From the NCBI RefSeq assembly GCF_023100845.1, contig NZ_CP095864.1:3472001-3536000 (forward strand): a stretch of DNA of 64,000 nucleotides, given 5' to 3'. The stretch's first letter is position 1; every line of letters starts with the position of its first letter. Both the position numbers and the translations under genes were made by a program. This document shows, piece by piece, positions 1 through 64,000 of the stretch. The notes under the pieces were generated by a model. The model ran no database searches. It was given only the letters and a program-made list of their open reading frames with translations, and was not told the origin of the DNA. This DNA is from Gordonia sp. PP30 (GTDB taxonomy: Bacteria; Actinomycetota; Actinomycetes; Mycobacteriales; Mycobacteriaceae).

Positions 1-2
1 GG

Positions 3-416
3 CAGTTCAACACCTGCGAAATCATGGGTACCGAGAAGACCAGCAAGGAGACCTTCGACACCGCGGTCGAGTGCGCCACCGAGATCGGCATGGTGCCGAT
101 CCCGATGCACAAGGAGAAGGCCGGCTACGTCCTCAATTCACTGCTGGTGCCCTTCCTCAGCGCCGCCGCCGAGCTGGCCGCCGGCGACTACGCCGATCCC
201 AAGTCCGTCGACGAGGTCTGGCGCATCGCGACCGGCGCTCCGCTCGGACCGTTCCAGATCTACGACATCATCGGCCTCAACACGCCGTACAACATCATGA
301 TGTCCGGCGATGCCGAGCAGCAGAAGCTCGCCGCGTGGATGAAAGCCAACTACATCGACAAGGGCTACCTGGGGCTCGCTTCGGGGCGCGGGTTCTACGA
401 CTACTCCTCGAAGTAG
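3..416 (+). CDS. 3-hydroxyacyl-CoA dehydrogenase, C-terminal part (gene starts before the window)
   Basis: The reading frame is open from the first in-frame codon of the window and stops with TAG at 414-416, so about 137 C-terminal residues are present and the NAD-binding N-terminal half lies upstream. The visible part looks like the helical C-terminal 3HCDH domain: an EKAGYVLNSLLVPF segment (substrate and dimer helix), then a GAPLGPFQIYDIIGL stretch, which is the usual G-P-F/M-G-P-F-x-x-x-D-x-x-G signature of this domain. The family oxidises 3-hydroxyacyl-CoA to 3-ketoacyl-CoA with NAD+ in beta-oxidation or butanoate metabolism. A fatty-acid gene (oleate hydratase) follows 60 bp later on the same strand, consistent with lipid use. 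Chain-length preference cannot be told from this fragment. Confidence 0.85.
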   Translation, partial: QFNTCEIMGTEKTSKETFDTAVECATEIGMVPIPMHKEKAGYVLNSLLVPFLSAAAELAAGDYADPKSVDEVWRIATGAPLGPFQIYDIIGLNTPYNIMMSGDAEQQKLAAWMKANYIDKGYLGLASGRGFYDYSSK

Positions 417-476
417 GCAACCACCCATCGGGACGATCAGCGCCCACCGCAGTACCGAAAAAAGCAGAGGGCATCT

Positions 477-2246
477 ATGCACCACGACGCAGGCAACTAC
501 GAGGCGTTCGCCCGACCGCGCAAGCCGGCCGGAGTAGACGACAAGACGGCCTGGTTCGTCGGATCCGGACTGGCGTCGCTTTCCGGCGCCGCGTTCCTGA
601 TCCGGGACGGCCAGATGTCCGGCGACAGGATCACCGTTTTCGAGGAACTCGACCTACCGGGCGGCGCCCTGGACGGTATCAAGGAGCCCGAGAAGGGCTT
701 CGTGATCCGCGGCGGCCGCGAAATGGAGAACCATTTCGAGTGTCTCTGGGACCTCTTCCGCTCCGTTCCGTCGCTGGAGATCGACGGTGCCAGCGTGCTC
801 GACGAATTCTACTGGCTCAACAAGGACGACCCGAACTTCTCTCTGTGCCGCGTGACCGAGAAGCAGGGCCAGGACGCGCACACCGACGGCAAGTTCGACA
901 TGGACGACGCCTCGCAGAAGGATCTGGTCCGCATGTTCCTCGCCACCCGCGAGGAACTGGCGAACGTGAAGATCAGCGACTTCTTCTCCAAGGAGTTCCT
1001 GGCGAGCAACTTCTGGCTGTACTGGCGCACCATGTTCGCCTTCGAGGAGTGGCATAGCGCGCTGGAGATGAAGCTGTACCTGCATCGCTTCATCCACCAC
1101 ATCAAGGGTCTGCCGGACCTGTCGTCGCTCAAGTTCACCAAGTACAACCAGTACGAGTCGCTGGTGCTGCCGCTCTACAAGTGGCTCCTGGATCAGGGGG
1201 TCGTGTTCCGCTTCTCCACGACGGTGACCGATGTCGACTTCGACGTCGACGGCACCCGCAAACAGGCCACGCGGATCCACTGGACCAGCAAGGGTGAGGA
1301 CGGTACGACCGAGCTCTCGGCGAATGATCTGCTGTTCATGACGATCGGCTCGCTCACCGAGAACTCCGACGAGGGCGATCACCGGACCCCGGCCACCCTC
1401 AACCGCGGGCCGGCGCCGGCATGGGATCTGTGGCGGCGGATCGCCGCGAAGGATCCGGCATTCGGTCGTCCGAACGTCTTCGGCGGCGACATCGACGCCA
1501 CCAAGTGGGAGTCGTGCACGGTGACCACGCTCGACACCCGGATCCCGGAGTACATCCGCAAGATCTGCAAGCGCGATCCCTTCAGCGGCAAGGTGGTGAC
1601 CGGCGGCATCGTGACCGCCAAGGACTCCAGCTGGCTGATGAGCTGGACGGTGAACCGGCAGCCGCACTTCAAGCAGCAACCGAAAGACCAGATCGTCGTC
1701 TGGGTCTACGGCCTGTTCCCCGACAAGAAGGGCGACTACGTCGACAAGACAATGGCCGAATGCACCGGCGAGGAGATCACCCGCGAATGGCTGTACCAGA
1801 TGGGTGTCCCCACCGATCAGATCGACGAGCTCGCGGCGACCGGCGCGAAGGCCGTCCCGTGCATGATGCCGTACGTCACCGCGTTCTTCATGCCGCGCCA
1901 GTCCGGTGACCGGCCCGACGTGGTGCCGGCCGGCTCGGTGAACTTCGCCTTCATCGGCCAGTTCTCCGAGAGCCCGACGCGCGACTGCATCTTCACCACC
2001 GAGTACTCGGTGCGCACGCCGATGGAAGCGGTCTACACCCTCCTCGACATCGAGCGCGCGGTCCCGGAGGTCTACGGATCGACCTACGATGTCCGCCAGC
2101 TCCTCAACGCCACCTCGCGCCTGCGCGACGGCGCCGAGGTGGAACTGCCCGGTCCGCACTTCCTGCGCGAGCGGGTGTACGCGAAGTTCCAGGACAACGA
2201 GGTCGGCAAGCTGATCACCGACTACAACCTGATCGCCGAACCGTAG
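477..2246 (+). CDS. ohyA: Oleate hydratase (MCRA family, FAD-dependent)
   Basis: This 589-residue protein has the usual length for the 67-kDa myosin-cross-reactive antigen family, which hydrates the cis-9 double bond of oleate to 10-hydroxystearate. The N-terminus carries a Rossmann FAD motif (WFVGSGLASLSGAAFL, about residues 26-41), then ELDLPGGALDG and RGGREMENHFECLWDLF, regions that bind FAD and carry the conserved acidic residue of this family. The Trp-rich middle and the CIFTTEYSVRTPMEAVY segment near residue 505 are also typical. The start at 477 follows a purine-rich ribosome site (AGAGGG). A strong hairpin terminator follows directly. Hydration of unsaturated fatty acids is often linked to detoxification; no regulator is adjacent. 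Confidence 0.95.
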   Translation: MHHDAGNYEAFARPRKPAGVDDKTAWFVGSGLASLSGAAFLIRDGQMSGDRITVFEELDLPGGALDGIKEPEKGFVIRGGREMENHFECLWDLFRSVPSLEIDGASVLDEFYWLNKDDPNFSLCRVTEKQGQDAHTDGKFDMDDASQKDLVRMFLATREELANVKISDFFSKEFLASNFWLYWRTMFAFEEWHSALEMKLYLHRFIHHIKGLPDLSSLKFTKYNQYESLVLPLYKWLLDQGVVFRFSTTVTDVDFDVDGTRKQATRIHWTSKGEDGTTELSANDLLFMTIGSLTENSDEGDHRTPATLNRGPAPAWDLWRRIAAKDPAFGRPNVFGGDIDATKWESCTVTTLDTRIPEYIRKICKRDPFSGKVVTGGIVTAKDSSWLMSWTVNRQPHFKQQPKDQIVVWVYGLFPDKKGDYVDKTMAECTGEEITREWLYQMGVPTDQIDELAATGAKAVPCMMPYVTAFFMPRQSGDRPDVVPAGSVNFAFIGQFSESPTRDCIFTTEYSVRTPMEAVYTLLDIERAVPEVYGSTYDVRQLLNATSRLRDGAEVELPGPHFLRERVYAKFQDNEVGKLITDYNLIAEP

Positions 2247-2258
2247 GCTCCGGCCGTA

Positions 2259-2303
2259 CGACGACGGCCGCGTCACTCCCGCCGGGGGACGCGGCCGTCG
2301 TCG
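2259..2303. terminator. Hairpin terminator between ohyA and the convergent hydrolase
   Basis: There is a perfect 16-bp inverted repeat (2259-2274 and 2288-2303, arms containing GACGGCCGCGTC) with a 13-nt loop, starting 12 bp after the ohyA stop. There is no marked T-tract on either side. It lies between converging genes and could serve both. Confidence 0.75.
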
Positions 2304-2383
2304 AATGCGCTGCGAGGCGGTGTTCGGCGAATCGTGTCCCGGCGGTCCCGGCGTGGTGCGCCGGACGGGCGACGGCCAGGGCG

Positions 2384-3172
2384 TCAGCGTCCCGGATAGG
2401 CGTACCGCATCCAGCGCGGCGGGCGGAACGGCGCGGGCGACTCGGCCGCGGGCAGCGCCAGACGATCGGCGATCGCCCACACCGTCGGCAGATTGTGCCC
2501 GAACCCGAAGTGACTGCACAGCACCTCGATGTTCTCGGCCATCGGTCCCGGGTTGTCCCGGCACGCCTGCCAGGCGACGATGCCGTCGGTCCGGCTGTAG
2601 AACGCGGTCGACGGCATCGGCAGCGGCGGCGCATCGGCCTCCAGCGGCAACTGCAGATCGGTGACGTGGAAGCGGCGCAGCAGGTTGTACAGGTGCCGGG
2701 CGTTGCTCTGGCTGTGGCGCTCCAGTTTGATCGGGCTGCCGAGGGTGATCACCTGCCGGATCATCTCCGGTGTCTCCCGGGCCAGTTGGCGGGCATAGAT
2801 GCCGCCGAGGCTCCACCCGATCACCGACACCGGGGCCTGGTGGCGCTCGTAGACCTCGGCGAGCCGGTCACGCATGCCCGCGGTGATCTTGGCGCTCGGC
2901 CCGATGTTGACGCCGAGCCTCCACCCGTAGGTCGGATAGCCGAGGCGGCGCAGGGTCTGGCGCAGCGGCACGGTGTTGACGTCGGCGGTACCCAGCCCGG
3001 GCAGCACCAGAATCGGCTGCAGGTCGTCGCTCACCGGGGCGGCCAGCATCGCCGGCCAGGTGGACAGGTAGGTCGCGAACTCCATGGTCGCGCGCGGGCC
3101 GTCGGACGCCCACATCAGGAGTCTCGGCGATTTGACGTTGCTGCCGGACAGCTTGGACACCGTCGTGGTCAT
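2384..3172 (-). CDS. Alpha/beta hydrolase, lipase-like, last gene of a PHA-type operon
   Basis: The start is placed at ATG 3172 (MTTTVSKL), preceded by AGAAAGGA; this gives 262 residues. The open frame extends upstream but runs into the preceding SDR gene. The sequence has a nucleophile elbow GWSLGG near residue 120, preceded by an ILVLPGLGT stretch that resembles the oxyanion-loop region of lipases, and a conserved SHFGFGHN segment near residue 225 that may supply the catalytic His. No signal peptide is obvious, so it is likely cytoplasmic or granule-associated. It sits 13 bp after the SDR and shares the direction of phaC and tetR upstream. A role as intracellular esterase or PHA depolymerase is inferred from context only; substrate is unknown. 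Confidence 0.75.
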   Translation of the reverse strand: MTTTVSKLSGSNVKSPRLLMWASDGPRATMEFATYLSTWPAMLAAPVSDDLQPILVLPGLGTADVNTVPLRQTLRRLGYPTYGWRLGVNIGPSAKITAGMRDRLAEVYERHQAPVSVIGWSLGGIYARQLARETPEMIRQVITLGSPIKLERHSQSNARHLYNLLRRFHVTDLQLPLEADAPPLPMPSTAFYSRTDGIVAWQACRDNPGPMAENIEVLCSHFGFGHNLPTVWAIADRLALPAAESPAPFRPPRWMRYAYPGR

Positions 3173-3185
3173 GATCGGTCCTTTC

Positions 3186-3950
3186 TCAGCTGACCAGCAT
3201 GCCGCCGTCGATCGGCAGCGTGACCCCGGTGAGGTAGCTGCTCGCATCGCTGGCCAGGAACAGCAGCGCCGGGTCGAGCTCGCCCGCACCTCCGAGGCGC
3301 CCGAACAGGGTGCGCGGCATCACGTAGCGTTCCAGCACGCCCTCGTCGAACTCCGCGGTCATCTCCGAATCGAAATAGCCGGGGGCGAGGGCGTTGACCC
3401 GGATGCCCTTGCGCGGCGTCCACTGCTGCGCCAGGTCGCGGGTCAGGCCGATCACCGCGGCCTTGCTCGCGCTGTAGGCCGCCTGCGGCATCAGGACGCT
3501 GGTGATGCCGAGGATGCTGGCGAGGTTCACGATCGACGACCCCGGCTGCATCACGCGCGCACAGGCCTGCGCCATGTAGAAGGTGCCGTTCAGGTTCACG
3601 TCGATCACCTGGCGGAACTCCGCCGGATCCTCCCGGGTGGCCGGCACCGAGCTGGCGATCCCGGCGTTGTTCACCAGGATGTCGACCTTCCCGAATTCGG
3701 CGATCGCGGCCTCGACCGCGGCCGTGCACGCGGCCGGGTCCGACACGTCGCAGCCGACCGGCAGCGCCCTGCGGCCCAGCGCCCGCACCGCGTCGGCGGT
3801 CTCGGCGAGCCGGTCGGTGCGGCGCGCGGCCAGCACCACGTCGGCGCCGGCCTCGGCGAGCGCCTTCGCGAAGCCCACGCCCAGGCCGCTGGACGCACCG
3901 GTCACCAGCGCCACCTTGCCGTCGAGCCGGAACTTGTCCAGAACTGTCAT
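3186..3950 (-). CDS. Short-chain dehydrogenase/reductase (classical SDR)
   Basis: A 254-residue classical SDR. It shows the cofactor motif TGASSGLG (residues 17-24), NNAG (94-97), and the catalytic set Ser145, Tyr159 and Lys163 (YSASK). Arg residues after the second beta strand (AARRTDR) suggest NADP(H) preference. In a PHA operon the expected partner would be a 3-ketoacyl-CoA reductase of the PhaB type that makes the (R)-3-hydroxyacyl-CoA substrate for PhaC, but SDR sequences alone do not show substrate, and the protein could act on another alcohol or ketone. It lies between the GNAT gene (21 bp) and the alpha/beta hydrolase (13 bp), so the genes are very likely co-transcribed. Confidence 0.9.
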   Translation of the reverse strand: MTVLDKFRLDGKVALVTGASSGLGVGFAKALAEAGADVVLAARRTDRLAETADAVRALGRRALPVGCDVSDPAACTAAVEAAIAEFGKVDILVNNAGIASSVPATREDPAEFRQVIDVNLNGTFYMAQACARVMQPGSSIVNLASILGITSVLMPQAAYSASKAAVIGLTRDLAQQWTPRKGIRVNALAPGYFDSEMTAEFDEGVLERYVMPRTLFGRLGGAGELDPALLFLASDASSYLTGVTLPIDGGMLVS

Positions 3951-3971
3951 GCTTCTTCCTCGTTTCGTCGC

Positions 3972-4496
3972 TCAGACCAGTTCATCGGCGATGCCGGTGT
4001 AGGCCATGGTGTTCATGCCGTCTTCGACGTGATGCGCCAGCACCAGCAGGTCGTGGGTGTCGCCGTCGCGCGTCTTCAGGTGATCGCGCAGCAGTGCCTC
4101 GCCGGTGAAGCCGAGCCGGCTGAACAGCGCCACCGCCCCCTCGGCGTCGGTCGGCAGTTCGATGACGATCTTGGTCACGCCGTCGCTGAACGCCGAGCGC
4201 ATCGCCTCCTTGGCCAGTTCGGCGCCGTACCCGCGGCCGCGCGCGTCGGCGGAGACGACGAGGCGGAGCTCACCGACGTGGTTCGACCAGCCGGGCAACC
4301 GGTGCACGGTCGCGTAGCCGAGCAGCCGGCCGTCGTCCTCGCAGGCCCACCGGTAGTCCGAGCCGGCCAGCAACTGATCGAAGAGGCCCGGATCGGTCAG
4401 GTCTTCGCGGATCAGGGTGCGGTCGCGTTCGGACAGGCTCCCCCACAGCGTCCGCAGTGCCTCGCCGTCGGTGTCGGTCAACTTCCGGATGGTCAT
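3972..4496 (-). CDS. GNAT family N-acetyltransferase
   Basis: The start is taken at ATG 4496 because it overlaps the phaC stop as ATGA, a sign of translational coupling; this gives 174 residues. The acetyl-CoA pyrophosphate loop is visible as ARGRGYG (about residues 85-91), following the beta-4 strand ELRLVVSADA, and the C-terminal beta strands follow (LFSRLGFTGEALL). The substrate is unknown. It may acetylate a protein or small molecule; its position inside a phaC operon suggests a regulatory or metabolic link, which is inference. Confidence 0.85.
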   Translation of the reverse strand: MTIRKLTDTDGEALRTLWGSLSERDRTLIREDLTDPGLFDQLLAGSDYRWACEDDGRLLGYATVHRLPGWSNHVGELRLVVSADARGRGYGAELAKEAMRSAFSDGVTKIVIELPTDAEGAVALFSRLGFTGEALLRDHLKTRDGDTHDLLVLAHHVEDGMNTMAYTGIADELV

Positions 4497-5575
4497 ACCA
4501 GCGCCTCGCTCTGCTTCTTCAGGAACTCGATGATCGTGGGGATGGTCGTCTTGGCGGCGGTCCGGCCGACGACCAGCCCGATGTGCCCACCGCGCAGGCA
4601 CAGCTCGGTCTTCTGCTCGGAACCGATCAGGTCGAGCACCGGCCGCGCCGCGTCCAGCGGCACGATGTGGTCCTTCTCGCCGAGCACCGCCAGGAAGGGG
4701 ACGGTGACGTCCTTCAGGTCGATCCGGTCGCCGCCGAGCACCACGTTCCCGCGCATCAGCGCGTTGTCGCCCATCAGGCCCAGCAACTGCCGCGCGGTGG
4801 CGCCCGCGAGGGGCACGTGATCGGTCGCCCAGCCGTTCATCGCCTGGTACGCGGCGACGTAGTCGTCACTCCACAGCTTCTCCAGCAGGTCGACGTAGCC
4901 GGTCACCTCGGCCACGGGTTTGAGACTCCGGAAGGCGCTGAAGACGACGTTCGCCGGGATGTTGCCGTCGTCGCCGAGCATCTCGTCCACGTCGGCGGCG
5001 GTGCCGCCGCCGAACGCGTCGCGCAGCGGCATCCGGTCGAAGTCGACGGGACAGGCGACCACGGTGTGGCTGCGGATCGGTGCGTCGGGATGGTGCGCGC
5101 CGTGCATCAGGGTCAGATCCCCGCCGAAGCAGTAGCCGAGGATATTGACCTCACCGGAGTGCGAGCGGCGGCACACCTCACGGATCGCGGCCGGGATGAC
5201 GCCGTCGACGTAGTACTCGAGGCCGTTGCGGGCGTCGCGCTCGTCGGCCTCGCCCCAGTCGATCAGGTAGATGTCGAATCCCGCCTTGAGGAGATGTTCG
5301 ATGAAGCTGTTGCCGGGCGTCAGGTCCAGGATGTACGCGCGGCTGAACAGCGAGAACACGATGAGCAACGGCGGGCCGTGGGTCACGTCGTCGTTCCGGT
5401 AGCGGTACAGCGTGGCCCGCCCGTTGCGCCAGACCGGGTCGCGCGGCGTCACCCCGGTCGGCGGCTCGGATGCGCCGACGGCCATCTTGATCCCGTTGCG
5501 GGCCCGCAGGGCGTTGCGCTCCACCTCCTGCCGAACCCGGTCGACGATGCCGCGCGGGTCAGGAATCAGTGCCAT
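4493..5575 (-). CDS. phaC: Class III-type polyhydroxyalkanoate synthase subunit PhaC
   Basis: The 360-residue protein has the length of class III PhaC subunits. The lipase-like box is GYCFGG with Cys149 as nucleophile; Asp302 (EKDHIVP) and His331 (RGGHIGL) complete the triad. These are the same residue numbers as in the class III enzyme of Allochromatium vinosum, which supports both the class and the chosen start at ATG 5575. PhaC polymerises (R)-3-hydroxyacyl-CoA into PHA with release of CoA, and class III enzymes need a PhaE partner. The gene starts 17 bp inside the end of a small coiled-coil gene that may fill this role, and overlaps the GNAT gene downstream by 4 bp. Confidence 0.9.
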   Translation of the reverse strand: MALIPDPRGIVDRVRQEVERNALRARNGIKMAVGASEPPTGVTPRDPVWRNGRATLYRYRNDDVTHGPPLLIVFSLFSRAYILDLTPGNSFIEHLLKAGFDIYLIDWGEADERDARNGLEYYVDGVIPAAIREVCRRSHSGEVNILGYCFGGDLTLMHGAHHPDAPIRSHTVVACPVDFDRMPLRDAFGGGTAADVDEMLGDDGNIPANVVFSAFRSLKPVAEVTGYVDLLEKLWSDDYVAAYQAMNGWATDHVPLAGATARQLLGLMGDNALMRGNVVLGGDRIDLKDVTVPFLAVLGEKDHIVPLDAARPVLDLIGSEQKTELCLRGGHIGLVVGRTAAKTTIPTIIEFLKKQSEALV

Positions 5576-5864
5576 CGCCGGCGTCCTTCTCGGTGGCGCG
5601 CTCCGCCAGTTCCAGACGCAGGCGACGAATCTCGTAGTCCAGTTCACCGATCTGGCGCCGCAACCGGCGCACATCGCTGCCCGCGGGCAGATTCACCGTG
5701 TGCAGCACGTCGGCGGCGACGTGCTCGAAGGCTCGGCCCGCCCGATTGCGCAGCTTCATCGCCGTGGTGGCGACGTCGCTGAACCTGTCCGAGTGGACCA
5801 CGTCCTCGATCACCGGGGTGGCCCGTTTCTCGATCGTGTCGTACAGCCCGCACAGCGAGACCAT
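5559..5864 (-). CDS. Small coiled-coil protein, PhaE/phasin-like
   Basis: The 101-residue protein starts at ATG 5864, which overlaps the TetR stop (TGATG), behind a strong GAGGAG site. An N-terminal helix-rich part is followed by a heptad-like charged segment at about residues 68-88 (RRQIGELDYEIRRLRLELA) predicted to form a coiled coil. Such C-terminal coiled coils occur in phasins and in PhaE, the partner of class III PhaC. The phaC gene begins within its last codons. It is much shorter than typical PhaE (about 300-350 residues), so it is either a reduced partner subunit, a granule-bound phasin, or an unrelated helper. Function is inferred from shape and position. Confidence 0.65.
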   Translation of the reverse strand: MVSLCGLYDTIEKRATPVIEDVVHSDRFSDVATTAMKLRNRAGRAFEHVAADVLHTVNLPAGSDVRRLRRQIGELDYEIRRLRLELAERATEKDAGDGTDS

Positions 5865-6436
5865 CAGCTCCTCCTCAGACCTTCGTGAACACCCAGCAGG
5901 GCGGCGCACGCCTGCCGGACCTCGGCGGGATCGGGACTCTCCCCGGCGAGCGCGTCGGCGTACACGAACGACTCGGTGATGCGCAGCAGCACGTACGCGG
6001 TGTCGTGCGGCGGCAGCACGACGGCCAGCCGCCCGGCCTCCACCTCGGCCGTCACCTCGCCTTCGATGCGGTCGACGATCCGGCCCGCGACGCCGCCGGC
6101 ACGCCTGGTGACCACGCGGAGCGCCCGGTCCGGCTCGCGGCACAGGAAGTCCATGAACGGCGCCGAACGCACCGAACTCGTCGCGAACCGCCCCATCGCG
6201 TCGGCGATGCGCGCACCGCCGGGACCGGTGGCGCGCGCGAACGCGTCGTCCAGCGCGGCGGCGGCCATCGTCCAGATCACCTCGCCGAGCAGCCGGTCGC
6301 GATCCTTGTAGCGACGGTACAAGGTGCTGCGGTTGATGCCGGCCGCCGTCGCGAGAGCACTCATGTCGATCCGGCCCGACTCGAGAAAGGCGCGGCGCGC
6401 CAGGACCACCACATCGGGAGACTGCACTTTGGTCAC
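5864..6436 (-). CDS. TetR family regulator, first gene of the PHA-type operon
   Basis: A 190-residue protein with a GTG start at 6436. The N-terminal helix-turn-helix is clear (MSALATAAGINRSTLYRRYKDR, about residues 24-45), followed by a variable all-helical ligand domain. It is the leading gene of a run of six overlapping or tightly spaced genes and faces a fatty acyl-CoA ligase across 150 bp containing a perfect palindrome. The simplest reading is an autoregulated repressor of both directions that senses an acyl-CoA or fatty acid; the ligand is not visible from sequence. Confidence 0.9.
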   Translation of the reverse strand: MTKVQSPDVVVLARRAFLESGRIDMSALATAAGINRSTLYRRYKDRDRLLGEVIWTMAAAALDDAFARATGPGGARIADAMGRFATSSVRSAPFMDFLCREPDRALRVVTRRAGGVAGRIVDRIEGEVTAEVEAGRLAVVLPPHDTAYVLLRITESFVYADALAGESPDPAEVRQACAALLGVHEGLRRS

Positions 6437-6506
6437 GCGCCCCTCGTCTCACCGTCCCGGCGTCTGCGACATTCGGCGATTTTGTTGCAGTCCGCTCCGC
6501 CCTCAC

Positions 6507-6525
6507 CACGGTAACGGATACCGTG
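6507..6525. promoter_or_regulatory. Palindromic operator between tetR and fadD
   Basis: CACGGTAACGGATACCGTG has perfect 7-bp arms with a 5-bp centre. A second, shorter inverted repeat (GTGAG-TTAG-CTCAC, 6523-6536) overlaps its end. The site lies 71 bp upstream of tetR and 62 bp upstream of fadD, where a repressor could control both. Assignment to the adjacent TetR is inference. Confidence 0.65.
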
Positions 6526-6586
6526 AGTTAGCTCACTGAGATGGCCCGATTGCCGAGGGCCTCACCCAACGAAGGAGTCCGCACAC

Positions 6587-8233
6587 ATGATCCAGTCGAC
6601 GATGCAGGAAGGCGCGCTGACGATCTCCAGCCTGCTGGAGCACAGCCGCAAGTTCTTCCCGGAGGCCACCGTCAGCACGTGGACCGGATCGGGACTGCGC
6701 ACCGAGTCGTTCAGCGAGATCGGCGACAACGCCGCGCAGGTGGCGAACGCACTGGCGAAACTCGGCATCGGTATCGGCGACCGGGTCGCCACGTTCATGT
6801 GGAACAACAACGAGCACCAGGCCCTCTACGCCGCCATCCCCTCGATGGGCGCCGTCCTGCACACGCTCAACCTGCGGCTCTCACCCGAGCAGGCGGTGTT
6901 CATCATGAACCACGCCGAGGACAAGGTGGTCTTCGTCGATGCCAGCGTGGCCCCGCTCCTGCAGAACTATGTTCCGCAGGTGCCGTCGGTGACCGACGTC
7001 GTCGTCGTGAACGGCCCCGCCGACGCGTTCAGCGCGCCCGAGGGCGTCACCGTGCGCGCCTGGGACGACCTGCTCGAGGGCGAATCGACCGAGTACGACT
7101 GGCCCGAGCTGGACGAGCACGCCGCTGCGGCCATGTGCTACACCTCCGGCACCACCGGCGACCCCAAGGGCGTCGTCTACTCGCACCGCTCGATCTATCT
7201 GCATTCGTTCCAGGTGATCTCCACCGCAGGCATGGCACTGGCGAACTCCGACCTCGCGCTGGTGATCGTGCCGATGTTCCACGCGATGAGCTGGGGCATG
7301 CCGTACGCGGCGATGATGGCCGGCGCCAGCCTGCTCCATCCGGACCGCTTCCTGCAGCCCGAGCCGCTGCTGGCGATGATGAAGGAGGCCCGGCCGACGA
7401 TGGCCGCGGCCGTGCCCACGATCTGGTCCGGCGTCGCCGCGCTGCTCGAATCCCATCCGCAGGACATCTCGCACCTGCGCAGCGTCACCGTCGGCGGCTC
7501 GGCCGTCCCCCCGTCGATGGTGCGCAAGTTCGACGAGTTCAACGCCCCGATCGTCCATGCGTGGGGCATGACCGAGACCTCCCCGCTGGGCTCGGTCGCC
7601 CATCCGCCGGCCGACGTCACCGACCCGGAAGAGGCCTTCCCGTTCCGGATCACCCAGGGCCGCTTCCCGGCCGCGGTGGCCGCCCGCATCGTCGACTCGG
7701 ACGGCAATGTGCTGCCGAACGACGGGGTGACCAGCGGCGAGCTGGAGGTGTCCGGCCCGTGGATCACCGGCTCGTACTATTCGCCCGAGGGGAACGTGTC
7801 CGATCCGTCGAAGTTCCACGACGGCTGGCTGCGCACCGGTGACGTGTCCACCATCAGCCCGCAGGGGTACATGACGATCGTCGACCGCACCAAGGACATC
7901 ATCAAGACCGGCGGCGAGTGGATCTCCTCGGTCGACCTGGAGAACGTGATCGCCGGCCACCCGGAGATCCTCGAGTGCACCGTGATCGGCGTGCCCGACC
8001 CGAAGTGGGATGAGCGGCCGTTCGTGCTGGCCGTCACCACCGAGGGCTCGACGCTCGACGTGCCCACGATGCGCGCATGGCTCGAGGAGCGGGTGCCGCG
8101 CTGGCAGGTGCCCGAGCGGTGGTCGTTCGGCGAGGAGGTCCCGAAGACGTCGGTCGGCAAGTTCGACAAGAAGAAGGTCCGCCAGGCGTACGCCGACGGA
8201 CTGTACGAGGTGATCAACGGTCTCGAACTCTGA
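6587..8233 (+). CDS. Fatty acyl-CoA ligase (FadD type, AMP-binding)
   Basis: A 548-residue member of the ANL superfamily. The P-loop reads [11 protein letters not shown] (185-195), the aromatic/Glu motif reads [10 protein letters not shown], and the hinge and C-terminal motifs are GWLRTGDV and [15 protein letters not shown]; the catalytic Lys lies in the C-terminal [10 protein letters not shown] segment. It activates a carboxylic acid, probably medium- or long-chain fatty acid, through an acyl-adenylate to the CoA thioester. An AAGGAG site precedes ATG 6587. It is divergent from the PHA-type operon and could feed acyl-CoA to it through beta-oxidation. A factor-independent terminator follows. 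Confidence 0.92.
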
Positions 8234-8254
8234 CACTCGGCGACGGCATTCTCA

Positions 8255-8291
8255 GCAAACCCCCAGACCGGCCGCCGGACTGGGGGTTTGC
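8255..8291 (+). terminator. Hairpin terminator after fadD
   Basis: Perfect 12-bp arms GCAAACCCCCAG and CTGGGGGTTTGC enclose a 13-nt loop, 22 bp after the fadD stop. T residues are inside the second arm rather than after it. It isolates fadD from the small gene that follows. Confidence 0.8.
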
Positions 8292-8426
8292 GCTGGTCAC
8301 AGGCCCGCAGCACCGGAAGCGAACACCGGATGTCCGGACCGGATGTGATCTGTATCCCTGCGGCGGCCGCCCGGCGCCGCTAGATTCGTAGTCGTACAAA
8401 CAGATGAACGAGAGGAACTGATCTCC

Positions 8427-8513
8427 ATGTTTGACCAGCAACTCTGGGCTCTGATCCAGGACAACCCGCAGGTTCTCGAGACGCTCCTTCACGTCTTCTC
8501 CGGCACCAAGTAG
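8427..8513 (+). CDS. Putative 28-residue small protein
   Basis: ATG at 8427, preceded by AGAGGAA, opens a 28-codon frame ending in TAG at 8511-8513. The peptide begins MFDQQLWALIQDNPQVLE and continues as an amphipathic helix rich in Leu and Val, ending SGTK. It has its own context: a -10-like TAGATT about 35 bp upstream of the start, a terminator between it and fadD, and a second terminator 15 bp after its stop. This isolation favours a real small gene. I do not recognise a family. A short amphipathic, acidic peptide could be membrane-active, a cell-envelope peptide, or a protein-binding microprotein; no function is claimed. Confidence 0.55.
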   Translation: MFDQQLWALIQDNPQVLETLLHVFSGTK

Positions 8514-8527
8514 CCGGTTGCCAGAAG

Positions 8528-8562
8528 AGGCCCCGACCGCCGTCCGGCGATCGGGGCCTTTT
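8528..8562 (+). terminator. Intrinsic terminator after the small gene
   Basis: AGGCCCCGA and TCGGGGCCT pair around a GC-rich 14-nt loop and are followed by TTTT, the classic intrinsic terminator form on the plus strand. Confidence 0.85.
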
Positions 8563-8692
8563 CACGTAGCGACGGATTCGGGCCATGTTTGCTGCATACC
8601 GGGACAGATCCCGGCCCGAAGAGGATGATTCGCCGCGACCTTGCCTATGCTTACCTCGATCAGGAGAACTCTTGCCGCGAGGAGACAGAAGT

Positions 8693-9937
8693 ATGCGTCC
8701 GCAGTCCACCCCTGGGCTCGTTCGGCGGTTGTCCCTCGTGCTGGTGGCGTTCTTGCTGGGCGTGCTGACCGTCGCCGCCGGGCCCGGTCCGGTCGCCGCC
8801 GAGCCCGCCGCGGGCGCCGCGCTGACCGTGACACCGTCGACCGACCTGAACGCCACCGACACCGTGACGGTGTCCGGCCGCGGCTTCGCGAAGAACACTC
8901 CGCTGCTGGTCATGGAGACCATCGCGCTGCCCAACACGGGTATCCCGGTCGCCCACTCCGGCCGCACGCGGGTGACCACCGACGCCCAGGGCGGATTCTC
9001 GACCACGCTCTCGGTGCGCCGCAGCTTCGCGCGGATCGACTGCGGCAAGACCCGCTGCTTCGTCACGACCATCCCGGCTCGGGCCCGCGGCGCCGACCGC
9101 AGCCAGATCCGGTCGACGCCGATCTCCTTCCGCACCGGCACCGCTCCCACGCTGGTCGTCACCCCGCACACCGATCTGCGCGCGGGCACCCAGGTCACGG
9201 TCGCCGGCAGCGGGTTCGCCAAGGGCCGCGCACTGCAGGTGGCGCAGACCGTCGCCCGGCCGATCGCCGGACGGCCCGTGCTGCACGCCGACCCGGTCAC
9301 GGTGACGCCGGATGCGCGCGGCCGGTTCACCACGACCCTCAAGGTCTATCCGAAGATCCACGACGTCAACTGCCTCAAGGTGCCCTGCTTCATCGCCGCC
9401 TACCCGGCCGATCCCGCCGCCGTCGCGCAGCGCAACGACGCGTGGGCACCGATCGCGTTCGATCCCTCGGACACGACGATGCTGGCCGTCGACCGGCCGC
9501 AGATCCTGCAGTCGGAGACCGCCAAGATCGACATCACCGGCGCGCAGCCGCTGGACCGCTACCTGATCAAGGTGGACGGCCCCGACGGGCTGAGCGCGCA
9601 GCCGTTCGTGGTGGCCGATGAGCACGGCAACGCCACGGTGCTGCTGATGTCCGACTTCGACCAGGGCCTGGGTTCCTACCGCGTGCACTTCACCAACGAG
9701 CGCTCGGGCAATGTGACCGAGATCGGGTTCACCGTCGGCACCAACGCCCTGTTCAATCCGGCCGAGGACAGTGGCACGGTGACGCCGGAGAAGCTCGCGG
9801 TTCCCACGGTGCAGATCCAGCCGCTGCCGGCGAACCCCGCCGATTCCGGGCCGACCTGGAACTGGGTCCTGATCGGAATCCTCATCGCCGTCACGCTGGT
9901 GATCTTCGGCGTCGTCGGCTGGTTCGCGCGCGACTGA
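8693..9937 (+). CDS. Secreted/membrane-anchored protein with two neocarzinostatin-like repeats
   Basis: The start at ATG 8693 follows GAGGAGA and gives 414 residues with an N-terminal signal peptide (hydrophobic core LSLVLVAFLLGVLTVAA, cleavage likely after the VAAEPAAGA region) and a C-terminal membrane helix (about residues 385-408) ending in GWFARD. Two tandem immunoglobulin-like units follow the signal, starting LTVTPSTDLNATDTVTVSG and LVVTPHTDLRAGTQVTVAG; each ends with a matching Cys pair (DCGKTRC, NCLKVPC) that should form a disulfide loop. The pattern resembles neocarzinostatin-type or other bacterial Ig-like folds. A third, less similar domain leads to the anchor. It is probably an exported, surface-held protein; ligand unknown. 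A conserved Mycobacteriales hypothetical is the safe name. Confidence 0.75.
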   Translation: MRPQSTPGLVRRLSLVLVAFLLGVLTVAAGPGPVAAEPAAGAALTVTPSTDLNATDTVTVSGRGFAKNTPLLVMETIALPNTGIPVAHSGRTRVTTDAQGGFSTTLSVRRSFARIDCGKTRCFVTTIPARARGADRSQIRSTPISFRTGTAPTLVVTPHTDLRAGTQVTVAGSGFAKGRALQVAQTVARPIAGRPVLHADPVTVTPDARGRFTTTLKVYPKIHDVNCLKVPCFIAAYPADPAAVAQRNDAWAPIAFDPSDTTMLAVDRPQILQSETAKIDITGAQPLDRYLIKVDGPDGLSAQPFVVADEHGNATVLLMSDFDQGLGSYRVHFTNERSGNVTEIGFTVGTNALFNPAEDSGTVTPEKLAVPTVQIQPLPANPADSGPTWNWVLIGILIAVTLVIFGVVGWFARD

Positions 9938-9949
9938 TCCGTTCCGCGT

Positions 9950-10732
9950 CTATCCGGTGGCGGCGGCCGGCTGCCACGGGCCGGTACGGGCCAGCACCGC
10001 GCCGGTGATCGACATGATGATCACCAGGATGCAGGTCACCAGGATCAGGTAGCCGCCCGCGCCGGTCGCGAAGTCGTAGTGCGACATGATGTAGTCGTTC
10101 GATCGGGTGTCGGACACCAGGGTGGTGTCGTCGGGCCGCGCCACGAAGTAGCCGATCGCGGCGGTGGCGAGAGCCGCGAAGACGGCGTTCACGATGAAGA
10201 ACGCGCGCCGCCCCACATTGCACAGGATGAACACGGCGCCGAGCAGCGTCGGCACCAGCAGGATGACCGGGATGATGGCGACCATCAGCAGCGACGCCGA
10301 GGCGCCGTCGTAGAGTTCGAGCGCCGGTCCCTGGTGCGTCCACCGGCCCCAGCCGTCGGCCGTGGACGCCACCCCGCTCGCGTGCGGCGTGATCAGGGTG
10401 AAGTTCAGGAACCCGAATGCGATGACCAGCAGCCAGGCGACGATCGTGAGACCGCCGAGGATACGCGTCAGACCGGTGTTGAGCTTCGGCCGCTTCATCG
10501 GTGCGAACTGGGGTGCGTACGCCGGGTACGGGGCCGGAGTTCCGGCTTGCGGATACGTCTGCGACGCGGGCGCGGAGCCCTGGGGTGCATAGCCCTGCGG
10601 GGCGTGACCGGGCGGGGCGTAGCCGGGCGGGGCGTAGACCTGCTGCGACGGAATGGGCGGCTCCACCGACGGCGGTGCCTGCGTCTCCCCCTCGGACTGT
10701 TCGTGCGGGCCGTTCTGCTGCGCGTCGGTCAT
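9950..10732 (-). CDS. Proline/glutamine-rich membrane protein, four predicted helices
   Basis: A 260-residue protein whose first 75 residues are disordered and rich in Pro, Gln, Tyr and Ala (repeated YAPPG/YAPQG units), followed by four hydrophobic segments at about 92-114, 146-170, 175-198 and 225-248. The extracytoplasmic loop after helix 1 contains Trp and Gly residues. The architecture (P/Q-rich cytosolic tail plus small membrane domain) is common among actinobacterial hypotheticals. It is convergent with the preceding secreted protein with only 12 bp between. No function can be assigned. Confidence 0.75.
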   Translation of the reverse strand: MTDAQQNGPHEQSEGETQAPPSVEPPIPSQQVYAPPGYAPPGHAPQGYAPQGSAPASQTYPQAGTPAPYPAYAPQFAPMKRPKLNTGLTRILGGLTIVAWLLVIAFGFLNFTLITPHASGVASTADGWGRWTHQGPALELYDGASASLLMVAIIPVILLVPTLLGAVFILCNVGRRAFFIVNAVFAALATAAIGYFVARPDDTTLVSDTRSNDYIMSHYDFATGAGGYLILVTCILVIIMSITGAVLARTGPWQPAAATG

Positions 10733-10858
10733 CGCCGTCGCCCCCCTGTCGTGTCGATCGATGCGAGACGTTCGCGTCGATGGTAGTCATCGCGTCCCGG
10801 AATGCCCGCGTTCTGACACACTCGATCGCAGGACATGCTCGACGATGAAGGACCGACC

Positions 10859-12046
10859 ATGAACGGACGGACGCTGGCGACGGGTGCGCTCGGCGGATTC
10901 AAGAAAGCCCGGCTGACCTGGCTGCGGCTGCGCGGCCAGACCCCGGAGAGCGTCGCCGAGCAGCGGGTGGTCAGCGGGACGTCGTGGGACGAGTTCTGCG
11001 ACACCCTGAAGGCGGCGGGCGCCGCGATCGTCTTCCCCGGCACCCCGGCCGATCCCCTCACCCAGGCCGAGGGCTACCGCTATCTGAGCCGGCTCACGCG
11101 CGCCGGGCTGGAGGCGTTCGTCGAATACGGCGACGTCCGGGCGCCGGTCCTGCGGCGGATGGTGCACGAGACCGCGAAGATGGGCTCGGACAACCCCGAC
11201 AACTACTACATGAACGCCTCGATCGACGGCGGGCTGGAGTACCTGATCACCGGGACCCGCGGCACCGTCGACTACCTCGGTTTCGGCACGCAGGCGGGCG
11301 ACTACGGCCAGGGCGGCCAGATGCCGACCACCGGCTACGTCGAGGCCACCGAACTGGAGATCGGCGACGACGGCCGGTTCGAGCTGGTCGTCAGCGCCCG
11401 CGAGCATCCCGGAAACTGGCTGCCGATGACGCCGGAGACCGGGTTGCTGATCGTGCGGCAGACCTTCGCCGACCGCACCACGGAGGTGCCGGCCGAGCTG
11501 TCCATCGAACTGCTCGACGGCGCGCAGGCACCGGCGCCGCTGACGTGCACGCAGGTCGACGCCGGTCTCGGCAAGGCGAGCCTGCTGGTCGCCGGGGCTT
11601 CGATGCTCTTCGCGAAGTGGGCGAAGGAGTTCGCCGGGCACGCCAACGAACTGCCGATGTTCGACCCGGACCGTTCGCTGAAGGCCGGCGGCGATCCGAA
11701 CATCGTCTACTACCACTCCTACTGGCGGCTGGCGCCGGACGAAGCCCTGGTGATCGACGCGCAGGTGCCCGACTGCGAGGGCTGGAACTTCCAGCTCGAC
11801 AATCACTGGCTGGAATCGCTCGACTACCGGTACCACCGGATCCACGTCAACAAGCACACCGCGGAGTACCGGGCCGACGGGAGCGTACGGATCGTCGTCG
11901 CCCACACCGATCCGGGAGTGCCCAACTGGATCGAGACCACCGGGCACGAGTGCGGCGCCATGAGTTTCCGGTGGATCAAGGCCGCCTCGCATCCGCAGCC
12001 GCGCACCCGGGTGGTGCCGGTGGCCGACGTGCCCGGTCTGCCGTGA
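10859..12046 (+). CDS. DUF1214-like domain protein
   Basis: ATG 10859 has a well-placed GAAGGA and is preferred over an in-frame ATG at 10835; the product is 395 residues. A helical N-terminal region is followed by beta-rich sequence with NYYMNASIDG and HPGNWLPMTPETGLLIVRQTF, the latter typical of DUF1214, which often occurs with DUF1254 in proteins of unknown function. The end (NWIETTGHECGAMSFRWIKA) is also conserved in this kind of protein. There is no signal peptide. The stop overlaps the sulfotransferase start (GTGA), so the two are coupled; together they may act on a sterol- or lipid-like compound, but this is inference from neighbourhood. Confidence 0.75.
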   Translation: MNGRTLATGALGGFKKARLTWLRLRGQTPESVAEQRVVSGTSWDEFCDTLKAAGAAIVFPGTPADPLTQAEGYRYLSRLTRAGLEAFVEYGDVRAPVLRRMVHETAKMGSDNPDNYYMNASIDGGLEYLITGTRGTVDYLGFGTQAGDYGQGGQMPTTGYVEATELEIGDDGRFELVVSAREHPGNWLPMTPETGLLIVRQTFADRTTEVPAELSIELLDGAQAPAPLTCTQVDAGLGKASLLVAGASMLFAKWAKEFAGHANELPMFDPDRSLKAGGDPNIVYYHSYWRLAPDEALVIDAQVPDCEGWNFQLDNHWLESLDYRYHRIHVNKHTAEYRADGSVRIVVAHTDPGVPNWIETTGHECGAMSFRWIKAASHPQPRTRVVPVADVPGLP

Positions 12047-13308
12047 CCTTCCAGCCGTTCCAGCGCCGTCCGATCGCCGCTCTCAACGCGGCGGGGCGGC
12101 TGCTGGCACGACGCGGCGTGACCGTCGACCTCGGCGCGGACGCGCTGCGGCGACGAGCCACCGCGGCGACCGGCCTGCCCTGGCCCGACGACCCCGCCGT
12201 CGATGAGGCGCTCGACGTGCTGACCTCGTCGATCATCGACGAGGCGCACCTGAGCTTCTTCGGTTCGCTGGTGATCCGGGCCCGGCTGCACGGGTTGCTC
12301 ACCACCAGACTCCGGGTGGCCGCGCTGGTGGCCGCCCATCCGGAGATCACCGAGACCCCGATCGAACCACCGATCGTGATCGCCGGGCTGCAGCGCAGCG
12401 GCACGACGATGCTGCACCGGCTGATCGCCGCCGATCCGGACGTGCGCACCGTGCAGTCGTGGGAGGTGGTGCATCTGCTGCCCGGCAAACGCGAGAAGCC
12501 GGGCCGGCCGCGGCTGCGGATCGCGCAGACCCGCGCCGCCGAATGGGCGCTGCGGTACCTTAATCCGCGGTTCTTCGCGATCCACGCGGTGGAGGCCGAC
12601 GGTCCCGAGGAGGACGTCCTACTGCAGGAGTATTCGCTGCTCTCGCAGGTCCCCGAAGCCATGCTGCGCGTGCCGTCGTACGCGCGGTGGCTCGCCGGGC
12701 AGGACATGCACGCGTCATACGAGTACCTGAAGCTGCTGCTCCAGGTACTCGCCCGGCAGGACCACCGGCCGCGCTGGGTGCTCAAGACCCCCGCGCATCT
12801 GGAACATCTCGACGTGCTGCTCGACGTGTTCCCGGACGCGGTGATCGTGCAGACGCATCGCGACCCGGTGCGCACCACGGCGTCGTTCTCGTCGATGCTG
12901 GCCCACGGACATTCGATGTTCTCCGACGAGGTCGACGCCGAGGCGGTGGCGCGGCACTGGCTCGCCCGGAACGTCGACATGGTGAACCGGGCGCTCGACG
13001 TCCGCGAGCGGCGGCCCGAGGTGTTCCTCGATGTGCGGTACGACGACCTCGTCGCCGACCCGATGGCCCAGGTCGCGCGGATCTACGACGCCGCGGGCTT
13101 CCCGCTGACCGACGAGGTGCGCTCCGAGATGGCCGAGCACCGGGAGTCGCACGCCCAACACGCGCACGGCGTGCACCGGTATTCGCTGGCGGAGTTCGGC
13201 CTCACCGAGGACGAGGTGTCGCGGGCGTACGCACGCTACCGGTCGTACTTCCCCACGACCGCCGATCCGCCGGCCGAGCCGCCCCGCGCCCCGCAGGGCG
13301 AGGGGTGA
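12043..13308 (+). CDS. Sulfotransferase family protein
   Basis: The GTG start at 12043 overlaps the preceding stop by 3 bp; the product has 421 residues. The 5'-phosphosulfate loop is visible as LQRSGTTMLHR (about residues 116-126) and the 3'-phosphate region as VQTHRDPVRTTASF. A conserved WVLKTPAHLEHLD segment lies between. The family transfers sulfate from PAPS to hydroxyl or amine acceptors, and actinobacteria often have several with glycolipid or small-molecule substrates. No PAPS synthesis genes are in the window. The acceptor is unknown; coupling to the DUF1214-like gene is the only hint. Confidence 0.85.
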   Translation: MTFQPFQRRPIAALNAAGRLLARRGVTVDLGADALRRRATAATGLPWPDDPAVDEALDVLTSSIIDEAHLSFFGSLVIRARLHGLLTTRLRVAALVAAHPEITETPIEPPIVIAGLQRSGTTMLHRLIAADPDVRTVQSWEVVHLLPGKREKPGRPRLRIAQTRAAEWALRYLNPRFFAIHAVEADGPEEDVLLQEYSLLSQVPEAMLRVPSYARWLAGQDMHASYEYLKLLLQVLARQDHRPRWVLKTPAHLEHLDVLLDVFPDAVIVQTHRDPVRTTASFSSMLAHGHSMFSDEVDAEAVARHWLARNVDMVNRALDVRERRPEVFLDVRYDDLVADPMAQVARIYDAAGFPLTDEVRSEMAEHRESHAQHAHGVHRYSLAEFGLTEDEVSRAYARYRSYFPTTADPPAEPPRAPQGEG

Positions 13309-13338
13309 GTCGAAGCCAAACCGCTCGAACCCGGAGGC

Positions 13339-14199
13339 TCAGAGCCCGGACGACACCCCCGTCAACTCCTCCGCCCGAGCCCACAGCCGCCCGGCCAGCG
13401 CGTAGTCGCACGCCGTGCGCGACCGGCCGAGGAGCACCGGCTCGCCGCGCAGCGTCCACAACCCGTCGACCCCGACGTAGCTGCCGGGCGGGATCGGCTC
13501 GGCGAGGCAGTAGAGGGTGGTCGCGGCGCCCGCGTCCTCGTCGTTCGCGAGGAGTCCGGCCGTGCCGCGCACCGCGCGATGGGCCCAGCCGAAGCCGGGT
13601 TTGCTGGAGATGTTGGTGGCCACCCAGCCGGGGGTCGTGAGCATCGCCCGCACCGGCGACCCGGCCGCCCGCAGGCGCCGGTCCAGTTCCAGCCCGAACA
13701 GCATCACCGCGAGCTTCGATCGCCCGTACGCGCGGGCCGGATTCCAGCGGGCCCGGTCGAGGTCGAGGTCGCCGGGGTCGAGGGTGGCCGCCTTGTGTGC
13801 GTCGGATGCCACGCACACGATCGTCCGGGTGACCTGCGGGAGCAGCAGTGTGGTGAGCGCGAACGGGCCGAGGAAGTTGGTGCCGATCGCGATCTCGAAG
13901 CCGTCGGCGGTGTGGTCGTGCCGGTGCGGGAACATTCCGGCGTTGTTGATCAGGTGGTCGACGTCGCCGTCGATCCGCCCGGCGAAGTCGCGCACCGAGT
14001 CGAGATCGGCGAGGTCGAGGTGCTCGACGATGCAGTCGCCCCCGAACTCCGCGGCCCGCTGCCGTCCGAGCTCGGCGTCGCGCACGGCGAGCGTCACCCG
14101 GACCCCGGCCCCTGCGAGTGCCCGCGCGGTGGCCATCCCGATCCCGTGCGTCGCCCCGGTCACGATCGCCCGCTGTCCCCGCAGTTCGCTCAGGTTCAT
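13339..14199 (-). CDS. Short-chain dehydrogenase (WW-oxidoreductase/retinol dehydrogenase-like)
   Basis: ATG 14199 is preceded by GGGGAG and gives 286 residues. Motifs are TGATHGIG (about 18-25), NNAGM and YGRSKLA (catalytic Tyr and Lys). The body, with NFLGPFALTTLLLPQ and a long C-terminal part, is typical of the retinol-dehydrogenase-like SDR group, which in actinobacteria act on varied alcohols and ketones. It faces the sulfotransferase gene tail to tail and has no operon partner. Confidence 0.85.
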   Translation of the reverse strand: MNLSELRGQRAIVTGATHGIGMATARALAGAGVRVTLAVRDAELGRQRAAEFGGDCIVEHLDLADLDSVRDFAGRIDGDVDHLINNAGMFPHRHDHTADGFEIAIGTNFLGPFALTTLLLPQVTRTIVCVASDAHKAATLDPGDLDLDRARWNPARAYGRSKLAVMLFGLELDRRLRAAGSPVRAMLTTPGWVATNISSKPGFGWAHRAVRGTAGLLANDEDAGAATTLYCLAEPIPPGSYVGVDGLWTLRGEPVLLGRSRTACDYALAGRLWARAEELTGVSSGL

Positions 14200-14270
14200 G
14201 GTCGTCTCCCCTCCACTCCTCCACCCGCCCGCCCGTTTTCCGATCCGGCGCGCCGCGGGCCCGCCGCTTC

Positions 14271-14370
14271 GCGACACTCGGCCGCCGGCCGCGACACTCG
14301 GGCGAGACGCGACACCCGCGGGCGTCGCTTTTCGGGCGGTTGTCGCGGATTCCGACCGACTGTCGCTTTC
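14271..14370. repeat. Cluster of GTGTCGC-type motifs in a gene-free stretch
   Basis: The 223 bp between the SDR start and the ssrA terminator contain no gene. GCGACACTCG occurs at 14271 and 14291, GCGACACCCG at 14309, and TGTCGC in the other orientation at 14341 and 14361. Spacing is close to 20 bp. The same motif recurs in two other intergenic regions of the window. Confidence 0.6.
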
Positions 14371-14422
14371 CGGGGCCGACCCACCCAGTATCGACGGTTC
14401 TGCCCGTTCGCGGGACGGAAAC

Positions 14423-14450
14423 GGCCCCTCACCCGAGTGGGTGAGGGGCC
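14423..14450 (-). terminator. Intrinsic terminator of ssrA
   Basis: Arms GGCCCCTCACCC and GGGTGAGGGGCC form a near-perfect stem with a 4-nt loop just downstream of the ssrA 3' end on the minus strand, followed by GTTTCCG. Confidence 0.8.
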
Positions 14451-14460
14451 GGTCCTTCGG

Positions 14461-14831
14461 TGGAGCTGCCGGGAATTGAACCCGGGTCCTCCGTCACTTC
14501 GGTAGGGCTTCTCCGTGTGCAGTCCGCTCCGTCTCTACTTGGATCTCCCGGTCTCACGAACAAGCCGGGATGACGATCCCAGTCGCTGTTGGATGTCCCG
14601 TCCCCGCCCGCGACCGGCGAACGACGGTGAGTTCCCTAGCTGATGCCGGCATCCGGATCCGGGAACAGAGATCCGGGCCGACAGACTAGCCTCGCTGATC
14701 AGGCAGCGAGAGCGTAGTCGCGCTGATTGGTATCGGCGCTTAATTGGTTGCTGCGACGCTTACGGTGGTCTCTAGCCTGCACCGACACGCTTCCCCTACC
14801 TCGATGCACGTAGTCGAAACCGATCAGCCCC
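14461..14831 (-). ncRNA. ssrA: Transfer-messenger RNA (tmRNA)
   Basis: Reading the minus strand, the RNA starts GGGGCTGATCGGTTTCGAC and ends with a T-arm GGGTTCAATTCCC and CAGCTCC-A; the first and last seven bases pair as the acceptor stem (one G-U). The tag frame is at 14699-14737: GCC resume codon, then ADTNQRDYALAA and TGA, close to the mycobacterial tags ending RDYALAA. Length is about 371 nt. tmRNA frees stalled ribosomes together with SmpB, encoded about 900 bp downstream on the same strand. The base triplet after the discriminator A is CCG in the DNA, not CCA, so the CCA end is not fully encoded unless the end is placed differently. Confidence 0.95.
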
Positions 14832-14958
14832 GAGGTAGCCCGCCGCTTTGACGGACTACCTATGGTAACGCGATCGCCCCGAGAATTCATCCCGATATTC
14901 AGCGGGTGGTTCCCCACGATGATCGAGCAGAGTCCGCGACGATCGAGCGAAGTCGAGA

Positions 14959-15726
14959 TCAGCCGATCTGGAGCAGCGCCGAATCGCCGGGGGCCAGCTC
15001 CACCGAGAGGCGCCCGGCGGCCGAGCGGTACCGGTCGCCGGTCCACAGGTCGGTGGCCGGAACGGAGTCGTCGCCCGCCAGATTCAGGTCGGCGATCGCC
15101 ACCGAGCGCACGACCGGCTCATCACCGGTGTTGGTCAGCGAGACCAGCAGCCCGGTGGTCCCGATCGCGCGGGAGAAGACGCCCGGGTCGCCGGCGACAC
15201 GGGCACCGGCCGCCGGGCGCTGATCGCGGGCGACGGCCAGCATCGCCGGGTTGATGAGCAGCGGCAGGTTCTCCTCGGGCAGAGTCGCCGAGGCGTCCCC
15301 GGAGACGGTGAGCGGGTGGCCGGACATCACCGCCCGGGTCAGCGCGGTCCGCAGGCCGGTCTGCGGCTGGGCGGCGTCGACGGCGTCGCGTACGCGCTCG
15401 TCGTCGGTGCGGACCGTCCAGAGTGACATGCCGTGGTCGGCGACGTAGTCGCGGTCGTCGTCGGTGATGAGGCGCGGGTCGCCGTCGCAGGCGAGGTAGA
15501 TGTCGCGGTAGCCGGCCTGGGCCAGCCTGCGGCCGGCGAGGACGTCGACGGTGGCGCGCACGTCACCGGACGTGACCAGGCAGCCGTCGGGCACGGCGAT
15601 CAGCCAGCCGGGCGGCGGCGGCGGTGCGGCGCGATTCTCCCGCGCCGGCTTCTCGCCGCAACCGGTCAGTACGGCCAGGCCGAGCAGCGCGACGAGCACC
15701 GCCACGAGCGCGCGCCGCACGGCCAT
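14959..15726 (-). CDS. Lipoprotein with a shortened alpha-galactosidase-like (GH27) pattern
   Basis: ATG 15726 overlaps the smpB stop (TGATG); 255 residues. The first 23 residues are a lipoprotein signal with lipobox VLTGC, so the mature protein should be anchored to the outer face of the membrane. The next part (DVRATVDVLAGRRLAQAGYRD) resembles the start of GH27 alpha-galactosidases, and the rest (MSGHPLTVSGD, LPLLINPAMLAVARDQ, DLWTG, LAPGDSALL) resembles their C-terminal half, but the central barrel with the catalytic aspartates is missing. It is therefore probably a non-catalytic, perhaps carbohydrate-binding, relic. The same position after smpB is held by a conserved hypothetical gene in M. 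tuberculosis. Confidence 0.7.
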   Translation of the reverse strand: MAVRRALVAVLVALLGLAVLTGCGEKPARENRAAPPPPPGWLIAVPDGCLVTSGDVRATVDVLAGRRLAQAGYRDIYLACDGDPRLITDDDRDYVADHGMSLWTVRTDDERVRDAVDAAQPQTGLRTALTRAVMSGHPLTVSGDASATLPEENLPLLINPAMLAVARDQRPAAGARVAGDPGVFSRAIGTTGLLVSLTNTGDEPVVRSVAIADLNLAGDDSVPATDLWTGDRYRSAAGRLSVELAPGDSALLQIG

Positions 15727-16199
15727 CACATGCCCTTGACGCGCCGGCCGAGTTCGCGCTCCACCTCGCGCTTGGCGGTCCGTTCGGCGATGTCGCGGCG
15801 CTTGTCGTGCGCCTGCTTGCCGCGGGCCAGCGCGAGCTGCACTTTCGCGTAACCGTCGGTGAAGTGCATGTCGAGCGGTACCAGCGTGAGGTTGCCGTCC
15901 TGCAGCTTGCCGATCAGCTGGTCGATCTCGCCGCGGTGCAGCAGCAGCTTGCGCTTGCGGCGCACCGGGTGGTTGGTCCACGACCCGTGGCCGTATTCGG
16001 CGATGTGCAGCGCGTGCAGCCAGATCTCGCCGTCTTCGACGGTCGCGAACGCGTCGACCAGCGACGCCTTGCCGTCGCGCAACGCTTTCACCTCGGTGCC
16101 CTGCAGCACGATCCCCGTCTCGTACTCGTCGAGGATGGTGTAGTTGTGCCGCGCCTTCCGGTTGGTGGCGATCACCGACCGGCCCTTCTCCCTGGGCAC
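15726..16199 (-). CDS. smpB: SsrA-binding protein SmpB
   Basis: The GTG start at 16199, six bases after AAGGAG, gives 157 residues, the usual length. Family landmarks are [19 protein letters not shown] (OB-fold entry), [14 protein letters not shown], the basic [10 protein letters not shown] segment, and a basic C-terminal tail ([22 protein letters not shown]) that enters the mRNA channel of the ribosome. SmpB delivers tmRNA to stalled ribosomes. It follows ftsE-ftsX on the same strand after 116 bp and is translationally coupled to the lipoprotein gene. Confidence 0.97.
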
Positions 16200-16224
16200 C
16201 GCAGACTCCTTCTCTGATCGCAGT

Positions 16225-16241
16225 GTTGCGCAATGCGCAAC
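16225..16241. promoter_or_regulatory. Perfect palindrome upstream of smpB
   Basis: GTTGCGCAATGCGCAAC has 8-bp arms around one base and ends 26 bp before the smpB start. It may be a transcription-factor site for a separate smpB promoter. A weaker hairpin (CCGAACC/GGTTCGG, 16291-16313) lies between it and the ftsX stop. Confidence 0.45.
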
Positions 16242-16315
16242 GATGGACGACTGAAGGCTGTTCTTTCCGATAACGGCCTCCGGCCGAACCCCGAACCTCC
16301 TTCGTCGGTTCGGCG

Positions 16316-17221
16316 TTACTCCCGGACGTAGACCCGCAGCGTGCCGTACGCGGTGATACCCGCGAGCACGACGCCGGTCAGCAGCAACCACGGGGAGACG
16401 TACCAGACGTCGGCCGTCGTGATGCGTGCCAGGATGTTCACACCGTAGAGGTCGCCGAGCGCTTTGTCGAAGAAGAAAACCTTCGCGGCGAACAGCCCGC
16501 CGATGGCCAGGAGCGCACCGACGATCGCGGCGAGCACCGCTTCCAGCAGGAACGGCAGCTGGGTGTACCAGCGGGTGGCACCGACCAGCCGCATGATCGA
16601 CACCTCGGTGCGTCTGGTGTACGCCGCGATCTGCACCGTGTTCACGATCAGCAGGATCGCGGCCACGGCGAGCACGGCGGCGATGGTGAACGCGGCGTTG
16701 CGCGCGCCGTCGAGCACGCTGAAGATGCGTTTGACCAGTTCGCGCTGGTCGAGGACGCCGTCTATGCCCTCCGCCGTGCGGAACTTGTCGAGGATCCGAC
16801 CGAATTGTTTCGGGTCGGAGACGCGGACGCGCAGCGCCGCCTGGAACGAGTCCGGGCTCATCAGCTCGGCGATCTCCGGGTTGTCCTGCTCCCAGGACTT
16901 CTTCGCCGCCTCGAACGACTGCTGCCTGCTGATATAGGTGACCGAGGCGACGCCGGGCTCGGCCTCGATCTCCTTCTTCACCGCCGCACACGGGTCCTCG
17001 GTGCAGTTGGTGTCGCGGGCGCTGACGTCCTTGTTGATGAAGAACTGCATCTCGACGCGGTCGAGGAAGATCTTCTGGCTCTTGTCGGCCATCTGGATCA
17101 CCAGGAGGCCGCCGCCCAGCATGCCGAGGGTCACCGCGGTGGTGAGCACCATCGCCACGGTCATCGTGAGGTTCCGCCGGAAACCGGTGAAGACCTCACT
17201 CAGAATGAATCCTGCTCGCAT
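16316..17221 (-). CDS. ftsX: Cell division protein FtsX
   Basis: A 301-residue membrane protein with the FtsX plan: helix 1 near residues 20-45 ([21 protein letters not shown]), an extracytoplasmic domain of about 130 residues with a Cys pair (DTNCTEDPC), then three helices at about 178-200, 222-250 and 270-295 separated by [19 protein letters not shown], the conserved coupling loop to FtsE. FtsEX controls peptidoglycan hydrolases at division; in mycobacteria the partner is an NlpC/P60 hydrolase. It lies 9 bp after ftsE. Confidence 0.95.
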
Positions 17222-17230
17222 CTTCGCCTC

Positions 17231-17917
<687 letters not shown>

Positions 17918-17935
17918 AGCACGGAGTCTAACGAC

Positions 17936-17962
17936 GCCGCCTGAGAGTCCCGCTCAGGCGGC
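17936..17962 (-). terminator. Hairpin between the mscS-associated membrane gene and ftsE
   Basis: Perfect 10-bp arms GCCGCCTGAG and CTCAGGCGGC with a 7-nt loop, 70 bp after the stop of the upstream minus-strand gene. The T-tract is weak (GTCGTTAG), so it may be a partial terminator. Confidence 0.55.
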
Positions 17963-18032
17963 GCCGGGGCGTGCCGATCGCGGCGACGCATGATCTCGAC
18001 TTCGCGGGCCCCGAGACCCCATCCCCCGCGCT

Positions 18033-18554
18033 CTAGCCGGAAGGCAACGTCTCCGTCGCACCGGCCCGCGGCGCGGGTGACGACGACGTCGGCGGCGCAC
18101 TGCTCGACGGCGTCGTGGGACGCACGCCCGGGATCAGATCGCGCCAGTTCCCGGACGACGTCGACGTCTCCGGTCCGCCGGTGGACGGCGATTCGGACGG
18201 CTCCGAACTGCTGGTGCTCGGCGGCGTGCTCGACGGCTCCACACTGCGGCTCGGCTCGGTCGTCGGGGCCGGCGTGGTGACCGCGGGCCGCGGCTGGTGG
18301 GGCTGAGGGATGGTCCCGTAGTGGCTCGCGGAGAACAGGTACAGGATCATGCCGCCGATGAACACCGCGACCAGCAGCACCGTGGTGGTGCGCACCCGGG
18401 TCCGGTAGATGTGGCTGACCCGCCGCCAGCGGTCGCGCCACTTGTGCGGCGCCTCCTCGGCGACGGCCGTCTTCTTGGCCTCGACGGTCTCGCCCGGCGC
18501 GGCGGTCGCGATCCCGTCGTCGCCGGTCTCCGGTGCCGAACCGCCGTCACTCAT
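18033..18554 (-). CDS. Membrane protein with Ser/Thr/Pro-rich extracytoplasmic tail
   Basis: The start is ATG 18554 (a GTG two codons upstream is possible), overlapping the mscS stop by 8 bp; 173 residues. A charged cytosolic N-terminus (1-55) leads to one membrane helix (about 58-78, TTVLLVAVFIGGMILYLFS) and then a low-complexity outer tail made mostly of Ser, Thr and Pro. The equivalent position in M. tuberculosis (between ftsE and mscS) also holds a proline-rich hypothetical. Possibly O-mannosylated or wall-spanning; no function is known to me. Confidence 0.75.
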   Translation of the reverse strand: MSDGGSAPETGDDGIATAAPGETVEAKKTAVAEEAPHKWRDRWRRVSHIYRTRVRTTTVLLVAVFIGGMILYLFSASHYGTIPQPHQPRPAVTTPAPTTEPSRSVEPSSTPPSTSSSEPSESPSTGGPETSTSSGNWRDLIPGVRPTTPSSSAPPTSSSPAPRAGATETLPSG

Positions 18555-19456
18555 CGCCACCCCCGTTCGTGTGGCCGTTGGTCGTCGCCGTGACGATGAT
18601 GCCGTTGCGGGCGAGCGCCTGCACGATCTTCACGCGCAGCGCGCGCCCCACCTCGAACTGCTTGCCCGGCAGGGTCCGCGCGACCATGCGCACGGTCACC
18701 GCGTCGAGTTCCAGGTCGGTCACGCCGAGCGGGGTGGGGGCGTCGAGCAGCAGCTTGTGCCAGGCCGGGTCGGCGAAGAACTTCTCACCCACGTCACGCA
18801 GGACGTCGGTGGCCACGGAGATGTCCGCGTCGGCCGGGACGGGGACGTCGACGACGGCCCGCGCCCACTCGCGCGACAGATTGTTCACCTTGATCACCTG
18901 GCCGTTCGGCACGGTGATCAGCTCGCCGTCGCTGGTGCGGAGCTTGGTGGCGCGCAGCGTCACGTCCTCGACCGTGCCCTCGGCAAGCGCCGAGGAACCG
19001 ACCGTGAGCCGGACGATGTCGCCGTAGCCGTACTGGTGCTCGGCCACCACGAAGAAGCCCGCGAGCACGTCCTGCACCACCCGCTGCGCACCGAAACCCA
19101 GCGCGGCGCCGATCACCGCGGTCGGACCCACCAGGCTGGAGGTCTTGATGTTCAGCAGCTCCATGACCTGCAAGAAGACGATCACGCCGACGACGGCGAC
19201 CAGCGTCCACACCACCACGTCGACCAGGGCACGCCGATGTTTGGCGTCCTCGGTCTGCACGATCGCGTCGGAGTGATGGAACTTCCGGTCGACCCGGGCC
19301 TCGTACCTGTCGGCGATCCACCGGAGGAACCGGGCGATCAGGATGCCGCCGACGATCCAGAGCATGATCGCCAGACCGCGCGTGGCCAGCTGCTCCTCGA
19401 GATAGGCCATCCACTCGGGCAGCCCGAGCGCCGTGCTCAGGTGTGTGGCACCGGGA

Positions 19457-19470
<14 letters not shown>
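18547..19470 (-). CDS. Small-conductance mechanosensitive channel, MscS family
   Basis: A 307-residue protein with three membrane helices (about 30-50, 85-107, 112-135) and the MscS pore region [27 protein letters not shown], followed by the beta domain motif [19 protein letters not shown] and [11 protein letters not shown]. MscS channels open on membrane tension and release solutes in osmotic downshock. The gene overlaps prfB by 14 bp and the downstream membrane gene by 8 bp, so the three are probably one transcript. Confidence 0.93.
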
Positions 19471-20575
<1,105 letters not shown>

Positions 20576-20605
20576 AGCATGCCAGCGTACCGACTCGCGG
20601 CGTGC

Positions 20606-20959
20606 CTACCCCTCCAAGGTGCCGAATCGCCAGCTCGTCGCCGTCTTGCCCGGCTTGTAGATCACCGGCTTGTCGTCGCCGATCTTCGGCTCCTGATCGG
20701 CCGGTCCCAGCGCGAGGGTGCCGTACACCTCGGTCGGTGCGGTCTGCGGGCCGACGATGGTGCCGGTGAAGGTGAAGTACGCCTGCTCGTTCTTGTCGCG
20801 GGCCCCGGCACCGCTGACGCCGGTGATGGTGAGCGTCCCCGTCGCGTAGCCCGCGCCGGGGGCGCCCTGCGCGAATCCTCGGCCGGACCGGCGCGCCAGC
20901 ATCATGACGAGCGTCGCGACGAGCAGGATGATGATCGCAACCGTGAACCAGGTCCCCAT
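20606..20959 (-). CDS. Small single-helix membrane protein
   Basis: A 117-residue protein with an N-terminal membrane helix (VAIIILLVATLVMMLA, about 7-22), a Gly-rich linker and a beta-rich C-terminal domain (GTLTITGVSG, YFTFTGTIVG, YGTLALGP). It starts 14 bp from the divergent hisN. No family recognised; probably a membrane-anchored extracytoplasmic or cytosolic beta domain. Confidence 0.7.
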   Translation of the reverse strand: MGTWFTVAIIILLVATLVMMLARRSGRGFAQGAPGAGYATGTLTITGVSGAGARDKNEQAYFTFTGTIVGPQTAPTEVYGTLALGPADQEPKIGDDKPVIYKPGKTATSWRFGTLEG

Positions 20960-20973
20960 GCCGTCTACCCTAG

Positions 20974-21867
20974 GTGATCATGGATTCCACCCCGCCCGGC
21001 GACGATGCCCGCACCGCGGATCTGCACCTGGCGCTGCGTCTCGCGGACGCTGCCGATGCGCTCACCACCGACCGGTTCGGCGCGATCGACCTGCACGTCG
21101 ACAGCAAGCCCGACCTGACCCCGGTGACCGACGCCGACCTGGCCTGTGAGCGCCTGCTGCGCGATCTGCTCGCCGCCGAGCGCCCCGCGGACGCCGTTTT
21201 CGGCGAGGAGTTCGGCGGCGACGCGGTGCCGGGCGGCCGCCAGTGGGTGATCGACCCGATCGACGGCACCAAGAACTTCGTGCGCGGCGTCCCGGTGTGG
21301 GCCACCCTGATCGCGCTCCTGGACGACGGCGTCCCGGTGGTGGGCGTGGTCAGCGCGCCCGCCCTGCGCCGACGCTGGTGGGCGGTGTCCGGGCAGGGCG
21401 CCTTCGCCGCGGTCGACGGCGGCGAGCCGCGCCGCCTCGGCGTCTCGCAGGTCGGCGATCTGGCGGCGGCCTCGCTGTCGTTCGCGAGCCTGTCCGGCTG
21501 GGCGGACCGCGGGATCCGTGACGAGTTCATCGACCTGACCGACGCCGTGTGGCGGGTCCGCGGCTACGGCGATTTCTTCAGCTACTGCCTGCTGGCCGAG
21601 GGCGCCCTGGACATCGCGACCGAGCCGGAGGTGTCGCTCTGGGACCTCGCGCCGCTCGACGTGCTGGTCCGCGAGGCGGGCGGACGGTTCACCGCGCTCG
21701 ACGGCACGCCCGGGCCGGCCGGCGGCAGCGCCGTGGCCACCAACGGCCTGCTGCACGACGAGGTTCTCGCCGCTCTGCGGTCGCGCGCGGAGAATCCGTC
21801 CTCCGCCGGATGCCGAAAGGGGTCCACGGCGGAGGTCAGAATTCCCGGGACTCCCCCGGCGCGATGA
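20974..21867 (+). CDS. hisN: Histidinol-phosphatase, inositol monophosphatase family
   Basis: Motifs of the Mg-dependent IMPase family are in order: [32 protein letters not shown] and [15 protein letters not shown], the last two carrying the metal-binding aspartates. With [15 protein letters not shown] at the start and length 297, it matches actinobacterial HisN, which dephosphorylates L-histidinol phosphate. The start is GTG 20974 or ATG 20980; no ribosome site is visible and TACCCT upstream may be a -10 box, so the transcript may be leaderless. The last 32 bp overlap the convergent gene. Neighbour fadE24-fadE23 matches the M. tuberculosis order around hisN. Confidence 0.9.
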
Positions 21868-22495
21868 TCACGAACTCGGTCCCCTCGGGTTTCATCTCGT
21901 CGATCCGGGCGTTGTGGATCGCCCGCCCGGCGTCGGACTGCACGCCCTGGTGGATCGGGAACGCCGCCCGCGGCGCGGCGCCGCGCAGATAGTCGACGGC
22001 CTCGCTGAGCTTCATCCACGGCGCGGCGGCCGGGAGCGCGAGCACGTCGACCCGCTCGAACGGGATGTAGTAGCTGTCGCCGGGGTGCATGAACGCCGCG
22101 GGGCGGCCGGGGGCGTCGAGCAGGTAGACGGTGTTGTCGACCACCGGGAGTTCAGGGTGGATCACCGCGTGCCGCCCGCCGGACCCCCGCACGGTGACGT
22201 CGCCGAGCACGACGCTCTCCCCGGGCCGCAGGACCGACCAGTCCCCCGCCGCACCGCCGGAGTTCAGCTGCGCGGCGGTCTGCGGATCGGCGTAGCGCAC
22301 CGCCCCCGGGTTGGCCGCGACGAGCGCGGGCAGCCGCGCGGTGTCGGCGTGATCGGGATGCTGATGAGTGATGAGGACGGCATCGAGACCGGTGAGGCCC
22401 TCGAAACCGGAGGAGAAGTTGCCGGGGTCGAAGAGGATCGCCGTTCCGGCGAGTTCGACGAGGACGCACGAGTGACCGAATGAGGTGACCTTCAT
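21836..22495 (-). CDS. Metallo-beta-lactamase-fold hydrolase (UlaG/YtnP-like)
   Basis: A 219-residue protein with N-terminal [14 protein letters not shown], a metal motif THQHPDHAD (HxHxDH), later HAVIHPELP and [10 protein letters not shown]. This pattern fits the small MBL-fold subgroup that includes L-ascorbate-6-phosphate lactonase-like proteins. The substrate is not evident. It overlaps the end of hisN on the opposite strand by 32 bp. Confidence 0.85.
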
Positions 22496-22540
22496 GTCCT
22501 CGATCCTGCCAAAGACCGGCGCGGAGGGGCGGTGAAAAGA

Positions 22541-22580
22541 AGCCGCCGCGATCCTCCCCGAGGGGACGATCGCGGCGGCT
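22541..22580 (-). terminator. Intrinsic terminator of the GYF/TM2 gene
   Basis: Perfect 13-bp arms AGCCGCCGCGATC and GATCGCGGCGGCT; on the minus strand it is followed by TCTTTTC, a T-rich tail. It lies 20 bp after the stop of the gene that follows. Confidence 0.85.
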
Positions 22581-22600
22581 GCCGGTACAGAGGCGGGGTG

Positions 22601-23116
22601 TCAGCCGCGCAGGGCGCGCCCGTCGCTGTCGGGGACCTTGCGGAGCACGATCAGGATGAAGTCGATGATCGTCCAGATGCCCAGACCACCGCAGGTCAGC
22701 AGCTTGGCGACGCCGAGGCCGGTCTGCCCGAGGTAGAAGCGGTCGACACCGAGGCCGCCCACGAAGAACGAGAGCAGCGTCGCGGTCAGCCATTCCTTGT
22801 CCGAGAACAGGCCCGGGATGTTGCCGGCCTCGAACCAGCCGCCGCCCTGGGCATCGCGGACCTGCGAGTTCGAGCGGACGCGGCCGTCGAGCGTGAAAGA
22901 ACGCAGATCCTGGACGCCGAGCGGGCCGACTTCCTGGCCGTTGAGGGCGAGGATGTAGCTGCCGCTGCCCGCGTTCACCGGACTCGCGGCGAACTGCGGC
23001 TGGCCGTAGCCCTGCGGGTAGCCGGGCGGCGGGCCCTGGGGAGCGCCCTGGTTCGGGTGGCCCTGCGGCTGACCCTGGGGACCGTTCGGCGGCGGACTGT
23101 TCGGCGGTTGCGTCAT
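22601..23116 (-). CDS. GYF_2 plus TM2 domain membrane protein
   Basis: A 171-residue protein in three parts: a Pro/Gln/Gly-rich tail (1-48), a GYF_2/DUF4339-like domain (about 53-104: [20 protein letters not shown] to [11 protein letters not shown]), and a TM2 domain (about 107-158) with two helices linked by the typical [19 protein letters not shown] turn. TM2 proteins are widespread with no agreed bacterial function. It diverges from fadE24. Confidence 0.88.
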
Positions 23117-23174
23117 GCGAGAAAGAATAGAGTCTGACCCATCACCCCGCCAGAGGGGACACCCTCGACATCGT

Positions 23175-23213
23175 CCTTACCGCGGAGTAAGGTCGTTCTT
23201 ACCGCGGAGTAAG
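23175..23213. promoter_or_regulatory. Twin palindromic operators upstream of fadE24
   Basis: CCTTACCGCGGAGTAAGG (23175-23192) and CTTACCGCGGAGTAAG (23198-23213) are two copies of CTTAC-N6-GTAAG with centres 22 bp apart, two helical turns, ending 46 bp before the fadE24 start. This fits cooperative binding of a dimeric regulator. The regulator is not encoded beside it. Confidence 0.75.
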
Positions 23214-23259
23214 ATCCGCTTCCGAAACCCGTCTCACCAACGTCGAGAGAAGTGCAGGC

Positions 23260-24636
23260 ATGACCGAAAAGACCGCACCCCGCGCCCCCCGGGACACCAC
23301 CTCCGTCGGCGCCCAGCAGCACAAGCGCAGCCCGATCGGTGCCGCGATGCGTGCGCTGACCGCCGTCACCGGTTCCGAGTTCGCCGACAAGTACAAGTTG
23401 CGCGAGCCGATCAACCGCGTCGCGTACGAGGCCACCAAGACCGGCTTCAAGACCCTCGGGGCGGCGAACCGCGCGTTCGCGCCGAAGCCCGGCGGCGGCG
23501 ACCCGCAGCGCCCGGTGATCGCGTCGAAGGGGTACTTCAACCTCACTCCCGACGACGAGCAGGCGATGATCGCCGAGACCGTCAAGGACTTCGCGACCGA
23601 GATCCTCCGCCCGGCGGCCTACGAGGCCGACAAGAACGCCGCCGCCCCGGACGACATCGTGTCGCGCTCCGCCGAGCTCGGCATCACGATGATCAACGTC
23701 CCGGAGGCCTTCGACGGCGCCGCCGCCGAGCGCGGCGTGGTGACCAACGCGTTGGTCGCCGAGGCCATGGCGTACGGCGACATGGGCCTGGCCCTGCCGC
23801 TGCTCGCCCCGAGCGGCGTGGCCACCACGCTGACCAACTTCGGCAGCGACGGCCAGCAGCAGACCTATCTTCCCGACTTCGCCGGTGAGCAGGTGCCCGC
23901 CTCGGCGGTGGTCATCGCCGAGCCGCGCCCGCTGTTCGACGCCTTCGACCTGAAGACCAAGGCCACCCGGGTGCCCAGCGGCTACCGCCTCGACGGCGTC
24001 AAGAGCTTCGTGCCGAACGCCGGCAGCGCCGAGCTGTTCCTGGTCGGCGCCATGCTCGACGGCCGGCCCACGCTGTTCATCGTCGAGTCCGACACCGCCG
24101 GGCTGTCCGTCGAAGCCGATCCGGGCATGGGTCTGCGGGCCGCCGGGATGGGCCGGCTGATCCTGGAGAACGTCTCGGTGCCGGCCACCGCCATCCTCGG
24201 CGAGCAGGAGGGCGACGCCGCGGAGGCCGCCTACGCCGACGTCGTGCGACTGTCCCGCCTGGGCTGGTCGGCGCTGGCCGCGGGCACCGCCCAGGCCGTC
24301 GTCGACTACGTGATCCCCTACGTCAACGAGCGCGAGGCCTTCGGCGAGCCGATCTCGAACCGCCAGGCGGTGGCGTTCATGGTCGCCACCATGGCCACCG
24401 AGACCGACTCGATCCGTCTGGTGACGCTGCGCGGCGCGTCGCGCGCCGAGCAGGGTCTGTCGTTCGCCCGCGAGGCCGCACTGGCCCGCAAGCTCACGAT
24501 CGACAAGGGCCTGCAGATCGGTCTGGACGGCATTCAGCTGCTCGGCGGCCACGGCTTCACCAAGGAGCACCCGGTGGAGCGCTGGTACCGCGACCTGCGC
24601 GGCGCCGGGATCGGCGAGGGAATCGTGGTGCTCTGA
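23260..24636 (+). CDS. fadE24: Acyl-CoA dehydrogenase, FadE24-type
   Basis: A 458-residue acyl-CoA dehydrogenase with an N-terminal extension of about 95 residues and the ACAD helical/beta/helical plan; VVIAEPRPLFDAFDLKTKATR and GGHGFTKEHPVERWYRD are recognisable. The C-terminus stops soon after the latter as GIGEGIVVL and lacks the usual long last helix. Its stop overlaps the start of a second ACAD (TGATG). Paired FadE proteins of Mycobacteriales commonly form mixed alpha2beta2 tetramers with one active-site base shared, which is the likely arrangement here. The pair corresponds to FadE24-FadE23 of M. tuberculosis. Confidence 0.85.
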   Translation: MTEKTAPRAPRDTTSVGAQQHKRSPIGAAMRALTAVTGSEFADKYKLREPINRVAYEATKTGFKTLGAANRAFAPKPGGGDPQRPVIASKGYFNLTPDDEQAMIAETVKDFATEILRPAAYEADKNAAAPDDIVSRSAELGITMINVPEAFDGAAAERGVVTNALVAEAMAYGDMGLALPLLAPSGVATTLTNFGSDGQQQTYLPDFAGEQVPASAVVIAEPRPLFDAFDLKTKATRVPSGYRLDGVKSFVPNAGSAELFLVGAMLDGRPTLFIVESDTAGLSVEADPGMGLRAAGMGRLILENVSVPATAILGEQEGDAAEAAYADVVRLSRLGWSALAAGTAQAVVDYVIPYVNEREAFGEPISNRQAVAFMVATMATETDSIRLVTLRGASRAEQGLSFAREAALARKLTIDKGLQIGLDGIQLLGGHGFTKEHPVERWYRDLRGAGIGEGIVVL

Positions 24637-25853
24637 TGGCGATCAACCTCGAACTCCCGAACAAGTTCGCCGCGAACATCGACCAGGCCAAGCAGGCCGC
24701 GCTGCAGGTGTTCCGGCCGATCTCCCGCAAATACGACCTCGCCGAGCACGACTACCCCGTCGAACTCGACACCCTCGCCGCTCTGTACGACGGCCTGGCC
24801 GATGCCGGCGCCGCCGGCGCCGGCGCGGCGGGCGGGCGCGGCGACGAGAAGAAGGAACGGCCCGAGGGCACCGTCGCCAACGGTGGCAACATGTCGGCCA
24901 TCCTCAATTCGATGTGGGCCTCGTTCGGCGACGTCGGCCTGATGCTGACCATCCCGTACCAGGGTCTGGGCAACTCGGCGATCGCCGCCGTCGCGACCGA
25001 CGAACAGCTCGAGCGATTCGGCAAGGTGTGGGCCGCGATGGCGATCACCGAGCCCAGCTTCGGTTCGGACTCGGCGGCGGTCACCACCACCGCCAAACTC
25101 GACGGTGACGAGTACGTGATCAACGGGGAGAAGATCTTCGTCACCGCCGGCTCACGCGCCACGCACATCGTCGTCTGGGCCTCGGTGGACCGCAGTCTCG
25201 GCCGGGCCGCCATCAAGAGCTTCGTGGTCCCGCGCCAGCACCCGGGCGTGACCATCGTCCGACTCGAGGAGAAGCTCGGCATCCGGGCGTCGGACACCGC
25301 GGTGATCCGCTTCGAGGACTGCCGCATCCCGAAGGACAACCTCCTCGGCTCGCCCGAGGTGGACGTCAAGAAGGGCTTCGGCGGCGTGATGCAGACCTTC
25401 GACAACACTCGCCCACTGGTGGCCGCGATGGCCGTCGGCGTCGCGCGGGCGTCCCTCGAGGAGCTCCGGCGACTGCTCGAAGAGGCCGGCCTGACGATCG
25501 ACTACGACCGCCCGGCCGCCGATCAACCGGCCGCCGTCGCCGAGTTCATCCGGCTGGAATCCGACTGGGAAGCCGGCTATCTACACACCCTGCGCGCGGG
25601 ATGGATGGCCGACAACAAGCTTCCCAACTCGCTCGAGGCCTCGATGAGCAAGGCGAAGGCCGGACGCACCGTCACCGACATCACCAACAAGGCCGTCGAA
25701 CTGGCCGGCACCCTCGGCTACTCCGAACGCACGCTGCTGGAGAAGTGGGCCCGCGACTCGAAGATCCTGGACATCTTCGAGGGCACCCAGCAGATCCAGC
25801 AGCTCATCATCGCCCGGCGCGTGCTGGGCAAGTCGAGCGCCGACCTCAAGTAG
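24636..25853 (+). CDS. fadE23: Acyl-CoA dehydrogenase, FadE23-type
   Basis: A 405-residue ACAD with FAD and substrate motifs AITEPSFGSDSAAVTTTAK and INGEKIFVTAGSRA, and the catalytic-base region WARDSKILDIFEGTQQIQ with the Glu of EGT. The segment at about 60-75 is an Ala/Gly-rich insertion. It is translationally coupled to fadE24 and probably its heterotetramer partner, transferring electrons to ETF during beta-oxidation of an unidentified acyl-CoA. A strong terminator follows. Confidence 0.9.
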   Translation: MAINLELPNKFAANIDQAKQAALQVFRPISRKYDLAEHDYPVELDTLAALYDGLADAGAAGAGAAGGRGDEKKERPEGTVANGGNMSAILNSMWASFGDVGLMLTIPYQGLGNSAIAAVATDEQLERFGKVWAAMAITEPSFGSDSAAVTTTAKLDGDEYVINGEKIFVTAGSRATHIVVWASVDRSLGRAAIKSFVVPRQHPGVTIVRLEEKLGIRASDTAVIRFEDCRIPKDNLLGSPEVDVKKGFGGVMQTFDNTRPLVAAMAVGVARASLEELRRLLEEAGLTIDYDRPAADQPAAVAEFIRLESDWEAGYLHTLRAGWMADNKLPNSLEASMSKAKAGRTVTDITNKAVELAGTLGYSERTLLEKWARDSKILDIFEGTQQIQQLIIARRVLGKSSADLK

Positions 25854-25871
25854 CGGCATACATCACCCTCG

Positions 25872-25909
25872 ACGACGCCCGGTCTGCCTCGCCGCAGACC
25901 GGGCGTCGT
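25872..25909 (+). terminator. Hairpin terminator after fadE23
   Basis: Perfect 16-bp arms ACGACGCCCGGTCTGC and GCAGACCGGGCGTCGT around a 6-nt loop, followed by TGTGTTT. Confidence 0.9.
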
Positions 25910-25944
25910 TGTGTTTCAGACCACTTTCTGGGTATCGTTCCGAT

Positions 25945-25972
25945 CACAGTGAAACATCGTTGTTTCACTGTG
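25945..25972. promoter_or_regulatory. Large palindromic operator upstream of the secreted lipase
   Basis: CACAGTGAAACA and TGTTTCACTGTG are perfect 12-bp arms around TCGT, ending 33 bp before the lipase start. The adjacent downstream TetR gene is the best candidate to bind it. Confidence 0.7.
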
Positions 25973-26005
25973 CTTTCGTACCCGTGTCTACAAGGGGAAC
26001 CAGAC

Positions 26006-27406
26006 GTGAAACTCCAGATTCTCGCGGCGACGGCGGTCGGGGCCGTCGCGGCACTCGGCGCCGGCCTGTTGGCTCCGGTCGCCATGGCCGAGCCGTCATC
26101 GGCCACGCAGTCCGTGAAAGTGGCACCCGCGCCGCCGGTGGCGCTCCCCCAGGAGCTCGATCGAGCCTTCTACGAGCCGTCGAAGAGCTCGTACGCGTCC
26201 AAGAAGCCCGGCGAGATCATCGCCGCGCGCCGGATCAACGCGGCCACCTTCGGCGTCGTGCCGCTCAATGTCGACGCGTGGCAGCTGTCGTACCGGTCGA
26301 CCGACAGCCGAGGTGAGCCGATCGCCGCGGTCACGACGCTGCTGAAGCCCCGCGGCACCATCAAGGGACCGCGCAAGATCGTGTCGATGCAGCTGGCCGA
26401 GGACTCGCTCGCCGGCTACTGCGCACCGTCGTACGCGGTTCAGCAGTGGTCGGCGGCCGCGGCCGTCGGCCAGGTGGTGATCCCGGCCGAGTCGATCATC
26501 ATGCAGGGCATGCTGGCGCAGGGCTGGGCGGTCGCCCTGCCCGACCACGAGGGCCCCCGACACGCGTACGGAGCCGGTCCGCTCGGCGCCCGGATCACCC
26601 TCGACGGCCTGCGCGCGGCCAAGCGCTTCGGACCGATCGGTATCGACGACCGGTCGCCGATGGGGATGTACGGCTACTCCGGCGGCGCCATCGTCACCGG
26701 GCACGCCGCAGAGCTGAAGCAAAGCTACGCACCGGAGCTGAACATCCTCGGCGCGGCCGAAGGCGGGGTCCCGGCCGACCTGAAGGTGGTCCTGAACGCC
26801 GCCCAGAACGGCGCGACCAGTGGACTCATCCTCGGCGCGGTGATCGGCCTGGGCCGGGAGTACCCGTACTTCCAGCGCTTCCTCAACACCCATGTGAATC
26901 CGGTCGGCAAGGCGGTCATCGCGGCCAAAGACCCGTTGTGCGTACAGCACCAGGCGATGGTGCTCCCGTTCCTGAACAACAAGGGCTTCCTCAACTGGCC
27001 CGGCGATCCGGTGAACGCGCCGCCCGTCAAGCGGGTGCTCGACGAGACGCGCATGGGCAAAGCGGTCCCGGACATGCCGATGTACATCTGGAACAGCCAG
27101 CTCGACGAGGTCATCCCGGTGGGCCAGGTGAATACGCTGGTGCACACCTATTGCCGCAAACCCGGGGCCCAGGTCACCTATACGCGCGACCATCTGTCCG
27201 AGCACGGTATCGCCGAGATCTCCGGAGCCCCCCTCGCGGTGCTGTGGCTCAAGGACCGGCTGGACGGCAAGCCCGCGGCACGCGGCTGCACCACCCGCGA
27301 CGAGCTGACAATGGCGACCGACGCCCGCTGGTGGCCCACCTTCTCGGCGACCGTCGGCACCAACATCGCCTCGCTGTTCGGCGCGGCGATCGGCCGCGGG
27401 AAGTAA
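26006..27406 (+). CDS. Secretory lipase (LIP family)
   Basis: GTG 26006, a few bases after AAGGGG, starts a 466-residue protein with an N-terminal export signal (LQILAATAVGAVAALGAGLLAPVAMA). The body matches the secretory lipase family: MGMYGYSGGAIVTGHAAEL with nucleophile elbow GYSGG near residue 216, an Asp region near residue 370 (PMYIWNSQLDEVIPV), and a late His (RDHLSEHG). Such enzymes hydrolyse triacylglycerol outside the cell; mycobacteriales use them for host or environmental lipids. A TetR gene follows by 25 bp. Confidence 0.88.
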   Translation: MKLQILAATAVGAVAALGAGLLAPVAMAEPSSATQSVKVAPAPPVALPQELDRAFYEPSKSSYASKKPGEIIAARRINAATFGVVPLNVDAWQLSYRSTDSRGEPIAAVTTLLKPRGTIKGPRKIVSMQLAEDSLAGYCAPSYAVQQWSAAAAVGQVVIPAESIIMQGMLAQGWAVALPDHEGPRHAYGAGPLGARITLDGLRAAKRFGPIGIDDRSPMGMYGYSGGAIVTGHAAELKQSYAPELNILGAAEGGVPADLKVVLNAAQNGATSGLILGAVIGLGREYPYFQRFLNTHVNPVGKAVIAAKDPLCVQHQAMVLPFLNNKGFLNWPGDPVNAPPVKRVLDETRMGKAVPDMPMYIWNSQLDEVIPVGQVNTLVHTYCRKPGAQVTYTRDHLSEHGIAEISGAPLAVLWLKDRLDGKPAARGCTTRDELTMATDARWWPTFSATVGTNIASLFGAAIGRGK

Positions 27407-27431
27407 GTCCGTTCCCCGTACCCTGGTCCCC

Positions 27432-28067
27432 GTGACGCAGCAACGCACCTACGGGGGCCAGGCGGTGGCCGACCGCGCCCGGCAGCGCCGGGAGCGCTTC
27501 CTCGACGCGGCCGTCGAGCTGTTCGGTACGCACGGGTACGCGGCCACCTCGGTACCCCAGGTCTGCAAGGCGGCGGGCCTGTCGTCGCGGCAGTTCTACC
27601 AGGAGTTCAGCGATCGCGAAGATCTGCTGCGCACCCTCTACGACCGGGTCCAGGACAAGACCATGGAACGGGTCGCGGGCGTCGTCCTGGAGCAGATCGC
27701 GGCGAATCGCGGCCTCGACGAGGTGCTGGATGAGGGCGTCCGTGCCTTCGTCGGCATGTATGACGACCCGCGCCTGGCCCGCATCAGCTTCATCGAGGTG
27801 GTCGGCGTAAGCCCGGTCTTCGAGGCCCACCGCCACGCGCGCCGCGCCCGCTGGGGCGAGGTCTTGCAGACCGCCGTGGCGGCCGGCGCCGACCGCGGCC
27901 TGACGATCGCGTCGACCACCCCGTTGCAGTGGGCCGCCTACATCGGCGCGGTCAATGCCGTCGTCGTCGAACGCACCCTCGACGCGTCGATCACCGAAGA
28001 AGACCTGGTCCACGCGATGCGGACGCTGCTGCGGCCGGGCATCCTCGGCGAGTCCCCAGCCGGCTGA
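27432..28067 (+). CDS. TetR family regulator next to the lipase
   Basis: A 211-residue protein with GTG start. The helix-turn-helix is YAATSVPQVCKAAGLSSRQFYQEFSDRE (about 36-63) and the ligand domain is all-helical. It follows the lipase on the same strand, so it is likely its autoregulated repressor acting at the palindrome upstream of the lipase. The last codons lie in a 21-bp tandem duplication. Confidence 0.88.
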   Translation: MTQQRTYGGQAVADRARQRRERFLDAAVELFGTHGYAATSVPQVCKAAGLSSRQFYQEFSDREDLLRTLYDRVQDKTMERVAGVVLEQIAANRGLDEVLDEGVRAFVGMYDDPRLARISFIEVVGVSPVFEAHRHARRARWGEVLQTAVAAGADRGLTIASTTPLQWAAYIGAVNAVVVERTLDASITEEDLVHAMRTLLRPGILGESPAG

Positions 28068-28095
28068 GCCCCGTCCCCAGCCGGCTGAGCCCCGT
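28054..28095. repeat. 21-bp tandem duplication at the end of tetR
   Basis: CCCCAGCCGGCTGAGCCCCGT occurs twice without gap (28054-28074 and 28075-28095). The tetR stop codon lies in the first copy. The motif resembles the CTGAGC...GTCGAAG family seen elsewhere in the window, and GTCGAAG follows the second copy. Confidence 0.9.
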
Positions 28096-28102
28096 CGAAG
28101 CC

Positions 28103-29992
28103 CTACTTCGGCCCGAGTTGCTCGGCGAGTTCGTCGAGCACCGAGCGGTCCTCGATAGTCGACGGCACCGCATACTCCTCGCCGTCGACGATCTGGCGCA
28201 TCGTCTTACGCAGGATCTTGCCCGAGCGCGTCTTGGGCAGCGCCTGCACGACGGTCACGTCGCGGAAGGTGGCGACCGCGCCGATCTCCTCGCGCACCAT
28301 CTTCACCAGCGCCTCGCGCAGATCGGTGTCGGCGATCTCCACGCCCGCCTTGAGGACCACGTAGCCGCTGGGCCGCTGGCCCTTGAGGTCGTCGCGGATG
28401 CCGACGACGGCGCATTCGGCGACCGCCGGATGCGCGGCCACGACGGCCTCGATGCTGCCGGTCGAGAGCCGGTGGCCGGCGACGTTGATCACGTCGTCGG
28501 ACCGGCCGAGCACGTACAGGTAGCCGTCTGCGTCGAAGTAGCCGGAGTCGCCGGTGAGGTAGTAGCCGGGGAAGGCGCTCAGGTACGACGACCGGTAGCG
28601 GTCGTCGTCGCGCCAGAGACCGGCGAGCGTGCCGGGCGGCAGCGGCAGGCCGACGACGATGTTGCCCTCGGTCCCGGCCGGAACCTGCGCCCCCTCGGCA
28701 TCGACCACCTCGACGCGGTACCCGGGCACCGGCACGCTCGGCGAGCCGGCCTTGATCTCCATCTCCTCCAGGCCGCGCAGGTTGGCGACGATCGGCCAGC
28801 CGGTCTCGGTCTGCCACCAGTGGTCGACCACCGGCACGCCCAGTTTCTCCGACGCCCAGAAGAAGGTGTCCGGATCCAGACGCTCGCCCGCGGCGAAGAG
28901 CGTGCGGAACGCCGACATGTCGTACTTCGCGAGTTCGGTGGCCTCCGGGTCGGCCTTGCGGATGGCCCGGATCGCGGTCGGCGCGGTGAACAGCGCGACC
29001 ACGCCGTGCTCGCTGATCACCCGCCAGAACGCGCCCGCATCCGGGGTGCCGACCGGCTTACCCTCGTACATCACGCTGGTGGCGCCGATCAGCAGCGGAC
29101 CGTAGACGATGTAGCTGTGGCCGACCACCCACCCGACGTCTGACGCGGCCCACCAGGTCTCACCGGGCTCGATGCCGAACACGTTCCGCATCGACCAGGC
29201 CAGCGCCACGGCGTGGCCGCCGTTGTCGCGCACCACGCCCTTCGGCTTGCCGGTGGTCCCGGAGGTATACAGCACGTACAGCGGATCGGTGGCGGCCACC
29301 TCGACGGGCGCGGCCGGCTCCGCGGCGGCCACCGCCTCCTCCCAGTCCAGCCAGCCGTAGTCGGCGGCACTGCCGGCCACCTGCGGCCGGTCCTTCACGA
29401 TCACGGTCGACGGCGCGGCCTCGCTCAGCTCGATGGCCGCCCGCACCATCGGCAGGTACTCGACGGTGCGGCCCGGTTCCAGGCCGCCCGACGCGGTGAT
29501 CACGGCGACGGCCCCGGCGTCGTCGATACGAGTGGCCAGTTCCGGTGCCGCGAAGCCGCCGAAGACCACCGAGTGCACGGCGCCGATACGCGCACAGGCC
29601 AGCATCGCGATGGCGGCCTCGGGGATCATCGGCAGGTAGATGACGACGCGGTCGCCCTTCCCGATGCCGCGCGCGGCGAGTGCGCCGGCGAAGACGGCGA
29701 CCTCGTCGAGCAGTTCGGCGTAGGTGAAGGTGCGCTGCTCGCCGACCATCGCCGAGTCCCAGATGAGCGCGGGCTGGTCACCGCGACCGGCCGCGACGTG
29801 CCGGTCGAGCGCGTTGACGGACGTGTTCAGCGTGGCGCCGGGGTACCACCGGTAGAGCGGTGGCGCCGAATCGTCGAGCGCCGTGGCCGGCGGCGTGATC
29901 CAGTCGATCGCCTTCGCGGCGTCGAGCCAGAACTCCTCCGGCTGATCGATGCTTCGCTGAAATTCGTCTACATAGGCGCCCACGCGCCTCAC
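28103..29992 (-). CDS. prpE: Propionyl-CoA/acetyl-CoA synthetase (PrpE-type)
   Basis: A 629-residue ANL enzyme with the acetyl-CoA synthetase layout: N-terminal FWLDAAKAIDW, P-loop YTSGTTGKPKG, DVGWVVGHSY, WWQTETGWPI, and C-terminal LPKTRSGKILRKTMRQ with the catalytic Lys. The lack of the usual long ACS N-terminus and the NVAGHRLSTGSIE motif favour propionyl-CoA synthetase (PrpE) over acetyl-CoA synthetase, but short-chain specificity is not certain. GTG 29992 or GTG 29983 is the start. It diverges from the Rpf gene. Confidence 0.85.
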   Translation of the reverse strand: MRRVGAYVDEFQRSIDQPEEFWLDAAKAIDWITPPATALDDSAPPLYRWYPGATLNTSVNALDRHVAAGRGDQPALIWDSAMVGEQRTFTYAELLDEVAVFAGALAARGIGKGDRVVIYLPMIPEAAIAMLACARIGAVHSVVFGGFAAPELATRIDDAGAVAVITASGGLEPGRTVEYLPMVRAAIELSEAAPSTVIVKDRPQVAGSAADYGWLDWEEAVAAAEPAAPVEVAATDPLYVLYTSGTTGKPKGVVRDNGGHAVALAWSMRNVFGIEPGETWWAASDVGWVVGHSYIVYGPLLIGATSVMYEGKPVGTPDAGAFWRVISEHGVVALFTAPTAIRAIRKADPEATELAKYDMSAFRTLFAAGERLDPDTFFWASEKLGVPVVDHWWQTETGWPIVANLRGLEEMEIKAGSPSVPVPGYRVEVVDAEGAQVPAGTEGNIVVGLPLPPGTLAGLWRDDDRYRSSYLSAFPGYYLTGDSGYFDADGYLYVLGRSDDVINVAGHRLSTGSIEAVVAAHPAVAECAVVGIRDDLKGQRPSGYVVLKAGVEIADTDLREALVKMVREEIGAVATFRDVTVVQALPKTRSGKILRKTMRQIVDGEEYAVPSTIEDRSVLDELAEQLGPK

Positions 29993-30037
29993 GCTAGTGG
30001 GTCCGGACGGGTGACGGGAGCCACTTCCGGACCATGA

Positions 30038-30058
30038 ACTGTCTCACATTTGGACAGT
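30038..30058. promoter_or_regulatory. Inverted repeat near the prpE start
   Basis: ACTGTC and GACAGT, 9 bp apart, are perfect 6-bp arms located 46 bp upstream of the prpE start codon. A possible operator for prpE; the binding protein is unknown. Confidence 0.4.
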
Positions 30059-30152
30059 CAAAGATCACGGAATGATTACGACCGTTTCCTTCCGATGACC
30101 TGCGAGAAGCCCGAGAAATGCCCGCTTGCAAAAGTTAGCGTTTCGTGTCGTG

Positions 30153-30174
30153 GGTCACAAAACATGGTGTGACC
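30153..30174. promoter_or_regulatory. Inverted repeat GGTCACA-N8-TGTGACC upstream of rpf
   Basis: Perfect 7-bp arms with an 8-bp centre, 82 bp upstream of the Rpf start. The half-sites are those of CRP/GlxR but in the opposite order, so it is not a standard cAMP-receptor site. A CTTGCAAAAGTTAG stretch just upstream recalls RamB-type sites; both readings are tentative. Confidence 0.4.
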
Positions 30175-30237
30175 TTTGCGTTTGCGTTCCGTAACGTCGT
30201 CGCCGGTTCGAAATCGCCGGGCACTTCGGCCCGGTGA

Positions 30238-30582
<345 letters not shown>

Positions 30583-30657
30583 GCCCGCGCAACTGAGCCC
30601 CGCTGCGGCGGGACTCCGGCGGGGCGCTACCGAGGGGTGAGCGCCCCCCACGACCTC

Positions 30658-30692
30658 ACGACGGGGCCGGTCCGAGGGACCGGCCCCGTCGT
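30658..30692 (+). terminator. Hairpin terminator downstream of rpf
   Basis: Perfect 16-bp arms ACGACGGGGCCGGTCC and GGACCGGCCCCGTCGT with a 3-nt loop, 76 bp after the rpf stop and 28 bp before the next start. A smaller GC hairpin (CCCCGC/GCGGGG) lies just after the rpf stop. Confidence 0.8.
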
Positions 30693-30720
30693 CGTGTCCG
30701 GACCGAATACGCTCGGACCC

Positions 30721-32103
30721 ATGGCCGGACTCACTCTCACCTCCCTCGGCGGTGCCGGGACCGTCACCGGGTCCAAGCATCTGCTTCAATCCGGCGGAAC
30801 GGCGTTACTCGTCGACTGCGGACTCTTCCAGGGCATCAAGAATCTTCGGGAGGCCAACTGGCGGCCGCTGCCGGTCGACGCCGGGAGCATCGGCGCCGTG
30901 GTCCTCACGCACGCGCACCTCGATCACTGCGGGTACCTGCCGCGGCTGATCCGCGACGGCTTCCGCGGCGCGATCCACTGCACACCGGCCACCCGGAGCG
31001 TCGCCGAGATCATCCTGCGCGACAGCGCTCACCTCCAGGAACGCGACGCGGACTTCGCCAACCAGCGCAAGGCCAGCAAACACCACCCCGCGCTCCCCCT
31101 CTACGACACCGACGACGTCGAGGCCACACTGCCCCGTTTCGAGGTGCACCCGCCGCACCGGCCGTTCACGCCGGTGCCGGGCGCCGAGGTGATCTTCCGG
31201 GGCGCCGGGCACATCCTGGGTGCCGCGACGGCGACCGTCGCATGGGGCGGCACCACGGTCGCGTTCACCGGGGATCTCGGCCGGTACGACGACCCGCTCA
31301 TGCACGACCCCGAGCCGATCACCGAGGCCGACGTCCTGGTCACCGAGTCCACCTACGGCGATCGGTTGCGCGATACGACGTCGCCACTGGACGTCCTGGC
31401 GCGGATCGTCACCGAGACCGCCGACCGCGGCGGCACCGTGCTGATCCCGGCGTTCGCCGTCGGCCGGACCCAGTTGATCCTCTACTACCTGTGGCAGCTC
31501 CGGCGGGCCGGGACCATCCCGGCGGTGCCGATCTACGTCGACTCGCCGATGGCGATCAGCGCGAGCGAACTGCTGCGCACCTTCCCCGGCGACCACAAGC
31601 TCGACCCGGCCCTCACCGACGAGATGTTCGCCATCGCGAAGTACACGCGCGACACCGAGTCGTCGAAGGCGATCTCGGCCGATCGCTCACCGAAGATCGT
31701 GCTGTCGGCGAGCGGCATGGCCACCGGCGGACGGATCCTGCATCACCTCGCCGCCTTCGCCGCCGACCCGGCCACGACCATCGTGCTGGCCGGCTACCAA
31801 TCGGTCGGCACCCGCGGCCGCGCACTCGCCGACGGCGCCCGTTTCCTCAAGCTCTACGGCGAATGGGTGCCGATCAACGCCCGTATCGAAGACCTCCACA
31901 TGTTCTCCGCGCACGCCGACGGCGATGAACTGATCCGCTGGATGACCGGTTTCACTCGCGCTCCGGCGCAGAGTTTCATCGTGCACGGCGAGCCCAACGC
32001 CGCGGACTCGCTGCGCCTGCGGATGCAGAGGGAACTCGGCTGGGAGGCGTCGGTCTCGGTCCCGAACCGCGTGTACTCGCTCGGCCGGCGCACACCTCGC
32101 TGA
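30721..32103 (+). CDS. Beta-CASP metallo-beta-lactamase nuclease (YSH1/CPSF-like)
   Basis: ATG 30721 gives 460 residues. The MBL domain has LTHAHLDHCGYLP (HxHxDH) and GAGHILGAATA; the beta-CASP part has VTESTYGDR, PIYVDSPMA and VLSASGMATGGRILHHL, and a late metal His (FSAHADGDEL) and IVHGEP. This set matches bacterial relatives of the eukaryotic mRNA 3'-end nuclease, believed to act as RNA endo/exonucleases. It is monocistronic. RNA substrate unknown. Confidence 0.9.
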   Translation: MAGLTLTSLGGAGTVTGSKHLLQSGGTALLVDCGLFQGIKNLREANWRPLPVDAGSIGAVVLTHAHLDHCGYLPRLIRDGFRGAIHCTPATRSVAEIILRDSAHLQERDADFANQRKASKHHPALPLYDTDDVEATLPRFEVHPPHRPFTPVPGAEVIFRGAGHILGAATATVAWGGTTVAFTGDLGRYDDPLMHDPEPITEADVLVTESTYGDRLRDTTSPLDVLARIVTETADRGGTVLIPAFAVGRTQLILYYLWQLRRAGTIPAVPIYVDSPMAISASELLRTFPGDHKLDPALTDEMFAIAKYTRDTESSKAISADRSPKIVLSASGMATGGRILHHLAAFAADPATTIVLAGYQSVGTRGRALADGARFLKLYGEWVPINARIEDLHMFSAHADGDELIRWMTGFTRAPAQSFIVHGEPNAADSLRLRMQRELGWEASVSVPNRVYSLGRRTPR

Positions 32104-32210
32104 CGGGACCGTGACGTACATTCCGCCATCGCCCGTCGACCGCGGCCGACGACCTGCGTAAAAGCCTCCCCGGCCGGGGCGCTACGCCACAGTCCGGTCA
32201 GCCGATCGAC

Positions 32211-32645
32211 CTATGTCCACGTGCGGGACTGCTCGACGATGAACCCGGCGAGGATCACCACGGTGCCACCCACCTCACCGACGATCAGCGCGACGGTGGC
32301 GGCGACGAGCCCGGCGTCGCGCGGGTGGTATTGATTCGTGGTGTCCTGGCGCCAGCCGTGCACGCAGTACGACGCGATGGCCCCGGCGAAGAAGACGATG
32401 ACGACGGCGAGGGCGGCGACGTTCACCCAGGTCGGCCAGGCGCTGAACTGCACCAGCGCCGCCAGCAGGAGCGTGGCGAACGAGTACATCAGGGCGGCAC
32501 GGTGCGCGATGTCGACGTAGACGTGCGCGCAGCCGTCCGGACTGACGGCGATCTGCGCGAATTTCCATACGCCGAGCAGTAGTCCCCATACGAAGATCGA
32601 TCCGGCCGCGATCAACGCCACCTGCGTCGCCAATTCCAAGTGCAT
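32211..32645 (-). CDS. Small integral membrane protein, four helices
   Basis: A 144-residue protein with hydrophobic stretches at about 8-28, 48-70, 75-95 and 112-135; the loops contain Cys39 and a YCVHGWRQDTTNQYHPRD segment. I recognise no family. It diverges from the ferritin gene with an iron box between them, so iron control of this gene is possible but not shown. Confidence 0.7.
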   Translation of the reverse strand: MHLELATQVALIAAGSIFVWGLLLGVWKFAQIAVSPDGCAHVYVDIAHRAALMYSFATLLLAALVQFSAWPTWVNVAALAVVIVFFAGAIASYCVHGWRQDTTNQYHPRDAGLVAATVALIVGEVGGTVVILAGFIVEQSRTWT

Positions 32646-32687
32646 TCGTTCAGCCTACGAGCGGTCGCGACCAATGCTTACCAGGGC

Positions 32688-32704
32688 ATCCTAAATTAGG
32701 ATAG
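32688..32704. promoter_or_regulatory. Probable IdeR/DtxR iron box upstream of ferritin
   Basis: ATCCTAAATTAGGAT (32688-32702) is a perfect palindrome; continuing into TTAGGATAG it matches the IdeR half-site TTAGGTTAG at 8 of 9 positions. It is 86 bp upstream of the ferritin start. In mycobacteria IdeR activates bfrB from similar repeats; the same is inferred here. Confidence 0.65.
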
Positions 32705-32773
32705 GATGTACATATCTTCCCAGTTCAGAGGGTGTTTAGGGTAGACAAATCTTGCTATCGCAGAGGAGAAATG

Positions 32774-33283
32774 ATGGTTAGCGTAGTCGACATGAAGATG
32801 AACGAAGACCTCGAAATCGCATTCAACAAGCAGATCACCCTCGAATTCGAGTCGTCCATGCTGTACCGCCAGCTGGCCATCGAGTTCGAGCTCAAGGATC
32901 TCCCCGGCATCGCCGGCTGGATGTCGCGCCACGCCGCCGAAGAGCTCACGCACGCCGATCGGCTGATCAAGCACCTCACCGATCGGGACAACCACCCGAT
33001 CATCGGCGACATCCACATGCCGTCGATCAAGATCAACACCGTCGCCGAGGCCTTCGAGGTCGCCCTCGAGGCCGAGGAGCAGGTGTCGGAGTCGATCCGC
33101 AACCTGTTCCGTCTGGCACAGGAGACCGTCGACATCGACTCGCGCACGGTGATCGACTGGTTCATCGCCGAGCAGGTCGAGGAAGAGGCCACGGTCCGCG
33201 AGATCCTCGGCCGCGCCAAGCTGATCAACGAGGACGGCCCCGGAATCCTCCGCCTGGACGACGAACTGTCCGGCCAGGCCTGA
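32774..33283 (+). CDS. Ferritin (BfrB-type, iron storage)
   Basis: The first of two adjacent ATGs (32771) is too close to AGGAG, so ATG 32774 is chosen; 169 residues. Ferroxidase residues are visible in the four-helix bundle: EFESSMLYRQLAIEFE (helix A), HAAEELTHADRLIKHL (helix B, ExxH), then EAEEQVSESIRNL and FIAEQVEEEATVREIL. The helix-B and helix-D patterns fit non-haem ferritin, not bacterioferritin (no clear haem Met). It stores Fe(III) in a 24-mer and limits iron toxicity. An intrinsic terminator follows. Confidence 0.92.
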   Translation: MVSVVDMKMNEDLEIAFNKQITLEFESSMLYRQLAIEFELKDLPGIAGWMSRHAAEELTHADRLIKHLTDRDNHPIIGDIHMPSIKINTVAEAFEVALEAEEQVSESIRNLFRLAQETVDIDSRTVIDWFIAEQVEEEATVREILGRAKLINEDGPGILRLDDELSGQA

Positions 33284-33310
33284 CACCTCCCGCAGCCCTC
33301 GGGAAACTCG

Positions 33311-33348
33311 AGCGGCCCCGCCCGGATTCTTCTCCGGACGGGGCCGCT
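33311..33348 (+). terminator. Terminator after ferritin
   Basis: Arms AGCGGCCCCG...CCGGA and TCCGG...CGGGGCCGCT with one mismatched pair and a TTCTTC loop, 28 bp after the ferritin stop. Confidence 0.8.
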
Positions 33349-33398
33349 TGCGCATCGATGTGCACTCCGCCGCGGTCCGCGACAGCCGGACTGCCGAC

Positions 33399-33493
33399 GC
33401 GACACCCGAGCGGGGAAGCGACTCCCGCGCACTGGTCGTCAACATGGTGTCGCGGACGCAACGGGTGTCGCGGGCACCCCGCGGGTGTCGCGG
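33399..33493. repeat. GTGTCGC motif cluster between ferritin and LCP genes
   Basis: The 340-bp gap between the convergent ferritin and LCP genes holds the terminator above and no gene. GCGACACCCG is at 33399; GGTGTCGCGG is at 33446, 33464 and 33484, about 18-20 bp apart, in the opposite orientation. The same motif clusters at 14.3 and 50.7 kb. Confidence 0.6.
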
Positions 33494-33623
33494 TACGAAA
33501 ACGCCGCCCGTGGCCGGTCGACACCGGGGGCGGAGCCTCGGCTCGACGGGGTCGCTGCGGCTCAGCCTCCGGTGGTCAGCCAGTCGCCGCGTGAGGGCGA
33601 CGAGCCCGGTCCGGGCAACGGTG

Positions 33624-35165
33624 TCAGTTCACGCAGGGGATGGCGTCGGTGTTGGTGACCGCGCCGCCGTTGTCGGGCGGGGCGTCCCCGGGCGTGAGGA
33701 GCGATTCGGGGTCCATCGTCGTCGGCGAACCGGTGCCGCCGTCCGGCGAGGATCCGTCCGTCGTGCCGCCGTCCGCCACGGCCGTCGTGGACGTGGCCGG
33801 CCCGGGCGTCGGCGCGACGCCGAAGGCGCGCTGCACGATGCCGCGGATCTCCGCCGGGTCGATGATGTTGACCGACTGCTCGTCGACCGTCGCGTAGCCC
33901 TTCACCGGCAGCGTCCGAAAGCTGATGTGCTGGCCGGACACCGAGCTCATCAGTCCGGCCCACTGCTGCAGGTTCCAGCCGTCGGAGATCACGACGTCCT
34001 TCTGCGCGGCCGCGACCGCCGCGTTCAGCCTGCCGACGTCCGAGAGCGTCCCGACGCTCTGCAGTTTGTGCAGCGCGGAGAGCATGAACGCCTGTTGCCG
34101 ATGTGTCCGGTCCAGGTCGCCGTTGTCCAGGCCGTGCCGCTGCCGGACGAAGGCCACGGCCTGCGAGCCGTTGAGGGTCTGCACGCCGGCGCGGAAATTC
34201 GCGCCCGAGTAGTCGTCCTGAACGGCCCGATTGAGACACACCTGGACACCGCCCAGCGACTTCGCCAGGTCGTAGAAGCCGACGAGGCTCACCTCGGCGA
34301 AGCGGTCGATCGGCACGCCGGTCAGCGCTCGGACCGTCTCGATCGTCTCGGCGCGGCCCGCCTCGCGGCCGCGGTGTTCCAGCTCGGACGCGTCGGTGAC
34401 ACCCTGCGCCTGGAGCTGGTCCTCGGTGGCCGCCTTGCGCCGCCCGTAGGCCTCCTTGATCTTGGCCTGCGGGACGTCGAGTCCGTCGACGTTCACGTAG
34501 TCGTCGCGCGGGATCGAGTACGCGATGATGTTCGTCTTGTCCGCCGGGATGTGTACCAGGATCAGGGTGTTGGTGTTATACCCGCCGTTGTCACTGCTGC
34601 CCGCGTGCAGCTGATCGAGGATCGACTGCGGCAGCGGATTACCGTCCTGATCACGCCGGGTGTCAAGGCCCATCAGCAGGATGTTCTCCGCGCCGTCGGT
34701 CGATCGGGGACCCGAACCGAGCGCGTGCGACATGGTGAATCCGCCGAAGACGCGATTGGCACCGGCCCAGGCCATACCGGTCAGCGTCAGGATCCCGACG
34801 CAGCCGACCGCCACGACCGTCCGCAGCGCCAGCCCGGCCGCCCGGCGTCCCCGGGGGCGCGGCCGCCGGTGCCCCGACGGTTCCTCCGGTGCCGCGACCG
34901 GGGTCTGCGGGATCTGTTCGGTGGGCGCCGCGGAGCGCCACGCCGAGATCTCCGGTGCGACGATCTCCGGCGCGGTGATCTCGGCCGGCACCGGCTCGTC
35001 GGCGGCTGGCGCACGATGGCGGGCCCGTCGGGCCGGCCGCGCTCCCGAATCCGGCACGACGTCGTCCATCGAGTGCCAGCGCGGCACGGGCTGCCCCGCG
35101 GCCCGCGCCCGGCGCAGCATCTCGCCCGCCGAAGGGCGCGCGTCACCGTCGTCGAAGGAAGTCAT
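33624..35165 (-). CDS. LytR-CpsA-Psr (LCP) cell-wall ligase
   Basis: The ATG at 35165 gives 513 residues; a GTG seven codons upstream is also open. A disordered cytosolic region (1-100) leads to a membrane helix near 108-130 (VVAVGCVGILTLTGMAWA) and the LCP domain: AENILLMGLDTRRD, NTNTLILVHIPADK, AYSIPRDDYVNV, and RHGLDNGDLDRTHRQQAFM. These Asp and Arg residues bind the polyprenyl pyrophosphate donor. LCP proteins of Mycobacteriales join arabinogalactan to peptidoglycan. The last 60 residues are Gly/Thr/Pro-rich. Confidence 0.92.
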   Translation of the reverse strand: MTSFDDGDARPSAGEMLRRARAAGQPVPRWHSMDDVVPDSGARPARRARHRAPAADEPVPAEITAPEIVAPEISAWRSAAPTEQIPQTPVAAPEEPSGHRRPRPRGRRAAGLALRTVVAVGCVGILTLTGMAWAGANRVFGGFTMSHALGSGPRSTDGAENILLMGLDTRRDQDGNPLPQSILDQLHAGSSDNGGYNTNTLILVHIPADKTNIIAYSIPRDDYVNVDGLDVPQAKIKEAYGRRKAATEDQLQAQGVTDASELEHRGREAGRAETIETVRALTGVPIDRFAEVSLVGFYDLAKSLGGVQVCLNRAVQDDYSGANFRAGVQTLNGSQAVAFVRQRHGLDNGDLDRTHRQQAFMLSALHKLQSVGTLSDVGRLNAAVAAAQKDVVISDGWNLQQWAGLMSSVSGQHISFRTLPVKGYATVDEQSVNIIDPAEIRGIVQRAFGVAPTPGPATSTTAVADGGTTDGSSPDGGTGSPTTMDPESLLTPGDAPPDNGGAVTNTDAIPCVN

Positions 35166-35247
35166 AACCGCCCGATTCTCGGGCACTCACCTGAGAGTCC
35201 ACTGATGACCGGACAAAGAGCCCGAGGTGGGCCACCGTCCGTGCGGC

Positions 35248-35868
35248 CTACTTCACATCGTCCGCGTTGTTCCGGACGGCGACGAGCGCGCCGTGCGACC
35301 GCTCCGGCCGGTCCGTGCGCGTCTCCGTACGCACCACCCGGAAACCCGCGGCCGCGACGCGCGCGGCGAGCAGCTCGACCGGCCAGTAGTACGCCGGGCA
35401 GACCGCGTGGTCGAACCGCGACTGTCGATCGGCGGTGAAGAATCCGAGGAGCAGCCCGCCACCCGGCGCGACGCAGCGGGCGAATTCGGCGAGCACACCG
35501 GCCATCTCCTCCGGCGGTAGATGGATCAGCGAGTACCACGCGAGGACACCGCCGAGTTCACCATCGGCGGCGCCGAGCTCCTCGGCCCGCCCGAGACGGT
35601 AGCGCCCACGCGGGTCCGCCGCGACCGCGGCGGCGAGGAACTCGGGAACCGGGTCGACGCCGGTCACGTCGACACCCAGTCCGGCGAGGTGCCGCGTCCA
35701 CTGCCCGGGCCCGCACCCCGCATCCACGACCGGGCCGTCGGCGCCGCGCGCCCATTCGGAGACCAGGGCCAGATCCCGGTCGTCGACGTCGTCGATGCTC
35801 CCGACCGCGGAGATGTACGCCGCGGCCGCGGCGCCGTACGCGTCTCGCACGGTGTCCAGTGATCCCAT
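35248..35868 (-). CDS. SAM-dependent methyltransferase (class I)
   Basis: ATG 35868 gives 206 residues. The AdoMet motif I is VVDAGCGPGQWTRHLAG (residues near 48-64), with the acidic motif II GVDPVPEFLAAA and a later LAWYSLIHLP region. No specific substrate can be deduced. It starts 6 bp after a fragment of a transporter gene on the same strand. Confidence 0.88.
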   Translation of the reverse strand: MGSLDTVRDAYGAAAAAYISAVGSIDDVDDRDLALVSEWARGADGPVVDAGCGPGQWTRHLAGLGVDVTGVDPVPEFLAAAVAADPRGRYRLGRAEELGAADGELGGVLAWYSLIHLPPEEMAGVLAEFARCVAPGGGLLLGFFTADRQSRFDHAVCPAYYWPVELLAARVAAAGFRVVRTETRTDRPERSHGALVAVRNNADDVK

Positions 35869-35873
35869 CCCGG

Positions 35874-36041
35874 TCAGCCTGTCACAACCCTCGACCTGCC
35901 CGCAGGCCTCCGAAACCCGGGACCGCACCTGTCGGCGAGGGCGTCGAGTGTCTCCTCGACCGTCGTCGTCGGCATCGCGGTGGCGACCAGCGCGCCGCCC
36001 AGTCCGGTCAGGAACGCCCGGGCGGCCGCGTCGTCAGCCAC
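35874..36041 (-). pseudogene. Possible N-terminal remnant of a ThrE-type exporter gene
   Basis: A 55-codon open frame starts with GTG 36041 inside the last codons of the carbonic anhydrase gene and stops at 35874. It contains GLGGALVATAMPTTTVEETLDALA, which resembles the first helix of the threonine/serine exporter (DUF1212) N-terminal domain (the LG.ALLATG.P...VEETL pattern). Only this helix remains; the methyltransferase starts 6 bp later. It may be a relic of a deleted gene or a chance match. Confidence 0.35.
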
Positions 36042-36876
36042 GGTCGGCGGTGAACTTGTCCGCCTGTGCGGCGGCCGCGGCGGTGAGCAGCGCCGCCAGG
36101 GCCGCGTCGTCCGCGGGTGCGGCGAGCAGACCCGGCGACCACCCGTCCCGGCTGCCGACGCCGACGGTGCGCTCGTGCAGATCGAAGACGCCATAGACCA
36201 CCGGCCGGTCCAGGTCGCGGTCGAGCATCGTCGCGGTGATGGCCGCGTTGGCGACCACCGACACGGCGATGAGCGCGTCGCGGAAGCCGCCGGCCGACGA
36301 CACGTCGGCGCCGAACTCGGCCTCCAGGGCCAGTGCCGCCATCCGGACGCCGGCGAGCAGCGAGTCGACGATCGCGCGCAGCGGCGGGTCGTGCACCACC
36401 TGCAGGTAGGTCTGCGGGGCCAGCAGCGCGTCGACGGCGGCGGTCACCGCGCCGCACTGCGAGTGCCCGAGGACCACGGCCAGCTTGACCGAGGCCATGT
36501 TGGCCATCGCGTAGTGCAGGCTGCCGACGCATTCGGTCCCCGGGACGTTGCCCGCGACGCGGATGACGAACAGGTCGTTGGTGGCCTGGCCGAACACCAG
36601 CTCGACGGGCACCCGGGCATCCGAGCAGGCCAGCACCGCGGCGAACGGCTCCTGCGGGAGACCTGCGCCCGGAGTACGGGGCAGCCCGAACGCGCCGGCC
36701 CCCACCGACACCTCCAGGCGCCCGGTGTCCGCCGCCCCGACGGAGGCGAACCCCGCGCTACCGGCGTCCAGCCGTTCGCGAGCCTCCGCATCCGATGACG
36801 GCTGCGGACGCAGTTCCCCCTCCGGACGCTCGATCCACAGCACTTCTCTTCGGCCAGACTCCGGCGTTGTCGCCAT
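36034..36876 (-). CDS. Beta-class carbonic anhydrase
   Basis: ATG 36876 gives 280 residues. The zinc-binding set is present: ACSDARVP (Cys-x-Asp-x-Arg) and LGHSQCGAV (His-x-x-Cys), with RVAGNVPG and SLHYAM between. An N-terminal stretch of about 60 residues and a C-terminal Ala-rich tail make it longer than simple beta-CAs. It interconverts CO2 and bicarbonate; in the cytosol it supplies bicarbonate for carboxylases. Confidence 0.9.
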
Positions 36877-36980
36877 CGTGTCGCCCCCTCGTCTCAGTTG
36901 TCGGTGATCGACACTATCCCGGTGATCGGTGAGCGGCACGGAATCGAGGCACTAAGGCCCAGGAGACGGGTGAAATGACG

Positions 36981-37010
36981 AAGACCCGCACCGTTTCCGG
37001 TGCGGGTCTT
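36981..37010 (-). terminator. Terminator downstream of the initiator tRNA
   Basis: Perfect 13-bp arms AAGACCCGCACCG and CGGTGCGGGTCTT with a 4-nt loop, just beyond the tRNA 3' end on the minus strand. Confidence 0.85.
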
Positions 37011-37016
37011 CGTCGT

Positions 37017-37093
37017 TGGTAGCGGGGACAGGATTTGAACCTGCGACCTCTGGGTTATGAGCCCAGCGAGCTACCGAGCTGCTCCACCCCGCG
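37017..37093 (-). tRNA. Initiator tRNA-fMet (CAT)
   Basis: Minus-strand cloverleaf of 77 nt including an encoded CCA (37017-37019). Anticodon CAT in the loop CTCATAA; the anticodon stem has three consecutive G-C pairs (GGG/CCC) and the first acceptor pair is a C-T mismatch, both initiator hallmarks. The T arm is GGTTCAAATCC. Confidence 0.93.
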
Positions 37094-37181
37094 TTGCGAG
37101 GACTACGTTACACACGGGCAAACGGACTATGCAAATCGGTTACGGGACAACGTGATCGACGACACGTAGCGCACCGAAAGC

Positions 37182-38429
37182 TCACTTCTGCGTCACGCCC
37201 ATCAGCAGGGCGAGCTGCTGCGCGAGCGGGTTCAGGTTCAGCGTGTCGGGCATCTTCTTGGGCGTGGAGTCCCACGGCTGCGGGTACGCCGGGTTGGCGA
37301 GCGCCGCACGGTCGGCGCTGCGCACGCCGGTCGGATTGCCCACCGGTACATGACAGTCGGCGTCCCGGTTGAACGGGAAGTCGTCGTACGACGGGTCGAA
37401 GCTCGGGTCCTTGCGCTTCATCTCGGCGATCATCGCCCACGTGCTCTCATAGCCGCGGGTGCACGACGGCGGGTTCTCGGTCTCCAGGACCAGGCCGAAG
37501 CGGATCTGGCCGTCGCCCAGGTTGGTCGAGTGGCTCCCCGCGGACAGGCTCGACAGCATGAAGACGAGCATGCCGGTCGAGTACGTGGCCGGCTGAATCG
37601 TGTGCGCGGTCTGTCCCAGCGCGTGGATCAGCGCGGTGCCCGCTGCCACATGCTTGCGCAGGAGGTTCGACAGCTCCGAGGACGCCGCGGGCGCGGCGCC
37701 CAGGGTCCGGCGCAGCGCGGGGTCGGAGGCCGCCAGCTGGGCGGTGATCTTCTGCACCCCCTGAGCCCACTCCTCGATCGTGTCCGACTGCTCGGCCTGC
37801 GTCGACAGCACGACGTCCGACGCCCGCAGCAGCGACACAGTGTGCCCGATGTTCTCCGCGCCGGTATCGGCCAGGGCGATCAGCGAGTCGGCGAGCCGCG
37901 CCATGTTGTCCGACTGGCCGTCGAAACCCTTGCCGAGCTCGGTGACGACGGTGCGCAGGTCGTCGACGGGCACCGATTCGGTCAGCGCGATCACGTCGGA
38001 CATCACGTTCTGCAGCACCGGCGGTATGACGATCCCCTCGATCCGCGAGCCGTCGTGCAGGAACGGCCCGTTCGCCGACGGCGGCCGCAGGTCCACGTAC
38101 TGCTCACCGATGGCCGACCGGTTCGCGACGACGGCGACCGCCGACTCGGGAATCCGCCCCGCCGCGGTCCGCAGCCGCAGATCCACGTCGACGCCCTCGC
38201 GGGTGAGCCGCAGATCGTCGACGCGGCCCACCGGAGCACCCCGGTAGGTCACCTCGGCGCCGGAGAAGATGCCGCCGGGGTCGGTCGCGCCGAGCGTCAC
38301 CCGATAGACGCCGACTCCGGCCGCCTCCCCCAGCCTCGCGTACCGCACGCCGGCGAACACGGTGGCGGCCAGCCCGAGCACCAGGATGACGACCAGTTGG
38401 ATCTTCACGAATCGACTCAGCGGTGGCAC
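37182..38429 (-). CDS. Orphan MCE-family (MlaD domain) protein
   Basis: GTG 38429 after GAGGGG gives 415 residues. One N-terminal membrane helix (about 8-30, VKIQLVVILVLGLAATVFAGVRY) precedes an MlaD/MCE domain (YRVTLGATDPGGIFSGAEVTYRG to YVDLRPP, about 45-125) and a long helical C-terminal region typical of Mce proteins. MCE proteins form lipid-transfer tubes and in Mycobacteriales are normally encoded as six-gene sets with two YrbE permeases. No such genes are nearby, so this one is isolated. Lipid binding is the likely role. Confidence 0.85.
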   Translation of the reverse strand: MPPLSRFVKIQLVVILVLGLAATVFAGVRYARLGEAAGVGVYRVTLGATDPGGIFSGAEVTYRGAPVGRVDDLRLTREGVDVDLRLRTAAGRIPESAVAVVANRSAIGEQYVDLRPPSANGPFLHDGSRIEGIVIPPVLQNVMSDVIALTESVPVDDLRTVVTELGKGFDGQSDNMARLADSLIALADTGAENIGHTVSLLRASDVVLSTQAEQSDTIEEWAQGVQKITAQLAASDPALRRTLGAAPAASSELSNLLRKHVAAGTALIHALGQTAHTIQPATYSTGMLVFMLSSLSAGSHSTNLGDGQIRFGLVLETENPPSCTRGYESTWAMIAEMKRKDPSFDPSYDDFPFNRDADCHVPVGNPTGVRSADRAALANPAYPQPWDSTPKKMPDTLNLNPLAQQLALLMGVTQK

Positions 38430-38549
38430 GACAGCCCCTCGGTAGGGTCGGTCCCCGACGACCGACGACGTTGCCACCGTAGAACGTCATGCTTCGTTCG
38501 CCTTACCCGAAGGGTGCCGATCGTGAGCGGCTTTCCAGTGAGGGCTCTC

Positions 38550-38565
38550 TGTGATTTGTCTCACG
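38550..38565 (+). promoter_or_regulatory. Probable CRP/GlxR-type site
   Basis: TGTGATTTGTCTCACG matches the cAMP-receptor consensus TGTGA-N6-TCACA at 9 of 10 positions, 45 bp upstream of the small membrane gene. It also lies in the divergent promoter region of the MCE gene. Confidence 0.5.
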
Positions 38566-38610
38566 TGAGGGCTAGGGTGGAGATGCACCACCGAGGTGAA
38601 GGAGGACACC

Positions 38611-38901
38611 ATGGCCACCCATACCGCTCACGAAAGCCACGGCTGGCACCCGCTGGCGATGATCGGGTTCACGACCCTGCTGATCGGGGGTGCCTTCTCC
38701 GCGCTCTGGGTCATCACGCTCACCCAGCTCCCCGACCACAAGCCGATGAACATCGCCTACGGGATCATCGCCCTGTCACTGCTGCTGACCACCGCGGCGA
38801 TCTTCACCTGGCTCACCCGGCACCTGCACCACTCGCCGATGCTGCCGGACAACACCAACGCCGAGATCAAGCGCTACCTGGCCAAGGTCGGCCGCGGCTG
38901 A
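38611..38901 (+). CDS. Two-helix membrane protein of unknown function
   Basis: ATG 38611 is preceded by AAGGAGGA; 96 residues. A His-rich start (HTAHESHGWH) is followed by two membrane helices (about 15-37 and 48-68) and a short cytosolic tail (HLHHSPMLPDNTNAEIKRYL). No family recognised. A CRP-like site upstream suggests carbon- or cAMP-linked control. Confidence 0.7.
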   Translation: MATHTAHESHGWHPLAMIGFTTLLIGGAFSALWVITLTQLPDHKPMNIAYGIIALSLLLTTAAIFTWLTRHLHHSPMLPDNTNAEIKRYLAKVGRG

Positions 38902-38940
38902 CCTCCGCCGCGACCGGCCCGGGCGCCGGGCGAACGCGGA

Positions 38941-41904
38941 CTACTTCTCGTACTTCTTGTAGTTCGCGATCGCGTCGTTCAGATTCTTGAGCGCATCGCC
39001 CAGCTTGCCCAGGTCGCCACTCGCCTGCGCGGCACTGACCGCGTCGAGAGCCTTGCCCAGCTGGTCGACGGCCGCGTCCCGGCCGGGATCGTCCCCGCCC
39101 GGCTGCGGAGTGGGTTGCGGCGTCGGCTGCTGGTCGCCGCCGTCGGCCGGGACGTCACTCGGCGTGGCCGCACCCGGATCGATACCGACCTGCTTGAGGG
39201 CGTCCCCGATCGTCGTGGCGATGCCGACCTGCGCCTTCCCCTCACCCGCGGTGGCGTTGTAGTACGTCAGCACACGCGCCACCCTGGGCATCGCGCCGTC
39301 ACCGCCCCTCGCCGCTGTGTAGATCGGCATGACGTACAGCAGGCCGCTTCCACCGACCGGCAGCGAGAGCAGATTGCCGTACGTCACCTTGGTGTTCTCC
39401 AGCAGCTTCAGTTGCTCGGTGACCCGCGGCTCGGCCAGCATCGTCGCGCCCGCCTGCGTGGGACCGACCGTCGACGTGTCGGTCGGCAACGTCTTCAGGG
39501 TGATCCGCCCGTACCCGTTCGGATCCGAGTTCGCCGTCATGTAGGCGGACAGGTTGGGCCGGTTCAAGAAGTTGAGCGACCCGGTCAACTGGAACTGCGC
39601 GAGGCTCTGCTTCTCCGGCGCCGACGCGGTGAAGTAGTACGGCGGCTGCCGCGGCTGGCCCTGCAGGTCCGGATCCGGATCGGCGGGCACCGACCAGAAG
39701 TTGTCCGCACGGAAGAAGGTCGACGCGTCGTTCACGTGGTAGCGCGCCAGCAGTGAGCGCTGCATCTTGAACAGGTCCTCCGGGTAGCGCAGGTGCGCCC
39801 GCAGGTCCGGCTGCTTGTCGAGATCGGACTTCGGCTTCACGGTGCCCGGGAACACCTTCATCCACGTCTTGAGCACGGGATCGGTGTCGTCGGCCTGGTA
39901 CAGCTCCACCTTGCCGCTGTAGGCGTCGACGGTGGCCTTCACCGAGTTCCGCACATACGACACCTGCTCGTCGGCCTGGGTGCGGCCGGTGGTGCCGCTG
40001 CTCGCCTGCCGCGAGTCGGCGGTGGCGTTCTGCAGGGAGGTCGGCTGCGAGTAGGGGTACTTCGGCAGCGTCGTGTACCCGTCGACGATCCACTTGATGG
40101 AGCCGTCGGCCATCACCGCCGGGTAGGTCTTGGAGTCGACGGTCAGCCACGGCGCGGCCTTCTTGACGCGGTCGCGCGGGTCGCGGTTGTAGAGGATCCG
40201 GGACTTGTCGTTGAGCGCGTTGGACAGCAGGAAGTTCCGCTCCCCGTACTTGAGCGCGTACATCAGGCGGACACCCCAATTGCTCAGCGCCACCCCCGAA
40301 TCCGCCGAGTAGCGGTACTGGACGCCCTCGCCGTCGTACTCGCGGGGCTCCTCGGTGGAACCGACGATCGCGTAATCGGGCGCGGAGCTGGCGATCAGCT
40401 CGCCGAAGTAGATGCGCGGCTGGGTGACGCCGAAGGGCGCCTTCTTGCCGGCTTCCGTGGCCGTCTTCACGGCGTTGACATCCGACACGATGAAGTCCGG
40501 GACGCCGCCGCGTTCGGCGGCCGAACCGGTCGCGCCGTCGCTGACCACCTTGTTGGCCTGCGCGGCGACGAAACCGTCGCCGTGCGTGAACACCGTGTGC
40601 TGGTTGATCCAGTTCTTCTGGTTCTCGCCGAGCCGCTTCGGGTCGAGTTCGCGGGCGGCGACGATGAAGTCGCGCTGCTGGTCGTCGGCGTCGTAGCGGT
40701 CCACCGACAGTTGCGCCGGAAACCCGTAGACGTTGCGCAGGGCCAGGCGCTGCTGGAACGCCGCCGACAGGACGTTCGGGTCGAGGATCCGGATGTTGCT
40801 GATCGTCGCCGCATCGGAGTTGACCTTGGCCGGATCCGCGGGCGTACGCGCCCAGCCGTCATCGATCGTGATGTCCTTGCCCGGCCGGATGTGGTACGCA
40901 TCGCGCGTCGCGGTGATGTTCCGCTGGATGAACTCGCGTTCCTTGTCCGCGGCACTCGGCTTCACCGAGAACTGCTCCATCGCGGCCGGCCAGATCACCC
41001 CGATCACCAGCGCGGTGACCAGCATCAGCACCGCGCTGAGCGCCGGAATACGCAGGTCACGGAGGAAGATCGCCGAGAAGAACGCGACCGCGCAGACGAT
41101 CGCGATCACCATCAGGATCAGCTTGGACGGCAGCACGTAGTTGACGTCGGTGAAGGTGGCGCCGATGTTGTCGCCGCGCCGGTCACTGGTGAGCAGGTCG
41201 TAGCGGTCGAACCAGTAGGCGACGGCCTTGGTCAGCACGAACAGCCCGGCGATCACCGCCAGCTGCGCCCGCGCGGGCCCGCTGATCATCCCGCGGCGCC
41301 CGCCGCCGCCGAGCCGGATGCCGCCGAAGATGTAGTTGGTCAGCAGGTTCGCGAGGAAGGCGACTCCCAGCGCGAGGAACAGCATGTCGAGCAGCAGTCG
41401 CACGAACGGCAGCGTGAACGCGTAGAAGCCGATGTCGAGGTTGAACTGGGGGTCCGTGACGCCGAACGACTGGCCGTGCAGGAAGGTCTGCACCGTGGTC
41501 CACGACGCCTGCGCCACCAGCCCGGCCAGCACCCCGACCACCACGGCCGGGATCAGCGCGGTCACCTTGGGCCGGCGGCCGACCACCTCGCGGTAGCGGG
41601 CCAGCGGGTCGGACGGCCCGGACGGCACCACGTACGGCGGGCGCCCCCGATAGGCCACGTAGACCGCGGCGAAGATCAGGACGCCGACACCGAGCGCGAC
41701 GACCAGGAAGGTCAGCAGCCGCGTGGTCACCATGGTCGACATCACCGACCGGTAACCGATGTCGGAGTACCAGAGCCAGTCGGTCCACAGGCTCACGATC
41801 CGCGGTGTGATCAGCACCAGGATCAGCAGCACGACCACCACCGCGATCAGGATCTTGGTTCGCCGAGACAACGTCGGCCGTCCGACCGGACCGCGCGTAC
41901 CCAC
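38941..41904 (-). CDS. UPF0182 large membrane protein
   Basis: GTG 41904 is chosen because it aligns with the start of the mycobacterial homologue (small polar lead, then a TLSRRTKILIAVVVVLLIL helix); 987 residues. Seven or so N-terminal membrane helices (residues 20-330) precede a long extracytoplasmic region (about 350-880) and an acidic Pro/Asp/Gln-rich C-terminus with a coiled helix (QLGKALDAVSAAQASGDLGK). This is the UPF0182 family (Rv3193c type), conserved in Actinobacteria, of unknown function. Confidence 0.9.
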   Translation of the reverse strand: MGTRGPVGRPTLSRRTKILIAVVVVLLILVLITPRIVSLWTDWLWYSDIGYRSVMSTMVTTRLLTFLVVALGVGVLIFAAVYVAYRGRPPYVVPSGPSDPLARYREVVGRRPKVTALIPAVVVGVLAGLVAQASWTTVQTFLHGQSFGVTDPQFNLDIGFYAFTLPFVRLLLDMLFLALGVAFLANLLTNYIFGGIRLGGGGRRGMISGPARAQLAVIAGLFVLTKAVAYWFDRYDLLTSDRRGDNIGATFTDVNYVLPSKLILMVIAIVCAVAFFSAIFLRDLRIPALSAVLMLVTALVIGVIWPAAMEQFSVKPSAADKEREFIQRNITATRDAYHIRPGKDITIDDGWARTPADPAKVNSDAATISNIRILDPNVLSAAFQQRLALRNVYGFPAQLSVDRYDADDQQRDFIVAARELDPKRLGENQKNWINQHTVFTHGDGFVAAQANKVVSDGATGSAAERGGVPDFIVSDVNAVKTATEAGKKAPFGVTQPRIYFGELIASSAPDYAIVGSTEEPREYDGEGVQYRYSADSGVALSNWGVRLMYALKYGERNFLLSNALNDKSRILYNRDPRDRVKKAAPWLTVDSKTYPAVMADGSIKWIVDGYTTLPKYPYSQPTSLQNATADSRQASSGTTGRTQADEQVSYVRNSVKATVDAYSGKVELYQADDTDPVLKTWMKVFPGTVKPKSDLDKQPDLRAHLRYPEDLFKMQRSLLARYHVNDASTFFRADNFWSVPADPDPDLQGQPRQPPYYFTASAPEKQSLAQFQLTGSLNFLNRPNLSAYMTANSDPNGYGRITLKTLPTDTSTVGPTQAGATMLAEPRVTEQLKLLENTKVTYGNLLSLPVGGSGLLYVMPIYTAARGGDGAMPRVARVLTYYNATAGEGKAQVGIATTIGDALKQVGIDPGAATPSDVPADGGDQQPTPQPTPQPGGDDPGRDAAVDQLGKALDAVSAAQASGDLGKLGDALKNLNDAIANYKKYEK

Positions 41905-41995
41905 CACGTCGTTCACTCCAATTTGGGGCTCGGGGAGCAGAGATTGTCTCCACCTTACTGATTCGCTCAAAAAGGTCACCGGCCACAATGGTGGC

Positions 41996-42484
41996 GTGAG
42001 CTTTTCCCGCGCCGATCTCGGCAACGCCCTCGCCCAATGCGCCGCCTACGCGGACGGACTTCCCTGGTCGTCGCCCGACCAGTTGTTCGCCCTCGTCCCG
42101 ACCGCCGTGCTCGCCGAGCAGGCCCCGGAACTGGTCGACGAGAACGACGACTCCGCGCTCAGCCCGGTCCTCCAGGAAGCCGGCCGCCCGGGCGCCTCCA
42201 CCGAGGAACTGCTGGCGACGATCGGCTGGCCCGAACCGGTCGCCGGCTGCGCGCTGGTCACCGAGATCACCGTGGTGCCGCCCGGCGGCGACGAGTCGCA
42301 GGGACGTCGTGCGCGCCTCATCGGTGGCGTGCTTCGCACCGGGTCACGGGTCGCCCTGCTGGCGCTGGAGCCCGACGCCGACAATCCCGACGACCCGAAT
42401 CACCTGCGGACGCACGACAACCTCGCGCCGGAACTGCTCGACGCGCTGGCCGCGACGTTCGAGGAGGTCACCGACGCCACCTGA
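41996..42484 (+). CDS. PPA1309-family protein
   Basis: GTG 41996 gives 162 residues. The sequence (FALVPTAVLAEQAPELV, LSPVLQEA, CALVTEITVVPPGG, EPDADNPDDPNHLRTHDNLAPELL) fits the PPA1309 family of conserved actinobacterial proteins, usually divergent from the UPF0182 gene as here. A likely leaderless transcript: no ribosome site precedes the start and a CACAATGG stretch lies just upstream. Function unknown. Confidence 0.8.
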   Translation: MSFSRADLGNALAQCAAYADGLPWSSPDQLFALVPTAVLAEQAPELVDENDDSALSPVLQEAGRPGASTEELLATIGWPEPVAGCALVTEITVVPPGGDESQGRRARLIGGVLRTGSRVALLALEPDADNPDDPNHLRTHDNLAPELLDALAATFEEVTDAT

Positions 42485-42516
42485 ACCCGTGCTGCTCCCC
42501 GCAGCCTGCCCCGCTC

Positions 42517-42602
42517 CCTGAGTTTGCTCTCGCACCCTGAGCCTGCCCCTGCCGCCTGAGCCTGCCCCACCGCCTGAGCCTGTCGAAGGATCGTCCCTTC
42601 GA
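42517..42602. repeat. CCTGAGCCTG repeat array with GTCGAAGG end
   Basis: CCTGAGTTTG (42517) and CCTGAGCCTG (42536, 42555, 42573) recur every 18-19 bp and end in GTCGAAGGATCGTCCCTTCG, itself nearly palindromic. This is a family of dispersed intergenic motifs also found at 28.1 and 53.3 kb in the window. Confidence 0.75.
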
Positions 42603-42699
42603 CTCGCCCCTCGGCTATCGCCTCGGGGCGGCTCAGGGGGCTGAGGGCTCCGGGCGACTCAGGAGGGCAGCGGCTCAGCGGGGCCTTAGGGGGCAGGGG

Positions 42700-42775
42700 C
42701 TCAGGGCTCAGGGCTCAGGGCTCAGGGACTCAGGGACTCAGGGACTCAGGGACTCAGGGACTCAGGGACTCAGGG
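42700..42775. repeat. Tandem microsatellite: four CTCAGGG then six ACTCAGGG
   Basis: Four perfect 7-mers CTCAGGG (42700-42727) are followed without break by six perfect 8-mers ACTCAGGG (42728-42775). It sits in a 318-bp gap without genes between the PPA1309-like gene and the convergent protease gene, 27 bp before the protease stop. Confidence 0.95.
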
Positions 42776-42802
42776 ACAGAATGATCCAGCATGTGCCTGG
42801 GA

Positions 42803-43846
42803 TCAGCAGTGCGGGCGGGGCTTGCCGTCCTTGAGTTCGCCGAGCGCGGTCACCGCGCCGCCGAGGGTGTCGACCTTGATCAGTTCCAGTCCCTTGGGCG
42901 CGTCGCCGGTGGCCTCGGCGCAGTTCTCCGCCGGGACCAGGAAGGCGACGGCACCCGCGTCCTTGGCGGCCTTGAGCTTGTGGGTGATGCCGCCGATCGG
43001 CCCGACCGTCCCGTCCGGGACGATGGTGCCGGTGCCCGCGATGAACCGGCCGCCGGCCAGGTTGTCCGGGGTCAGGAAGTCGATCACCGCGAGGGTCAGC
43101 ATGAGGCCGGCCGACGGGCCGCCGATGTCACCGACGTTGTAGGCGATGCGCACGTTCGGGTCGGCGCTGACCACCTTCGGGGTGATGCCCAGGAACGCGA
43201 CCTTGGGGTCGTCCGGCCGCGCACCCAGTTTCACCGGCACCACCAGTTCGGTGCCCTTGCGGTTCACCGTGATCGGCACCTCCGTGCCCGGCGCGTGTGC
43301 GCGGATCTGCTTCTGCACGTCGTCGGGAGTGGACACCGGGACGTCGCCGATCTTCACGATGATGTCGTCGACCTCGATCTTGCCCTGGGCGGGGCTGTCG
43401 TCGGCGATCGGTCCGGCGGCACCGACCGCGGTCGGCCGCTTGAGATAGGTCAGCGCGGCGCCGGTCGCGTTGTCCTCCGAGCTGGACATCTGCTGCGCCG
43501 TCTCCTGGCGCACCTGCTCGTCCGACTTGGACTTCGGGAAGTACAGCTCACGGGGCTGCAGCTGGTACGTGCTGGAGAACCACATGCCGAGCGCCTGGAA
43601 CAGGGTGAGGCCGTCGGTCAGCGAGACCGTCGTCAGATTGAGGTGCCCGTCGGGCTTGCCGTCGGCACCGCCGGTCACCTGGACCACCGGCTTGCCGTCG
43701 TGCATGCCGAGCGTGTTCACGGTCGGGCCGGGACTGAGCGCCACGTAGGGCACGCGGGCGGTGCTGCCGACGACCACGAAGACGATCAGAACCAGCACCG
43801 AGACGCCGAGGGTCACCACGCGTCGGCGCGAAGGGTTCAGCTTCAT
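42803..43846 (-). CDS. PDZ domain/Lon-type serine protease (YlbL-like)
   Basis: A 347-residue protein with one N-terminal membrane helix (about 9-29), a PDZ domain (about 140-220, DDIIVKIGDVPVSTPDDV), and a Lon-like catalytic domain with Ser in GGPSAGLM and Lys in GGITHKLKAAKDAG, the Ser/Lys dyad. The protease faces the outside of the membrane. The Rv3194c homologue holds the same place between the UPF0182 and DUF2342 genes. Substrate unknown. Confidence 0.9.
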   Translation of the reverse strand: MKLNPSRRRVVTLGVSVLVLIVFVVVGSTARVPYVALSPGPTVNTLGMHDGKPVVQVTGGADGKPDGHLNLTTVSLTDGLTLFQALGMWFSSTYQLQPRELYFPKSKSDEQVRQETAQQMSSSEDNATGAALTYLKRPTAVGAAGPIADDSPAQGKIEVDDIIVKIGDVPVSTPDDVQKQIRAHAPGTEVPITVNRKGTELVVPVKLGARPDDPKVAFLGITPKVVSADPNVRIAYNVGDIGGPSAGLMLTLAVIDFLTPDNLAGGRFIAGTGTIVPDGTVGPIGGITHKLKAAKDAGAVAFLVPAENCAEATGDAPKGLELIKVDTLGGAVTALGELKDGKPRPHC

Positions 43847-43902
43847 TCGATCGAGAGTAGTGGACGACGGCGACGACGCCGCACGGCCGGTACTGTCGTG
43901 GC

Positions 43903-45306
43903 ATGAGCGACTTGCCCTTCGGTTTCTCCTCGTCAGACGGCCGCGACGACGATCGAGACAACGACAAGCCCGGCGATTCCGGCGCCTCGAACAACCCCTT
44001 CGGTGCGGCGGGGAATCCGTTCGGGGCGCTCGGTGGCGACGCGGGTGCCGGATTCGACCCGAACATGCTCGGTCAGGTGTTCACCCAACTCGGCCAGATG
44101 TTCAGCGGGATGGGCATGCCGGTCGCGGGCGGCGGCGGTACCGGACCGGTGAACTACGAGCTGGCGACCCGGCTGGCGCGCCAGCAGATCGGCGATTTCC
44201 GCCCGATGCTCGAGTCGGAGGAGCGGGCGGTCGCCGACGCCGTGCGACTGGCCGAGCTGTGGCTCGACGAGCAGACCGCGCTGCCGGCCGGGATCACCGC
44301 GACCGCGGCCTGGACGCCGGTCGACTGGCTGGAGCAGACCCTGCCGACCTGGCAGACGCTGTGCGATCCGATCGCGGGCTCCCTGGAGGGCACCTGGCAG
44401 GACAGCCTGCCCGAGGAGGCCAAGGCGATGGCCGGCCCGATGCTGCCGATGATGGCCGGGATGAGCGGAATGATGTTCGGCACCCAGCTCGGACAGGGCC
44501 TCGGCCACCTCGCCAAGGACGTGCTGACCTCCACCGACATCGGCCTGCCGCTGGCGCCGCACGGCACCGGCGCACTGCTGCCCGAGGCGATCGCCCGGTT
44601 CGCCGAGGGGCTGGATCTGCCCGGGCAGGAGATCGTGGTGTTCCTCGCGGCCCGCGAGGCGGCCCACCAGCGGCTGTTCTCCGGGGCGGGCTGGCTGCGA
44701 CAGCGTCTGCTGTCGACGGTCGAGGACTACGCCCGCGGGATCCGCCTGGACATGAGCGGTCTGGACCAGCTCGGTGCCGGACTCGACCCGCAGGAGCTGT
44801 TCAGCAATCCCGCCAAGATGGAGGAGCTGATGGGCCAGGCCGCGGCGTTCGAGCCGCAGACCACGCCCGAGCAGCAGGCCGCGCTGGCCCGCCTGGAGAC
44901 GCTGCTCGCGCTGATCGAGGGCTGGGTGGAACTCACCGTCTCGGCCGCTCTCGGCGACCGGATCCCGTCGACCGCGGCGCTCACCGAGACGATGCGGCGC
45001 CGTCGTGCGTCCGGCGGACCCGCCGAGCAGACCTTCGCGACCCTGATCGGGCTCGACCTGCGCCCGCGCAAGCTCCGCGAGGCCGCCGACCTGTGGCGCA
45101 AGCTGACCGAGGCGGCCGACGTCGCCACCCGCGACGGCGTGTGGGCGCACCCCGATCTGCTGCCCGACGCCGAGGATCTGGACAGCCCGGCCGGCTTCAT
45201 CGACCGCGTGATCGGCGGCGGCACCGGCACGTTCGACGACCCGATCGCCGAACTCGAGCGCACCATCGCCGAGGAGCAGCGTAAGAAGGACGACGGCGAG
45301 TCGTGA
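43903..45306 (+). CDS. DUF2342 protein, putative zinc metalloprotease
   Basis: A 467-residue protein (Rv3195 position). The first 60 residues are Gly/Asp/Asn-rich with NPFG repeats; the rest is helical. The family is often named zinc-dependent metalloprotease because of a helix resembling thermolysin-like sites; here it reads FLAAREAAHQRLF, with Glu and His spaced as RExxH and not a canonical HExxH, so protease activity is unproven. The stop is followed by the convergent MFS gene after 19 bp. Confidence 0.8.
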   Translation: MSDLPFGFSSSDGRDDDRDNDKPGDSGASNNPFGAAGNPFGALGGDAGAGFDPNMLGQVFTQLGQMFSGMGMPVAGGGGTGPVNYELATRLARQQIGDFRPMLESEERAVADAVRLAELWLDEQTALPAGITATAAWTPVDWLEQTLPTWQTLCDPIAGSLEGTWQDSLPEEAKAMAGPMLPMMAGMSGMMFGTQLGQGLGHLAKDVLTSTDIGLPLAPHGTGALLPEAIARFAEGLDLPGQEIVVFLAAREAAHQRLFSGAGWLRQRLLSTVEDYARGIRLDMSGLDQLGAGLDPQELFSNPAKMEELMGQAAAFEPQTTPEQQAALARLETLLALIEGWVELTVSAALGDRIPSTAALTETMRRRRASGGPAEQTFATLIGLDLRPRKLREAADLWRKLTEAADVATRDGVWAHPDLLPDAEDLDSPAGFIDRVIGGGTGTFDDPIAELERTIAEEQRKKDDGES

Positions 45307-45325
45307 CCGTGCCGCCGCGCCCGAT

Positions 45326-46714
45326 TCAGCGGACCGCCGCCTCGGCGGCACGCTCCCGGGCCGGCAGCACACACCAGGCCGCGACGGTCCCGGCCACCAG
45401 GAACAGCGCGCCGACCGCGAAGCCGATCGAGTAGCCGTCCCGCGGGGTGCCCGCGCCACTCGCGATCGTCACCAGCACCGCGAGCCCGATGGTGCCGCCG
45501 AGCTGCCGGGATGAGTTGACCACGCCGGAGGCCACGCCGACGTCTTCCGGCGCCACCCCTTCGGTGGCGATCGCGCCGACCAGCACCATGGCGCCGCCCA
45601 CCCCGATCGCGCAGACCACCGACGGCGCCAGGATGCCGACCCAGAAGTCGAAGTCGGCGGGCATCCGGGAGAACAGCCACAAGCCGATCGCCGCGCACAC
45701 GCCGAACACCGCGATCGCGTTGCGCGGCCCGATCCGCGCGGCGAGCTTCGGTGCCGCCGCCACGCCGATGAACACGCAGAAGGAGAACGGCAGGAACAGG
45801 GTGCCGGCGATGTCCGGCTCGACGTTCCAGACCGTCTGGACGTACAGCGAGGCGAAGTAGAACGCGGCCAGCTGACCGGCGGCGAGCATGAACCCGAACA
45901 GGTTCGCCCCCAGAATGGAGCGGCGGCGCACCAGCGACGGCGGCATCAAGGGATACGGCGTCGTCCGTTCCACCGCCGCGAAGGCGGCCAGCAGGAGGAT
46001 CGCGACCGCCAGGCCGACGAGGCAGCGCGCCGAGCCCCAGCCGTGGTCGCCCGCGGAACTGACTCCGTACACGAGCGCTGCCACTCCCGCCGTCACCAGG
46101 ACGGCGCCGACCACGTCGAGCCGGCCGGCGCCCCGTTCGTGTCCCGCGGGAACCGACGCGAACGCCGCGATCAGGGCGATCAGCACCAGCGGCACGTTGA
46201 CCAGGAGTACCGCGCGCCAGGAGAACCAGTCGGTGAGCAACCCGCTCAGCACCACGCCCACCGCGCCGCCGGCGGCGCCGGCCGCGGCCCACACCCCCAT
46301 CGCCCGCTTGTGCTGGACCGGGTCGGCGACGGTCGCGACCAGCGCGAGCGACGCCGGCGCCAGCAGCGCCCCGGCGAGTCCCTGCAGGCCGCGGGCGGCG
46401 ATCAGGACGCCGGGCGTATCGGCGAATCCGCCGAGCAGGCTCGCGGCGCCGAAGACCACCAGTCCGGCGAGGATCACCCGGCGACGGCCCCAGAGGTCGC
46501 CGAGCCGCCCGCCGAGCAGCATGAAACCCGCGAAGGTGAGCAGGTAGGCGGTGACCACCCACTGCAGCCCGGTCGCACTGAATCCGAGTTCGGTCCGGAT
46601 CGCGGGGAGGGCGATATTGACCAGGGACATGTCCAGTGCCACCAGGAAGTTCAGGAAGAACACCGTGGCGAGCAAGGTGCCGTGATGCTGCTGCCGGGTG
46701 GGTGCGACCGTCAT
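45326..46714 (-). CDS. MFS multidrug transporter (DHA2-like, 14 helices)
   Basis: ATG 46714 gives 462 residues with about 14 membrane helices. Motif A appears as GGRLGDLWGRRR and motif C-like sequence GAAGGAVGVVLSGLLTDW, the drug:H+ antiporter-2 pattern. It is divergent from a TetR gene across a 95-bp region with a long palindrome, the usual layout of a TetR-controlled efflux pump. Substrates unknown. Confidence 0.92.
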   Translation of the reverse strand: MTVAPTRQQHHGTLLATVFFLNFLVALDMSLVNIALPAIRTELGFSATGLQWVVTAYLLTFAGFMLLGGRLGDLWGRRRVILAGLVVFGAASLLGGFADTPGVLIAARGLQGLAGALLAPASLALVATVADPVQHKRAMGVWAAAGAAGGAVGVVLSGLLTDWFSWRAVLLVNVPLVLIALIAAFASVPAGHERGAGRLDVVGAVLVTAGVAALVYGVSSAGDHGWGSARCLVGLAVAILLLAAFAAVERTTPYPLMPPSLVRRRSILGANLFGFMLAAGQLAAFYFASLYVQTVWNVEPDIAGTLFLPFSFCVFIGVAAAPKLAARIGPRNAIAVFGVCAAIGLWLFSRMPADFDFWVGILAPSVVCAIGVGGAMVLVGAIATEGVAPEDVGVASGVVNSSRQLGGTIGLAVLVTIASGAGTPRDGYSIGFAVGALFLVAGTVAAWCVLPARERAAEAAVR

Positions 46715-46735
46715 GCGAGTCTCCGAATCCGTTGC

Positions 46736-46765
46736 ACGTACGCGTACGAATACGTACGCGTACGT
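46736..46765. promoter_or_regulatory. Palindromic operator of the MFS/TetR pair
   Basis: ACGTACGCGTACG and CGTACGCGTACGT are perfect 13-bp arms around AATA, 22 bp from the MFS start and 44 bp from the TetR start. Internal ACGTAC/GTACGCGTAC symmetry gives overlapping sub-sites. Confidence 0.8.
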
Positions 46766-46808
46766 TAGGCTAGGCTTACTCACGGTGATTCGCAAGAGAC
46801 CGGTCGTC

Positions 46809-47453
46809 ATGCGCGATGATGCATCCATGCCGCCCACTCCCCGTCTCGACCGCGACACGATCGTCGACGCCGCCCTGGCCTTGATCGAACGCGACGGCAT
46901 CGACGCGCTGAGCATGCGCCGACTGGCCACCGAGCTCGATTCCAAGCCGATGTCGCTGTACCACTACGTGCCGAACAAGGCAGAGCTGCTCGCCCTCGTC
47001 CTCGACGAGCTGGCCGCGCGGATCTCGTGGTCGATCCCCGACGGCAGTCCGCGCGACCGCATGATCGGCGTGGCGATGGAGATGTACACGCAGTTGCTCC
47101 GCATCCCGTGGATCATCACCGTGCTGCGCGAGGGCCGCACCACCGGCCGGTCGGCGCTGATCCTCACCGACAGCTTCCTGGCCGCGGCCGGAGAAGCCGG
47201 GCTCGACCGGCGGCGGGCGTTCGGGCTGTGGCGCGCGAGCTGGGATCTCGTCGCCTCCGAGGTCGGCTGGCAGTACTCGATGTCCCAGCGGCCCGACGAC
47301 CAGCGGCTCTGGTTTCAGCGCGCCGACTCCGGCGATCTCGCCGCCGACTACCCCACCGTGGCCGCCCTGCTCCCGGAGTGGAGCGAGCTGTCCCGCGGCT
47401 TCGACCTCCGCGAGGTGATCACCGACCTGATCGACGGTGCCCTCGCGCGCTGA
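46809..47453 (+). CDS. TetR family repressor with TetR-type C-terminal domain
   Basis: ATG 46809 gives 214 residues; ATG 46827 and GTG 46785 are alternatives since no clear ribosome site is seen. The helix-turn-helix is DALSMRRLATELDSKPMSLYHYVPNKAEL, and the first residues and Trp-rich ligand domain are like classical TetR. It probably represses the divergent MFS pump through the palindrome. Confidence 0.9.
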   Translation: MRDDASMPPTPRLDRDTIVDAALALIERDGIDALSMRRLATELDSKPMSLYHYVPNKAELLALVLDELAARISWSIPDGSPRDRMIGVAMEMYTQLLRIPWIITVLREGRTTGRSALILTDSFLAAAGEAGLDRRRAFGLWRASWDLVASEVGWQYSMSQRPDDQRLWFQRADSGDLAADYPTVAALLPEWSELSRGFDLREVITDLIDGALAR

Positions 47454-47542
47454 CCGGCACGTTCCGCGGCACCGCCGATGTTGTCCACAGGGTGTGGACA
47501 ACGACGTCGACGGCCGGCCGCCTCCGGTGTCAGGCTGACGCC

Positions 47543-48580
47543 ATGAACATCCCGAACTCGCAGCGCGCACTGCCCGTCCTGGTCCCCGGCACCCCGGTGC
47601 TGGTCCGCGAGGACGGCAGCCTGCACATCGGCTACGACCCGGCGACCGCGCTGATCGTGCACCTCGACCCGCCCGCGATCCCCGCGGTCGTCGCCGACGT
47701 GCTCGGCGCACTGCGCCGGCCCCTCTACCGCGACCAGTTACGCGCCAAGGTGCGCGCCGCGGGGCTCACGGCGGCGTCGTTCAGCGTCCTGCTCGACCGG
47801 CTGGTGACCGCGGGCAAAGCGCGCCTTCCGGCGGCGTCGTACGACGCCGGTCTGCGGGTCCGGATCCTCGGTGACGACGCACTGGCGCGGCGACTCGCCG
47901 ACGAACTGACCGACGCCGGGCTGGTCGTCGTCGGCGACCCGCTCGGCCCGTCGTCGGTGTCCCGGTTCGAGCACCTCGACTGCCGGCTGGTGGTGCTCGC
48001 CGACCGGCTCGGCGTCGACCCCGCGGTCGCCGCCGGGCTGATGACCGCGCGGCTGCCGCACCTGCCGGTGGTCGTACAGGACGGCGCCGGGATGATCGGC
48101 CCGTTGGTCCTGCCCGGGCATTCCAGCTGTCTGCGCTGCGCCGACCTGCACCGCTGCGACCTGGACCCGGAGTGGCCGCTGCTCACGACCCGGCTCGCCA
48201 CCGTCCCCGGCGGTGACGACCCCGTCACCGTCGCGCTGACCGCCCTGATGGCGCGGCAGGAGATCGCCGGACTGGCCGCACGGCTGGCCGACCCGGTCGG
48301 TGCCGCGCCGCAGACGCTGGGACATCGTCTGCGGGTGCGCGTGCAACCGGCCGGAACGGATCTGCTCGCCGCACCGGTGCACCCCGCGTGCGACTGCTGC
48401 TACCCGCCGCCGGGCCCGGCCGTCCACTATCCTCGGAGCAGGCGAAAGGACTGCGTTGAGCGACGAGATCACACGGGGGCAGGGCCGTCGAAATGCGAAG
48501 CTGGCGGCGCTGCCGCTCGGCATGGCAGGCCGGGCCGCTGCCGGATTCGGCAAGCGGCTGGCCGGCAAGAGCAAGGATGA
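47543..48580 (+). CDS. E1-like/cyclodehydratase-type protein (TOMM leader-binding-like)
   Basis: A 345-residue frame that holds the Rv3196 position. A small N-terminal winged-helix-like part (about 20-100) leads to a Rossmann-like part and two Cys pairs, SSCLRC (about 195) and ACDCC (near 288), as in the zinc-binding proteins that dock leader peptides in TOMM (thiazole/oxazole) biosynthesis. No YcaO enzyme or precursor peptide is visible nearby, so the true substrate is unknown. The final 40-50 residues (from about HYPRSRR on) are probably not native: the frame runs 125 bp into the ABC1 gene, most likely through loss of the original stop. Confidence 0.7.
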   Translation: MNIPNSQRALPVLVPGTPVLVREDGSLHIGYDPATALIVHLDPPAIPAVVADVLGALRRPLYRDQLRAKVRAAGLTAASFSVLLDRLVTAGKARLPAASYDAGLRVRILGDDALARRLADELTDAGLVVVGDPLGPSSVSRFEHLDCRLVVLADRLGVDPAVAAGLMTARLPHLPVVVQDGAGMIGPLVLPGHSSCLRCADLHRCDLDPEWPLLTTRLATVPGGDDPVTVALTALMARQEIAGLAARLADPVGAAPQTLGHRLRVRVQPAGTDLLAAPVHPACDCCYPPPGPAVHYPRSRRKDCVERRDHTGAGPSKCEAGGAAARHGRPGRCRIRQAAGRQEQG

Positions 48581-49793
48581 GGTCAGCGCCGAGGTGATGG
48601 CCAAGACCGCCGAGCAGCTGTTCGCCGTCCTCGGCGAGCTCAAGGGCGGCGCGATGAAGGTCGGTCAGGCGCTGTCGATCATGGAGGCCGCCGTCCCCGA
48701 GGAGTTCGGCGAGCCCTTCCGCGAGGCGCTGACCAAACTGCAGGCCGAGGCGCCGCCGATGCCGATCGCGACCGTCCACAAGGTGCTCGACCAGCAGCTC
48801 GGCACCCGCTGGCGGGAACGCTTCGCGTCGTTCGAGGAGACCCCCGCGGCGTCGGCGAGCATCGGCCAGGTGCACAAGGCGGTGTGGGCCGACGGCCGTC
48901 CGGTCGCGGTCAAGGTGCAGTACCCGGGCGCCGACCACGCCCTGAAGGCCGATCTCAAGACCCTGAGCCGGATGTCCGGCCTGATCCAGAAGCTCTCCCC
49001 CGGTACCGACGCCAAGGCGATGATCGACGAGCTGATCGACCGCACCGAGGACGAGCTGGACTATCTCGCCGAGGCCGACTACCAGCGGGCTTTCGCGCGG
49101 GCCTTCGACGGCGACCCCGACTTCGTGATCCCCAAGGTGGTGGCCAGCGCGCCGAAGGTGATCGTGTCCGAGTGGATCGAGGGCACCCGGCTGAGCAAGA
49201 TCATCACCGACGGCACCCGTGCGCAGCGCAACGACGCCGCCACCAAGATGACGACCTTCGAGTTCTCCTCCCCGTCGCGCGTCGGTCTGCTGCACGGCGA
49301 TCCGCACCCGGGGAACTTCTTCGTCCTCGACGACGGACGCTTCGGCGTCCTCGACTTCGGGGCGATCGGCCAGTACCCGAACGGTCTGCCGCCGGAGACC
49401 GGGCCGATCCTCGCGCTGGCCCGAGACAAGCGGTACGACGAGCTGCGCGACATGCTGGTGGAGCACGATTTCATCCGCGCCGCGTACGCGGCGAAGGTGT
49501 CGTCGCAGGATCTCGCGAAGTACCTGCAGCCCTACGTCGATCCGCTGTACAGCGACTCGTTCCACTTCACCCGCCGGTGGCTGCAGCGCGCGGCGGGCAA
49601 GGCGACGGACATGACCGGCGACGTCTACAAGACCTCCCGGCATATGAATCTGCCGAAGGAGTACGTGATGGTGTTCCGGGTGCTCCTCGGCTGCGTCGGC
49701 ATCGCCGCGCAGCTCGACGCCGAGGCGCCCTACCGCGCGATCATGTACCGCTGGGTGCCCGGTCTGGAGGAGGAACTCCCCGCCGAGGCGTGA
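48456..49793 (+). CDS. ABC1/UbiB-family atypical kinase
   Basis: TTG 48456 has AAAGGA at a good distance and gives 445 residues (Rv3197 position). Motifs include LKGGAMKVGQALSI (the KxGQ motif), ASASIGQVHKA, PVAVKVQYPG with the nucleotide-binding Lys, TEDELDY, and LLHGDPHPGNFFV and LDFGAIG, the catalytic and metal-binding Asp regions. UbiB-like proteins bind ATP and support lipid or quinone metabolism; in M. tuberculosis the homologue is beside whiB7, as here. A hairpin separates it from the convergent whiB7. Confidence 0.88.
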   Translation: MSDEITRGQGRRNAKLAALPLGMAGRAAAGFGKRLAGKSKDEVSAEVMAKTAEQLFAVLGELKGGAMKVGQALSIMEAAVPEEFGEPFREALTKLQAEAPPMPIATVHKVLDQQLGTRWRERFASFEETPAASASIGQVHKAVWADGRPVAVKVQYPGADHALKADLKTLSRMSGLIQKLSPGTDAKAMIDELIDRTEDELDYLAEADYQRAFARAFDGDPDFVIPKVVASAPKVIVSEWIEGTRLSKIITDGTRAQRNDAATKMTTFEFSSPSRVGLLHGDPHPGNFFVLDDGRFGVLDFGAIGQYPNGLPPETGPILALARDKRYDELRDMLVEHDFIRAAYAAKVSSQDLAKYLQPYVDPLYSDSFHFTRRWLQRAAGKATDMTGDVYKTSRHMNLPKEYVMVFRVLLGCVGIAAQLDAEAPYRAIMYRWVPGLEEELPAEA

Positions 49794-49814
49794 TCGGCGT
49801 TTCCCCCGTCGCCG

Positions 49815-49867
49815 CCATGTCGCGGGTCTGTTTCCGGGTCGCCCGTCCCGGACGACCCGCGACATGG
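49815..49867. repeat. 14-bp inverted repeat between the ABC1 and whiB7 genes
   Basis: CCATGTCGCGGGTC (49815-49828) and GACCCGCGACATGG (49854-49867) are perfect arms with a 25-nt loop. It shares the TGTCGCG core with the intergenic clusters described at 14.3, 33.4 and 50.7 kb. It may be a terminator for the ABC1 gene. Confidence 0.7.
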
Positions 49868-49871
49868 AAAA

Positions 49872-49912
49872 GGACCCGTGACGCACCCCCGGAAGGGGCG
49901 CGTCACGGGTCC
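49872..49912 (-). terminator. Intrinsic terminator of whiB7
   Basis: On the minus strand GGACCCGTGACGC and GCGTCACGGGTCC form a perfect 13-bp stem followed by TTTTCC, 7 bp after the whiB7 stop. Confidence 0.88.
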
Positions 49913-49919
49913 GAATTCG

Positions 49920-50216
49920 TCAGCTCGCGTTCTTCCGCGGGCGTCCGCGCGGGCGCTTGCGGGCGATGATGACGCCGCGATCGAAGATCTCGCCGCCCCA
50001 CACGCCCCAGGGCTCGCCGCGGTCGACGGCCTCGGCGAGGCACGGGGCCTGCAGCGGGCACGCGCGGCACAGGCTCTTGGCCTTCTCCAGTGCGGCGGGC
50101 TCCTCGGCGAACCACAGGTCCGCGTCGCCGCTCTGGCAAGGCAGGTCTATTCGGTGGGTCGCCGGAGACTCCTCCGGCGTCCCCGTGATCGGGGTGGTCA
50201 GTTCGGTGATGGTCAT
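49920..50216 (-). CDS. whiB7: WhiB7, iron-sulfur transcription factor for intrinsic antibiotic resistance
   Basis: A 98-residue Wbl protein. The four Fe-S Cys are Cys27, Cys50, Cys53 and Cys59 (CRACPLQAPC), followed by the GVWGGE turn and a C-terminal RGRPRK AT-hook, which distinguishes WhiB7 from other Wbl proteins. WhiB7 binds the sigma-A holoenzyme and activates genes for antibiotic resistance and redox balance, including itself. Upstream lies a roughly 300-nt leader with a promoter of WhiB7 type, a 42-codon uORF and a hairpin. ATG 50216 is the start. Confidence 0.95.
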   Translation of the reverse strand: MTITELTTPITGTPEESPATHRIDLPCQSGDADLWFAEEPAALEKAKSLCRACPLQAPCLAEAVDRGEPWGVWGGEIFDRGVIIARKRPRGRPRKNAS

Positions 50217-50288
50217 GTGCTGGGTCTTTCGCGGGGATGGCTGGGTGGTCCGTGCGCGAAACCCGTGCGGCCGGTGAAGAAAGAGTTC

Positions 50289-50324
50289 GGCCCCGGGGAT
50301 TCGCTGACGCGATTCGCCGGGGCC
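50289..50324 (-). terminator. Leader hairpin (putative attenuator) upstream of whiB7
   Basis: On the minus strand GGCCCCGG and CCGGGGCC form an 8-bp stem with a 20-nt loop between the uORF stop and whiB7, followed by CTCTTTCTT. Together with the uORF this looks like transcription attenuation: stalled or drug-inhibited uORF translation would favour read-through. A hairpin in the uORF (GGCCCGA/TCGGGCC, 50373-50389) may pair alternatively. Confidence 0.55.
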
Positions 50325-50349
50325 GGTAGTCAGATGTCTGCGGAGCCGT

Positions 50350-50478
50350 CTACGTTTCGACCAACGCGGGACGGCCCGAGAGTCGGGCCACGGGGAATCG
50401 CCGGCGCGCTCGCGCTGCGTCAGCAGGCACTGCTGCTGCCAGATGCTCGTGCTGCCAGATGACGGCGATCTTCTTCAT
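50350..50478 (-). CDS. Upstream ORF (leader peptide) of whiB7
   Basis: ATG 50478 follows GGAAGGAAG and opens 42 codons ending in TAG at 50350-50352. The peptide starts MKKIAVIWQHEHLAAAVP and ends RPALVET, with an Ala/Arg-rich middle. It lies about 135 nt upstream of the whiB7 start in the leader. whiB7 of mycobacteria and streptomycetes is known to be controlled by a translated uORF and attenuation; this frame is the counterpart, inferred by position. Confidence 0.7.
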   Translation of the reverse strand: MKKIAVIWQHEHLAAAVPADAARARRRFPVARLSGRPALVET

Positions 50479-50539
50479 CGCGGGCGACTTCCTTCCTCGG
50501 ATCGATTCCCTCGTGTTCCCTCATGGAACAACGACGACC

Positions 50540-50578
50540 ACGCTACGCCTCCGCCACGAAAGCGCGCAATCTATTTTT
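50540..50578 (-). promoter_or_regulatory. WhiB7-type promoter of whiB7
   Basis: On the minus strand an AT-rich AAAAATA is followed by the -35 TTGCGC (50564-50569), an 18-bp spacer and the -10 TAGCGT (50540-50545). An AT-rich box just upstream of the -35 is the mark of WhiB7-activated promoters and implies autoregulation. Transcription would start near 50533. Confidence 0.75.
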
Positions 50579-50670
50579 GACCTGCGGCGATGCGTAGACC
50601 CCGCGCCGGTCGAGCCGCGATCGCGACAGCCCGCGGGCGGACACGACAGCCGTCGTACACGCGACGGCCG

Positions 50671-50748
50671 CGGGTGTCGCGCGCTGTTCGGGTGTCGCCG
50701 CTGCGCGCCGGGTGTCGCGGCGGACCCTTTCGGCGCCGTGTCGCCGGT
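50671..50748. repeat. GTGTCGC motif cluster upstream of whiB7
   Basis: GGTGTCGC occurs at 50673, 50691 and 50711, with a CGTGTCGCC at 50738. The spacing is about 20 bp. The stretch 50579-51004 holds no gene that I can support; this cluster and the inverted repeat below are its only clear structure. Confidence 0.6.
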
Positions 50749-50820
50749 CGGCTCGGCGGGCTCAAGAGAAGGTGGCGGCACCGCTCCGCCGGCCGGCCGG
50801 CCGGCCCGGGCGACGCCGTC

Positions 50821-50871
50821 GGCAGAGTGCCGAATCGAGGCCCGCCACGAACCCCGATTCGGCGCTCTGCC
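50821..50871. repeat. 17-bp inverted repeat with possible second hairpin
   Basis: GGCAGAGTGCCGAATCG and CGATTCGGCGCTCTGCC pair with one mismatch, 17 nt apart. A second imperfect repeat (CCGAACCGAGACC and GGTCTCGCCGGTTCGG, about 50870-50920) overlaps its right end. No gene is in this stretch. Confidence 0.75.
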
Positions 50872-51004
50872 GAACCGAGACCACCCGGGCGCGGGCGATT
50901 CAAGGTCTCGCCGGTTCGGAATCACCGACGCCCGACACACCGCGTCCGCCGCCCGGCGTTCGGCGGGCGGCCGAGTGCCGGAAGGCGACTTCGGCGGTAC
51001 CGCT

Positions 51005-51330
51005 GGTGTCGCGTGTCGAAAATTGTCGAATGGTTGCCGTGAGTCAGATGGGCGGCCGGCAAGGCGGAGAAGGGAAGCATAGCGGCGCTATGCCGACCGA
51101 CGACAACGCCGCCAGGCGTTCATCTGGCCGCGGCATACCGACGATGAATTTTCGGCACGCGACACCAGGTCGCGTCTCTCAAATCCTCTCCGTAGGCATC
51201 GGTGGATCCGCTGGGCGGCCGGCAAGGCGGAGGGGGGAAGCATAGCGGCGCCATGCCGACCGACGACAACGCCGCCGGGCGCTGCGCGGGCCGCCGAGGA
51301 CCGGAAAGAGATTTGGGAGACACGGCCTAG
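51005..51330. mobile_element. Two tandem MITE-like elements between whiB7 leader and uvrD2
   Basis: A 69-bp core (51050-51118) is repeated at 51213-51281 with 4 mismatches, 163 bp apart. The first unit is flanked by a 20-bp inverted repeat with one mismatch (51005-51024 and 51147-51166); the second by a looser 21-22-bp inverted repeat (51172-51192 and 51302-51323). No transposase reading frame is present. The right end lies 4 bp from the uvrD2 stop codon. This is the build of a small non-autonomous element duplicated in tandem; mobility itself is inferred. Confidence 0.65.
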
Positions 51331-53390
51331 CTTCGGTGGGCCGCGATGACCGACAGGACGGCGTCGCCGATCTGCTCGACCCGCTCCGGGTTCATCCCGC
51401 TGATGCGGCGCAGCTCGTCGGGGGTCGACGGCAGCACCCGCGCCAGCTGCTTGAGGACGTTGCCGCTGCACACGTTCGGTTCGCTGATGCCCGCGGCCTC
51501 GGCGTAGTCGGTGCGCCACTCACGCAGCGCGTCGTGCACGGCCCTGTCCAGCCCGGCCGGCGCGGCCGGTTCCGCGGCGCGCGACCGCTCGGTGGGCACC
51601 AGGCCGTCGAGGAATCGTGAACGACGACGGGTCGCCGGCCTGCCCTCGGTGCGGGCCAGGCTCCACGACAAATGCAGGTGCTTGCGCGCCCGGGTGACGC
51701 CCACGTAGAGCAGACGGCGCTCCTCCTCGACCTCCTCGGGGGTGCCGGAGGCCCGCCCGAGCGGCATCGATCCCTCGTGCAGCCCGGTGAGCAGCACGGC
51801 GTCCCATTCCAGGCCCTTCGCCGCGTGCAGCGAGGCGAGAGTGACGCCGCGCTCGGTATCACCGCCGGTGCGTGCACGATCGGCCAGCGCGGACACGAGT
51901 CCCGGAAACTCCAGGCCGCCGCGCTCGGCCAGGATCTCGTCGGCCAGTTCCACCAGCCGGACCATCTGCTGCCAGTTGGCCCGAGCCGCCGCGCCCGGCG
52001 GCTCGGCCTCGGCGTAGCCGAGCGGGCGCAACGCCACTCGCACCGCCTGGGCGGCCTCCATCGGCGGGGGCGGTCCCTGTGCGAGCGCGCCGAGTTTTCG
52101 CAGCGCCGCCTTGACCTGCGGCCGCTCGAAGAAGCCGAGATCACCGCGCACCCGGTAGTCGATACCGGCGGCCGCGAGCGCCTCCTCGTAGCCTTCCGAG
52201 ACGGCGTTGATCCGGTACAGAATCGCGATCTCGTCGGCCGGAACTCCGGCGCGCAGCAGCCGCTTCACCTCGGCGACGACACCGACCACCTCCGAGTTCT
52301 CGTCCGGGTACTCGGCGAACACCGGGTCCGGGCCGTCGCCCGCCATGCCGAGCAGTTCCAGCCGGGTGCCCGCGACCCGGCCGCGCGCCTGGCCGATCAC
52401 CCCGTTGGCCAGCGACACCACCTGATGCGTCGACCGATAGTCGCGTTCGAGCCGGACCAGGGTGGCGTCCGGGTAGGCGCGGGTGAAGTCCAGCAGATAC
52501 CGCGGTGTGGCGCCGGTGAAACTGTAGATGGTCTGGTTGGCGTCGCCCACCACGGTCAGGTCGTCGCGGCCGCCGAGCCAGGCGGAGAGCAGACGTTGCT
52601 GGACCGGCGTCACGTCCTGGTACTCGTCGACGACGAAGCTGCGGTACCGCGACCGGAACTCCTCGGAGATCTGCGGTTCGCTGTGCAGGATCTCGGCGGT
52701 GTAGATGATCAGATCCTCGAAATCGAAGAACCATTCCCGCGAGGCACCGAGTTTGGCCTCCTCGTACGCGGCGAAGACCTGCGCGATGATCTCAGCCTTC
52801 ATCGGCAGGTCGCGGCCCGTCGACCGTTTCGGATAGTCCGACGGACCAATCAGGCACGACTTGGCCCATTCGATCTCGGCCGCCAGATCGCGGATCAGCT
52901 CGCGGTCGGCGGTGTCCAGACCCGCGTCGCGCGCCGCGCGCCGCACCATCGGGAACTTGCTGTCCATCAACTCCCAGCGGACGTCACCGAACGCCCGCGG
53001 CCAGAAGTAGCGCAGTTGCCGCAGCGCCGCGGCGTGGAAGGTGAGCGCGGAGACCTGCTGCCCGGGTGCCGAGACCCCGAGCGCGGCGAGTCGTTGCCGC
53101 ATCTCGGCGGCGGCGCGGGCGGTGAAGGTGACCGCGAGAACCTGGCCGGGATTCACTTGTCCGGAGTCGACCAGCGAGGCGATCCGGCGCGTGATGGTGC
53201 GCGTCTTGCCGGTGCCGGCACCGGCGAGCACGCAGACCGGGCCGCGCGGCGCGAGGACGGCCTCGAGCTGCTGGGGGTCGAGCCCGTCCCGGATCCCCGA
53301 ACTCCGCTCGCCCCCCGAGCCTCGTTCGCTCCCCGAGCCTCGCTCGCTCCCTGAGCGCTGCTCGCTCCCTGAGCTCCGTCGAAGGGTCAT
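51327..53390 (-). CDS. uvrD2: ATP-dependent DNA helicase UvrD2 (SF1, HRDC)
   Basis: A 687-residue SF1A helicase. Walker A is LAGAGTGKTRTITRR (about 55-69), motif II is VVDEYQDVTPVQQRLL, motif III is VVGDANQTIYSFTGA, and motif VI is VTRARKHL. The C-terminus contains an HRDC domain (LREWRTDYAEAAGISEPNVCSG), as in mycobacterial UvrD2, which unwinds duplex DNA 3' to 5'. Residues 5-34 are a hexapeptide repeat not seen in M. tuberculosis UvrD2, encoded by an 18-bp minisatellite. The downstream mobile-like element ends next to its stop. Confidence 0.93.
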   Translation of the reverse strand: MTLRRSSGSEQRSGSERGSGSERGSGGERSSGIRDGLDPQQLEAVLAPRGPVCVLAGAGTGKTRTITRRIASLVDSGQVNPGQVLAVTFTARAAAEMRQRLAALGVSAPGQQVSALTFHAAALRQLRYFWPRAFGDVRWELMDSKFPMVRRAARDAGLDTADRELIRDLAAEIEWAKSCLIGPSDYPKRSTGRDLPMKAEIIAQVFAAYEEAKLGASREWFFDFEDLIIYTAEILHSEPQISEEFRSRYRSFVVDEYQDVTPVQQRLLSAWLGGRDDLTVVGDANQTIYSFTGATPRYLLDFTRAYPDATLVRLERDYRSTHQVVSLANGVIGQARGRVAGTRLELLGMAGDGPDPVFAEYPDENSEVVGVVAEVKRLLRAGVPADEIAILYRINAVSEGYEEALAAAGIDYRVRGDLGFFERPQVKAALRKLGALAQGPPPPMEAAQAVRVALRPLGYAEAEPPGAAARANWQQMVRLVELADEILAERGGLEFPGLVSALADRARTGGDTERGVTLASLHAAKGLEWDAVLLTGLHEGSMPLGRASGTPEEVEEERRLLYVGVTRARKHLHLSWSLARTEGRPATRRRSRFLDGLVPTERSRAAEPAAPAGLDRAVHDALREWRTDYAEAAGISEPNVCSGNVLKQLARVLPSTPDELRRISGMNPERVEQIGDAVLSVIAAHRS
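53305..53376. repeat. 18-bp minisatellite (four units) inside the uvrD2 start
   Basis: Four copies of an 18-mer like CGCTCGCTCCCTGAGCCT occupy 53305-53376 in frame with uvrD2 (reading GSGSER-type hexapeptides on the minus strand) and end at CGTCGAAGGGTCAT, the start codon. The unit shares CCTGAGC and GTCGAAGG with the 42.5-kb array. Confidence 0.9.
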
Positions 53391-53461
53391 GCGTTCACCG
53401 TCTCACGGGGTACTGACAACCGCGGCGGCCCGATCGGCCCGGCGGAATGACGGCGGACAGC

Positions 53462-53704
53462 TCAGAGCAGGCCCAGCGCGGACATGACCTCACCGATGCC
53501 CGGATTGGTCTTGGTGGAGCCGTCGGCGAACTTCACCGTGGGGACCACCCGGTTCCCGCCGTTCACACTCTCGACGAAGGCCGCGGCATCGGCGTCGGCT
53601 TCGACGTCGATCTCGGTGTACGGGATCTCGTTGCGGTTCAGGCTCGCCTTGAGCCGGACGCAGAACGGGCACCAGGAAGTCGTGTAGACAGTCAAATCGG
53701 CCAC
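53462..53704 (-). CDS. Mycoredoxin-type glutaredoxin
   Basis: The GTG at 53704 gives 80 residues (Rv3198A position). The active site is WCPFC (residues 10-14) in the thioredoxin fold, with the TVPTVKF-like cis-Pro region (VVPTVKF) and NPGIGEV near the end. Mycoredoxin reduces protein mycothiol disulfides with mycothiol as electron donor; this is a good fit to a mycothiol-using organism. The longer frame upstream has no homologous content. Confidence 0.88.
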   Translation of the reverse strand: MADLTVYTTSWCPFCVRLKASLNRNEIPYTEIDVEADADAAAFVESVNGGNRVVPTVKFADGSTKTNPGIGEVMSALGLL

Positions 53705-53787
53705 GTCGGCCAGTCTAACGCCAGCCCGGCCCGATCCCGCCGGGCACCACGGCGCACCCGACGACGCATTCCGTCCATCCACTCGAA

Positions 53788-53831
53788 TTCCGTTGCACCA
53801 CACGCTCTATTCCAGGTGGTGGAACGGAATG
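53788..53831. repeat. 15-bp inverted repeat between nudC and the mycoredoxin gene
   Basis: ATTCCGTTGCACCAC (53788-53802) and GTGGTGGAACGGAAT (53817-53831) pair with one mismatch, 14 nt apart. The stretch 53705-53940 holds no gene. AT content is too high for a standard terminator; it may be an operator for the mycoredoxin gene. Further copies of the half-site ATTCCG lie nearby. Confidence 0.55.
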
Positions 53832-53940
53832 CCGGTGGTGAGACGGAATCCGGGCAACCGGCCTGCGACGTCGGAGCAGGGGCAGCGGGAGCAGCGGCGC
53901 GGCCCGTGGGGAGCGGGTGGAAGGCCGGCGATGCCGCAGC

Positions 53941-54888
53941 TCAGCCGAGCGGGACCGGCCACTCCATGGGATGCGTACGCGCGAGCGCCCAGCTGGTGAT
54001 CAGCGACCGCGCGATGGAGACGGGCGGCGGGAGCATGAGGTCGGCGCCCTCGGTGTCGGTGCCCCAGTCCGCGTGGGTGTCCAGGGCGGTCCGCACCTGA
54101 TCGCGGGTGAACCAGCGGGCCTCGGCCAGCTCGCCGTCGCGCAGGACGATCGGCTGCTCGGGGTCGGCGATCGCCTCGAAGCCGAGCATCAGTGACCGCG
54201 GGAACGGCCACGGCTGCGAGCCCAGGTAGGCCGGATCGCGGGCATCGACGCCGGCCTCCTCGGCGATCTCGCGCCGCACGCACTGTTCCAGCGACTCGCC
54301 CGGTTCGACGAACCCGGCCAGCGTGGAGAACATCGGCGACGGCCACACGTGCTGGCGGCCGAGCAGGACGCGATCGGCGCCGTCGTGCACCACCATGATG
54401 ACGGCGGGGTCGGTGCGCGGATACTCCTCGGCGCCGTCGGGCCCGAGCCGCACCCAGCCGGCCCGGCCGACAGTCGTGGGGCTGCCGTCGCGAGGCGAGA
54501 AGGCCGCGCCGCGGTGCCAGTTCAGCAGACCGAGCGCGGTGGCGAGCAGACCGGCGTCGTCGGCGCTGAGCAGATGGGCCCCGGAGCGGGGATCGCCGGC
54601 CGGGCCGGGCACCGCGTCGGTGCGCAGTGCCCAGACGTCGGTGTCACCGGCGAGGCCGAGGAACACCGCGCCGTCCGGCGGGGTCGCGCCGAGTCCGGGA
54701 GCCGTGACCCAGCGGAGGGCACCGGCGCCGTCGACCGGGTAACGTCCGGCGCCGTCGACCAGCAGTACCCGCGCCGTCGACCAGCCCTGCGCGAGTCGGT
54801 CGGTCGCGTCACGGAGATGGTCGGCCCGGTCGAAGCCGGCTTGCGACAGCAGCGGGGGTTCGACGAATTCGAAGGTCGCCATCGTCAC
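53941..54888 (-). CDS. nudC: NAD(+) diphosphatase NudC (Nudix)
   Basis: A 315-residue Nudix hydrolase (Rv3199c position). The Nudix box is at about residues 192-214 (GFVEPGESLEQCVRREIAEE...), followed by the NudC-specific SQPWPFP (224-230). NudC hydrolyses NADH to NMNH and AMP and can de-cap NAD-capped RNA. The Cys of the zinc ribbon found in E. coli NudC are absent (SPRDGSPTTVGRAGW in their place). GTG 54888 starts right after the K+ channel stop; ATG 54882 is an alternative. Confidence 0.92.
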   Translation of the reverse strand: MTMATFEFVEPPLLSQAGFDRADHLRDATDRLAQGWSTARVLLVDGAGRYPVDGAGALRWVTAPGLGATPPDGAVFLGLAGDTDVWALRTDAVPGPAGDPRSGAHLLSADDAGLLATALGLLNWHRGAAFSPRDGSPTTVGRAGWVRLGPDGAEEYPRTDPAVIMVVHDGADRVLLGRQHVWPSPMFSTLAGFVEPGESLEQCVRREIAEEAGVDARDPAYLGSQPWPFPRSLMLGFEAIADPEQPIVLRDGELAEARWFTRDQVRTALDTHADWGTDTEGADLMLPPPVSIARSLITSWALARTHPMEWPVPLG

Positions 54889-55959
54889 TCAGCTCCGCTC
54901 GCCCTGGCGCACGTACAGCAGCCGGTCGCCGACTTCGATGGCCTCGACCTCCGCGTCGCCGACGCGGTGCAGCTTGCCGTCGCGGACCACGCCCAGCACC
55001 AGGTCCTTGGTGTGCGCGGGCGAGCCGCCGGTCTCGGTCGGCTCCACCTCCCGCTCGGCGATGGCGTAGCCCTCCTCGGGGCTGAGCAGGTCTTCCACCA
55101 CCTCCACCACCGACGGGGTGATGGTGGCGATGCCGAGCAGCCGGCCGGCCGTCTCCGACGACACGACCACCGAATTGGCACCGGATTGGCGCATCAGGTG
55201 GGTGTTCTCCGACTCGCGGATCGAGGCGACGATCTTGGCCCGCGGGTTCAGTTCACGCGCGGTGAGCGTCACCATCACGGCGGTGTCGTCGCGGTTGGCG
55301 GCGATCACCAGCGCGGCCGCGTGCTGGACGCCGGCCAGGCGCAGCACGTCCGACTTGGTGGCGTCGCCGCGCACGGTCACCAGACCGTCGGCGGCGGCCT
55401 CTTCGAGGGCGGTGGGATCGTCGTCGACCACCACCACCTCGCCGGGCCGCACGCCGTCGGCGAGGACGGCGGCGGTCGCGGTCCGGCCCTTGGTCCCGTA
55501 GCCGACGACGACGGTGTGATTGCGCACCCGATTCCTCCAGTTCTGGATCTTGATCGCCTGTCGCGAGCGCTCGGTGAGCACCTCCAGGGTGGTTCCGATC
55601 AGCACGATCAGGAAGAGCACACGCAGCGGCGTGATGAAGAGGACGTTGATCAGCCGGGCGGACTCGGTGATCGGCGTGATGTCGCCGTAGCCGGTGGTGG
55701 AGAGGGTGACCGCCGAGTAGTAGAGCGCGTCCAGGTACGACAGCGTCGAGCCCTTGGCGTCGCGGTAGCCGTAACGGTCGACGTAGACCACGAGCGAGCA
55801 CAGGAACAGCGAGAACAGCGCCCACAGCACGCGGCGGCCGATGGCCTTGGCCGGACTGCGCTCCAGTTCGGGGATGCGCACGATACCGACGAGCGCGTAA
55901 TCGGGCTTGTCCAGCAGGTCTCCGTCGCCCCGCCGGGCGCGGCGCAATCGCTCACGCAT
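54889..55959 (-). CDS. Potassium channel with RCK/TrkA domains
   Basis: A 356-residue protein (Rv3200c position). Two membrane helices (about 43-62 and 103-125) flank the selectivity filter TTGYGD (about 88-93). The cytosolic part has an RCK NAD-binding domain beginning VVVGYGTKGRTATA and a C-terminal TrkA_C-like domain. It should conduct K+ under control of a bound ligand. The coding order channel-nudC is conserved in Mycobacteriales. Confidence 0.92.
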   Translation of the reverse strand: MRERLRRARRGDGDLLDKPDYALVGIVRIPELERSPAKAIGRRVLWALFSLFLCSLVVYVDRYGYRDAKGSTLSYLDALYYSAVTLSTTGYGDITPITESARLINVLFITPLRVLFLIVLIGTTLEVLTERSRQAIKIQNWRNRVRNHTVVVGYGTKGRTATAAVLADGVRPGEVVVVDDDPTALEEAAADGLVTVRGDATKSDVLRLAGVQHAAALVIAANRDDTAVMVTLTARELNPRAKIVASIRESENTHLMRQSGANSVVVSSETAGRLLGIATITPSVVEVVEDLLSPEEGYAIAEREVEPTETGGSPAHTKDLVLGVVRDGKLHRVGDAEVEAIEVGDRLLYVRQGERS

Positions 55960-55998
55960 CGGCGACCGCCGGGGTGCACGTCCTCACATCAGCGAAGG

Positions 55999-58900
55999 CT
56001 ACTCGATGGGCGCCTGCCCCACCGCCAGCAACTCCGCCAGCGCGTCGGCATCGGGAAGATTCTCCGGTTCCAGGGTGAAGTGATGGCGGACATACACGAA
56101 GGCCGCCCGCACCCGGTCGATGTCGACACCGCGCAGCCGGGCCCAGGCGACCCGATAGGCGGCCAGCTGCAGTTCCAGGGCCGGCCGTTTCGCCGGTTCG
56201 GGCACCGCGCCGGTCTTCCAGTCGACGACGAGGTAGCCCTCCTCGCCGCCGGCCGCACGCCGGTCGGCGAACACCGCGTCCATCCGGCCGCGGACCACCG
56301 TCGAACCGATCACCGTCTCGAAGCCGACCTCCACCTCCAGCGGCGTCCGGTCGGCCCACGGCGACGCCAGGAACGCCGCACGCAGCACCTCGAGGTCGTC
56401 GTCGACGGCGCTCTCGTCGGCGGCACCGGGAAGTTCGTCCAGGTCCAGGAGTCGCGTGGCACCGAAGCGGCGCTCCACCCACGCGTGGAAAGCGGTACCG
56501 CGCCGGGCCATCGGGTTCGGCCGGAACGGCACCGGACGACGCAGCCGCGCGGCGAAGGCCTGCTCGTCGGTACCGAGTTCCACCAGCTGGCTCACCGACA
56601 GCTGGCCGGGCAACTCGACCCCGACCTCGGCGGCGCCGGTGCGGCGTCGTTCATCGAGCAGGGCCGCGACCTCGGCCCGCCAGGCCGCAACCTCGGGGTC
56701 GTCGGTGTCCGGCGGATCGATGGGGACCAGTGCCCGGTCGGCGCGGGCCTGTTCGACGGCCGCGGCCGCCGCACGCAGCGCAGGGCGCCGCTCCCCCAGC
56801 CGGTCGACGGGCCACGGCGCGGTGACCGGTTCGAGTGTCATCGGGTTCTCCGCCCCTTCGGGCGGTGGCGGCGCATCGACGTCGATCACCAGCCCGGGCG
56901 ACCCGGCGGCGCGCACCAGTTCGGCGAGTTCGGTGAAGAACTCCGATCCGCCGCGCGGCTTGTCGCCGGTGGCCGACCAGTGGTGGGCGGACACCAGGAG
57001 CGTCTGTTTGGCGCGGGTGAGAGCGACGTAGAGCAGGCGCCGGTCCTCGTCGAGGCGACGCTGCTTGATCGCCTCCTTGTGCGCGGTGATCGCCTCTTCG
57101 AGTTCTTTCCGGTCACCGACCGCGCCCAGCGGCAGCGGTGGAAAGCCCTCGTCGCCGTCGCCGCTCGCCAGGTCGCCGCGCAGCGGTGCCGGCAGCTCGC
57201 GGGCCGAACCCAGCCAGGTGGTGTCGGCCTTGGCGCTCGGGAAGATGCCCTTCGCCAGGTGCGGGACCACCACGATGTCCCACTCCAGTCCTTTGGAGGC
57301 GTGCACGGTGAGGATCTGCACGCGTTCCTCGGCCACCTCGACCTGACCGGCTTCCAGGCCCTTCTCCACCGATTCGGCGGTGTCCAGGAACGCGAGCAGC
57401 CCGGGCAGGGTGGCGCCGGGACGTTCGGCGTAGGCGGCGATGTATTCGGCGAAAGCGTCGAGGTGTTCCCGGCCGGTGACGGCACCGCGCATCCGGCGGG
57501 CCCGGATCTGCGCCTCGACCGCGACCCCGATGGTCTGCTCGACGTCGGCGACCAGCTCGGGCAGCGGCTGCCCGATACGACGGCGCAGTCGTTCGAGTTC
57601 GCGACCGAACGCCCGGATGCGCTGGTATCCGGCGGCGGTATAGCGGTCGCGGTCGCCGGGGTCGACCAGCGCGTCGCCGATCCCGGCGGCATCCACCGAC
57701 TCCGCGGGCAGCGCCGATTCCAGCGCGGCGTCGAGTTCCGCGCGGGTGGCGACCACACCGGTGACCGGGTCGGCGGCCCCCGCCGCGAGTTCCCGCGCCC
57801 GCCGCCAGAGTGCGGCCAGATCGGCGGCGCCGAGCTGCCAGCGCGCCCCGGTGAGCAGCCGCATGGCGGCGGTGCCGGCCATCGGGTCGGCCATGAGGGT
57901 GAGGGTGGCGACGATGTCGGTGATCTCCGGGACATGCAGAAGTCCGCCGATGCCGACCACCTCGACCGGGATGCCCCGGGCTTCCAGGACCGCGGCGAGC
58001 GGCGCCGAATCCTCGTTGCGGCGCACCAGGATCGCGACCGTCGGCCGCGCGCGGCCGTCGCGCTCGGCGGCCCGGTAGGCGTCTTCGACGTGGCCGGCGA
58101 GCCACGCGCGCTCGTCGTCGACCGTCTCGGTAAGGGCGAGTCGCACGGCGCCCTCGGGCGCGTCGTCGCGCGGGCGGAGCGTGCTGACCGGCACACCGCG
58201 CGCCCGCAGCTGCGCGGACACCTCGTTGGCGAGGTAGAGGGTGCCGCGGCAGTTGCGCCAGCTGGTGAGCAGTTCGCGGCGGTGGGCTCCGGCCCACAAG
58301 CCGGCGCCGTCGGGGCGCGGGAAGTCCATCGCGAAGCGCGGCAGGTTGGCGGCCGACGCCCCGCGCCAGCCGTAGATCGACTGGATCGGGTCGCCGACGG
58401 CGGTCACCGCGAGCGGTGCGTTCCGCGTCCCGCCGAACAGCGCGGACAGCAACAGCCGCTGCGAGTGGCCGGTGTCCTGGTACTCGTCGAGCAAGACGGC
58501 CTTGATCCCGGCGCGTTCGGCGGCGACCACCTCCGGGTGCGTCGTGACCAACCGCGCCGCGAGCGACATCTGGCTGCCGAAGTCGAGGGCGCCCTGCTCG
58601 GTCATCTTGGCGCGCAACGCCTGGACCAGGGGCAGCAAGGCGCGACGTTCGTCGATCACGTCCTGTATCGCGCGCAGGGCCTTGCTCGGTTCGGCCCGCT
58701 GTCGCGGCCCCTTCGGCAGGGTGTCGATCAAGGAGTAGAGGTCACTGCCCGCGGCGGCGAGGGCGTCGTCGTCGACCAGATGCTCGGCCATCTCCGAGTA
58801 CAGGTTCAGGACGGCCTCGGTGACGCTGGACGGCACCTTCGTGGTGGCCAGCTCGTGCGGCCAGGCGGTGACCACGGAGAACGCGAGCTGCCAGAGCTCG

Positions 58901-59355
58901 GTCTCGCTCAGCAGCGTCGACGACGGTTCCACCGGCAGCAGCAGTCCGTAGTCGGCGATCAGCCGGCCCGCGTAGGCGTGGTAGGTGCTGACCTCGGCGT
59001 CGGCGCTGCGCAGCACCGCGGCCAGGTCACCGCCCGGGTCCCAGTCGAGCAGGGCGGGTGACCCGGCGAGCATCGACAGCCGACGGCGGATACGCGCGCC
59101 GAGCTCGCTGGCGGCCTTGCGGGTGAAGGTGAGACCGAGGATCTCGTCGGGCGCCACGAGGCGGTTGGCGACCAGCCACACCACCCGCGAGGCCATGGTC
59201 TCGGTCTTGCCCGCGCCCGCGCCCGCCACCACGAGCATCGGTTCCAGCGGTGCCTCGATCACCTCGACCTGCTCGTCGGTGGGCGACGGCAGTCCGAGGG
59301 CCGCGGCGAGCGACCGCGCCGAGACCCGGCGAACGGCGGACGACGGCTCAGTCAT
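55999..59355 (-). CDS. adnB: AdnB, helicase-nuclease subunit
   Basis: A 1118-residue UvrD-like helicase with a C-terminal RecB-type nuclease (Rv3201c position). Walker A is VVAGAGAGKTETMASR (about 41-56), motif II VLLDEYQDTGHSQRLLL, motif III TAVGDPIQSIYGWRGA, motif VI LTRAKQTLL. The nuclease domain has DWKTGAVPEP and LELQLAAYRVAW, the D-x-K and QxxxY elements. AdnAB is the mycobacterial end-resecting motor-nuclease. Its start overlaps the adnA stop by 8 bp. Confidence 0.95.
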   Translation of the reverse strand: MTEPSSAVRRVSARSLAAALGLPSPTDEQVEVIEAPLEPMLVVAGAGAGKTETMASRVVWLVANRLVAPDEILGLTFTRKAASELGARIRRRLSMLAGSPALLDWDPGGDLAAVLRSADAEVSTYHAYAGRLIADYGLLLPVEPSSTLLSETELWQLAFSVVTAWPHELATTKVPSSVTEAVLNLYSEMAEHLVDDDALAAAGSDLYSLIDTLPKGPRQRAEPSKALRAIQDVIDERRALLPLVQALRAKMTEQGALDFGSQMSLAARLVTTHPEVVAAERAGIKAVLLDEYQDTGHSQRLLLSALFGGTRNAPLAVTAVGDPIQSIYGWRGASAANLPRFAMDFPRPDGAGLWAGAHRRELLTSWRNCRGTLYLANEVSAQLRARGVPVSTLRPRDDAPEGAVRLALTETVDDERAWLAGHVEDAYRAAERDGRARPTVAILVRRNEDSAPLAAVLEARGIPVEVVGIGGLLHVPEITDIVATLTLMADPMAGTAAMRLLTGARWQLGAADLAALWRRARELAAGAADPVTGVVATRAELDAALESALPAESVDAAGIGDALVDPGDRDRYTAAGYQRIRAFGRELERLRRRIGQPLPELVADVEQTIGVAVEAQIRARRMRGAVTGREHLDAFAEYIAAYAERPGATLPGLLAFLDTAESVEKGLEAGQVEVAEERVQILTVHASKGLEWDIVVVPHLAKGIFPSAKADTTWLGSARELPAPLRGDLASGDGDEGFPPLPLGAVGDRKELEEAITAHKEAIKQRRLDEDRRLLYVALTRAKQTLLVSAHHWSATGDKPRGGSEFFTELAELVRAAGSPGLVIDVDAPPPPEGAENPMTLEPVTAPWPVDRLGERRPALRAAAAAVEQARADRALVPIDPPDTDDPEVAAWRAEVAALLDERRRTGAAEVGVELPGQLSVSQLVELGTDEQAFAARLRRPVPFRPNPMARRGTAFHAWVERRFGATRLLDLDELPGAADESAVDDDLEVLRAAFLASPWADRTPLEVEVGFETVIGSTVVRGRMDAVFADRRAAGGEEGYLVVDWKTGAVPEPAKRPALELQLAAYRVAWARLRGVDIDRVRAAFVYVRHHFTLEPENLPDADALAELLAVGQAPIE

Positions 59356-62300
59356 CGGTGACCGCCTTCCCCCGCAGTTGGGCCGGACAGCTCGTGGTGA
59401 GCGCGCAGTGCTGGCAGCCGGGGTTGACGGCGGCCACGAAGCCGGGCCCGATGCTGGCGCGCGCGGCCCGCCGGACCACGCCGATCCACTCGTCCACCTG
59501 TTCCGGGGTCAGCGGTTCCTGCACCCGCTCGGCGGCGCCGGTCGTGCGGTTGGCCGTCGCCACGTAGACCAGGCGCCCGCCGCCGGTGGCCCCGGGCGCG
59601 AAGCCCTCGACGCCGCCCAGCAGCAGTGCCAGCTGGTAGGCCGCGAGCTGCGGGTGCGCGGCGGCGTCGTTGGCGGTGATCACCGTCTTGCCGGTCTTGA
59701 CGTCGATCACCACCGGGCGGCCGAGATCATCGGTCTCCAGGCGGTCGATCCGACCGACGAGTCGCACCGGCAGGTCGTCGTCGGGGCTCTCCGCTGCGGG
59801 TGGCACCGCCGCCTCGATGCCCACCTCGACGGCGGCCTCCCGCAGCTCGCTGCGCGAGTAGTCGAGCCAGTTCCGGAAGTTGACCAGCATCGACTCGGCG
59901 CGGGCCAGTTCCCGGTCGCTGAACCACGCGGCCGGCGACGACACGCGGTCCCAGATCTCGTGCAGGGCCCGGGTGACCTCGGCGTGGTCGAGTTCGCCGG
60001 CGACGGCCTGCACCAGCGTGTGCACCAGGGTTCCGGTGACGGCGGGCTCGGCGTCGCCGTCGCGGCCGCCGTGCCGTTCCAGCATCCAGCGCAGCGAACA
60101 GCGACTGAGCGCATCGACGTTCGACGGCGAGAGTGTGCGCGGTCCCAGTTCAGGGGTCCAGAGCGGGTCGTCGCTGCTCGGATCCAGCAGGCCGTACCAC
60201 TCGTGCGGCGCGGCACCGGGCACGTCGTCCGCGGCGAGTTCGGCGAGGAGATCGGCGGCGGCCGCACGTCGCTCCTCCGGTATCGCCGGGTCGACCAGCG
60301 CCGACCGTAGTTCGGCGACCATCGACGGCAGCGACAGCAGGCGGCGCTGCCCGGCGTCGAGCGGCACCTCGTCGGCGGCCTCGCCGGTCAGCTCGTGGTC
60401 GGCCCCGTACCCGCCGAGGGCGTCGGCGATCTCCGGGATGAACCGCGACGGCGACTCGTCGCCCGTGCCGTCCTCGACGGCGGTGACCAGCAGGGTGCGC
60501 CGGGCACGACTGCACGCCACCAGCAGCAGCCGCCGTTCGTCGGCGAGCAGTACCGCATTGCGCGACACCGTGTCGAGGGCGCCGGCGTCCACGCCGTCGA
60601 GCAGGTCGATCAGCGCGGGGGTACCGAGCACGCTGCCGCGGCTGCGCAGCGAGGGCCACAGGCCGTCGAGCACCCCGGCGACCGCGACCACCTCCCATTC
60701 CCGGCCGGCCGCCGAGTGCGCCGACAGCAGTTGCACGGCGTCGGCGGCGGCCGTCGGGGTCCGCGACTCACGCGGGATCTGCAGCTGCCGCAGGTAGTGC
60801 AGGAATCCGTCGAGACCTCCCGCGGGGAGGTTGTCGGTGTACGACGCCGCCGCCTCGAACAGCGCCAGCATCGCGTCGAGGTCCCGATCGGCCTGCGCGC
60901 CCGACCGCTCGCCGCGCAGCGACCGGCCCAGCCAGGTGCGTTCGAGGCCGGAGGCCCGCCAGGCGCGCCAGAGGGTTTCTTCGACGCCCTGCCCGGTGCG
61001 ATCGGCGATGCGCGCGGCCTGCACCACTTTCAGCGTGCGGACCAGCGGCTCGGATTCGAACTCGGTGAGTCCGCGCACGTAGGCGTCGGCGACCACCGGA
61101 TCCCCCAGCGCGGCGGCCAGGGCGGTCAGCGAGTCGGGCGGACCGCCGGACTCCGGGGCGCCGGGGACCAGCGGTTCTCCGGCCGCCGCGGCGTCCTCGT
61201 GGAGCCGCCGGATACCGCGGCGGAGTCGCCGGAGCTGGCCGGGGCCGGCGGCGCCGATCGGGCCGGACAGCAGCGTGAGCACCGCGTCCGGCTCGAGCGG
61301 TTCGGTGCCGGCCGCGGCGGCCAGTGCGGCGGTGAAGGCTTCGACGGCGCGCTGACGGTACAGCGGCAGGTCGCTGGTGGGCGTCGCCACCGGGACCCCC
61401 GCCGAGGCGAATGCCCGGCGCAGCGCGGGCAGCGCGCGCGGCACGGACCGGACGATCACCGCCATCTCCGACCACGGCACGCCTTCGAAGAGGTGGGCCC
61501 GGCGCAGCAGGTCCGCCACCGCGGTCGCTTCCTTCGCGGCCGAGGAGAACACCCGCACCGACGCCCGGCCGTCGCCGGGCGCCGCTTCGGGGTAGGGCTG
61601 CGGCCGGGCGCCGGGGAGTCGTGCGGCGAGCGCCCGGCCGACCAGCCCGGCCTCGCCGGCGGCGCGGTGTCCCCGGGTGAGCGTCACGTCGCGTCCGCCG
61701 GGGAGTTCGGCGAAGAAGCGCGGGCTGGCGCCACGGAAGGAGTAGATGGACTGATCCGGGTCGGCGGCGATCACCGTCAGATCACTGCCGGTGCCGATCA
61801 ACTCCACGAGGCGGGCGGCCTGCGGATCGAGGTGCTGCGCGTCGTCGACCAGCACGCACCGCAACCGGGCGCGCTGATCGGCGAGCAGCTGCGGTTCTCC
61901 GGCCAGCGCCGACAGCGCCGAGCCCACCAGTTCGGCGGCGTCGACGGCCTGCGGCCCGGCCTCCGGCGCATCGACGCCGACGGACTCCCGCAGCAGCATG
62001 GTCCCCTCGTACTGGGCGAACGCCGTTCCCGCCGCCACCCACTCGGGACGCCGATGCCGGCGCCCCAGCTCGGTCAGATCCTCCGGGCCGAGACCGCGCT
62101 CGGCGGCGCGCATCAGCAGGTCGCGCAGGGCTTGCGCGAAACCGTCCGTCGCGAGCGCCGGCCGCAGCGACTCCGGCCAGTAGGCGGCGCCGTCCTCGAG
62201 GTCGCCGGCCAGCAACTCGCGCAGGATCACGTCCTGTTCGGAACCGGTGATGAGCCGGGGCGGCGGATTGCCGTGCGCGGCGGCCTGCAGGCGCAGCACC

Positions 62301-62671
62301 GCGAAGGCGTACGAGTGAACCGTGCGGACCAGCGGCTCCCGCAGCGCCGCACCGCTCCCGGACCGCCCGGCGGCCAGGACGCGCCGGGTGATCTCACCGC
62401 GCACCGCCGTCGCCGCCAGCCGGTTGGCGGTCAGCACGAGTACCGATTCCGGATCGGCGCCGTCGTCGAGGAGTCGTGCGACGGCGACGTCGACCAGCAG
62501 CGCGGTCTTCCCGGTGCCCGGCCCGCCCCGCACCCGATAGGGATGCCACGGCCGTTCCGGATCGCTCCGGTGCCCCGGCCGCAACAGTAGGGACGCGGCC
62601 TCCGGCCACTCGCGGACCGGCAGGCCGGCTGACGCCGGCGCGGCGATCAGTCGAGTCTGCGGAGTGGCCAT
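59348..62671 (-). CDS. adnA: AdnA, helicase-nuclease subunit with Fe-S site
   Basis: ATG 62671 (or GTG 62677) gives 1107 residues (Rv3202c position). Walker A is VRGGPGTGKTALLVDV (about 48-63), motif II VLVDDAQHLDPQAARLV, motif III-like VIAADPDQSIYSFRGA. The C-terminal nuclease reads VIDVKTGKTVI and PQLAAYQLALLL, and four Cys for an Fe-S cluster are in SRCSLRW and NPGCQHCALTTSCPAQ, as in AddB/AdnA nucleases. It pairs with AdnB for double-strand break resection. Confidence 0.95.
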   Translation of the reverse strand: MATPQTRLIAAPASAGLPVREWPEAASLLLRPGHRSDPERPWHPYRVRGGPGTGKTALLVDVAVARLLDDGADPESVLVLTANRLAATAVRGEITRRVLAAGRSGSGAALREPLVRTVHSYAFAVLRLQAAAHGNPPPRLITGSEQDVILRELLAGDLEDGAAYWPESLRPALATDGFAQALRDLLMRAAERGLGPEDLTELGRRHRRPEWVAAGTAFAQYEGTMLLRESVGVDAPEAGPQAVDAAELVGSALSALAGEPQLLADQRARLRCVLVDDAQHLDPQAARLVELIGTGSDLTVIAADPDQSIYSFRGASPRFFAELPGGRDVTLTRGHRAAGEAGLVGRALAARLPGARPQPYPEAAPGDGRASVRVFSSAAKEATAVADLLRRAHLFEGVPWSEMAVIVRSVPRALPALRRAFASAGVPVATPTSDLPLYRQRAVEAFTAALAAAAGTEPLEPDAVLTLLSGPIGAAGPGQLRRLRRGIRRLHEDAAAAGEPLVPGAPESGGPPDSLTALAAALGDPVVADAYVRGLTEFESEPLVRTLKVVQAARIADRTGQGVEETLWRAWRASGLERTWLGRSLRGERSGAQADRDLDAMLALFEAAASYTDNLPAGGLDGFLHYLRQLQIPRESRTPTAAADAVQLLSAHSAAGREWEVVAVAGVLDGLWPSLRSRGSVLGTPALIDLLDGVDAGALDTVSRNAVLLADERRLLLVACSRARRTLLVTAVEDGTGDESPSRFIPEIADALGGYGADHELTGEAADEVPLDAGQRRLLSLPSMVAELRSALVDPAIPEERRAAAADLLAELAADDVPGAAPHEWYGLLDPSSDDPLWTPELGPRTLSPSNVDALSRCSLRWMLERHGGRDGDAEPAVTGTLVHTLVQAVAGELDHAEVTRALHEIWDRVSSPAAWFSDRELARAESMLVNFRNWLDYSRSELREAAVEVGIEAAVPPAAESPDDDLPVRLVGRIDRLETDDLGRPVVIDVKTGKTVITANDAAAHPQLAAYQLALLLGGVEGFAPGATGGGRLVYVATANRTTGAAERVQEPLTPEQVDEWIGVVRRAARASIGPGFVAAVNPGCQHCALTTSCPAQLRGKAVTDD

Positions 62672-62715
62672 GTGCACATGGAATCACGAGCCTCCGACAA
62701 CCTAGTCTGGAGCCC

Positions 62716-63495
62716 ATGACCGCCGAGCTGCACACTCATCTCTTCGGCCCGGACGACGCCCCGACGGTGCTCGCCCTCCACGGACTCACCGGGCACGGCA
62801 AGCGGTGGGGCCTCCTCGCCGACGACCTGCCGGGCGTGCGCGTCGTGGCGCCGGATCTGCTGGGTCACGGGCGTTCACCATGGTCGCCGCCGTGGCGGAT
62901 CGAGGACCACGCCGAGGCGGTCGCCGCCGCCGTGGAACAGCACATCCCGGTCGGCCGGCGACCGGTGGTGGCCGTCGCCCACTCCTTCGGCAGCACGGTC
63001 GCTTTACGACTGGCGGCCACCCGTCCCGATCTGGTGCGCGCCCTCGTGCTCCTCGATCCGGCGCAGGGCCTCGATCCGTCGTTCGCGCTGGAGATGGCGC
63101 AGGCCTCCGTGGACCATTGGGGTTACCCGGACGCGGAGACCGCCGGGGCCGCCAAGCGCGCCGAGGGCTGGCGCGAGGTCCCCGATCACGTCCTGACCGA
63201 CGAACTCGCCGAGCACCTGGTTCCCGACGGCGACGGCGTCGTCTGGCGGGTGTGCCTGCCCGCCGCGGCCACCGCGTGGAGCGAGATGGCCCGGCCCGCC
63301 CAGCTGCCGCCGGAGGGGGTGTCGACCCGGATCGTCGTCGCCGACCGCGTGCAACCCCCGTTCGTCACCGCGGACTTCCTGGCGCGCTGCGCCGCCGAAC
63401 GGCCCGAGACGACCGTCCACCACGTCGACACCGAGCACATGGTGCCGTTCCTCGCCCCGGAAGCGGTCGCCGGGCTGATCCGGGAAGTCCTGTAG
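62716..63495 (+). CDS. Alpha/beta hydrolase (LipV-like)
   Basis: A 259-residue hydrolase (Rv3203 position). HGLTGHGKRW (oxyanion region), LLGHGRSPW, nucleophile AHSFGS (about 95) and a late EHMVPFL with the catalytic His are all present. It diverges from adnA and is directly followed by the ATL gene with 2 bp spacing. Substrate unknown. Confidence 0.88.
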   Translation: MTAELHTHLFGPDDAPTVLALHGLTGHGKRWGLLADDLPGVRVVAPDLLGHGRSPWSPPWRIEDHAEAVAAAVEQHIPVGRRPVVAVAHSFGSTVALRLAATRPDLVRALVLLDPAQGLDPSFALEMAQASVDHWGYPDAETAGAAKRAEGWREVPDHVLTDELAEHLVPDGDGVVWRVCLPAAATAWSEMARPAQLPPEGVSTRIVVADRVQPPFVTADFLARCAAERPETTVHHVDTEHMVPFLAPEAVAGLIREVL

Positions 63496-63497
63496 CC

Positions 63498-63794
63498 GTG
63501 CCGATCACCGACGAACAGGTCGAGCTGGTGCGCGCGCTGATCCGCGCCATTCCGCCGGGGCAGGTATCGACCTACGGCGACCTCGCCGACGCCGCGGGCC
63601 TCACCAACCCTCGCCAGGTGGGCTGGATCCTCCGCACCGACGGCGCCGACCTGCCGTGGCAGCGGGTGATCGCCGCCTCCGGCCGCCCCGCCGTGCACAA
63701 GGCGCGCGAGCAACTGGAACTCCTGCGCGCCGAGGGCGCCCCGATCGACGGTGACCGGGTGGTTCTGCGGAAGTGCCGGGCTCAGCTGGGTTGA
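63498..63794 (+). CDS. Alkyltransferase-like protein (ATL)
   Basis: A 98-residue protein (Rv3204 position) with GTG start 2 bp after the hydrolase stop. It has the MGMT DNA-binding domain (IPPGQVSTYGDLADAAG, helix-turn-helix, GWILRTD) but PWQRV in place of the reactive PCHRV, so Trp replaces the Cys acceptor. ATL proteins bind O6-alkylguanine and hand it to nucleotide excision repair without repairing it themselves. Confidence 0.93.
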   Translation: MPITDEQVELVRALIRAIPPGQVSTYGDLADAAGLTNPRQVGWILRTDGADLPWQRVIAASGRPAVHKAREQLELLRAEGAPIDGDRVVLRKCRAQLG

Positions 63795-63852
63795 GGTAGC
63801 GAGACGGAGCGCTTGCTTTAGCGGCGTTTCGACACGACTCGCCTAGCGGCTC

Positions 63853-63960
63853 GTCGGCTCAACGGGCGGCGAGGCGATCGTCGATTCGACGGGCTGTCAG
63901 GCGGTCGCCGGCTCAACGGGCTGATAGGCCGTCGTCGGCTCACCAAGCGGGTGGGGAGTC
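63853..63960. repeat. Four tandem 27-bp imperfect repeats
   Basis: Units begin at 63853, 63880, 63907 and 63934, each starting GTCGGCTCAACGGG or a close variant. They lie in the 206 bp after the ATL gene, where no gene is visible to the window end. Similarity between units falls from left to right. Confidence 0.75.
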
Positions 63961-64000
63961 GGACGGCAGGCTGTCGCGGATGCGGTCATTATTCCCGCTT

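Follow-up and report, generated by a model that had tools for sequence, protein, structure and literature searches.

The described systems closest to the locus analysed here are two-subunit PHA synthases, in which PhaC is paired with PhaE (class III) or with PhaR (class IV, Bacillus/Priestia). Passages of PMC3191746 give PhaR as ∼20 kDa and haloarchaeal PhaE as ∼550 bp. A related cluster lies on plasmid pNL2 of Novosphingobium aromaticivorans (SARO_RS18625-18640), where a 121-aa protein already carries a PhaE annotation. To our knowledge it is not settled by what mechanism the class III/IV partners switch PhaC on, nor what governs the beginning and end of PHA chains.

In the window, a 64,000-nucleotide stretch of Gordonia sp. 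PP30 DNA, inspection confirmed the compact six-gene operon of the original prediction. The six genes all lie on the - strand, close together or overlapping (junctions of -1, -17, -4, +21 and +13 bp from the TetR gene to the hydrolase gene), and Pfam and NCBIfam matches back each gene call. Comparison with the operons of relatives showed the content and order of the genes to recur there, which argues for more than a chance association. The set probably serves the synthesis and recycling of a storage polyester. Sections of three papers on PHA in Gordonia and Tsukamurella (PMC9003127, PMC9878459 and PMC2667194) contain no description of this operon.

The gene at positions 4493–5575 (- strand) codes for PhaC (360 aa). 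Its GYCFGG box fits the G-x-C-x-G-G pattern which, with a Cys-Asp-His triad, marks PHA synthases of any class, and the triad C149, D302 and H331, as predicted, is invariant in all 17 aligned PhaCs. The assignment to class III stood in part only: the match to TIGR01836 (E 8e-80) is class III/IV-like, but its score of 268.4 bits lies under the subfamily cut-off of 365.3. With the same model, Sinorhizobium (380.5) and Priestia (534.2) scored above the cut-off and Novosphingobium (293.5) below it. Judged by homology and the kept triad, the protein is a class III/IV-like PHA synthase. A second synthase, class I/II-like, is encoded elsewhere in the genome (475.7 and 575.1 bits, below the cut-offs of those classes).

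The 101-aa protein encoded at 5559–5864 (- strand), whose gene overlaps phaC by 17 bp, matched TIGR01834 (PhaE), TIGR01837 and TIGR02132, each below its curated cut-off (24.5 against 154.95 bits for TIGR01834, and 18.6 against 148.4 for TIGR02132). Annotated PhaE proteins also fall under the TIGR01834 cut-off (S. meliloti, 43.1; Novosphingobium, 23.8). The match covers profile positions 236–322, i.e. the PhaE C-terminus (E 1.7e-5). When the profile of the 101-aa protein was compared with single sequences (hhalign), it aligned without gaps to residues 11–104 of the 199 of PhaR (E 2.1e-7), and similarly modest values were obtained for the PhaE proteins of S. meliloti (6.8e-6) and Novosphingobium (3.6e-9). 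Three helices are predicted (structure model pLDDT 75.6). A coincidental likeness among coiled coils was considered and rejected, the PhaR alignment extending over 94 columns that include an LHxVNxPxxxDV stretch; the PDB matches of the profile, several of them plain coiled coils, all had E values of 0.046 or worse. This homology bears out the reduced PhaE-type partner of the original prediction and identifies the protein as a PhaE/PhaR-type subunit cut down to the domain common to both. The accompanying statement that a class III PhaC ordinarily depends on a PhaE of ∼350 residues was too strong, since PhaR, haloarchaeal PhaE and the 121-aa Novosphingobium PhaE are all smaller. The adjacency to phaC recurs in relatives, where the small partner adjoins class III/IV-like PhaCs; none was found next to the weaker PhaC-like proteins (L009–L033).

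Downstream of phaC lies the gene for a GNAT acyltransferase (174 aa; 3972–4496, - strand), assigned from its match to Acetyltransf_1 (1.2e-16) and its recurrent linkage to PhaC. The residues R86, G89 and G91 of the CoA-binding loop are invariant in 26 of 26 sequences, as are W70, H73, F125 and E133, and a structure model (pLDDT 85.5) aligned with 2ge3 over 154 residues (Z 21.4, rmsd 1.9). We take F125 and E113, matched by eye, to correspond to the tyrosine and glutamate of RimI. At the position where GNATs usually have a general-acid tyrosine, again matched by eye, all 26 sequences have phenylalanine, and the chemistry of the enzyme is therefore uncertain. A review (PMC4964394) gives a general-acid Tyr for 62% of characterised GNATs and a Glu base for 36%. 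The best NCBIfam match, RimI (TIGR01575), reached 36 bits against a cut-off of 86.4. Foldseek and VIA-align returned hundreds of GNATs with near-tied scores, and the nearest structures were widely mixed, with acetyltransferases of the RimI, phosphinothricin and spermidine types among them; structure thus does not name the substrate.

The original prediction had called a GNAT in such an operon unusual. This holds for the clusters viewed in Priestia, Haloferax and Sinorhizobium, where none was found, but the gene recurs beside this branch of PhaC. All 21 GNAT matches in the family, drawn from 401 genomes, adjoin a PhaC with a small partner, 20 of them directly downstream, with a 4-base overlap between the two genes at 13 of the 18 loci measured. 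A GNAT lay beside PhaC in four of the five genomes of a class search (own genome counted). In a phylum draw the GNAT was found in 1 of 217 genomes, namely the own genome, which makes it rare. Every genome search scored no more than a few first-look candidates in each genome, and matches may have been missed. In a 46-row PhaC tree (built without L129, duplicate loci and 21 of the 25 weakly PhaC-like loci L009–L033), one 20-row clade is GNAT-positive in every row. Locus L089 was scored as GNAT-negative in this tree, although its contig stops ∼300 bp past PhaC, and was dropped only in the final change count. The distances between PhaCs and between GNATs are correlated (rho 0.82, n = 23; 0 of 2000 permutations as high), a correlation that shared descent alone could explain. 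Locus L129 has PhaE, PhaC and hydrolase with no GNAT beside PhaC, showing that the link is not obligatory, and several further PhaCs with a small partner have no adjoining GNAT. Literature searches found no description of a GNAT next to such a PhaC.

The operon continues with a FabG-like SDR oxidoreductase (254 aa; 3186–3950, - strand; adh_short_C2, 4e-62). It matched 241 models, with NF005559 (glucose 1-dehydrogenase) above its cut-off (218.6 versus 215) and no PhaB model among the 25 matches listed; related loci carry SDRs 57–81% identical to it. The last gene encodes an alpha/beta hydrolase with a GWSLGG box (262 aa; 2384–3172, - strand; PGAP1, 1.2e-5, and weak Abhydrolase matches), in which S121, D196 and H221 are invariant in 12 of 12 aligned sequences. 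Its scores for PHA depolymerase families were far under their cut-offs (NF050089, 16 of 300 bits; TIGR02240, 12.1 of 250.6), and its family also occurs without PhaC, including next to acyl-CoA ligases. On the + strand, divergent from the operon, lies a long-chain acyl-CoA ligase (548 aa; 6587–8233; NF004837, 8e-184, above cut-off), with homologues 69–70% identical, also divergent from the operon, in loci L050, L051 and L053. A neighbouring oleate hydratase gene (477–2246) was set aside as a part of the module, since a scan of 25 loci (8–19 kb around PhaC-like genes) did not find it in any of them.

The first operon gene codes for a TetR-type regulator (190 aa; 5864–6436, - strand), matched by TetR_C_36 (2e-32, above cut-off) and by TetR_N just below cut-off (7e-5). 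The original prediction proposed an operator, shared with the ligase gene, at the perfect palindrome CACGGTAACGGATACCGTG (6507–6525). Its 17-base core, allowing one mismatch at most, occurs once in the 64 kb (0.03 expected from shuffles), and a scan of 15 other upstream stretches, from relatives, did not find the palindrome. The relatives thus lend this site no support, which leaves it doubtful; a sequence scan pointed to another candidate TetR operator at 6463–6491, resembling an element common to four relatives. This match ranked third in the 64 kb and best in the intergenic stretch, with 5 of 2000 shuffles as good.

We consider it reasonably probable that these genes amount to a PHA synthase module of the minimal, two-subunit kind, accompanied by a GNAT that recurs as an accessory enzyme. 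The ligase would feed fatty acids into beta-oxidation and the SDR would convert 3-ketoacyl-CoA to (R)-3-hydroxyacyl-CoA, to be polymerised on Cys149 of PhaC with the 101-aa PhaE/PhaR-core protein as activator. The hydrolase may free hydroxy acids for recycling, which the ligase would reactivate, and TetR would repress the operon and perhaps the ligase gene. For the GNAT, the likeliest role would be the modification, with acetyl- or acyl-CoA, of an amine that is part of the synthase complex or serves it, which would couple polymer formation to the pool of CoA esters. Such a module is favoured by the PhaC homology and triad, the PhaE/PhaR-like partner and the GNAT–PhaC linkage. The sub-cut-off PhaC score, the PhaC loci lacking a GNAT, the lack of an invariant lysine in PhaC or the small protein, the GNAT phenylalanine, the occurrence of the hydrolase family without PhaC and the second synthase in the genome count against it.

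The role of the GNAT allows several readings. It might be a metabolic passenger, with a small amine or amino compound as the substrate that it acetylates, co-regulated with lipid storage but making no contact with the synthase; the mixed nearest structures, the absence of a fixed lysine in PhaC and the L129 locus are consistent with this, but the adjacency to PhaC in every family match, the gene order recurring in another phylum (Novosphingobium) and the frequent 4-base overlap speak against it, and we regard it as possible though clearly less probable than the module as a whole. A simple form of the acetylation control raised in the original prediction, in which the GNAT acetylates a lysine of PhaC or PhaE as an off-switch, would suit its position beside PhaC and a best match, albeit below cut-off, to the protein acetyltransferase RimI. 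However, no lysine is invariant among 25 GNAT-linked PhaCs (best position 17/25, counting only positions existing in the PhaC of the window, with rows L054 and L118 partial) or in the alignment of the small partner proteins. The counts thus lend no support to a fixed lysine of PhaC as the acetylated site, and the switch appears improbable. To the same low degree we credit a GNAT that is a dedicated part of the minimal synthase, making an N-acylated primer or cap from acetyl- or 3-hydroxyacyl-CoA, with an amine at which a chain would begin or end, or gating the synthase by the acetyl-CoA pool; if true, this would be a novel way in which PHA chains are initiated, terminated or controlled.

It is also conceivable, though rather unlikely, that no storage polymer is made, PhaC acting as a hydroxyacyl transferase for short oligomers or a lipid conjugate that the hydrolase and GNAT edit and cap. 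A PhaC scoring under the class III cut-off, a class I/II-like PhaC already in the genome and a hydrolase family that also adjoins acyl-CoA ligases where PhaC is missing would agree with this; the branch as a whole, in contrast, retains both the complete PhaC triad and a partner of the PhaE/PhaR type, which speaks against it.

With only the domain common to PhaE and PhaR, the ∼100-residue partner would serve as a very compact natural model for studying PhaC activation. The GNAT, recurring beside this PhaC in two phyla, offers a concrete gene for the question of how PHA chains start and stop, and its adjoining the synthase in distant relatives hints at a step of control or capping not studied so far. 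A handful of purified proteins would suffice to address both questions.

Compared with known systems, the locus resembles class III PHA synthases in PhaC length, triad and the adjoining PhaE-type gene, but its PhaC scores under the subfamily cut-off, its PhaE is the C-terminal domain only, and a GNAT, a hydrolase and an SDR are attached. With class IV it shares a small partner that aligns to PhaR, and the Priestia cluster has a reductase gene; PhaR, however, is twice as long, the PhaCs are 33.3% identical, and no GNAT is annotated in the Priestia stretch viewed. The Novosphingobium pNL2 cluster shares the gene order PhaE, PhaC, GNAT and has a hydrolase homologous to the one here (PhaC 35.5% and GNAT 29.9% identical), but with a LuxR-type regulator and the hydrolase on the opposite strand. 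The GNAT itself has the fold and CoA-binding loop of RimI-like and general GNATs, and differs from them in its four invariant residues and in the phenylalanine in place of the general-acid tyrosine. From these comparisons, the locus appears to be a variant of known PHA synthase systems with an unusually small partner and a recurrent GNAT.

Six tightly packed genes on the minus strand of the window (2384-6436), which lies in a 4.48 Mb, single-contig genome, encode a TetR regulator, a 101-aa protein, PhaC, a GNAT, an SDR and an alpha/beta hydrolase, with successive junctions of -1, -17, -4, +21 and +13 bp. These gene calls and junctions confirm the six-gene operon of the original prediction, and its reading as a PHA-type operon, judged from sequence, appears to be the best one available. 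A long-chain acyl-CoA ligase gene (6587-8233) is divergent from the operon. Convergent with the operon end lies an oleate hydratase gene (477-2246, plus strand; MCRA, above the NF010584 cut-off), which was not seen in any of the 25 other loci scanned around PhaC-like genes.

PhaC (4493-5575; 360 aa) scored 268.4 bits (E 8e-80) against TIGR01836, the class III model, which is below that model's cut-off of 365.3. All five of its solved-structure relatives were PHA synthases, and C149, D302 and H331 were invariant in 17 of 17 relatives. The seven named loci whose PhaCs came closest belong to Gordonia hydrophobica, G. amarae, a Gordonia MAG and four Tsukamurella. At a threshold of E 1e-45, close PhaCs turned up in 9 of 59 genus genomes. 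When plasmid records were searched, the best rows were Novosphingobium, Priestia and haloarchaeal class III/IV synthases (30-36% identity). The host genome has three further PhaC-like places: a class I/II-like synthase below both class cut-offs, a 384-aa frame and a protein that exceeds the PRK07868 cut-off. No small partner was found at any of them within the distance searched.

The GNAT gene (3972-4496; 174 aa) recurs beside PhaC. Across 401 family genomes, 19 contained a total of 21 GNAT matches (E 1e-25 or better), all adjoining a PhaC of the group with small partners. In 20 of these the GNAT was on the same strand and directly downstream of PhaC; in the exception (L120) it lay upstream of both the small gene and PhaC, by about 1 kb. 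Among the 20, PhaC was split at one locus (L054) and the GNAT was split between frames at another (L119); a 4-bp PhaC/GNAT overlap was seen in 13 of 18 loci measured. At L054 (9384-10456, genome G151) PhaC lies in two frames while the GNAT and hydrolase read through, reflecting either a sequencing error or a broken gene. In Tsukamurella sp. PLM1 (L037/L119) neither the GNAT nor the hydrolase gene reads through in a single frame, perhaps owing to sequence errors. In genome G127 the cluster is rearranged (L058, 5267-10071), PhaC-GNAT-hydrolase being followed by an MFS transporter gene and then by the small protein and SDR genes.

At class level the GNAT was found in 5 of 394 genomes, the host included; four adjoin PhaC, and no PhaC was seen on the 3.3 kb GNAT contig of the fifth (G273). 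The phylum search returned the host genome only (1/217). Plasmid pNL2 of Novosphingobium aromaticivorans carries PhaE (121 aa), PhaC and GNAT genes plus a convergent homologous hydrolase gene (253 bits against the hydrolase profile). The GNAT is missing beside the PhaCs of L059, L060, L061, L066 and L090-L093, all with a small partner, and L129 (genome G595), which encodes the small protein, a PhaC (570 bits) and the hydrolase, leaves no space for one. On the PhaC tree, one starred 20-row clade was wholly GNAT-positive, and the GNAT label required five changes (four without the truncated L089), three of them forced by starred branches. The pairing has therefore undergone several gains or losses, or else has passed from one genome to another. 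PhaC and GNAT distance matrices were correlated (rho 0.82, n=23), which shared inheritance can explain.

The alignment of 26 GNATs, which includes the unlinked G273 protein, showed R86, G89, G91, W70, H73, V74, F125 and E133 to be invariant, position 76 to be acidic throughout and position 113 to be Glu in 23. By eye, F125 occupies what we take to be the place of the general-acid tyrosine of many GNATs. This tyrosine is present in 62% of characterised GNATs (PMC4964394). Many acetyltransferases were equally alike to the predicted model (pLDDT 85.5). The original prediction had raised acetylation control; however, no lysine was invariant in the 25 GNAT-linked PhaCs (best K30, 17/25; K342, 16/25; K322, 15/25) or among the small proteins aligned, making lysine acetylation of the synthase less likely. 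The target might be an N-terminus, a lysine at a variable position or some small amine.

SDRs 57-81% identical to that of the operon (3186-3950) occur in many related loci, where other SDRs reach about 41%. The hydrolase (2384-3172), whose Ser121, Asp196 and His221 were kept in 12 of 12, belongs to a family present in 40 of 401 family genomes. In five of the ten stretches fetched for this hydrolase family (L127, L128, L130, L132 and L135, from other family genomes), a member adjoins an acyl-CoA ligase without PhaC, a pairing that would fit hydroxy- or fatty-acid release followed by reactivation. L127 has an additional alpha/beta hydrolase upstream.

The proposed TetR site at 6507-6525, an exact palindrome occurring once in the window, had no counterpart in the 15 further upstream stretches that were scanned. 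Four relatives with a TetR gene (L050, L051, L038 and L039) share a different element, of approximate sequence TGCAYCATTT-N5-AAATGRTGCA, present in full or as one half. By a matrix built from these four only, 6463-6491 scored best within the intergenic stretch (6437-6586) and ranked third across the 64 kb; 5 of 2000 shuffles scored as well. These results make 6463-6491 the better TetR candidate, albeit from a tiny training set and a choice made with the data already in view.

The 101-aa protein (5559-5864) matched models for PhaE, phasin-type proteins and PhaR with E values of 1e-3 to 2e-5, the aligned part of PhaE model TIGR01834 being positions 236-322 of 324; 11 of the 17 members of its alignment matched PhaE at E 0.01 or better. 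Its profile aligned without gaps to residues 11-104 of the 199 of Priestia PhaR (E 2.1e-7), 81-163 of the 183 of Sinorhizobium PhaE (E 6.8e-6) and the Novosphingobium 121-aa PhaE (E 3.6e-9). By these alignments its counterpart in PhaE is the C-terminal part, and in PhaR the N-terminal half. Complete frames in relatives encode 90-112 aa. Published sizes are about 40 kDa for PhaE and about 20 kDa for PhaR, with a much smaller haloarchaeal PhaE (∼550 bp) (PMC3191746), and by these sizes small PhaC partners are already known. The 101-aa protein is at the small end of the known range. The short PhaE-like protein is of a known type, and it is the recurrent GNAT that sets this operon apart as a variant.
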